In this document: one piece after another, positions 1 to 39,295 of the stretch
Layout: each line of letters opens with the position of its first letter
How positions within the stretch are numbered: position 1 is the first letter of the stretch
The notes under the pieces: model-generated
Told to the model about the DNA's origin: nothing
Databases searched by the model: none
What the model saw: only the letters and a program-made list of their open reading frames with translations
Position numbers and translations under genes: made by a program
DNA from: a virus
Strand: one strand, 5' to 3'
DNA length: 39,295 nt
IMG/VR virus record: IMGVR_UViG_3300037805_000804
Location: 1-39,295 of that record

Positions 1-306
1 TCTAGCTGAATTTTTCAAAATGAAGAAGTCTATTTTTTAGTTTTATATGGTGTAATCTTAATTGATTTTAATAAAACTACTAGAGATATTAAAATCAATG
101 CACAATATGAAAGTAACACTACAAAGAAAAAAATAAATAGTTTCTTTTATGATTACAATGTAAAAAGTTATATAAAGCAATATAACTTTAATTTTTATCT
201 AATTAAAGACTACATAAAATCAAAAAAAGACTTAAAAAATAAATTAGATAATAATATTATAACCCCTTGTTATAATATTATAGAAACAAACTTAAATAAT
301 TTATAA
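1..306 (+). CDS. Hypothetical protein, 5'-truncated at window edge
   Basis: An open frame from the first base runs 101 codons to a TAA, with one TGA read as Gly. No start codon is visible, so the N-terminus is outside the window. The product is rich in Lys, Asn, Ile and Tyr and I do not recognise it. It is followed at once by a hairpin leader (315-368), and the window's right end carries the same type of leader, so this is probably the middle gene of a three-gene early set. A perfect 11-bp inverted repeat lies inside the coding region near 251-281. Confidence 0.6.
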
Positions 307-314
307 TAATTTTT

Positions 315-368
315 AGAATCAATAACCCCCCTTGTTTTTCTATTAGGTGGTTTATTGATTCTATAAAG
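315..368 (+). repeat. Hairpin leader element, copy 1
   Basis: TTTTTAGA leads into an 11-bp stem (AGAATCAATAA at 315-325 with TTATTGATTCT at 352-362), followed by ATAAAGTTTTT. The same layout occurs at 38783 and 39259 with unrelated stem sequences, so structure is conserved rather than sequence. It lies between two early genes, about 50 bases before the ATG at 415. The loop holds one copy of the TTTTTCTATTAGGT motif. It could be a terminator/leader, an RNA stability element or an RNA processing site. Confidence 0.6.
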
Positions 369-414
369 TTTTTATAACAATATAAAAGCCTATTTTAATT
401 TTTAATATAATATT

Positions 415-1434
415 ATGAAAAAAAACCCAAGAGTAGAAAGACTATTAAAAATAGTCAATCAAGAATATTATTATAAAGATATTTATAATAATGATATTAT
501 TATATCATCACAAGCAGATAATAGTGATAATTATCCTTATGAATCACTAGTTGACTATATAAATGAAGATATTATAGAATTTACAAATTCTAATAATATT
601 AATTTTGAAGTTATCCAGAAAGATAATAGACAAATTAATATTTACAATAATCAAAAAGTAGATAGTAGTTTTTCACTAAACACTAGTGATTTAAAAAACT
701 ACTGAAAAATCTTTTATATCAATTTACTAGAAGAATTACAAGTAGTAAATTGATATAAGGAATTATACACTACATTAATTGATTTTAAAGAATCTTTTAT
801 TGAACATATAAATAAAGAATATATAGATTATTTTTATAATGAAGATAATTGAATTGAGATAAATATTGATTTTTACTGAAAGTGTATATTACAAGATTTT
901 ATAAAACATAGAATTAAAATTGATGATGAAGAAAAAGTTTTAGAACAAATTAATAACCTTGATGAAGAATTAAAAAGTATAGAATGGATAATGTGGCAAT
1001 CAATAGAGCAGTCTTTTGAAAAAGAGTACTATTATACAGATATTACAGCTACTTGATATAGTCAATGAGATTCTTTAACACACCATTATTTATTTAAAAT
1101 AGATAATGAAAAAGATAAAGAAAAAATAAAAGACTGGATAAAAGACCATACACTTTTAGTAGAATCAATTTATACAATACAAGAAGTGAGTTTTTTAGTA
1201 GAATTTACTAAAACAACTCAGTATTATGATAAAGAGAAAAACCCCACTTATAAAAAAGAGTTTACAGAACAAGAACAAGACATTATAGACTCTTTCACTT
1301 GCTATAATAATCATAAGTATGAAGATTTAATAGACCATATAAAAAGTGAAGTTTATCATTTTAATACAACACAAAAAATGATAAAATGAGATTTTACAAT
1401 TAAAGAGATAAGAGACACTGAATATAACTATTAA
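415..1434 (+). CDS. Hypothetical early protein (339 aa)
   Basis: ATG to TAA in code 25, with TGA internal at 703-705 and several more sites. The protein is acidic and rich in Asn, Ile, Tyr and Glu. I see no catalytic motif, signal peptide or membrane segment and do not recognise it. It is preceded by a hairpin leader and followed by an 11-bp terminator-like repeat overlapping the stop. Two stem-loops lie inside the gene: 664-703 with a bulge, and a perfect 15-bp repeat with arms 714-728 and 744-758. The standard code would split the gene into two or more false ORFs. Confidence 0.8.
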
Positions 1435-1449
1435 AAAATAGTTATATTC
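1420..1449 (+). terminator. Stem-loop terminator over stop codon
   Basis: An 11-bp perfect stem (1420-1430 with 1439-1449) has an A-rich loop and a following T/C-rich run. It overlaps the TAA of the upstream gene. Confidence 0.6.
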
Positions 1450-1470
1450 CTTCTCTTTTCTCTATTTGGT

Positions 1471-1505
1471 ACTTAACCACCTTAACCACCTTAACCACCT
1501 TAACT
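1471..1505 (+). repeat. Tandem ACCTTAACC repeats before a start codon
   Basis: Four near-identical 9-base units (ACTTAACC, then ACCTTAACC twice, then ACCTTAACT) lie directly before the ATG at 1508 and directly after the motif copy at 1451-1470. They could be read as Asn-His-Leu repeats from a TTG at 1466, but a control element or slippage-prone leader is more likely. Confidence 0.6.
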
Positions 1506-1507
1506 AT

Positions 1508-2038
1508 ATGAAAAATTTAACTGAACTACAATTAGAAACATTAGAAAAAATAAAACAAAATTACAAAAACAAAATTATAAAAAATAAACAAAAATTAAAA
1601 GACTTGCATAATTTTTATAAGTTTTTAAAAGGGAAAAAACTTATAAAGCTTTTTTGAGATAAAACAATTGAAAAGCTTAATACTGAACTAGAGCAATATC
1701 AATTAAGAATATATGTAAGAAAACAATATGATTTTAATAATCAAAAAACACTTAAATTATATCACACAAGGGAAAAATATAAAAATACTGAGATAAAAGA
1801 GTTTTACAATTGTATTACAACAAGTGATGATATTATAAAAGAAACTTTATCTACAATCACTTTTCAAGAAAAATATTTACTGGAATTAATAGATAATGAA
1901 AGTAAAGTAAAATCTAGTTATAATAAGTATATAAAATTATCAAAATTAATAGCAGAATATAATGCTATAAATGTTAGTATAAGAAATTCTATATGAGAAG
2001 AAGAACCTTATTATAAAAACAATAATCATATTTATTAA
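1508..2038 (+). CDS. Hypothetical Lys/Glu-rich, probable coiled-coil protein (176 aa)
   Basis: ATG to TAA, with TGA read as Gly at 1655-1657 and near the C-terminus. A TTG at 1466 is in frame, but it would place the 9-base tandem repeats in the protein, so the ATG was chosen. The N-terminal half is a run of Lys, Glu, Leu and Ile in a heptad-like pattern, suggesting a long helix. No enzyme motif is visible and the family is not recognised. Confidence 0.7.
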
Positions 2039-2048
2039 TAAAAAGACA

Positions 2049-2159
2049 ATGAAAACTAAAACTTGTAGATTATGTAATGAAGAAAAACCACTTACACTAG
2101 AGTTTTTTCATAAAGATATACATATAAAAGATAATATGCAAAGATTTACTAAAATTTAA
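2049..2159 (+). pseudogene. Truncated duplicate of the zinc-finger gene at 2626
   Basis: A 36-codon frame begins with CRLCNEEKPLTL and nearly matches the N-terminus of the intact gene at 2626, which has CRLCNKEKPLTL. It stops before the second Cys pair. It sits directly upstream of an HNH endonuclease gene that separates it from the intact copy. It is best read as a remnant of a tandem duplication or of homing endonuclease insertion. It could still be translated as a short peptide. Confidence 0.65.
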
Positions 2160-2177
2160 TTAATAACATAAAAAACA

Positions 2178-2654
2178 ATGAATAAAAAAGAGTATATGAA
2201 AGAATATGTAATAAGAAACAAAGAAAAGAAAAAAGAGTATGATAAGATTTATAGAGAAAAAAATAAAGAGAAAACAAAAGAGTATTATCAAAAAAATAAA
2301 GAACAAATAAGAGAAAAAAGAAAAGATTATTTAAAAGAATATGTGAAAAAAAATTCTGAAAAAATAAAAGAATATCAAAAAGAATATAAAAAACAAAACA
2401 AAAAAAGAATACAGGGATTAAGAAGACTTTATTATATAAAAACAAAAAAAGAACACTTAGCAAGAGCAAAAGCCTATAATTATTACAAAGACCATAATTT
2501 TGTTTGTGTAGAGTGTGGAATTGATGAGAATATAGAATTACACCACCCAAACTATAATGAGCCTTTAAATATAATCCCATATTGTAAAGAACACCATATT
2601 AATTTACATAATAATTTAAAAAATAATGGAAACAAAAATATGCAGATTATGTAA
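2178..2654 (+). CDS. HNH endonuclease with K/R-E-Y helical N-terminus (158 aa)
   Basis: Residues 1-80 are repeats of the type KEKxKEYxxxN, a basic helical DNA-contacting region. Residues 110-140 form an HNH domain with C110/C113, the H122-H123 pair, N131, C136 and H139/H140, the spacing of ββα-Me nucleases. It is likely a free-standing mobile (homing) endonuclease that nicks or cuts DNA. The gene has no TGA codon, unlike its neighbours, so the complete frame is also visible with the standard code, consistent with lateral movement. Its 3' end overlaps the next gene by 29 bases. Confidence 0.85.
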   Translation: MNKKEYMKEYVIRNKEKKKEYDKIYREKNKEKTKEYYQKNKEQIREKRKDYLKEYVKKNSEKIKEYQKEYKKQNKKRIQGLRRLYYIKTKKEHLARAKAYNYYKDHNFVCVECGIDENIELHHPNYNEPLNIIPYCKEHHINLHNNLKNNGNKNMQIM

Positions 2655-3006
2655 TAAAGAAAAACCACTTACACTAGTTTTTTTTCATAAAGATAATAAT
2701 GCAAAAGATAAATTTACTAACAGATGTAAATTGTGTCGTAACAATTTACACAGATTAATGAGAAAAGAAAAAGAATTTGTAAAAAAAGAAAGAGAATACA
2801 GTGTAAAAAGAAGAAAAAGCCCAATAGTGAAAGAGTTGGAACTAAAGCAATATAAAAAGTGGATTAAAAATAATAAAGAATACTTAAGAAGTATAAATTA
2901 TTATCACCCAAAGTATAAAAAATTAGATAGAACCCACTATATAACAAATTGAGATAAAGACCAAAGAGAAAAAGAATTACAATATTTTAAAAATAACATA
3001 TTATAA
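2626..3006 (+). CDS. Zinc-finger protein, two CxxC pairs (126 aa)
   Basis: Two Cys pairs about 27 residues apart (CRLC near residue 6, CKLC near residue 34) form a likely zinc-binding module, followed by a Lys/Arg-rich tail. Similar modules occur in phage endonuclease VII-like and HNH-associated proteins, but no catalytic residues are clear. The start overlaps the HNH gene. A truncated copy of its 5' end lies at 2049-2159. The C-terminus extends past an in-frame TGA at 2950-2952 to the TAA. Confidence 0.7.
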
Positions 3007-3007
3007 A

Positions 3008-3430
3008 ATGAATAAATACATAATAATAAAAGATATATCAAGTAAAAGTGAAGATATATCTATTATTACAAAAGAATTTTGAGAAACAATACTAAAAGAA
3101 ACAAATTTTATATGAACAGAAGTTGTTTATATTGATGATGATACACATAATCTAGATTATTTAATAAAGGAAGATTATTTATTAGCTAGAAAGCTATTAA
3201 AAGTAGTATGAGAAGATATAGAACCAATAGAAAGCTGAACATTAGAAATAGACACAAGAGCTTTTGAATTACAAAAACTTACTAGTAAAATACTAGAAAA
3301 AGAAATAGCTGATAATCTATATTATAATATAATAGAAGAATTACAGCCTATTGTAAGTCAAGAAGACAAAAAAGATATGCTAAAACTTTTAATAAAAGAT
3401 TTACAAAATTATATTAACTTTAACCAATAA
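3008..3430 (+). CDS. Hypothetical acidic protein (140 aa)
   Basis: ATG one base after the preceding TAA, ending in TAA, with four in-frame TGA codons. The product is acidic with helical C-terminal segments. Not recognised. It is part of a tightly spaced run of small early genes. Confidence 0.7.
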
Positions 3431-3434
3431 AAAA

Positions 3435-3614
3435 ATGGATAATAAAGCAATAATTAAACAATTACAAGTAGAAATAAAAATCTCTAGTGTGCTAGACATA
3501 CAAATAAAAGATAATAACATTATATTAATAGATAATGAGTTTGAAGAAAGAATTATAACTCTTTCTTTTGATGAAGTAGATGAAATTATAAAACAATACA
3601 CTTACTTTAATTAA
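3435..3614 (+). CDS. Small hypothetical protein (59 aa)
   Basis: It begins 4 bases after the previous stop, behind an A-rich spacer, and ends in TAA. It is a small acidic protein of alternating strand and helix character. Not recognised. Confidence 0.6.
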   Translation: MDNKAIIKQLQVEIKISSVLDIQIKDNNIILIDNEFEERIITLSFDEVDEIIKQYTYFN

Positions 3615-3628
3615 TAACCAATAAAAAA

Positions 3629-3976
3629 ATGAACAATAACTTACACTTAATAGATAAATTAGTTGTAATAACAGATTTAGCAAAAGAAAAAGCAGATATA
3701 AATTGAAATTTTGAATTAATGGAGAATATTGATAGTTGGGAAGAAGAACTTATAAGATATTTAGAAATAATCCCAACATATTTTTGTGTTTGAGATATAG
3801 TACAACATATAGATTGAAATTGAACAGATTTTGAAGTAATAGAAATTTGATTGACTGAAGACTGAAACTGAACACCTTGTTTTGCAATAACAGTAAAAGA
3901 TACAGAAAGTTTTGAACTATATGATGAAGACCAAGATATTTTTATGCTTGTAAAAAGAGAGAAACCTAGTATTTAA
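3629..3976 (+). CDS. Hypothetical acidic protein (115 aa)
   Basis: ATG to TAA with about eight internal TGA codons, so it is visible only with TGA as Gly. The sequence is rich in Asp, Glu and Ile, with Gly-Asn-Gly and Gly-Asp turns encoded by TGA. Not recognised. A stem-loop lies downstream at 4019-4051. Confidence 0.7.
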
Positions 3977-4018
3977 CAACTTTTAAACAACTTTTTAACA
4001 AACTATAAATATAATCAT

Positions 4019-4051
4019 ATTGACTTTTTTCTGAATAAGATTAAAGTCAAT
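4019..4051 (+). terminator. Stem-loop in the gap between small early genes
   Basis: ATTGACTTT and AAAGTCAAT form a perfect 9-bp stem, followed by ACACTTTTT. It is probably a weak terminator or RNA end-protecting hairpin. The left arm also resembles a -35 box, but no good -10 follows at the right distance. Confidence 0.45.
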
Positions 4052-4091
4052 ACACTTTTTAAATAAAGTATTTAACACTTAATATATAAAT

Positions 4092-4388
4092 ATGGAAACA
4101 GAAAAAGCAATAAAAATGTATGAAGAATTGCTTGAATTAGATAAGAATAAGAGAAAGTTATCAAAAGAAATTCTATGATTAAGAGCTAATTTTTGAACAA
4201 ATTATTTGTACAGTAGATATAAATGAGCAGTCCCAAAAGAAGAAATGGATAAATTAGATAAACTAATAAAAGATAGAGAAAAATGTATACAAGGAAAAAG
4301 GGATTTACTTAAAAAATATAACATAACTAAGAGTTGATTACACTGGAGAATAAGTCAATTAAAAGAAAAATGAATAATTACTAACTAA
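4092..4388 (+). CDS. Hypothetical helical protein (98 aa)
   Basis: ATG to TAA with TGA internal. It has two Lys/Glu-rich helices flanking a short Gly-containing segment. It lies 14 bases upstream of the primase-helicase gene, so they are probably co-transcribed. Not recognised. Confidence 0.65.
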
Positions 4389-4402
4389 TATATTATATTT
4401 TT

Positions 4403-6712
4403 ATGAATATCTTTGATGAAATTAAAAATCTTCCCATATTAGAGGTGCTTACAGCTTTTTGACACCAATGGAAAAAAGTAGGTAGGGAACACCATTTAGT
4501 AAGGGACTGAAAAATTGATAGTAGCTTTAAAATAAGTCCACAAAAGAATATAGCAAAAGACTTTTGAAAAAGTTGAATACAAGGAAACCCCTTTGACACT
4601 ATTGCCCTATTAGGTGGACTTGACCCAAAAGACAATGATACACAAAAAGAATTAATACAAGCTTTTGTTGAATATTTCCCAGAATTAGCAAAATATGATA
4701 AATCAAATGAAGACCATAAATTTGAAAAATCACTAAAAAATGATGAGATTCTAAAAAAATATAAAGAGTGAGATTTTATTTTATGATGATTTTCACAAAA
4801 CTTATATCAATTTTTTTCTAATAGATGAGTTGATGTAAAGAAAGATAATTTGAATATTTGAAAAATAGTAAAAACATACTGATTATATGAGAATTATTAT
4901 TGTAGTGAAACAAAGAGTTGAAAAGCTACTAATACAAAAGTAGTAATTTTTCCAATGTATGATGAGAATTTTAATATAATATGAATCAAATTAAGAAGAA
5001 CTGATACTAAAAAAATTAGAGGGATAAAATCTATATGAGTTTGAAAAATTTGATTATTATATGAGAAAAAAACAAAAGACACTACTTGACCTATATATAT
5101 AGTAGAGTGAGAAGTGGATTATCTAATAATGAGATTATTGTGATATGATAATGTAATTTGAAATTTATGATGAGTACAAAGTAGTAGAGAATTAATAAAA
5201 GAAATAACTTACAATAATAGTCAAATTATATCACTATATGATAATGATAATGCTTGATTACAATGAAGTATATCTCTTGCTGAACACTTAAATAAAGAAG
5301 TTTATGTATTAAGAGAATACCCAATAACAAAAGATTCGCACGGTTGAGATATATGTGATATTGCTGATTTATACAAAGCTTGATATAACACAAAAGCTAA
5401 GTTTGATGAAGTTTTAGTTACAAGTAATATAGTTTCTGTTAATGAAATATGAAAAGAGGATATACCAGACCCAGAATTTATTTTTTTAAGAAAACATTTA
5501 GCATATTTTTCTCCAAAATACCAATTAATGTATGATAAGTCAAAAGTAGCTGATGTCCACCCTTGAATAAGTGCTTGAGATTTATATGACAAAATGGTAC
5601 TTACCCACCAAATACCCCAATATGAATCTCTTTGCTATTTGGAGGGCTGAAAGGATTGACATTATAACTTATTAAAACCCTGAAGTTATATGACAACTAG
5701 TAATGAAGACCCATTTTTACACCCAGATATAGAAAGAGTATTACTGAATCTATGTAATGATAATGAAGAAAATTTAGAATGGCTACATAAGTCTATTTTA
5801 TATAAAATTACCCATATAAATGATGTTTATTTACCTGCTGTAATTTTTTTCTGACCTTGAGGTTCTTGAAAATGAAGTTTTATTAAACTTTTATCCTATA
5901 TTTTTTGAAAAGATAATACTTTAGTATGATTATGACAAGACCAATTATGAAGTAGATTTTCTGCTTATAATTGAAAAAAACTAATAGTTGAATATAAGGA
6001 AATATCTAGCTGAAATACAAGAGATGATAAAAAAATTACTGATAAATTAAAAGGGATTATATGAGAAGCTACAATTTTAGTAGAACAAAAATCAAAAGAC
6101 CCTGTTGAAATTGAAAATATAGCTCGGTTTCATTTTAGCTCAAATCACGCACTACCACTACAAATGGATAGTAAACATAGTTGAAATAGAAGATTTACAG
6201 TTATTAAGACTTGATGAAAAATTAGTAGTGATGAAGCTAGAGATTTTCATACGGCAATAGATAATAGAATAAATGTTTCAAAATATATATCACGGCTATA
6301 TCATACATTCCCAGAAGTTCCAAAAATGAAAAATTTTCCTGCTTTAGATAATAAAGACAAAAGAGAATTAGAAGATAATTGTGAGAGTGAATCTAACCAA
6401 TTCTTTGAGTGGTTTGAACAAAAATACCCTTATATAGTTAAAATAAGTAATATCCAATTTGATATTTTGAGAGATTTGTATTGTAATGAAAACTGAATTG
6501 ACCAATTTACACCTGCTCTTAGAGGGAAAATATTTAAAAATTCTCTTTCTCATAAATATCAATGAAAAATGGTTAAATTATGAGAAAAAAATACTAGAGG
6601 TTTTTATATACATAAAACACCTATTGAAAAAGATAGTATTAAGGATTTTTTACAAAAGAATCCAGACAAAAAAACATATTTAACTACCGAACTCGGTATT
6701 TATAGTAATTAA
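4403..6712 (+). CDS. Primase-helicase: TOPRIM plus SF3 (D5-like) helicase (769 aa)
   Basis: The core replication protein, inferred to lay primers and unwind DNA. Residues ~1-75 resemble the DnaG/CHC2-type N-terminus but lack zinc Cys residues. A TOPRIM domain follows, with IVEGE at 233-237 and the acidic motif DNDNAG starting at D280. The C-terminal half is a superfamily 3 helicase: Walker A GPGGSGKGS at 484-492, Walker B LIVEYKE from 527 and a sensor motif FSSN near 578-581. Four of the five P-loop glycines are TGA, direct evidence for TGA = Gly. By hand count Gly is about 48 TGA to about a dozen GGN. The order and length match phage/plasmid primase-helicases. No DNA polymerase was found nearby, so it probably works with the host polymerase. 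Confidence 0.9.
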
Positions 6713-6723
6713 TGATAATAATT

Positions 6724-6858
6724 ATGCAATGTACAAATAGTCAATGTTGTAATGATAAAAAAAAGGATTTTAAATCAAAATCAATATGATGAACAAGAGT
6801 GTTAGTGTGTCAAAGATGTGGATATTATAATAGTAATTTACTTTTTAAGAAAAAATAA
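6724..6858 (+). CDS. Zinc-ribbon mini-protein (44 aa)
   Basis: The 44-residue protein has Cys at 3, 8 and 9 and a CxxC at 29-32, the arrangement of a small zinc ribbon. Its stop overlaps the start of the methyltransferase gene (TAATG), implying translational coupling. Two adjacent TGA codons encode Gly-Gly in the linker. It may be a nucleic-acid-binding accessory factor, but the exact role is unknown. Confidence 0.65.
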
Positions 6859-7364
6859 TGAATAGAGATATTAATTTAGCAAATTTTAATGATATGTATA
6901 CACCAGATTATGCTATAGATTATATTACAGATTTTTTACCTAAAGATAAAGTATACTGGGAATCCTGTTATTGAGAATGACACCTAGCTGAATCATTAAA
7001 AAAAAGATGATACAAAGTAGTTTGATATAAATGACTAGATTGTTTAATAAATCAACCAAGTGAAGACTGGGATATTTGGCTAACTAACCCCCCATTTCGC
7101 TGAAATAAGAAATTTATTAAAAGAGCATTAGAATTATGAAAATCATTTATATCTCTACAAAGATTAGAGCATTTATGATGAAAGGAGGCTATGGAGGTTT
7201 TTAATAATCCAGATATTCAAGTAATTATACCAGAAAAAAGAATAGATTATTTAACACCTAAAATATTAAGAGGAGAAAAAACTTGATGAGCTACATTCCA
7301 TTCTGTTTTTATATGCTATAAAATGAATTTACCTAAAGATATTTTATATATTAAGAAAAAATAA
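6858..7364 (+). CDS. DNA N6-adenine methyltransferase-like protein (168 aa)
   Basis: NPPF at residues 77-80 in the context WLTNPPF is the catalytic motif IV of adenine methyltransferases. An upstream YWESCYGEG motif resembles the SAM-binding motif I, its glycines encoded by TGA. At 168 aa it is short for a Dam enzyme but matches the small phage methyltransferases. It may modify phage DNA against host restriction. It overlaps both neighbours (TAATG on each side), forming a translationally coupled trio with the zinc ribbon and the SF2 helicase. Confidence 0.75.
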
Positions 7365-8728
7365 TGGATAGAGAAAAAGTAATAGAGTTTTATACAATAA
7401 AAAAGCAGGAGTTTAATTATTTTAGTCAGCGTTTAGTTGATAAAAAAATCAAATTCTATACAAAACCAAATATTTTTCCACCAACAGCAAGAAGTGTTTT
7501 GAAAACAAAAAGAGCCAAATTTCAGAACCTTTCTCCTATTGGGTTCTCTAAAAACCCAATAGAGAAAAAAGTAGTAGAAAAATTTGCAGATATGATTAAG
7601 ATTCAAAATGAAATAATATCTACTATTAAAAAAAGAGTAGAAAAATTTGATTATAAATGCTGAATAATTCAATTAAAAACTTGAGGCTGAAAAAGTATAA
7701 TTTGTATGGATATTATAGAGTATTTACAAACTACTGCATTGATTCTTGTTACGAATAAAAAATTAATGTCAGAAATGATAGAAAAATTTTCTGAAATGAC
7801 AAATTTTATACCTAGTCAATATTGAGATTGAAAAAAAGATATATGATTTATTACAGTTATGACAAAACCTTCTTTTTTAAAATGTCCTTCAGAAGACTTA
7901 GTTGATTTTGATACAATATTAGTAGATGAAAACCACCAATGATTTTCAGATAAATTCAGAAATAAAATGAATACTACATTTAGCTGAAAAGAAATTTTTT
8001 TATACTGATTAAGCTGAACTCCGTATACAGAAGAATTAGAAATTGTAGATTTAGAAAAATATTATGGGAAAGTTATTAATGTACAGAATGAATATAATTT
8101 TATACCTAGTTTTATATTCTATAATTACAAAACACCTAAAAATGATTTAGAGTTTGAACACTATAGTGAATTAAAACAATGTCTTATTGATGATATAGAT
8201 AGATATAAAGAACAACACAACACAATTCTTAATAATTTATCTGATAAATGTAGTTTAATATTAACAGATAGAATAGAAGAAGCTAATCGTTATGAAAAAG
8301 ATTTTTTTGAAATAACTCATACATATTCAGTAATAAAAATTACTTGAGAAACAAAAATTGCTGATGACCAGAAAAAATTAGCAGAAGCGTTAAAAAAATA
8401 TGAAAAAGATAAAAAGCCAATAATAATTATTTGAAGTATTCAAAAAGTTAGTACAGGTTTTGATTATGGGGTTATAGATACAGTATTTATTTATTCTAGT
8501 ATTAAATTTGAAGCTACTGTCATACAAAGTGTTGGTAGATGTCTTCGTAAATTTGAAGACAAAAAAAGTGTTAGAGTTGTAATATGGAATGATTCTATAT
8601 TAGATAAACAAAGAGTACAAAAAACTAGAGCTATAATGGAGGAATATTGAATCCATAGAAAAGATATAGTAGTTCATACTCTAAACAACCTAATAGAAGA
8701 AAGATGAAGTTTAGCACTTACTTTCTAA
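7364..8728 (+). CDS. SF2 DEAD/DEAH-type helicase (454 aa)
   Basis: Walker A TGGGKS is at 106-111 (TGA GGC TGA AAA). The motif II equivalent is DENH at 188-191, a SGTPY motif III-like segment follows, and motif VI QSVGRCLRK is at 388-396. This is a type III restriction/UvsW-like superfamily 2 architecture, likely remodelling recombination or replication intermediates. The start overlaps the methyltransferase stop. A striking 16-bp hairpin made of two copies of the genome-wide TTTCTCCTATTGGGT motif lies within the coding region at 7530-7567. Confidence 0.85.
7530..7567 (+). repeat. Inverted pair of the CTATTNGG motif inside helicase gene
   Basis: TTTCTCCTATTGGGTT is followed 6 bases later by its inverted copy AACCCAATAGAGAAA, giving a stem of about 15 bp with one unpaired base on the left arm. 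Both arms match the motif found elsewhere in leaders and intergenic regions. The coding frame stays open through it, so the protein tolerates the element. Confidence 0.7.
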
Positions 8729-8737
8729 TGATAAAAT

Positions 8738-9118
8738 ATGAAAGAATTTGAAATGGTAATGCCTAAAAAATGATTTCGTCTTGAGAAAGAATTTACTACT
8801 TATTTTAATAGGAAACTAAAAGATAAATGATTTTTTGTACATAAGTTATCAGACGGTTGATTGGGTTCAAAGCCTTATGATTGTATTATTAGAACAAATA
8901 TTGCTACCTATCATACTGAAATAAAAGTAATAGATAAAGAGAATTTTTATATAAAACAATTGAGAAGCAATCAAAGAAAGGCATTAAGGTTAGTAACAGA
9001 GTTATGATGAGTTGGATTAATAGTTATTTATTCTAAGCACTTTAATAAACATAAGGTATTTACATTTGAAAAAATCAAAGATATATGACCTTGAGATTAT
9101 ATTAAATTGTTGTTCTAA
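8738..9118 (+). CDS. RecU-like Holliday junction resolvase / PD-(D/E)xK nuclease (126 aa)
   Basis: D48 followed by E61-x-K63 in the strand YHTEIKV gives the D...ExK core. The preceding SDGGLGSKPYD segment matches the RecU-type resolvase pattern. It would cut four-way junctions made during replication and recombination. The ATG at 8738 was chosen because an alternative ATG at 8728 gives only a short peptide. It follows the helicase by 9 bases. Confidence 0.75.
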
Positions 9119-9176
9119 TATTTAGAACGAAACTAATAGCTTAAAATACATTCTATTATAATTTAATATATAAAAC

Positions 9177-9204
9177 TTGACTTTATTATATTTCTGAATA
9201 CTAT
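9177..9204 (+). promoter_or_regulatory. Sigma70-like promoter
   Basis: TTGACT at 9177-9182 is followed after 16 bases by TACTAT at 9199-9204. It lies in the 140-base gap before the putative ssDNA-binding protein gene and would give that gene independent transcription. Confidence 0.5.
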
Positions 9205-9300
9205 ATTGTCTGTAATTGAAATATTTGTTTATAAAGAAAAAAGAAAAAAGAATAAAAAATAATGATATTACAACTATTTTATTTGATAATTTTATCAAAA

Positions 9301-9744
9301 ATGAGTGATTTATTTTCACAAGATAATATCCCACAATCAAACTATATGAAGTTTGAAAAAGTAGGAGATATTGCGAAATGAACCTTGACTGGGGTAAGTC
9401 ATAAAGATAGTGATTGAGTTTTTCCTGCACAAACTATATATCATTTAACTAATGCTGAAAAATGAACAGCAGAAATTGGAGCTAATGATGAAATCAAGAA
9501 TCCAAAATTAGAAGCAGTAGGAGAATTAAATATTGGTAGTTCTAAATCTTTCGTTAATGATAGATTAAAAGGAGCTAAAGAATGAGATATTATAGGTATG
9601 GCTTTTATTAAAGAAATTCCTGCAAAAACTAAATGATACCAAAATGCTAAAAGTATTTTACCATTCATTTGAGGACAAGATGAAGAATATATGAAAAGTA
9701 AAAATGAAGATTTATTTAATTCTAGTGAAGATGTATTTGAGTAA
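9301..9744 (+). CDS. Putative OB-fold ssDNA-binding protein (147 aa)
   Basis: The pattern of a GDIAKGTLTGV strand, a YHLTNAEKG turn, EGDIIGMAF and a PAKTKGYQNAK segment looks like phage OB-fold ssDNA-binding proteins, and the C-terminus is acidic as in SSBs. It sits with the YqaJ exonuclease and resolvase, which fits a recombination/replication role. An in-frame ATG at 9262 would add 13 hydrophobic residues; the ATG at 9301 gives the more usual start. Many Gly codons here are GGN rather than TGA, suggesting higher expression. A good terminator follows. The family call is inference. Confidence 0.6.
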
Positions 9745-9751
9745 TAGATAG

Positions 9752-9772
9752 AAAAGGGTAGCCCCCTTTTTT
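9752..9772 (+). terminator. Rho-independent terminator
   Basis: AAAAGGG and CCCTTTT form a 7-bp stem with a 5-base loop followed by T residues, directly after the putative ssDNA-binding protein gene. Confidence 0.75.
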
Positions 9773-9809
9773 ATTTACAATATTTTATTACATAAACATA
9801 AACAGATAT

Positions 9810-9977
9810 ATGCAAATAGATGATTTTAAACAATTTTGCCTTGAAAAAAGTGCAGGAGCTACAATAGAAGAACAAAATAGGATTCTTAAAATGATACAAG
9901 ATATTAATGATTTTCTTGAATTAAAACTTTTAGAAAATAGTAATGTAAATTCTAAAGATTATACAGATAGATTTTAA
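9810..9977 (+). CDS. Small hypothetical helical protein (55 aa)
   Basis: ATG to TAA without internal TGA. It is a short acidic helical protein encoded just upstream of the YqaJ exonuclease. Not recognised; possibly a partner of the exonuclease, by position only. Confidence 0.55.
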   Translation: MQIDDFKQFCLEKSAGATIEEQNRILKMIQDINDFLELKLLENSNVNSKDYTDRF

Positions 9978-9988
9978 TAAAAAATAAT

Positions 9989-10633
9989 ATGAAAATACTT
10001 AATGAATTAGTCCAGTCTTCGCCCCAATGGTTAGATTCTAGAGTGTGAAAAATATCTGGAACTAAATTGGCTTCAGTAATGGCTTGAAAAAAAGCAGTAG
10101 ATACTTTTATGTTTGAATTACTGTCTGAAAGTTTAGCTCCACTAGAGGAAAATTTTATTTCTCCTGCTATGGAAAGATGAACTAGATTAGAGCCTTATGC
10201 AATAATTGAATATGAAAGAAAACATAATGAAAAAGTAGAACAGCCTTGATTAATTATCGCTGACCATTCTTTCTCTATTTGTTCTCCAGATTGAATTATT
10301 GCTAATACAGAAGGGAAATATACTAAAGCCCTTGAGATAAAATGTTTAGGTGCTAAAAAAATGCTAAAATATATGTTAGCAAAAGAACCTAAAGATATTT
10401 ATAAAATAGAAAAAACTTATTATTGGCAAATTGTGAATTACTTTATTTGTCTAAATGACCTAGAAGAACTTACTTTCTTTTTATACAATCCAGATATGTA
10501 TGAAGAAAAGTTCCAAATATTTGAAATGGTTATAAAGAGAGACCAAATAGAGAAAGATATCGCAAAGGCTAAAAGTAGTGTTTTAGAATTTGAGGGTAAT
10601 TTTAATAAATTAATATTAGATTTATGAGTATAG
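9989..10633 (+). CDS. YqaJ-like viral recombinase/exonuclease (214 aa)
   Basis: The lambda-exonuclease-type PD-(D/E)xK fold is indicated by an N-terminal WLDSRVGKISGT motif, D101 in CSPDG and E116-x-K118 in ALEIKC, then a helix containing YYWQIVNYF. It would resect double-strand ends 5' to 3' for phage recombination. Glycines of the SG and DG motifs are partly TGA. It ends in TAG and overlaps the next gene by 10 bases. The pair with the putative ssDNA-binding protein is typical of phage recombination modules, though no Rad52/Erf-like annealing protein was recognised. Confidence 0.85.
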
Positions 10634-10806
10634 AGAAATTGTATAAGTTTTCTGAAGTATCAGAAATACTTTGAGTAACAAAACATTGTTTGCACGTATG
10701 GGCAGATGAAGAAAAAATAGAAGCTATTAATATTGCGCCAAAAGGACATAAAAGAGCTTTAAGAGTTAAAGAGAGTGAATTAAAAAGAATCACTAATAGT
10801 TTATAA
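10624..10806 (+). CDS. Excisionase/MerR-like helix-turn-helix protein (60 aa)
   Basis: KFSEVSEILGVTKHCLHVWADEE is the standard helix-turn-helix of Xis/MerR-type DNA-binding domains, with the turn Gly encoded by TGA. A basic wing follows. It overlaps the exonuclease gene. No integrase is present, so a regulatory role is more likely than excision. Confidence 0.7.
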
Positions 10807-10821
10807 TTTAAAAATTGATGT

Positions 10822-11535
10822 ATGGAAACAACAATAAGAGATATAATAGATTTTATAGTAAATGTGAATTTGGTAGAATTTATGCTAGATTTAAAATTAA
10901 GTAGCATAGTGGCCTTCGGGGCTTCTTTCTTTATTGGGTATAATATGATACCTAAAATAAAGGCGTGGTATAATAATAGAAAACATTATAATAGAAGACA
11001 AGCGATATTTGTTAATGATTTAGAGAAGGACTTTAATTCTACTGGTAGAGTATATAAAACTAATGTAATTAAGTCAGATAAATTAAAGAACTTAGCAATA
11101 AGATTGTATACTAAATATTCTGCACAAGAAATATCTGAAATGGCTTGATTTTCAATTACAACTTTCCACGAAATAAGAAGGGACGGGAAAAAGCAACCTA
11201 AAACAATAAGAAAACTAACAAAAGCCTTATTGTCTGCTGAAAGAATATTAGAAGATAAATATACTAATAATAGTGTTGTGATAGAGCCTATTAAAAGAAC
11301 ACCTAGATTTACAACTATATGGGAAAAGGCTACTGAAGATGAAATGAGTAAATTATATATATTATGACAAAAATTAACAACAGTTATGGCTCAAAAAGAT
11401 TTAGCTAATATGTTGAAAATAAGTCAGAGTACAGCTAGTTTTGTTTGTAATAAAAAAATTACAAGAAAAGATGAAGTGTTAATGTATATTGAAAAATTTG
11501 AAAAAATAGCTAAAGGCTATAATTTAATTAAATAA
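10822..11535 (+). CDS. Membrane-anchored helix-turn-helix protein (237 aa)
   Basis: Residues ~25-43 (SSIVAFGASFFIGYNM) form one likely transmembrane helix, followed by a basic stretch. A first HTH-like unit is around residues 97-125 (AQEISEMAGFS). A second, Cro/XRE-like unit lies near residues 190-215 (AQKDLANMLKISQSTAS). A TGA at 11146-11148 would truncate it under the standard code. A membrane-bound DNA-binding protein could tether phage DNA or sense envelope state. That function is inference; the family is not recognised. Confidence 0.65.
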
Positions 11536-11547
11536 TAATAAATAAAA

Positions 11548-12009
11548 ATGGAAGCAAGAAAAGTATGTGTTATAATAGAATGTAATAACGATATAATAGA
11601 AGCAAGTGTTGGTTTTGAAATAAAAACAGATAAAAAAATGTCTGAAATAAAAGAGTTTTATAGGCAAATAGCTCCAGTAGCACTTTACTCTGAACAATTG
11701 GAACAAGGTGCTGTACTTAGACTTCTTACAAATTACCTTATAGATTGAAATACTTTGGACACAATAGCAGATAAATATAAAGAATGACTTACAGTTAGAG
11801 TATCAGAAGATGATACAATACTAACAGAAAATGAAAATTATAAATCAGAAGAAGAACAAAAACTTGAAGAAGATAAAGAAAGACTGATGAAAAAAATGAA
11901 AGAAAGTATGGATAAATCTAATAAATGAGAAGGAGATTTTGAAAAAGACCTTAAAATAGCAAAAGAGGCTATAGGGGTATTAGAAGAAATGGTAAAACTT
12001 AAAAAATAA
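11548..12009 (+). CDS. Hypothetical protein with acidic helical C-terminus (153 aa)
   Basis: The N-terminal half has alternating strands and helices. The C-terminal half is Glu/Lys-rich and probably coiled coil. One TGA at 11746-11748 and two or three more are read as Gly. It sits 12 bases after the membrane HTH gene and 4 bases before the next. Not recognised. Confidence 0.65.
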
Positions 12010-12013
12010 AATA

Positions 12014-12478
12014 ATGGCTTTAAGAAAATTATCTTCAGCTACTAGGACAAGAATAAGAAAACATTATGATGATTGAAAAACAGTAGAAGAAATAACTAAA
12101 TTATTTCCTAGAATAAAACCAACATTAAAAGAAATAAATAAAATTATATTCTGTCCTAAGTGAGTTCGGAGAAAAATAGTTAATTGAATTGTTTGGATTC
12201 AGTGTAATAGGTGTGAACAATACAAACCACATATAGAGAAATATTTTCCAGACAATTGAAGGGGTTGATTAGAGTCTAGGTGTAGGTGGTGTAAAAGATT
12301 ACAAAATAATAATTTAAGAAGGCTTAGAAAAAATATGTGAATCAAGAGAATTGATAGATGACCATTATGTACAAAGAGGCGTTGGATTAGGGAAAAACTA
12401 ATAAGGCTGATAGACCTAGATTATTATAAGACAAATAAAAAAAATATTAAATTAAGAAAAAAACTATGACTAAAATAA
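12014..12478 (+). CDS. Zinc-finger protein with two CxxC pairs, basic (154 aa)
   Basis: CNRC and CRWC pairs about 27 residues apart flank a KYFPDNGRGG loop, the same module as in the protein encoded at 2626, so the two are probable paralogs. The C-terminus is highly basic (many Arg and Lys), indicating nucleic acid binding. The last residues overlap the start of the next gene. A structural relation to endonuclease VII zinc domains is possible but not proven. Confidence 0.65.
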
Positions 12479-12786
12479 ATAGAGTAAAATTAAAACTTTT
12501 TAAAACAAATTTAAAACTATTAACAGATTATGCTTTTGAGTTTGATTATAAAAGTGTAATAACTGAAAGAATATATACAGATGAGGATTTGTTGTATGCT
12601 ACATGTATATTAATGCACACATTATGAAATATAGCAATATCTAAAGGATTAGATAAATGATTAAGTGAAAAAACAATAATGATAGTATCTGAACAAATGT
12701 GAGCTGAATTAAGAAAATTTATAAAAACTTATGCAGATTTAGATACTATGAAATTAGCTGATAAATATATGAAATGAGAGAAATAA
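12466..12786 (+). CDS. Hypothetical protein (106 aa)
   Basis: ATG to TAA with four or five internal TGA codons. It overlaps the upstream gene by 13 bases and the downstream gene by 13, suggesting translational coupling across three genes. Mostly helical, not recognised. Confidence 0.65.
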
Positions 12787-13094
12787 AATTTAGAGCTTGG
12801 AAAAAATCTGAGCAAGAAATGAAAATAAAATTTGATATAAATCAAATATTATGTTCTGAGGATTTTTTAACAGAAGAAGAATATAAAGATTTAGAAATTA
12901 TGCAATACACTTGACTTAAAGATAAGAATTGAGTTGAGATATATGAGTGAGATATATTAAGGAGAACTAAAAAAACATATCCTTGATATTATAAAAAGAT
13001 ATATTATATAGAAACTATATTTGATAGAGTATGAGGTAATGATAGGGAGGTCATCTGAAATATATATGAGAATAAAGATTTACTAACTAAATAA
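12774..13094 (+). CDS. YopX-family protein (106 aa)
   Basis: It has the family signature almost in full: MREIKFRAW at the N-terminus, QYTGLKDKNG at about 44-53, EIYEGDI at 55-61 and GNIYENKDLL near the end. TGA encodes the invariant Gly in TGL, NG and EGD. YopX proteins are common in phages of Firmicutes and others and their function is unknown. Here it serves mainly as strong evidence for code 25. Confidence 0.9.
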
Positions 13095-13100
13095 AACATT

Positions 13101-13619
13101 ATGAATTACAGTGTAACACAGTTCTGAAAAGAATTAGATAAAAGTAAATATACTTTTGATGGAGCTACTAAAACATTTAGTAGTAAAGAAAATAATCTAG
13201 TATTAGATTTTAATGATATAGATTGAATAACATTTGATACAGGTTCTAGTTGTACATTTAATACAGGTTCTGATTGTACATTTAAGACAAATTCAGATTG
13301 TACATTTAAGACAAGTTCTAGTTGTACATTTAATACAAGTTCTTATTGTACATTTGATACAGGTGTTAAATGTAAATTTAAGACAGGTTATAATTGTATA
13401 TTTGATACAGGAGGGAATTGTATATTTAAGACAGGTGAACTATGTGTAGTAGTAAGAAGAGATGTATATGAAATTATAGAATTAGAAGAATGAAAAGAAA
13501 TAAAATTGAATGAATATGGAGTTAAATGATATATAGTAATAGAAGAAGAAAAGAAAAAGGTTACATTAGAATTAACTAATGAACAGTTAGAAAAGATTAA
13601 AGACTTACTAACTAAATAA
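13101..13619 (+). CDS. Cys-octapeptide repeat protein, likely beta-solenoid (172 aa)
   Basis: Residues 44-115 consist of nine 8-residue repeats of the pattern [TIK]-F-[DNK]-T-[GSN]-x-x-C, with Cys exactly every eighth residue (C51, 59, 67, 75, 83, 91, 99, 107, 115). Such regular short repeats suggest a narrow beta-solenoid with a ladder of Cys residues, which could bind metal or stack. The flanks are ordinary soluble sequence, with a helical Leu/Glu C-terminus. The DNA is itself a degenerate 24-base tandem repeat. Function unknown. Confidence 0.75.
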
Positions 13620-13648
13620 CATTACTACCTAGTAATGAATTAGTAATA

Positions 13649-13672
13649 ACTTAGTAACTTAATAAAAGAATA
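13649..13672 (+). repeat. Direct repeat in translation-initiation region, copy A
   Basis: A 24-base sequence beginning ACTTAGTAACTTAATAAAAG and ending one base before the ATG at 13674. An identical copy is at 13944-13967 directly before the ATG at 13968. Confidence 0.7.
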
Positions 13673-13673
13673 A

Positions 13674-13838
13674 ATGAGAGAAATAAATTTATTTATATTC
13701 ATAGTAATATTATGAATAATGTCAGGAGCATTAATAGCTTGAGTAAATTGAATAGTGTCAGAAGAAAGTGTAGTTATCACTTCAGCTCTTATGTTAGTAT
13801 TATCATTTGCTTGAGTTTTATTTAACCTAACAGATTAA
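13674..13838 (+). CDS. Small two-helix membrane protein, holin-like (54 aa)
   Basis: Two hydrophobic segments (about residues 6-25 and 33-50) are joined by a short GIVSEES loop, with a charged start and end. Size and topology resemble a minimal holin or membrane anchor. It lies in the early operon far from the lysin gene, so a holin role is uncertain. Several Gly codons in the membrane helices are TGA. Confidence 0.6.
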
Positions 13839-13842
13839 AAAA

Positions 13843-13932
13843 ATGGATAAAACTTTACAGAAAGTAATAAAAAGAGATTTAGAAAAATTAAGGAGAATGA
13901 GGGAATTGAAAAAAAAATTACTAACTAAATAA
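13843..13932 (+). CDS. Very short basic peptide (29 aa)
   Basis: ATG to TAA, 29 residues rich in Lys, Arg, Glu and Leu, ending KLLTK like the previous two soluble proteins in this cluster. It fits neatly between neighbours (4 bases after the stop). It could be a real peptide or a leader. Confidence 0.4.
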   Translation: MDKTLQKVIKRDLEKLRRMRELKKKLLTK

Positions 13933-13943
13933 TATAGTAGATT

Positions 13944-13967
13944 ACTTAGTAACTTAATAAAAGAATA
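13944..13967 (+). repeat. Direct repeat in translation-initiation region, copy B
   Basis: Identical over 24 bases to 13649-13672 and placed immediately before the ATG at 13968. The pair gives two genes the same translation start region. Confidence 0.7.
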
Positions 13968-14195
13968 ATGTTTTGATTAGATAAAAAGAAAACAACAACT
14001 CTATCAGATGAATTATTTGGTAAACAAAATCTAGCTGAAATAAATATATATTGTGCATTTAAAGGCTATTGTAAATGAATAAGAGCTAATATAAAATATC
14101 AACAATGAAGCTTAGAATGAGTTAAAAGAATTAAGGGAGAAAGTTTATCAGAACTTTTAGATAAGATAGAATTATTTGTTAATGAAATTAAATAA
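13968..14195 (+). CDS. Small hypothetical protein (75 aa)
   Basis: ATG to TAA with four TGA codons, one of them codon 3. The stop overlaps the next start (TAATG). Mixed charged helices, not recognised. Confidence 0.6.
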
Positions 14196-14467
14196 TGAAA
14201 AAATTTATAAAAGAAAATATTAATATAATATTTTGAACAACATACATAATACTTAATATATGGAGTATAATTATTTATTATCAAAAAGATAATATATCTG
14301 CTATGGTAGAAGCACTAATACAAATACCTTTAGTAATAGCAATAATGTTTTTATTAAAGTTGTGAGATAAATGGATAGTTTTAATTAAAAAATATGAAAA
14401 ACTAAATAATGATTTAATGAAAGATAATATAGATTCATTAAAAAAACTATCTAAAATTAAAAAATAG
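14195..14467 (+). CDS. Small two-helix membrane protein (90 aa)
   Basis: Two hydrophobic helices, around residues 8-30 and 42-58, are followed by a Lys-rich coiled tail. It is the last gene of the plus-strand block and ends in TAG. It may be a membrane partner of the small membrane protein at 13674. Not recognised. Confidence 0.6.
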
Positions 14468-14754
14468 AGTATAATAAAATCGCCGAAATGGTAATTATAT
14501 AAGTCCTCTCTTTTCCTATTAGGTTTTGTATTCTCGTAATATCGTACTTTTCATAATAGACCTTTTTCAAAAATCCATAGGTTAATTTTTGTACCATAGT
14601 AACCCAATAGGAAAGAGGAGCTTCTGGGGCTATAAAAATAAGGAGTGGGAATATATAGTAATATGTTGGTTGCATACAAAAAAAGAGCATTAATGCTCTT
14701 TTTTTGCTGTATGGAAAACAACATATTTCCTAATCATTGAGAAATACTTTTGTA
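14468..14754. other. Convergent non-coding region with long inverted repeat
   Basis: The plus-strand and minus-strand operons meet here. Motif copies at 14505-14525 (CCTCTCTTTTCCTATTAGGTT) and 14601-14618 (AACCCAATAGGAAAGAGG) are inverted and can pair over about 16 bp, enclosing an 80-base loop. A minus-strand open frame at 14457-14690 exists, but its ATG lies inside the terminator hairpin. I regard the region as non-coding and possibly structured RNA from either strand. Confidence 0.55.
14676..14703. terminator. Bidirectional Rho-independent terminator
   Basis: AAAAAAAGAGCATTAATGCTCTTTTTTT is a near-perfect palindrome giving a stem with A-run and T-run on the two sides. It would terminate both the rightward early operon and the leftward late operon. 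Confidence 0.85.
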
Positions 14755-15078
14755 TTATAAGCAAGATTTTATATATACCAAATCTTTTTCAGAAAAAACT
14801 ATTTTTTCTTTAATAGTTCTACCTTTGTTTGTTAAAAACTTTGGTATATATTTTAATCAGAAGTTTTGTTTCGCTCTTTTTTTCATTATTGTATTTTCTT
14901 GAGCTTCTGCTCTTTTAGCTCTCATATACTGTTTATGATACTCTCTCATTTTTTCTTTATTTCTTTCTCTATATTCTCTTTGTTGTTCTCTTATTTTTTC
15001 TCTATTTCTATTTCTATAAACAGCAGCTTTTGCTTTTCTATCTATTACTTCCTGTATACTCTTATTGATTTTTTTCAT
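14755..15078 (-). CDS. Basic K/R-E-Y repeat helical protein (107 aa)
   Basis: Residues 10-65 are repeats such as NREKIREQQREYRERNKEKM, a highly charged single helix like the DNA-contacting N-terminal region of the HNH protein encoded at 2178. There is no HNH core. The C-terminal 34 residues are visible only when the TGA at 14857-14859 is read as Gly. It may be a DNA-binding remnant of an HNH endonuclease, or a stand-alone nucleic-acid-binding protein. Last gene of the late operon. Confidence 0.65.
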
Positions 15079-15081
15079 AGG

Positions 15082-15243
15082 CTAATATCTATTATCTAAT
15101 ATATATTTTTTTAATTCTTTTTTGTCCTTTGGTGCTTTTTTCTTCATTTTAATAGAAGCCGAAGGTTTAGTGTATTTATTAATACACCGAAGATAACTAC
15201 ATTCACAATCTAATTTAGGATTTGTAATACATTTATTATACAT
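15082..15243 (-). CDS. Small Cys-containing basic protein (53 aa)
   Basis: Four Cys residues in the first 19 positions (C5, C13, C15, C19) followed by a Lys-rich tail, suggesting a metal-binding knuckle. It sits 3 bases after the endolysin stop. Not recognised. Confidence 0.55.
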   Translation of the reverse strand: MYNKCITNPKLDCECSYLRCINKYTKPSASIKMKKKAPKDKKELKKYILDNRY

Positions 15244-15246
15244 AAT

Positions 15247-15792
15247 TTAAGGCTTAGGTATTTTAAACTTCTTATTATTTTTCTTAATATATCAATCTCA
15301 ATTATATAAAACTACAATCTGCTCTAATGATAACTCTATACAGATTTCTCAATATGATTTAGTTCCTATAGAAAAATTTTCTATTTCATCTAAACAATCA
15401 ATAGCTCAAAAGTATCAATTATCTCTATTTACTCTATACCTATTTTCATCTACTTCATATTTAGAAATATGCAAATGTATTCAATTACTGTTACCTGTAT
15501 TTCAAGTCATTCAGATAATATCTCATTTTTTTACACTAACATTACCAACTTTAAATTCATCTAAATGGGCATATCTATACATATTATTTCAATCAGATGT
15601 ATATAGTTTTACCTGCTTTCAATATATCTTATGAATAGAGTGTACTACATCTCAATCTTTAATAGCATAAATAGGAGCAGGTATTCTATTACTCCCTATA
15701 TCAATTCAATTGTGTCAATCCATTCAGAACTTACCATAATATTTTGGATTCTCTCAAAACTTTTGAGTAATATATCAATTTTTTACAATCAT
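15247..15792 (-). CDS. Endolysin, M23 metallopeptidase family (181 aa)
   Basis: Zinc-ligand motifs of M23 (LytM-type) peptidases are complete: H27 and D31 in GHNGIDIG, H76 in YAHLDE, and H106-x-H108 in NGIHLHI, with KKGDIIGMTGNTGNS before it. Most of the motif glycines are TGA. It would cleave peptide cross-bridges of the host wall at the end of infection. The catalytic domain occupies the first ~115 residues; the remaining ~65 may bind the wall. No signal peptide is seen, so export probably depends on a holin; the two-helix protein encoded at 16053 is the candidate. The start overlaps the Acb2-like gene upstream. Confidence 0.9.
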
Positions 15793-15794
15793 TT

Positions 15795-16028
15795 TTATTT
15801 TTTATCATATATAGATACTCAATCGTTAAGATATTGTATAACTTTTCAATATCTCATTCTAGCGTCCTCTAAATGTCTCATAGCTAAAATACTTTGAGCA
15901 ATACATTCTCATTTATCTCATTCAACTTCTCCTTTTTTTAAAAAATCACTAAACTCTCTTGCACTTGCTTCTAATTCAAGTAATTCATCTCTGAATTTAG
16001 TAGCAATATTTTCAAAATCTAATCACAT
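15795..16028 (-). CDS. Candidate Acb2/Tad1-like helical-hairpin anti-defence protein (77 aa)
   Basis: A short all-helical protein with the segment AQSILAMRHLEDARMRYGKV at residues 44-63, followed by NDGVSIYDK. An A-x-x-x-L-E-x-A-x-M helix after a charged first helix resembles the Acb2/Tad1 hairpin domain of phage proteins that sequester cyclic nucleotide signals of CBASS and Thoeris defence. The 77-residue length fits. The resemblance is from memory and by eye only, so this is a hypothesis. It lies between the holin-like gene and the endolysin in the late operon, a place where phages often carry accessory genes. Five TGA codons are read as Gly. Confidence 0.45.
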
Positions 16029-16052
16029 ATATATAAAAATTATAAATTAAAA

Positions 16053-16346
16053 TTATTTTTTATCAATTCCTAAAAGTGCATCAATTTTTTCTTCTTCTAT
16101 TCAATTCTCTAAAACATCTTCTTTTTTCTCTATCTTCTTTTTTTGTTCTTTAGTAAAAGAAGCTCAATCTTTTTTTGCTCCTTTCTTTCATATAAGAAAA
16201 GCAACTATCATACCAAAGTAACTAATAAGAATAGGGTCTAGTTCTATTTTTATTCATAAAAAACTTGTATATATATTTATGATAATAAATGATATACTAG
16301 CAAATGTTGCTGTAATTAGCAAAAAATTTGTTGTACTTTTAAACAT
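16053..16346 (-). CDS. Holin-like membrane protein (97 aa)
   Basis: Two hydrophobic helices (about residues 8-30 and 38-56), then a strongly charged Lys/Glu tail, fit class II holin topology. It is two genes upstream of the M23 endolysin. It would permeabilise the membrane to release the lysin. No family motif is visible, so the call rests on topology and position. Confidence 0.6.
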
Positions 16347-16349
16347 AAT

Positions 16350-16619
16350 CTATCTATTAAATTTTAATATCCCTTTTTTTCACCAAACATATTGTATTTC
16401 TTCACTCTTTTTACAATGGTTTTTATAATTAGCTATTTTAGCTACTATTTTATTCCTAGTATATGTTTTAATGAGAGCTTCACTAATCTTAAACCACTCA
16501 TTCACAGATTGTGCTTTTATTCAAGATAAAAACTTTTTATGTAATTTATCTATTCAATATAAATCAAGCAATCTCAGAACTCTAGTTAAATTTTTTTTGT
16601 CTATATTTTTATTTATCAT
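16350..16619 (-). CDS. Hypothetical basic protein (89 aa)
   Basis: ATG to TAG with three TGA codons. It is a Lys-rich helical protein, probably soluble, next to the holin-like gene and overlapping the upstream membrane gene. Not recognised. Confidence 0.6.
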
Positions 16620-16743
16620 TTTTTTTTAGTTTATCATTTATTTTTTTATATTTTTTATCTATACTTTCTTCATCAATAAACACTTCTAATACTATTACCC
16701 CTATTACAAGGACTACAAATACTGTTATTATAAAATATACCAT
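16609..16743 (-). CDS. Single-pass membrane mini-protein (44 aa)
   Basis: Residues 2-23 are a hydrophobic helix rich in Val and Ile, followed by a charged helical tail. The layout is like an i-spanin or small lysis accessory protein. Position among the lysis genes supports this weakly. Confidence 0.5.
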   Translation of the reverse strand: MVYFIITVFVVLVIGVIVLEVFIDEESIDKKYKKINDKLKKNDK

Positions 16744-16754
16744 AAATATAATTT

Positions 16755-17153
16755 TTAATTATTATTAAAATAATTTTCTTCCCTATATTTTTCTTCTGGG
16801 TCTTCTACATACTTAAATATAAATCCTCAGCAAGAATTTGCCCTTCAATTAACAACATTTGAAATAGACTTACTATGGATATTTAGTTCTATACCTGCTT
16901 CAGTAATACTATCCCAGTATTTTATTTCATTTCATTCTAAATTATACTGAATAATTGGTTTTCTTCAACCTTTTCTTTCAAAAGTCTTTTCGAAATCTAA
17001 TAAATTATCTATTTTATAATTAATTAAATCTATAAGCTGTACCACATGTTCATCATGTGCTTCGGCCATTTTCTTTAATTCTTGTAATACTTTCAAGTCC
17101 ATTCAGTTAGCTTGGACTTCTTTATATATCTGGTCAGTATAAAAATTAGTCAT
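16755..17153 (-). CDS. NUMOD1-containing protein without nuclease core (132 aa)
   Basis: The C-terminal part IHSKSISNVVNGRANSCGGF followed by IFKY is the NUMOD1 helix-turn-helix module normally found at the C-terminus of HNH/GIY-YIG homing endonucleases, and TGA falls on its conserved glycines. The N-terminal ~60 residues are helical with no HNH or GIY-YIG motif. It may be a decayed homing endonuclease or a DNA-binding module reused as a regulator. Confidence 0.7.
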
Positions 17154-17169
17154 AATATATTATTAAAAA

Positions 17170-17421
17170 TTAACATTCATCTTCCCTTAATTCGTGTATT
17201 CTTCTAGTGCTTAAAGCCATAAGATTATGAATATCACTAAGTTGTAAATTTATTAATATTTTTTCTTTTACAGAACTTTCAATTCTCTGTACTGTCAAAC
17301 AACCTTCTTCTTGAAACAACATTTCTCTATATTCCTGTAAAGCTCATAAGTCTTTATCTTTATATAGATTATCAACCATTTGGTAGTTTTCCTCAAAGCT
17401 ATCTCTAAAATTTAGGCTCAT
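17170..17421 (-). CDS. Hypothetical helical protein (83 aa)
   Basis: ATG to TAA with one TGA. Acidic, helical, soluble. Part of a dense row of small late genes that overlap or abut. Not recognised. Confidence 0.55.
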
Positions 17422-17674
17422 CTTTAAATCAATAATTAAGAATAAAATGTTCAACTTCTTTATCTAATCTATATTTAAGTACAAAGGGTTTTAAATATTC
17501 TTTTAAATAATTTCTCCAATCATCTTTTTCTTCCTCTGACATTGTCCATTGCATATACCAATCATCTATTTTGTTTAATTTTTCAATACTTCAAGGGTAA
17601 GTATCTATATATCAGCATATACTAAACATTTCTTTTATAACTTCTTCCAAGTTATTCTCATCAAATTTTTTCAT
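17405..17674 (-). CDS. Hypothetical acidic protein (89 aa)
   Basis: ATG to TAG with three TGA codons. Rich in Trp (DDWYMQW, DDWRNY), Glu and Lys. It overlaps both neighbours by about 20 bases. Not recognised. Confidence 0.55.
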
Positions 17675-17879
17675 TTTTAGAATTTAATAAATATTCTACT
17701 CTTTCTTTAATTTCTCCAATTACAACTCCAGTATCTAATAATCTTTTATTTAATTTATTATATATCTCTCCCCTATCTATAGCCCTAAGATTATATAAAT
17801 CATCAGATATTTGTAGTGCTAATCTTGTTTGCTCTTTTCTTAACTCTTTAACATTATAACAATTTTTTATTTCTAACAT
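17652..17879 (-). CDS. Hypothetical helical protein (75 aa)
   Basis: Charged two-helix protein. Two adjacent TGA codons near the end add Gly-Gly-Glu before TAA. It overlaps the downstream gene. Not recognised. Confidence 0.55.
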
Positions 17880-18070
17880 AATAAGTTTTTAATTTTATTA
17901 AATATATCTTCTGATATAAGTGTTTTATATTTATCAAATTCCTCACACTCACAAGCAGATAATTCTACTGTTTCTTTACCTTTTTTAAGTCATTTACTAT
18001 TATGCTTTAATATTTTTTCTTGTGTAACATAATCTAAAGGTTGTCATTGACTATAATTTTTTCTTCTCAT
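17873..18070 (-). CDS. Small hypothetical protein (65 aa)
   Basis: ATG to TAG with two TGA codons. Has a CxC pair (ACEC) in the middle and a Lys-rich character. It overlaps neighbours on both sides. Not recognised. Confidence 0.55.
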
Positions 18071-18401
18071 TATTCATAACATTTATAATTTTAAAATTTC
18101 TGGTCTGCTTTAAATGACAGCATACAGCTAATCAAACAAAATTCCATAATATAAGTATTGTATAAAAATTATCTTTTTCAAAGTGCATTAATATATGTTC
18201 TAAGTTTCAATGTGTGTAAAACCAAAAATTAGTATACAATAAAGCTAATATCAACATAGATACTATAAAAATATGTTCAAGATTTTTTGTAGTTTTACAA
18301 TTTCTTAAATACTCTGTTTTTCTTATTAAAAATATCAGCTCATAAAACAACCAACTTGTAGTCAGTATTAAGAGAACTATTGTAATGTATATATAAATCA
18401 T
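18051..18401 (-). CDS. Three-helix membrane protein (116 aa)
   Basis: Hydrophobic segments near residues 4-25, 45-63 and 80-97 suggest three transmembrane helices. One TGA at 18207-18209 is read as Gly after the second helix; another lies in the third. It could be a holin or a superinfection-exclusion protein, but neither is supported by a motif. Confidence 0.6.
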
Positions 18402-18416
18402 AATATTTTTTTTAAG

Positions 18417-19061
18417 CTATATCAAAATCGCACGAATGTCTGAGAATATTTTTTCCATATTAGGTTGTTTTGATATTTTTTCAAATACACTAGAATTAAA
18501 TATTAATCATATTAATATTCAATCTATATTATACAAAGCTTTTATATATAAACTTTTTGTACCTAATTCTTTTCAGATAGCTTTAATAGCTCAATATTCT
18601 TTGGAACAATCTTCAGTAAACCATTCTCAATTCTCATTTAACTTATCTATATAAGCTACAAATGTATAATAAGGTAATCTACTTAGCTCTAAGTTATCAA
18701 CATTTAATTGACTTAATCCTGCTTTCTGTATTCAAGCAATTATACTAAAATATAAGAAGTGGAAGTTTTCTCAATTCTTTAATCAATTATGATTTAAGAA
18801 TATATTACACCTATCAATTCCTTGATTAAATGCTTCTTCTTTATTATCTCTTAAGTATTTTTGTATTGCCTTAACTTGTTTTTCAGATTTTAATATTTCT
18901 TCTTGTTCCATTTTCTCTACTTCTTTTTTTCAACTTCTAACCATTTTATTAAAAACAGTTTGTCAATCTAAGAATCTATATCAGAAGTAGAACAAAAAAG
19001 TCATAAGTGTAATATTAACTCAAGCGTCTAATAATGTTTTTATTATGGTTTCTAATCACAT
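18417..19061 (-). CDS. Hypothetical protein with N-terminal membrane helix (214 aa)
   Basis: ATG followed directly by TGA (Met-Gly), ending in TAG. A hydrophobic helix lies near residues 12-32, then a Lys/Glu-rich coiled segment and a mixed soluble domain. It is the first sizeable gene after a strong terminator and starts the distal small-gene block. Not recognised. Confidence 0.65.
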
Positions 19062-19117
19062 ATTTTATTAGTTAAATTAAAATTAGGTCATAATAATTTA
19101 TTATCTTTATTAGTCAT
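19052..19117 (-). CDS. Possible leader peptide (21 aa)
   Basis: A 21-codon frame ending in TAG that overlaps the next start by 10 bases. It lies right after the terminator hairpin. It may be a short translated leader coupling the 18417-19061 gene, or chance. Confidence 0.3.
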
Positions 19118-19127
19118 AATTATAAAA

Positions 19128-19159
19128 AAAATAGAATAAGGTATTTCTTATTCTATTTT
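19128..19159. terminator. Strong bidirectional terminator
   Basis: AAAATAGAATAAG and CTTATTCTATTTT form a perfect 13-bp stem with a 6-base loop and A/T runs on both sides. It separates the tail genes from the distal small-gene block. Confidence 0.8.
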
Positions 19160-19183
19160 AATCAAAAATCATTTAATGTAAAC

Positions 19184-19200
19184 ACCAAATAGAGAAAGAG
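19184..19200 (-). promoter_or_regulatory. CTATTTGG motif copy in a hairpin loop
   Basis: On the minus strand it reads CTCTTTCTCTATTTGGT. Flanking AACAC and GTGTT can pair to present most of the motif in a loop. It lies between the virion gene at 19220 and the terminator. Confidence 0.5.
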
Positions 19201-19219
19201 TGTTTTGTCCTTGTTTTTA

Positions 19220-19414
19220 TTAAACTAGAACTATTCCACAATCTTCATATTTGTATTTTTTGATTTCAAAATCAGCTGGTAATGTTGTTTCTATTCAATG
19301 TATAATTTTAGTATTTCACATTTCAACTCATTCAATAGCATAATTTTCTGTATAAGCTATTTTTTCACTAATATCTAAAACTAAATTAGTTTCTTGTTCT
19401 AATAATAAATCCAT
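19220..19414 (-). CDS. Small hypothetical virion-region protein (64 aa)
   Basis: ATG to TAA with three TGA codons. Acidic, probably beta-rich. It follows the 267-residue putative tail protein closely and is the last gene before the terminator. Not recognised. Confidence 0.55.
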
Positions 19415-19437
19415 AATTCTATATTTTAAAAATTAAA

Positions 19438-20241
19438 TTAAGCCACATCTTCAAAAGGTAATATTAAACTACCACTATAACCATATTTAACATATAAATT
19501 AGTAGTTCAATCTATATCTATTAAATTTATTCCATTTGCTTCTCAATAAGGAATTGTACTTTTATTGAATAAACTTCTTTTAAAAGTACCACATATACCA
19601 GTTGTATCATTACTCATTTTAATAAACATATCACTTAATTGTTGTTTTCAAGCTCACATTTGTGCAGGATAAGAATATTTTGACCCACAATTAGTTACAC
19701 TTGGTCAATCGTTTGTAACTGTGTTTCAATCTTTATCTTTAGTAGTTGCTTTATTAGAATAAGGATTAGCAGTAAAACCAGAAGAATATAGACCTGCTAC
19801 AACAAATAAATTATCTGTTCAACTAAATCATAGAGCATCAACAAAATCAACTGTATTACCTCATATCATATAACCACAATACTGTTGAGAACTATATAAT
19901 CAAGTCCCTGCTATAAGAAAATAATCAGGTCATACAATAGCATATAAAGAAGAAGCATAAGCTCAACCTTTTATTATATTTGTTCTTTGAGCTTTAAGTG
20001 TAGTTCAATCACTATCATAACTCTTACATTCTCAATAATAACTTGTACTTGTTCAAGGTAATTTTATAAAATATTTAATAGACTCTCAATCTATTGTTCC
20101 TGAACTTAGTGCCTTAAATGAACAATAATTTGTTCAACTTGTAACAATATTAGATAATGTCCACCCTGCTGTTGTAAAAGCATTTTGTATTGCTGTCCAA
20201 CCTATTGTGCTATAAACTCAACTAACTGTTTTAACTGTCAT
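19438..20241 (-). CDS. Putative tail/adsorption protein (267 aa)
   Basis: Rich in Gly, Ser, Thr, Tyr and Asn with little charge, like receptor-binding or tail-tip proteins. It contains a few Cys residues. Position directly after the tail fibre genes supports a virion role at the host surface. No known family seen. Gly is a mixture of TGA and GGN. Confidence 0.55.
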
Positions 20242-20260
20242 AATATTTATATTTAAAAAA

Positions 20261-20422
20261 TTAAATTACTGTATAATCTACAGTTTCTATCACTCAAGGT
20301 GATATTATATTTGTTTCTATAGGCATTGTATAATTCTTTACCTCTACAGGCAATCCTCAACCTCAACCTCAACCACTTACAAGAATATCTCATAAGTATA
20401 CTTTTCAATTTATTGTTGGCAT
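20261..20422 (-). CDS. Glycine-stretch tail mini-protein (53 aa)
   Basis: Residues 17-23 are seven glycines encoded GGT TGA GGT TGA GGT TGA GGA. This alternation of canonical and recoded codons in one homopolymer is direct support for TGA = Gly. Flanks are beta-like. It starts 5 bases before the end of the tail fibre gene (overlap) and is likely a tail accessory or linker protein. Confidence 0.6.
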
Positions 20423-20426
20423 AATC

Positions 20427-21884
20427 TTAATCAGTTATAATATAAAGTGTTGAAACACTAGGTGTTGCAATGGCATCATATTCAGCCTGTGTTAAACTAA
20501 CAATATTAGTAATTTTGTCAGCTCAGGGTATTCAAGTAATACTACTAGGCACTCAAGGGTCTACCCATTCTGTATTATAGTCTGTTCAATCTATTTTAGC
20601 TAATTGTTGTCAAATAGTTCAGCCAACAGGAACTTTAGCTAAAGGAATTACGCTTCATAATTTATTTTTTTCAGCGTCTGTAAAAGCATTTGTATCAGCA
20701 TTTGCTTCATATTTAGTTTTTACTGAACCATTTGTTTCATCTCAAGTGTTTGTTCAAGATATAGCCCCTAATTTATTTTTTTCATTATCAGTAAAAACAT
20801 TTGTATCAGCATTTGCTTCATATTTAGTTTTTACTGAACCATTTGTTTCATCTCAAGTGTTTGTTCAAGATATAGCTCATAATTTATTTTTTTCAATGTC
20901 TGTAAAAGCATTTGTATCAGAATTTGCTTCGTATTTTTGTTTAACTTCAGCATTTGTTATTGTTGGAGTATTTACATATTCTGTACCCCCCCATCTAAAT
21001 TGCTTATTATCATCAAGAGTTACATATATTTTACCAGACTCTCAAGGAGTTGGTAGAGAAGCAAAATCTGCAAACTCTAATATATCATCTACATAACTTG
21101 GTAAATATTGACTATCTATAACAACTCAATCTCAAATTACTTCCATTATTGCTTTATTTTCCCAATAAGAAAGGGTGTTATTCCAAACAAGAGTATCTCA
21201 TTCTGCTTTATTAGTAATTAGTACATCGTGTAATTCATCTATTTCATATCCATTTTGGATTTTTGCATAGATTATTCAAATTGTTGGATTTGAATTTATA
21301 CACCAACCCAAGAATACTAAATGATTTGGAGTATCTGGTTTTTCATCAGTTATTCCTCAATCAACAGAATCTAACCATAAGGCAGCTCATTCTGCAAAAG
21401 CACTTGTGTCCACATTTGGTATTAAACCCAATAGAGTAATGAAACCCGATTGGTTGCTTCCTATTTCTTCAGCTGTAATTCAAAATGTAGAAGCACTTGT
21501 TCCTTCTGAAGAAGAATTAGCAAAATCTGCTGTTAGGTTTGTACCTCAAATACTTCAAGTTATTTTTACAACTTTTAGTATACCCATAGTTCATCAAGAA
21601 GTATTCCTAACTCTCTCTACTAATTGTTTACCATTTCTCAAAGTAACATTTCAACCTTTTAATCAAGTGTTAAATGTTCAACAGTTATCATTCCAAGCAA
21701 CTTGTCATTCTGTTACACTTTCGTTTGCAGAAGTATTAAAAGTCATCTTGTCAGTTATTATTAATTTCAAGAAATCTTCCTTTGTACATTTTTTACTAGT
21801 ATTTGTGGAAACATCTACATATTCAATTAAGTCTGGTTGGTCAGCTGTTCAAGGAACTAACTGAGAAATTTTTATTTCTGACAT
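20427..21884 (-). CDS. Tail fibre protein with 37-residue repeats (485 aa)
   Basis: The C-terminal third carries three repeats of the type KYEANADTNAFTDAEKNKLG, a very common phage tail-fibre repeat. The N-terminal part begins ISQLVP and includes DLIEYVDVSTNT, like a virion attachment region. The repeats are 111 bases apart in the DNA. It likely forms a trimeric fibre that recognises the host surface. TGA falls on the conserved Gly after NKL and in GTNTGDETNGSV. Confidence 0.8.
20659..20940 (-). repeat. Three direct repeats of 111 bases in the tail fibre gene
   Basis: Units start at 20659, 20770 and 20881 on the plus strand, exactly 111 bases (37 codons) apart. The first two are nearly identical; the third diverges after about 60 bases. 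They could expand or contract by recombination and change fibre length. Confidence 0.85.
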
Positions 21885-21902
21885 TTTTATTTATATTAAA
21901 AA

Positions 21903-22034
21903 TTAATATTCTTCCCATACAGTATTTATACTGTCTTCTGTAACAAGCCTTTTTCAATCTTCCGTAATTCTAGTGTCTGTATTTTGTTCTAATTCACGGA
22001 AGATTAAGGCTTCGTCTTCTGTCCATATAGTCAT
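21903..22034 (-). CDS. Very small acidic protein (43 aa)
   Basis: ATG to TAA with one TGA. Acidic (TEDEALIFRELE, ITEDGKRLVTED, VWEEY), with a repeated TED motif. Located between the large internal virion protein and the tail fibre. Not recognised. Confidence 0.5.
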
Positions 22035-22045
22035 AATTTATTATG

Positions 22046-24592
22046 TTATTCAAATAAATTTGCTCCATATAATTTAGATAATTTTCTAAAAGCTCATCAT
22101 ATCCACTCAATTTGTAATATTCTTAATGCTTCTGGGTTAAGTTTAGATAAGTTTTCTCATTTTATTAGAGCATTTTTAAGTTCTCTAAAACTTTTTTCCG
22201 TAATAGATGTTTCAGTAACATCAAATCATTTTTCTATAAGTTTTTTATGAGAAGGAGTTATTTTATCTAATACTTTTCAACTTAATCATCTATACCATTC
22301 TACAAATCATTTTATATTTTTCTGTGTTTCTATTATTCTATGTACAGCTTTGTCTGTATCTCTGAAAAAACTTTGTACCATTTGTGCTTTAGGGTGGTAA
22401 CTACCTAATCATAATTTTTCTAATGACCTTCAGTATCATCTTAATATAAGTAATCTATCTATATATTTATCTGATAATCAACCAACTCATTTTAAGTTCT
22501 CTAAAGCAGATTTATCCATTTGAGAGAATCTTTTTAATGTTTGTCAATCTTCTAAGAATAATTTTTCTACAATTTTTCTATATCTATTTTGTTCTGATAA
22601 TTTAGATAATTCTTTCTCTAAAGTAGCTCTTTCTTTATTTAAAAGTTTTACAAAATCATCATTAAGACTTTTTGTTTCTGCTTTTGAATATAAGTCTTTA
22701 CCTAATTGTATATTAGATTTGATTTGAGGTATTACTTTTTTTGCAACAGCTCAAGACTCTATTTCTTTTAATTTATTTATTAATAAATTTTTATTAATTC
22801 AAGTAGATTTTACAAAAGCTGTTAATTTTTCTGGATTATCTATTAATTTTTTTATTTCTCTTAATGACGTAGGAGATAATGTTGTTTCTCAAGCTATATC
22901 TTCTTTTAGTAATTTTTGAACAGATTTTAATTTCTTAATGTTTTTGGAAAAAACATCTTTAGCTATTGTGTATTCTTTTCAAAATAATTTATTTAGTGAT
23001 TTTGATAATTCTTCTGAATATTGTGCATATAAATTAGCTTCATCTCTACTTGCTTTTGTTCATAATTTATCTAGTTGAGCTTTTGCTTTTATTGTTGCGT
23101 GAAATTCTAATAATTGAGATTTTGTAATTTTAGCATTTCTTTGTTCTATTTTAATAATAAATTCTTTAAATGCTTTTCATAATAATCTTTCAGCTTCCTG
23201 TGGAGTAGCTTCCATTATCTTAATTTTAAGTCAAGATTTACCAAATATAAGAGCAGCTTCTTCTTGTATATCTTTTATTACCCTTAATTTCATTTTATTT
23301 ATTCAAACACCTGGGTCTGTTCAAGGAGCTACTTTTGCTTTTATTTTTTTGAAAAAATTTACTACAGAAGTTCATTTATTAGATGATACAACTTCTGATG
23401 TTTTAAAGTCTCATATAACTTTTCATAAAACACCTCTTTCTTTATTAAGCATTCTTTCGTATGTTGGTACTCATTCCACAAACTCTCTTTCAGCTATAAT
23501 TCATTTTGCTATTAATTCTTCTTGTTTTTTAATTAAATCATTCTTTAATTGTCATAATTGAGTTTCTGCATTAGGAAATTTTTTAAGTAATATTTTTCAT
23601 TCTTGACTTCTTAATATTTTTAATCATTTCCCTTTAGCTTCTTTAAATATAGATTCTGCTATTTTTGGGTGTTTTTCCAAATAGAGAACAAGGTCATCAT
23701 CAAGTCCTGCTATTTTTTTGTGAAACCAATCTATTGTATTTGCTGATTGTTTAGGTGCAGCTTTAAATAATCCCCACGCTCATCAAATAGCTCTTGTTAA
23801 AAGAGGGAATGCTGCAGCAGATACTCATACATCTAACGCAGACACATCTCATTCTTGAACAATATTTAAACCTGCTGTAAATTTTCACATTTCAAGTGCG
23901 TCGTGTAAATATCTAGTAATTTTAGGAAACCTAGTAAGCATTTTACTTAAACCATTCCATTTAGACATAATGGTTTTTATTTTTGCAGGAGCTGTAACTT
24001 TTCAAGCACCAAAAACAACAGAAGCTAATTCTGTTATTCATTTTCACACATTATATCAAAAATCTTTATTTTGTCCTGTTGTTTCTACTATAAAGTCCTC
24101 TCACTCTTTTCATAGACTTCTTATTTTTTCAGAAATAGGAGTAATTGCTCAAAATTGTACATCTTCTTTATACTCTGGGTCTACTTGTTCTCTTAACCAT
24201 TCTCACAAACTAAAAACCCAAGCTCAAGTTTCTCATAAAACTCTTGGAACTCAAGCTGTAATACCTGTTGTCATAGATTCTCCAAAATCATCTACATTTT
24301 TTACATATTTTCATATCATTCAAGGTATAGTAGATTCTTTTTCTAATCTTTTTCTTTCATCTATTTGTTCCATTACTTCTTTTACTCTTTTCTTAGAATC
24401 TTCTTCTGAAGCATTAGGATTATTTTGTCTATATTTTTCTAAATTATTTTCAAATCTTTGTATTTGAGTAGTATATTTTTCTCTTAAATCTCTTTGGATT
24501 CATTCAGTATCTCATCACAATATTTGTAATGAGCTTTTTATAGAATCTTCTCCTGTGAAAAACCCTTTTATGTAGTCTAAAGGTGTAAACAT
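22046..24592 (-). CDS. Large virion protein, probable internal/ejection or tape-measure protein (848 aa)
   Basis: Mostly helical, Lys/Glu/Leu rich, with hydrophobic Gly/Ala segments near residues 190-280. It starts MFTPLDYIKGFF. The size and helical nature fit either a tape-measure protein or a podovirus internal (DNA-ejection) protein. The absence of recognisable tail tube and tail assembly chaperone genes favours ejection. The gene contains one copy of the CTATTTGG motif (23677-23693). Dozens of TGA codons are read as Gly. Family assignment is inference. Confidence 0.6.
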
Positions 24593-24615
24593 AATTATAT
24601 TTATTAGTAATTAAA

Positions 24616-26991
24616 TTATTCTATACCAGATATATTATCATTAGCGTCAGCGTTATCATAAGCTCATACCCTTACTGTTGGATAATAAAATTCTTCAAAT
24701 ATTTCTTCTTTTAATTCATCATTTTCTCATAAACTAAAATCAAGTAGTGTATCTAAATTATCTCTAGCTACTCATAACATATTTTTAGCTTTTGTATTAA
24801 ATTTTCAACTAGTATCTTTTAATTGAGGGAATATAGGTATTATTCTTTTAGCTTCCTCTGGAGATACTGCAACTCAACTTATAGCATTTAAGTAAGAAGC
24901 TATTTGTTGTGTTGTTAGTTGGTCTAATGATGTCATATCCTCTCATATTGTTAATCAAAGAATACTAGCCACATCTTGAGTTATTGCTTTTACTACATTT
25001 GTCCCCTCATTTCTTTTTATCTCCATTATTCTAGTCATTCATTTAATTACAGCTATTTCTTTAGTTAAATTTTCTTTTAATGTTTTATCTCATAATACTA
25101 ATGCTCTTATTTCTGATTTTAATACATCTTGTGGATTACTTCACTCTACTATGGCTCTAATAACATTTTGTCTTTTCATTATTTGTTCCATATTAGAAGT
25201 AGTATTGCTTCAACCACTAGCTAATTGATTAAATTTCTTAATTAATTCCTCATTTTCTCATCTAAAATCTTTTATATCTTGTAAATATTTTTCAGTTAAT
25301 TCTGGGTGTTTTAATTCCTTTGGTGTATCTCATAAATTTATTGATATAGCGTCATTTATTGCTAATCATTTTTTTGTCTCAACTCAAAATGAACTAGTTG
25401 TTTTTCACTCTAATTCAGCTTGTTTTTCTAATATTTTTACAGCATATTCATATTCTTCAGCTCTTACTAAATCATTATCTTCTATTGCTAAATCCCTTAA
25501 TCTAGCTGCTTCTGCTATATTAGCTTCTAAATTAAATACAGATGTACTTAATCACATTTGAAGTTCTAATTTCTTTTGCTCTAATTCTACTCTTGCTTGA
25601 TTCTTAATTTCTTCATATTTAAAATCAGCAGATTTTTGAGCTACTGTATTTTGTGTTGCATATATTTCATCATTAATAGTAGAAGTTTCGCTCCTAGCCA
25701 TACTTAATATAGTAGAATATGGTAAATTAGGATTATTTTTTCTAATATTAGTTATTATTTTTCTTTTTGAGTCTTCTAAATCTTTTAATGCCTTATTTGC
25801 TTCATTTAGTTCTTTACTAGCTTCATCTAATTCTGGAGTAGTTATTTTTATACTTCAATATTTTTCTATTAATTCTTTTTGGTCTTTTTTGAATTGTTCT
25901 ATTAATTCATCTGTTTTTGATTTAACAACTTTTACTTTTTCATCACTTATTCAACTTTCTAATTCTGTAGCATTTTTATTAATTAAATCTGTTTTAACTT
26001 GTAATTCATATTTTGATTGAGCTTCTAACATTTCTTTTGTTGGTTGTCCTCAATTTCATTTTAACATTTCTGACCACACCTTACTTCAAACAGCTATTTC
26101 ATTTATTTTTAATCATTGGTAAATAGTATCAGATGTAGCTCAAAATGTATATTTATTGAATTTCTTTGTAACGGCATTTCACTCTACAACAGCGTCTGAA
26201 TAAGGATTTTTATATTCTACATTACCCATTCAAAAAGTCATATTTAAATCCAAAACATCTTTATCTGTTTTTGGATTAAATACAACTTTTCAGTTAGATA
26301 TAGAAAAATCCATACCATTTTGTTTAGCAAATTGTTCTTGTTCATTATCAACTGTTCAAACAACATTTTTTTGAGGATAACCTCATTTTGTGACAATATA
26401 TTCTACCCTTTCTCCATTTTCTTCTCAAATAAGAGTATTTCAAACTCTCTCCATATTTGTAACTCATTTATTCTCCAAAAAATTTTCAAGATTATTTAAG
26501 TTAGTTCATCTAGCTTTAAATTCTTGAATTGTTTTAATTGGTTCAAATTTTTCTTTAATTTTTTCAGCAATAATTTCTTTCTTAACATCTTCATCTCTAA
26601 GTTTTTTTGCTTCTTTACTAGCTTTAGCTTTAGCAAATGCTTCTTGTCCTTCTTTTACTTCATCTTTTGTTCATTCCTTTATTTGTTCTATCATATCTTG
26701 TTTTTCCTCAACTTGTTCTATCATATCAACAACACTAGTATCTTCTACAGGTGGTTTTTCTCCCTCTTTTATTTGTTTTTCTCAAGTTTGTACTAATTCG
26801 TCTATTAAATCTCCTTCATTCAAAGGAGTTTTTTCTTTTTTCATAAATTCTTCTGTTTTGCTATCTGTAACTACTTTTGGAGTAGTAGGTATGTCTTGTT
26901 TTACTTGTTTATTAGGAATAGGATATTCTCTAAGCTCTTTTCAGTTTTCAGTTTTTCCTTTAAGTGTTCAATATTTAGTATCTTTAGGCAT
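24616..26991 (-). CDS. Large coiled-coil virion protein (791 aa)
   Basis: The N-terminal third is Pro/Lys/Glu rich and likely disordered (KKEKTPLNEGDLIDEL). The middle contains long coiled coils (EQKKLELQM, KNATELES) and the C-terminus is helical and acidic. It lies beside the other large helical protein, as paired internal virion proteins do in short-tailed phages. Not recognised by motif. TGA codons occur throughout. Confidence 0.6.
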
Positions 26992-27028
26992 AATATTTTG
27001 TTAAAAATTATTATTTATTTAATTATAT

Positions 27029-27054
27029 CTAGTTTTGTAATTTTTACAAACTAG
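27029..27054 (-). terminator. Stem-loop after the 543-aa virion gene
   Basis: CTAGTTTTGTAA and TTACAAACTAG pair with one bulge around a 3-base loop, overlapping the TAG stop of the upstream gene. Probably a weak terminator or RNA processing hairpin. Confidence 0.5.
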
Positions 27055-28682
27055 TTAGCTTCAATTCTTATCATTCATTTATTTAATGCTTTTCAAATCT
27101 TAACTGTTCAAGTATGAGATATTCATCAAACACCCGATAGGAAAAGAGGTTCTCACGGCGTGAAATCGCTTAATATTCAATTATCTCTTAGTGGACTTGT
27201 GTCTATTTCGGTTGGGATAACCTCCCATTCTTCTGTTATTGGGTTATATTCTAGATTATCATTCATTGCAAATCATATAAAATTTTGTTTTGTTCAATCT
27301 CAATTATCTGTAGTAAAATATCCTCAAGTTAAATCTACGCTTTCATATATTATATATCTTAGTTCTTGTGCAGTGTAATTCCAGTACATTATAACTAATC
27401 TACCATTTACTAAAATCCTTCAACCTGCTGTCATTCTATCATTACTTCATATTTCAGCTTGTGGTAAAAATTCAGTAACATTTCAAAATGTAATATCTGT
27501 TCAGTCTACTAATATATTCCACATATCGGCTCATTGACTACCTCAAGTAGCATTTCATTCTGAATAATATATATAATTCTCAAAACTTACTTTTCATAAA
27601 AAGGCTGAATTATAATTTCATTCTGCTGCGTAATTTATATGTTCTGGTCAAGCCACTACTGTATCAGCTGATATGTCTATAACATAAAATTTATCATCTG
27701 TTCATCAAGCTATCGCATAAAGTGCAGATGTACTATCTCTCCTAGTTAAAGCCCGTTGATAACTATTTCAAGTTGGAGTATGAGTGATTGAATGTAATGT
27801 TGTTGGTGTAGCTCAACTAACATCTAATAAAGTTATGACATTTGTGTAAGCAACTAAAACTCTTGTACTTGTCATCTCAATAATACTATCTATAGCTCCA
27901 TAAGACCAACTTGAAAATCAACCAATAGTAACTCATTTTGTGAATGTAGTAACATCATTAACTATATCTATTGTTCCCGTCCAACCATAAGTTCATATTA
28001 TTGTTAGTTTTCAAGGTTCATTGAATACTATAGGTCATCAACCTCTTAAGTCATATCATAAATAATTAGTATTTAATGTAGTTATTGTTCAAGCATTTAC
28101 ATTTATTTCTATTGTGAATAATGTTGTTTGTGTATAATCTTGTTGAAAATGATGCCCCATAGACATAACACATTTATATATTCAGTTTTCACTATCTGAC
28201 TCATAAACCATAGCTCAAGTTAATATAGAATAACTATAACTATTTATTGTAGCTCAAGCTATATGGTCAAAAGTAAGAGTAGTATTTATTTTTTTAACAG
28301 ATAAGTAAATAGCGTCATAAGCGCTTCAGTCTTCATAAAATATAGCATTAAAATCACTTCATAATGGTACAATTACGGCTCTAGGATAACTAGTCATGCC
28401 TGCAGTAAATAGAGAAATATCTCAAAAATCCTCTGATTGTATAGCTTCCCTGTAACAAACGGCGTCTTTTTCATCTATTGCTCAAGGAGTATCGTCTGGT
28501 TGTACTGTAATAGAATAAACTCATTCAGCATAACTTCAACTACCAGAATCTCAACTATCTCAACCTCAACTACAGCTTTCTACTATACTTTCTTCACACG
28601 ACAATAAATCAGTAGAAAGTCAAGGTGTTTTATTCTTGACTTCTACCTTAATATCTTGTAAGATTTCTTGTTTTTCTGACAT
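27051..28682 (-). CDS. Large beta-rich virion protein (543 aa)
   Basis: Rich in Thr, Ser, Ile, Gly and Tyr, with recurring short strands and turns, like a tail hub or spike. It has a Gly/Ser linker near residues 38-48 (GGDSGDSGSGS). It follows the 480-residue hub candidate and overlaps its stop region by a few bases. The 3' part contains one motif copy at 27132-27149. No family recognised; a structural role is inferred from context. Confidence 0.6.
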
Positions 28683-28685
28683 AAT

Positions 28686-30128
28686 TTAGTCTATTATTGA
28701 ATAAATTAGTTTAATTTCATAGAATTTAGGACTTCAAGTAACATTTTGTGATTTAATCTTAAAAGATATATCAAAAAAACTATTATCTGGGTTAAATTTA
28801 AATCTTCAAGGAGTTGTTATGGTTTTTAATGCTTCATATCAACCTCAATCTATATTTACTTCTACAAATATTCTATTACTTTCACTAGTATCTCTACTAT
28901 AAATTTGTATTTCTTCTATTTTTTTTCTCTCATTTTTTTCTTTTCACTCAAAAACATCTAAGTATACTGTTCACATATTTAGAACAGTATTGTTATCATA
29001 AGTTTTATAGTATCAAACTCAAGTAGTTGTTCCGTATTTATATGAATAATAGAATCATTTTCATATTTTAGGTACTCATAAAGCTCCTATAACATCAATA
29101 GTTGTTCAGTTTGGTGCAATATTAAAGGAATATTCAAAACACTCTGGAAATCATTGTTTTTTAGCTCAAAAACTAACTAATGTATGTCCAGAACTTTGAT
29201 TATCATTTGTATCAACTAAGAAAAGCTGACCTCATAGGGAAAGAGTTGCGTTCCATAGTCAATGGAATGTGAATTTATTTACTCAAGCTAATTCACTTTT
29301 TTCTGGTCTACTTATAGGCGTGTATTGGTATCAGTCCATATATCAAAATTCTCATTCTTTTCATATAATGAAATCAATTCAATTGTGATTTAATGCTCAA
29401 GTAACAGGGAATCATAACTCTATTACAGAATTTACAGATGATTCTTCTATTATACTTCAAGTTTTAATTGAAGTTATGTGTCATTCTTTTCAGAAAAGTT
29501 TAATAGTAGTTCATCTTTGAGTTATATCTAATATATCAGAAGTACCTACAGCCACCCATTCTTCCACTCATAAAGTATCAACTTTATATAATCAAGTTCA
29601 ACTTGCTACATATAATTGTCTTCATAAATAATTATACATAGGAAAAGTATGTGTGTCATTATCTACTAATACTCATTCTGCTGTTCATAAATTTATCGCT
29701 ATAGCGTTAGTATAATTTCATTCGTACGCTTCTGAACTAGGAACTTTAGTACATATATATCACTCAATAGGTACTTCTTCGTGCATAAAATACAGGAATC
29801 AATTAAATTCTATTGCATTTGTTATTATATCTGTTCAAGATATTGTGTGTTCAAGAGAATCTCATTCTATATCATAAATAACTCAATCTTCTCAATATCA
29901 AAGAGTTTTTTTAGCTCAAGTGCTACTTGTTACATCTACAAATCATAAAACTAAATTTCAAGAAGTAGATACTTTTTGTTCTGAAGCAGGAGTAATAGAT
30001 ATAAAATCTGAATTTGATTTTAAATCCATATTCTCTGAAAAAACCACTTGTTTTCAAGTAGTCAGTTTATCATCAGAGCTTGTTCATCAATAAAATTTGT
30101 TCCAAACTTTAGGTATTTTTTCTAACAT
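28686..30128 (-). CDS. Beta-propeller-like tail hub candidate (480 aa)
   Basis: Repeated blocks such as GYGEDGVIYD, RQLYVASGTGLYKVDT and TIKLFGKEGHITSI look like propeller blades. Length and position just after the head-tail adaptor candidate match short-tailed phages that have a ~470-residue propeller hub (for example P22 gp10). That comparison is by size and order only. TGA encodes the glycines of most turns. Confidence 0.6.
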
Positions 30129-30140
30129 AATATTTTATTA

Positions 30141-30854
30141 TTAAAATAAGTCGCCGTCAATATTTTCTTCTGGATATTCTAGGTGTATAGGAGAGTTATC
30201 TCTTTCTGATAATTCTTTCATAGCCTGCTCTCTTTGTCTTATGTATTCTCATTTTTCCATATTTGATTCTTGTTGTTTACCTATAGATTTATACATATAT
30301 GGTAAAACACCTTGAATTAATACATCTCTATAATCTTCTGGAATAATAATAAGATTTTCTGAAGTTTGTTCAGTCCAATCAGCAATTTTTTTGGCTCATC
30401 TGATTTTTAATCATTTTGTTATTACTTTATCTGGAGGTGGTGCTATAAAGAAATTATTGGCAGAAAGGCAGAAAATAGGTTGGTCTTTTGGTTGATTAAC
30501 AGCATAATATTCCCATTCTTCTGGCAGATTTTCTCTAGTAACAGGTTTTGCTTTTACATACACTAGTTCTCAATTATCGTAAGTTTTTCCGTCATAACAT
30601 ACACTTATTTCAGATACTTTTTTAAGACCTGCAGTAGTAGCTGCTATTTCTGGTATTTCATACGCATAAGTTCAATTAATTGTATTAGCGTGAAATTTTC
30701 CCTCATTAAATTTTTCTCTCATATAAGAGACCATATAAGACCAAAAATTGTTTTTAACTATATTTAGGTATTTTAAGACATTTTCTCTATCTATTTGTTC
30801 CTCATTTGTGTGGGTTTGGTCATAAGCCAAATCAATCATATTATTTACATTCAT
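30141..30854 (-). CDS. Putative head-tail adaptor (237 aa)
   Basis: The pattern ITKGLKIRGAKKIADW, then LIIIPEDYRDVLIQGVLPYM and a helical C-terminus, is typical of phage head-completion/adaptor proteins that dock under the portal. It follows the capsid gene after a terminator-like hairpin. An ATG at 30884 is in frame, but the 10 residues it would add overlap the hairpin, so the ATG at 30854 is preferred. Confidence 0.65.
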
Positions 30855-30873
30855 AATTTTTTGTTTAATAAAT

Positions 30874-30914
30874 AAAAAAAACATAAACTATATGTAATAG
30901 TTTATGCTTTTTTA
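30874..30914. terminator. Terminator-like hairpin after capsid gene
   Basis: CATAAACTA and TAGTTTATG form a 9-bp stem flanked by A7 and T6 runs. It lies between the capsid and adaptor genes and may lower expression of downstream genes relative to the capsid. Confidence 0.75.
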
Positions 30915-30936
30915 AAAAATAATCAAGGGATTAAAA

Positions 30937-32100
30937 TTATTCAGCATCTTGTGCTATAATTTGAAGTCTATACATTTTTTCAGCACCTTCAGTGAAGGTT
31001 TTCAATCAGTATCTTCACCAAGTCATGTAGCGAGTGGCAAGTTGTTTTTGAACATCTTGAACTTTTAGATTAACTTCTTTTTGTAGACCTAAATCTATAG
31101 AACCATTTTCCATTAATGCATTATTGATTATAACAGCACCACATTTATTAGCAGCGTTATCAAAATTAGAAGCAATAACTTTGTAACCTCTTTTAGAGGT
31201 AATTTCTAAGCTATTTCCTGTATCGTCATTAGCGATGATACCTTCTAATTTAGTTCTGTTTAGAGAAGTAACTTCTTTATAAGTAGTTCCAGCTCCAGAT
31301 AATCCCATAATTGCACTTCTTAAGTTAGCTCTAGTTGCAGCAACTGAAGCTCCTTTAAGAACATCTCAAGCGTTAGCTAAAGCAGCAACTATTTTGAAAG
31401 TTACACCATTAACTGTTAATGTGTCATTAGCAGTAGTAACAGCGTTTAAAGCAACTTCACAATATGCAGTTAAGTTTGTAGAAACATATAATCTCATATT
31501 TTGGAAAGAACCTTTATAACCTCTTTTAAATGTTTCATCAGAAACTTTAAAAGTATTACCGATAGCAGATTCTCCAATATCTGATAATTGGAATGGGTCT
31601 ACAGTTAGTGAAATATTAGCGTCATCAACACCTTCGTTGATTAATGAAGCGTAAGCTCTACCATAAGTATTAACAACATTTTTAGTAGCCCCTTCTGGAA
31701 TTAATTTAACAGCAGCAGCATTAGTGCTTCCTGCATTTAAAACTTCATTAAAGAAATTACCTTCTATATCTTGTTTAATTCTATATGCAGCTTTTGGAGC
31801 TTCTAAAGAAACAACATCGTAACCATTTTCTAATCCGTCAACTTCATCATATACAAAAGATATAATTGGAGTTTTATTGATTACTAATTCTTCATCTGCA
31901 TAGTTGATACCTTGGTCTTCAACATCTGTATATTTTTCATAAGAATCAACATTCATATATTGACCTCTTGGGTTTTTTAGTGAATTACCACCACTAATTC
32001 TTCTAACATTAGCTAAGTCCATAGCTATTAATCTTTCCTCTAGTAAAGATTGTACAGTTTTAGTATATAACTGTTTTATAAGTGCAGATACATTGTTCAT
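30937..32100 (-). CDS. Major capsid protein candidate (387 aa)
   Basis: Placed after portal and acidic scaffold genes and of usual capsid length. The N-terminus is helical (NNVSALIKQLYTKTVQSLLE), followed by mixed beta regions and an Ala-rich C-terminal part, compatible with the HK97 fold (P22-coat-like). The first 244 codons have sixteen Gly codons, all GGN; only three TGA occur in the whole gene. Its neighbours use TGA freely, so this gene appears tuned for high expression. No family motif was checked beyond context. Confidence 0.7.
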
Positions 32101-32145
32101 TTTTAGTATAAATTATTGTATAAAAATTTTATACAACTCAGAATC

Positions 32146-32730
32146 CTATTTTTTAATCATTCATTTAGCTCTAGCGTATTTCAAGAAATCAGCTCAAGAT
32201 AACTTAGTAGCTTCTTCCTCTGTTAAGTCTGTTATTTTTTTTCTAGCTTTAGTATTACTACTTTTACTAGAAAAATCTTTAGAACTTTTAGATTCTGTAG
32301 GTTTCTTTGCTTTAACTAAAGTAAGTAAATCATCTAAAGATAAATTGGGATATTTTTCAGATTCAGATTTCATTTCTTTTTTAAATTCAATTGCGTCTGG
32401 ATTTTCCAAAAAGAAAAATTTTAACTCATTATCATCTATTCCAGAATCATCATCTTCATCGTCGTCATCGTCCTCATCTCAATCGTCATCTGATTCTTCA
32501 AGTTTTTTTAATTTTGCTTTAAGTTCATCATTTTCAGATTTTAGAGTTTTATTGGCTTTTGACATTTTTTTCCAATTACTTTTTTTACTTATTTTTTTAG
32601 TAGAGGTTGTATTATCCTCACTATCATCTTCAGACTCATCGTCAGAGGTTGTAGTATCCTCACTAGAATCATCGATATAATCGTCGGCTGTGTCGTCAAC
32701 TATATCAAATTCTAATTCTTCATTAGGCAT
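32146..32730 (-). CDS. Acidic scaffold-like protein (194 aa)
   Basis: Long Asp/Glu/Ser runs (DDSSEDTTTSDDESEDDSED and a later D-rich tract), a short coiled coil (TLKSENDELKAKLKKL) and a basic C-terminus ending KGMIKK. This composition and the location directly before the capsid gene are typical of scaffolding proteins that bind the capsid through a basic tail. The Ser-rich frame on the opposite strand is a shadow. Confidence 0.7.
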
Positions 32731-32764
32731 ATTGCTAATTATTAGTTTATAAGGCTCTTTGGAG

Positions 32765-32922
32765 CTTAGAGTATTAAAACCCTAATTGTTACAATTTTGT
32801 AACAGTCGAGTGTTACAAAATTGTAATTTATTAGCTTTTTAATCTTAGAGTATTAAAACCCTAATTGTTACAATTTTGTAACAGTCGAGTGTTACAAAAT
32901 TGTAATTTATTAGCTTTTTAAT
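32765..32922. repeat. Perfect 79-bp tandem repeat of nested palindromes
   Basis: Two units of 79 bp (32765-32843 and 32844-32922) appear identical. Each contains TTACAATTTTGTAACA, a 6-base loop, and TGTTACAAAATTGTAA, a perfect 16-bp stem. Each arm also contains the self-complementary GTTACAATTTTGTAAC type sequence, so there are four palindromes in total. It lies between two head genes and reaches the stop codon of the upstream one. Confidence 0.9.
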
Positions 32923-33370
32923 CGTATACTGCTTCTTTATTTTCTTCTTCGTCTTCTTTTTCTGCGTCTATCATATAGTCAATTAATCAGTCAAACCATA
33001 TATAATCTTGAACTCTACCTCTTGTAAGGTCAAGTGCATTATATAATGGGCTTGAATTAGCTATACCATATTGGTCTTTCATTCCTCTTGTACAGTACTT
33101 TCTTATTCACTCAATATCTTTATCTATGTCTTCTATCATATATCAAACTCATTTATAGTCAAGTTTTTGTAATTCTTCTAACATAGTTATAAGGAATTCC
33201 ATTTTCTGATAATTCATATCGTGTATAGATACACATTGAGTATTATCTACATTTGGAAACGATTGCATAATCTCTACTTCCAATGCTTCTTGTTTATTTT
33301 TATTCTTTTCTAGTATTTCTTTATACTCTTTAGATTCTTTTAATATAGTCAATTCATTAATTTTACTCAT
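32918..33370 (-). CDS. Hypothetical head-region protein (150 aa)
   Basis: ATG to TAA; one long frame once the TGA at 33149-33151 is read as Gly. The N-terminus is a charged coiled coil and the C-terminus is acidic. It lies between portal and scaffold genes, so a head assembly or decoration role is possible. Its stop lies at the edge of the 79-bp tandem repeat. Not recognised. Confidence 0.65.
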
Positions 33371-33404
33371 TTTGTATTAGTTAAGGTATATAAAATTGTA
33401 ATTA

Positions 33405-35303
33405 TTAAGCACCACTTAACATATTAGCACTTTCTTGCATTTGTCAAGACATTCCTTGTGCAGTAACATTATTTACAACACTTTCAGAAACTTCTGTCAT
33501 CTGTGCTTCTTGTCATCATTGAGCCTTTACTAAATCAAGTAAAGAGTTTCTATAAATCTCAACTTTAAGTGATTGAGGAGCAGCTTTTATTGCTATTAGG
33601 TGCGTTAATGGGTCAAGGTCTGACTCTATTTTAGGTTGTATGTCTTGTATAAGTAATGCTACATTTTCTTGTGCTATAATTTCTTGTGGAGTCATTGGAA
33701 CTTCTATCTCAACTTGTGGCTCTGGTATTCCAGAAGATATTAGAAATCTTCTAGCTGAATAATTTTGTGCAGCAACAGGTCTTTGTATAGTTTGTAGAAG
33801 TGGCATTGTGTTTGCATAGGCAACTCTCTCTTTATCTCTCCTTTTATCTAATTCAGCAACAGTAATTACTTGAATTCTTACATTTTTTTCTGATAAGAAG
33901 TCATTTTTCTTTAATTCTCTAGGATAAATTCAAAAACCAGTATTGAAATTAACAATTTTTCTATCTCAATCAGCAAATCTTTCTTTATAACATCTAAACC
34001 ATAGTTGAATAAGTTTCTTTTCTCCCCAAGATTCAATTTTTGCTGCTAAAGCTAAGTTAATATCAGTATTATCTTGTTGTAAAGCATTAGTTGTAGCTGC
34101 TTCCCTTCTTTGTGGAGTAGAACCTTGAGTAAGTTTCCCAATAGAAGTAGAGCCTTCGGTTTGTTGGTCAAGTGAATCATCTATAAGATAAGAATTGTCT
34201 GCTCTGAAATCTCTTTGAATTGGTGCTACAGCATTTTGTAATGACTCTCATTCAAGAGGATTTGTAGCAACTAACTTATTAAATCAGAAATTAAGGTCAG
34301 CTTTATTTTTTATTAGTCTAGTATTATACATATACATAGGATAAAGTTCAGCTTTAGATTTTTTAAGTCTTAATGTAGCCATTTCTGCTTTAACTCTTTG
34401 TACATCTCATACATAAGTACCAATTCTGCTACCAAATGGATTATTTCTTCTTGGTTTCCAGTAAGTAAATGCAAATGGGAATTTAACATCTGATATTTCT
34501 TCTCATTTTAATGATTTTAATTCTACTATGTCTAAAAGTATAGAATTAGCATTACCTGTTTCACATTTTACTTTCATTGTATCTTTTGGTCATACCAAAG
34601 TAGTAAAGTGTGTATAAATAATGTGAACACTATTGTTAGTTGTTGTGTTACTGTCGGGAATAAGTCCTGCGTCTAATTGATTGTCTTTTTTAACATTTGT
34701 TGTAGAAAGACTACCTATTAATTCATCAACTATTTCTTCACTATATTCTTCTAGTAAATCAGCTTTATATTTATCTCTTTCAAATCAAGTAAACCCATAA
34801 TCATCATTTACATAATCTCAATCTGGGTCTGGTATCCATTTTTGAGGATTAATATTCTCAAAAGTTGGAGATTTAGTGAATCAATCCCAACCTGTTTTAG
34901 CTACAATACCAACTCAAAACAAAAATTTATCCCAATCTCTTTGATATTTTAAAATTTCTATATCTTGTTCATTAAAATCTTCTTCATAAGTAGCATTTAA
35001 GTTTTTTACAACATAATCTCTACCTATTTTTGTAGAAATAAACTTAGATTGTGGTCTATCAATGTAACTTCTAGCCATTAAAGCACAATGAATATTAAAT
35101 AAAGTAGTATCTCATACTCTATCATCTTTTTCTCATTTCTTAACAGCTTTCTTTTGGTTATTGTAAAGTTTCAGTTCTTTTTTGAATTCTTCTCTAATCC
35201 CTTTAACTAAAGTTTCTCATCTTGAGTACTCCTCGTTAATTTGAGATAAGATTTCGTCTTCGCTAAGCCCTGTAACCTTAATAATATTAGCTAATTCGCT
35301 CAT
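33405..35303 (-). CDS. Portal protein candidate (632 aa)
   Basis: Follows large terminase; the length is typical of portals from short-tailed phages. Features include an N-terminal helical region, WKPRRNNPFGSRIGTYVGDV and QREAATTNALQQDN-like segments resembling portal stem and clip regions, and a Gln/Ala-rich C-terminal helix. It would form the dodecameric ring through which DNA enters and leaves. TGA codons are spread through the gene but are sparse in the last third. The assignment rests mostly on gene order. Confidence 0.75.
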
Positions 35304-35342
35304 AAATTAATTATATTAAAAAGTATATGTGTAAAATTATAT

Positions 35343-35360
35343 ACCTAATAGGAAAAAAGT
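35343..35360 (-). promoter_or_regulatory. CTATTAGG motif copy upstream of portal
   Basis: Minus strand reads ACTTTTTTCCTATTAGGT, 40 bases before the portal ATG, in the short terminase-portal gap. Same motif as at 335, 1451, 14505, 19184 and 38007. Confidence 0.5.
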
Positions 35361-35367
35361 AAAGGTG

Positions 35368-36963
35368 TTAATCATATATATCTAATAAATCATCTTGTTC
35401 GTTATTTTCTTCGCTATCTGGATTCCAAGTGTCGTCTGGAGACTCAAGAAATTTAAGTAAATTCTCATCATCAATCTCTGCTTGGCTTTTATCTGGAGCT
35501 AATTCCTTGTCAACAATTCATTCTGAATGTGCTTTTATGAAATAATACATTCTAAAACTCATTGCATCAGCATAATCGGGACTTCTACCAAGAGCAGCTT
35601 TCATATCTTTCTTTGATTCTAGTTGAATTTTCCCGTCAGTATCTAAATCTTTTTGTTTTATAAACAATAATTCTTCTTTTAATTGTTCTTTGTAAGGACA
35701 ATTTGGATAAATAGAGATTTTAGGTAGATATCTTTGTAAATAAAAGAAAGATTGTACCTTTAAATTCTGATAATTCCTTTTTTTGTAGTGTAGAATTTTA
35801 GATTCATAAGGATTTATTGCTGATTGATTACCAATAAATCATTTACAACCTAATAAATCAACAAGTCAACCACCAACTCAAACCTCATCAACTATTACAT
35901 TAGAAATAGGAATATAGTACTTGTCAATAATAGGTTGAATAATTTGTGCTTGAGTTGTAAGTGTCGCTTTTTTAATGATTTGTATATCTGTAATATGACA
36001 ATTTTCCCATAAAGTGATGATTGTAATATCTTTTCATTGTCTAGCAGCGTCAACTGTTAAGTAAAAAGTTCAATCAGTTGGAGTTTTTTCTCTTTGGAAA
36101 AATTCATCTACAGTATCTATAGTAAATAAATATGCTTGGTCATCTGTATAGTGAAAATTACCGTAAAGTAGTCTTTGTTTTGATACTTCATCTAAGTTTT
36201 TTAGGTTTTCTATATATGCTTCTGGTAAAAAAGGATTAGAGGTAGGTAATGATTGGACGAATGCCCTATGTGGAGGTAAATCCTTTTTTTCCCGTAATTT
36301 ATAAAAATCTGTATATATAAAGTTCCTTCAAGGATTACAAGTCATAAGCATTTTTGGTATTTTTTGTACCCATTGAACTACTTGATGTTCTCATAATTTA
36401 GGAATTTCATTTATTACTCATTTTTTATTTTTTTTAATCCATTCTTCACATTCTTCTTTTGATTTAGAATAAAAATATTGTTTTCCTGTAAGATTTCTAA
36501 GACGAGAAGATAGTATTTGTTTTGCTTTATCAGAAATTTCTTGAGCTTCATCTATAAAAGCTCAAGTATATTCCGAACTTCAAAGTCTATCAAACTCTGG
36601 GTCTGAAGGATTTTCAGCCAAATCAATTAAAACAACTCTACATCAATTCTTGAATGTAAGTTGTGATTTTATATCATCGTATTTGTATGAATCTTCTGAA
36701 AATCATACATCTTTTAGTATTTGTTTAAATGTAATAAGTGTAGATAGTTTTATTTTTTTTAATTCTGACCTACCTATTGCCCGAGTGCTTCAAGGTTTTG
36801 TTGCTATTTCTGTAGCTAGCCACAAAGAACCAAGAACAGATTTTCATCATCAAGCACCTCAACCATATCAAACTTCTCTCGTTATATCGTCTTGGATATA
36901 ATTCCAAGCCGTTTCTTGTTGAGAAAAAAGTCTAATAGGTGGTAATCAGTTATTATTAGTCAT
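35368..36963 (-). CDS. Large terminase subunit (531 aa)
   Basis: DNA packaging motor. Walker A is GAGGGKS at residues 36-42 inside GYGGGAGGGKSVLGSLW, with glycines encoded by a mix of TGA and GGT. Walker B is AFIDEAQ with D138 and E139. A RNase H-like nuclease domain starts with LTVDAA around residues 303-308 and continues with VIVDEVGVGGG. The full length is typical. The upstream gene is an HNH homing endonuclease, common next to terminases. Confidence 0.92.
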
Positions 36964-36976
36964 TTAAAATTAGTTA

Positions 36977-37540
36977 TTAATTATATTTAAAAATAAATCA
37001 TCAAGTTTTCTTGAGTTTTCATCTACAGACTTTAGATATTGTAGAATTATCTATTCATAATTCTCTAGTTATGTCAATTATAGAATCCCAAGTTTTTATA
37101 TATTCTCAATTTAATGTAAATTGTTTTACTTTTACACTATTATGTAATTCTCATCATCTTTTTCATAAGCTAGGATTATTAGTTTCCCATACAGTTCTGT
37201 ATCATAATTCTTTTCTTCTATGTTGCATATTTTCACTTCTTGTTACCCATTCAAGATTATCTATATGATTATTTTCTTTATTTCAATCTTTATGATTGAC
37301 TTCTTCTTTGTTTTCGTGGTTATTTATAAAGTGTAGAGCTACTAATCTGTGTATATAAATACTATGTTGCTTGTTATCTTTTTGCATTCTTGCAACTAAA
37401 TAACCTCAATTAGCTGTTCAAGGAATTAAAATTTTATGATTTCAATTCCCCCACCTTCATCATTTTATACTTTTAAATAATCAAGTATTACTGATTTGGT
37501 ATAATCACTCAAATCATTCTATGTCTTTCCAAGTTTCCAT
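36977..37540 (-). CDS. HNH homing endonuclease with NUMOD1 (187 aa)
   Basis: An N-terminal NUMOD4-like stretch (WKDIEGFEGLYQISNTG) is followed by the HNH core VNHKDGNKENN, a NLEWVTRSEN segment, and a C-terminal NUMOD1 module ending STISKVCRGKLKKTGGF then IFKY. All key glycines of these motifs are TGA, so the gene is fully adapted to code 25. It sits between the small and large terminase genes as a free-standing mobile endonuclease. Confidence 0.92.
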
Positions 37541-37595
37541 ATTATAAAATTATATACTATTATCTGTAGTATATCTGTAAATAGAAATAAGTCAA

Positions 37596-37985
37596 CTAGT
37601 TATTAATTATTTGTATCTGAATTGTAGAAGGAATTAACTCTTGTTCCATATCTTCATTCTTAGTTACAGCCCTTATTTCCTTAAAACTCTGTTCCTTTAT
37701 AGCCAACAAGTCTTTTGTATCAAGAAATCAGTTATCTAATTTATTATGAAGTTGCTCTGTAGCTTTCTCGTGAAGTGAAAAATCCTCTGTAACTGTCTTA
37801 TTCTCAAATTGCGTTAATTCCTCATCACTAAACCATATTCAGTCATCATCAGCTAATCATTTATCAATTTCTTGTTCATTAGCTTTTTTGTAAGGAATAG
37901 GAGTAATTCATTTCTGAATCAATTCTTCAGCAAATTTTGTTTCTTGTTCATAATACTCTTTTCAAGTAAGTCATCTTGTTTTCAT
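37596..37985 (-). CDS. Small terminase subunit candidate (129 aa)
   Basis: First gene of the late operon, before the large terminase (with the HNH gene between). It is acidic and helical; the central part (TEQLHNKLDNGFLDTKDLLA) resembles the oligomerisation helices of small terminases. No clear HTH is seen, so the call depends on position. ATG to TAG with three or four TGA codons. Confidence 0.5.
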
Positions 37986-38006
37986 AATGTGGGGGTGTTA
38001 AGTAAT

Positions 38007-38025
38007 ACCAAATAGAGAAAGGAGG
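38007..38025 (-). promoter_or_regulatory. CTATTTGG motif copy in late-operon leader
   Basis: Minus strand reads CCTCCTTTCTCTATTTGGT, 22 bases before the first late gene ATG and downstream of the late promoter. CCTCC in the same stretch is complementary to a Shine-Dalgarno sequence. Confidence 0.55.
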
Positions 38026-38156
38026 CTGGTGGGGGTGGTGGGGTTTTTATGGTTAGTATGATAATGTATTAATTTGTATTGTCAAGTTATAAGTTTGGTG
38101 GGGGGAAGAAAAATTGTTGGAGGAGGAATTATGGAGGGGGAATTTTTGGAGGGGGA
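38017..38156. other. G-rich tract cluster (plus strand)
   Basis: Runs of G such as GGTGGGGGTGGTGGGG, GGTGGGGGG, GGAGGAGG and two GGAGGGGG stand out in an otherwise AT-rich genome. They offer G-quadruplex potential on the plus strand and several perfect Shine-Dalgarno-like sequences. They overlap the late promoter region. Confidence 0.7.
38058..38085 (-). promoter_or_regulatory. Late operon promoter
   Basis: On the minus strand a consensus TTGACA (38085-38080) is followed after 16 bases by TATCAT (38063-38058). It points at the late operon start at 37985. Confidence 0.65.
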
Positions 38157-38279
38157 ATTATTAATTGTAAAAGTCTAGTAATTGAAAATGGAGAAAAAAT
38201 AATTAATGGTACAGTTACAGTTACTGATGAAAATCCATTTGAAGGGGGGTGTGTGGGTCTGTCAATTTTTCATTTTTAA
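38079..38279 (+). CDS. Doubtful Gly-rich small ORF (66 aa)
   Basis: An open frame with only a TTG start available, ending in TAA. It reads as Gly-rich blocks then KSLVIENGEKIINGTVTVT, which looks protein-like. All its glycines are GGN, unlike most genes here. It overlaps the late promoter and lacks a good ribosome site. It may be a remnant, a recent import, or only an effect of the G-rich tract. Confidence 0.3.
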   Translation: MSSYKFGGGKKNCWRRNYGGGIFGGGIINCKSLVIENGEKIINGTVTVTDENPFEGGCVGLSIFHF

Positions 38280-38660
38280 GAGACTACCTTTATTTTTTTT
38301 TGTCTACAATTAAAAGTTATATATTATTTATACACAATTAATAATTAATTTTTAATAATGCTAAAAAAACAAGTAGAAAAAGAGAGCATAAAAGATTATT
38401 GAAAAATTATTTGTTTATATCTATATATATCAATGTAAATGTAAACTTTTTTTTATTATTGTAAACTTTTTGCTTTATATATATAACATATACTAGCCTA
38501 TTTTATACTATTATTTTTTTAAAAGTTAATATAGTTAATATAGTTAACAAAATTACACAAGTAAAATACCCTTTTTTTTTAAATTTTGTAGCGATTTCAA
38601 AAAGGGTGTATTTTTGTGAACTTTTGCATTTTTTGTTAACCTTTTAAGAATAAAAAAAAC
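38280..38660. other. AT-rich non-coding control region with short repeats, origin candidate
   Basis: No convincing gene (a 26-codon frame at 38358-38438 is doubtful). It holds two TGTAAACTTTTT repeats (about 38438-38472), tandem AGTTAATAT units (about 38524-38548), many TATATA runs and an imperfect stem AATACCCTTTTT with AAAAAGGGT. It lies between divergent promoters, so it is the best candidate for the replication origin; that is inference. Confidence 0.45.
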
Positions 38661-38667
38661 TTTTTAC

Positions 38668-38695
38668 TTGACTTTTAAATTTAATTGTATACAAT
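38668..38695 (+). promoter_or_regulatory. Early rightward promoter
   Basis: TTGACT at 38668-38673, a 16-base spacer, and TACAAT at 38690-38695. It precedes the hairpin leader and the 125-residue early gene and is divergent from the late promoter. Confidence 0.65.
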
Positions 38696-38782
38696 CATAT
38701 ATATTAAAGTATGTTTATATATATTTATATATATCTAAACAATACTAGCTCTTTAAAATAACCCTTATAATTAAAAATTTTT

Positions 38783-38820
38783 AGAACCAGTAAAGCCTTT
38801 ACTGTTTCTATAAAGTTTTT
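38783..38820 (+). repeat. Hairpin leader element, copy 2
   Basis: AGAACCAGTAAAG and CTTTACTGTTTCT pair over 13 positions with one mismatch, followed by ATAAAGTTTTT. Same layout as at 315-368. The downstream leader (ATTTTTAATTTTTAATATAA before the ATG) is also shared with copy 1. Confidence 0.65.
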
Positions 38821-38854
38821 AATAAACTTTATTTTTAATTTTTAATATAACACT

Positions 38855-39232
38855 ATGAGTTACAACACCTTTCAAAATGTTACAACTGAGCAAGTTGACA
38901 ATCTAGAAGACTTACAAAATGATTTTTCACATAGAGAAATATACAAAGAAGATTTTATATATCTCTTAAATTCTATTAAGTGGAACTTGTTTAGTTTATG
39001 ATTTATCAAAATCAATGAACTTAATAAAAAAGAATTTTGATATAACATTAATTCTTTTTTATTAAGTTTTAATACTTGCAAAGTATTTGTAGCCCTGGAC
39101 TTTTTAGACACTTTCACACTAGTTAAAGTGTCTAAAAAGGACTACAAAACAATAGAGGTTGTAAAATGAGTCTACATTGACCAATTTAACAACACTATAA
39201 CAAGTCTATTAAAAAAAGACTTTTCATATTAA
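38855..39232 (+). CDS. Hypothetical early protein (125 aa)
   Basis: ATG to TAA with three TGA codons. It is mixed alpha/beta and not recognised. It is the first gene after the early promoter and hairpin leader, so probably an immediate-early protein. A perfect 15-bp inverted repeat (39100-39114 with 39125-39139, 10-base loop) lies inside the coding region, and a smaller one at 39071-39087. Confidence 0.75.
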
Positions 39233-39258
39233 TATTATAAAATAATATAAATATTTTT

Positions 39259-39295
39259 AGATTATATAATTATTATAATTATATAATCTATAAAG
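39259..39295 (+). repeat. Hairpin leader element, copy 3, cut by window end
   Basis: A long AT-only palindrome (39259-39289) ends in TCT and is followed by ATAAAG, the last six bases of the window. In the other two copies TTTTT and a leader with an ATG follow. The window therefore ends inside a repeated element. Confidence 0.6.

Follow-up and report, generated by a model that had tools for sequence, protein, structure and literature searches.

A conserved candidate RNA element, duplicated in tandem between head genes of a phage that reads TGA as glycine

What does a perfect tandem repeat, rich in nested palindromes, do between two head genes of a phage, and does it act as DNA or as RNA? The window (the whole stretch of DNA analysed, 39.3 kb) is an IMG/VR virus record, whose genes form open frames only under code 25, with TGA translated as glycine. 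This code is used by Absconditabacteria, Gracilibacteria and most phages assigned to Absconditabacteria (PMC10746230). Comparison of the portal and capsid with named phages gave no match, a search of bacterial genomes with the portal found no relative, and a terminase search of bacterial genomes returned matches in Bacteroidetes genomes only. Comparative sequence evidence identifies the repeat as two tandem copies of a conserved, predicted cis-acting RNA element in the scaffold-capsid intercistronic leader of the head operon.

The repeat and its setting in the head operon

The head genes lie on the minus strand in the order terminase, portal, a 150-aa gene (gp150), repeat, a scaffold-like acidic gene and the major capsid gene (Table 1). 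The portal gene has a weak match to the SU10 portal, slightly below the curated cut-off. The AlphaFold model of gp150 is all-helical (pLDDT 86), showing no fold match at E<=0.001 and no known RNA-binding fold. The repeat had been described as separating two head genes, which can now be specified: it is flanked by the gp150 gene and by the scaffold-like gene, the latter immediately preceding the major capsid gene. The start of the scaffold-like gene lacks a Shine-Dalgarno-like sequence. Such sequences are absent from all 41 gene starts checked in the window (0/41; two of these were mis-set on non-start codons), and the starts come after A+U-rich stretches, which often contain the preceding gene's stop codon.

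TRF finds a period of 79, 2.0 copies and 100% matches at 32765-32923, and direct comparison within this one metagenome assembly confirms that the two 79-bp units are the same letter for letter. The repeat originally placed at 32765-32922 is thus real, while its unit limits had to be corrected to 32923-32845 and 32844-32766: on the minus strand the biological unit reads GATTAA...CTCTAA and begins on the gp150 stop codon. Each unit contains a perfect 16-bp stem of the form TTACAATTTTGTAACA-6 nt-TGTTACAAAATTGTAA, whose arm TTACAATTTTGTAA is in turn almost a palindrome, as the original prediction had stated for both features. Two further tandem repeats occur in the window, namely a 111-bp repeat (20655-20936; 2.5 copies, 91%) within a tail-fibre-like gene, and a 24-bp repeat (13230-13436; 8.6 copies) encoding CTFxTGS-like 8-residue repeats.

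Table 1. Positions of the repeat, its predicted helices and the neighbouring genes in the window
Feature	Position	Strand	Remarks
gp150 (150 aa), upstream gene	32918..33370	-	code 25 ORF; conserved in relatives; stop TAA = 32920-32918
Module copy 1, 79 bp	32845..32923	-	identical to copy 2; begins on gp150 stop codon
Copy 1 P1 5' arm ATTAAAAAGCTAAT	32909..32922	-	predicted fold; overlaps stop codon 32920-32918, pairs with 32865-32852
Copy 1 hairpin H1	32868..32905	-	16-bp perfect stem, 6-nt loop
Copy 1 P1 3' arm ATTAGGGTTTTAAT	32852..32865	-	predicted fold; overlaps H2
Copy 1 hairpin H2 TTAGGGT-TTTAAT-ACTCTAA	32845..32864	-	predicted fold; excludes P1
Module copy 2, 79 bp	32766..32844	-	identical to copy 1; second GATTAA outside gp150 frame
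Copy 2 P1 5' arm	32830..32843	-	predicted fold
Copy 2 hairpin H1	32789..32826	-	16-bp perfect stem; predicted fold
Copy 2 P1 3' arm	32773..32786	-	predicted fold
Copy 2 hairpin H2	32766..32785	-	predicted fold
Hairpin H3 GCTC-CAAA-GAGC, single	32754..32765	-	predicted fold; abuts copy 2 H2; counterparts in relatives
Scaffold-like acidic protein, 194 aa	32146..32730	-	start codon 32730-32728; named by position and composition only
Major capsid protein	30937..32100	-	phrog_267 major head protein, E = 3e-12
Terminator-like hairpin with U-run behind capsid gene	30875..30913	-	same-place hairpin in L003, L004, L008, L037, L042

A predicted fold and its conservation

In the mRNA sense (minus strand) the repeat is predicted to fold with -66.7 kcal/mol (z = -8.6 versus dinucleotide shuffles); of the 504 positions in a sliding-window scan of the window's right part, only one has a lower z. 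That lowest value (-9.5) belongs to a long hairpin at 21940-22060 (minus strand), which appears to be contained in a short open frame separating two genes of the tail region. In the predicted architecture of the element, a helix P1 encloses hairpin H1, followed by H2 and finally by H3. P1 and H2 are mutually exclusive, because P1 pairs the stop-codon region with the 5' arm and the loop stretch of H2.

Code 25 relatives were gathered by capsid, portal, adaptor, gp150 and terminase searches, and five distinct ones hold the region: L003 (=L007), L004 (=L005, L006), L008, L037 and L042 (=L055). A search for the unit in relatives, suggested along with the original prediction, retrieved it as a single copy in 5/5, downstream of the gp150 stop and ahead of the scaffold start. 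There, a hairpin of 10-12 pairs (H1; 16 pairs in the window) is followed by a small UUAGnn...nnCUAA hairpin (UUAAGC...GCUUAA in L037) and by an abutting third hairpin of the type GC(n)..(n)GC, with the H3 counterparts GCC-TTAAAT-GGC, GCGACC-TAAC-GGTTGC and GCTC-TTAAGT-GAGC. The distance from stop codon to ATG amounts to 96-103 nt in the five relatives and to 190 nt (111 + 79) in the window. The one extra unit of 79 indicates that the module P1-H1-H2 was duplicated, leaving H3 single. The doubled element is seen in the window phage only (five distinct relatives compared; one assembly), and since all five relatives carry one unit, the recent duplication that had been deduced from perfect identity is a fair reading.

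The relatives have extra genes (L003 4292-4786, L004 7344-8177, L008 7283-7849), some of them endonuclease-like; they are inserted either after the capsid gene or in the interval from portal to gp150, and the leader element is never interrupted. Distant relatives with the standard code (L016-L021; portal about 25% identical) have gaps of 127-207 nt at the corresponding place, preceding the scaffold gene in L016, L018, L019 and L021, and the capsid gene in L017 and L020. Those gaps that were folded are structured, with clear U-run terminators in L017 and L021.

The letters of H1 differ almost wholly between clades while its pairing is always kept, and the best pairing partner of every H1 5' arm is its own 3' arm. 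In three closer relatives 67 of 69 cells are paired (97%), dropping to 29-44% in slid registers, and six pairs are changed on both sides (1.9 +/- 1.2 in shuffles, 0-2 in slid registers). Shuffle tests on all six sequences, which are few and were treated as independent though they are related, yield combined p values of 5e-13 for H1, 3e-8 for P1 and 3e-7 for H2; H2 of L004 taken alone is not significant (p 0.09-0.20), and L037 has a weak P1. Six of 720 permutations reach the summed own-arm pairing of P1. The outer part of P1 covaries, the stop-side GAUUAA going with UUUAAU (UUUAAC in L004) and AUAAAA with UUUAU.

A covariance model was built from L003, L004 and L008 only and searched against 24 sources (348 kb). 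Held-out sequences were matched at the leader site in window copy 2 (32844-32752; E 0.004), L042 (0.0048) and L037 (0.055); the remaining matches are window copy 1 or antisense mirror images of the element. The model did not find the element in the standard-code L016-L021. Matches score better on the mRNA strand or occur there only, and among the non-Watson-Crick cells, read in mRNA sense, 13 are G-U versus 3 A-C, which argues for an element acting in the mRNA sense rather than as DNA. At the level of sequence comparison, these data make a good case for a conserved mRNA-sense RNA, and the element very probably represents an RNA family. A loose three-hairpin descriptor, with about three chance matches per 40 kb strand, is unspecific as a genome-wide finder, and as it is so common by chance, only recurrence at one place counts. 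Rfam, including riboswitches and phage packaging RNA, gave no match at gathering score, with miRNA and snoRNA below threshold only; lax thresholds added only spurious matches. In the limited literature collection searched, nothing pertinent turned up on structured leaders of phage capsid genes.

Possible functions of the element

Acting as DNA, the repeat might comprise paired operators of a dimeric regulator, a packaging site or a cruciform, and the four exact TTACAANNTTGTAA sites within it, with none elsewhere in the window, would suit such a role. Yet these sites are confined to the window phage, which makes operators unlikely, and self-complementary H1 arms are likewise a trait of this phage, with a shorter one in L004. 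The relatives keep the cross-loop pairing of arm to arm in unrelated sequences, rather than a sequence or self-palindromic arms, and conserved palindromic half-sites were not found among them. The dimeric-regulator operator put forward originally is thus not supported, and the packaging signal offered beside it is disfavoured by the excess of G-U over A-C and by the model matches on the mRNA strand. Overall, a DNA element is very unlikely. A mobile palindrome (REP/MITE-like) or an assembly artefact, as a perfect repeat within a metagenome assembly might suggest, is hardly credible: the genome holds no other copy, the exact double-palindrome pattern occurs 0 times in 2.9 million viral contigs (a collection that may lack records very close to the window), and one unit is orthologous in the relatives. 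Moreover, assemblers more often collapse repeats than invent them, and given this behaviour two units may be a minimum.

At the RNA level, the fold could be a translational operator, bound by a head protein that represses or paces scaffold and capsid synthesis, with two copies providing higher affinity. The location ahead of the scaffold and capsid genes and the partly conserved letters of H2 and H3 (UUAG, CUAAGC) would agree with this, but the letters of H1 are free to vary and no RNA-binding protein was recognised, the gp150 model being without a fold match; we consider such an operator quite improbable. Somewhat better placed, though still unlikely, is a ribosome-coupled attenuator or translational switch, where ribosomes at the gp150 stop would choose between P1-H1 and H2, and thereby directly tune elongation or scaffold translation. 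In 6/6 sequences P1 and H2 share an arm, with P1 predicted to be favoured over H2 by a gap of only 0.5-3.9 kcal/mol, and a UAA stop codon always lies at the P1 5' arm; hence, as in ribosome-controlled attenuators, one of two exclusive helices overlaps the end of a translated frame. The H2 loop also changes along with the stop context (UUUAAU with GAUUAA, UUUAU with AUAAAA). Against this stands that no U-run follows H1, H2 or H3 (sequence 32700-32940) and that covering the stop-codon arm hardly alters the predicted openness of the scaffold start (-20..+13) in 6/6 sequences, so that the predictions reveal no switch in terminator or start-codon access.

Several simpler candidates were discarded. 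An intrinsic terminator or a terminator-type attenuator was rejected because the stem lacks an immediate U-run, and a terminator search had no minus-strand match at the element. Sequestration of the scaffold start codon was rejected on predicted access. Readthrough of the stop codon would yield no useful product, as the gp150 frame closes 19 codons on at a TAG.

That the element affects scaffold-capsid output is probable, and we tentatively favour a processing or stability barrier, which would set the mRNA segment for scaffold and capsid apart from that of the packaging genes. Among the roles originally envisaged, mRNA processing or control of head-protein ratios is the best reading in view of the conserved fold, whereas classical terminator attenuation fails for want of a U-run. 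P1 stacked on H1 would form a rod of about 19-28 bp starting from the upstream stop codon (about 22-28 pairs in 5/6 sequences and about 19 in L037, a length appropriate for an RNase III site, for which some 20 bp or more between genes would be expected), with H2 and H3 after it. The fold of H1 being kept while its letters are free, a process recognising double-stranded RNA is favoured. The rod may act as a double-stranded barrier or cleavage site that splits the terminase-portal-gp150 message from the scaffold-capsid message; protection of the latter would allow larger amounts of scaffold and capsid, and the terminator-like hairpin behind the capsid gene, with a U-run in the window, L004 and L008, would close the segment. 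We infer that a ribosome ending gp150 on its stop codon could open P1, leaving only H1 plus H2, and might thus couple processing to gp150 translation. RNase III needs about two turns of double-stranded RNA, whereas H1 by itself has 10-16 pairs; with an enzyme of this requirement, a ribosome on the gp150 stop would, by opening P1, protect the message. The GATTAA of copy 2, the copy adjacent to the scaffold gene, is no longer a stop in use, which limits any ribosome coupling to copy 1.

More speculatively, and with considerable doubt, the elements may represent a novel family of bistable RNA switches located between cistrons. Of the two competing helices, one would contain the stop codon of a structural gene, so that termination on a head gene sets processing, and hence scaffold-capsid mRNA output; one phage would then possess a doubled module, whose second copy is uncoupled from any stop in use. 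Tailed phages solve the excess of scaffold and capsid from a polycistronic head operon in differing ways, and where the starts checked have no Shine-Dalgarno-like sequence, control by mRNA structure may weigh more. Little is known of gene regulation in the uncultured TGA=Gly bacteria; in their phages, an RNA family supported by covariation and without an Rfam match is also of interest. The doubled copy provides a natural experiment separating the fold from the stop codon.

Comparison with known systems

The R sites of phage T7 are RNase III processing sites between genes of a polycistronic mRNA, where shape matters over sequence. Like these, the element would form double-stranded RNA between the cistrons of a phage message, and it conserves shape more than letters. 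In contrast to the R sites, its 5' arm holds the upstream stop codon, an alternative hairpin competes, and its cleavage is putative only. The phage's own intrinsic terminators (14677-14706; 30875-30913) are, as the element, long A+U-rich intergenic hairpins, but they end in a U-run, which the element lacks. That at 14677-14706, a perfect 15-bp hairpin flanked on either side by A and T runs, lies between converging gene arms as a two-way terminator.

A further parallel concerns ribosome-controlled attenuators, such as those of amino-acid operon leaders, the tandem attenuators of mgtCBR (PMC3641672) and the pil1 leader (PMC3894217). The element differs in having a full structural gene upstream instead of a leader peptide, and no terminator U-run, whereas it shares with them mutually exclusive helices beside a stop codon and a tandem arrangement.
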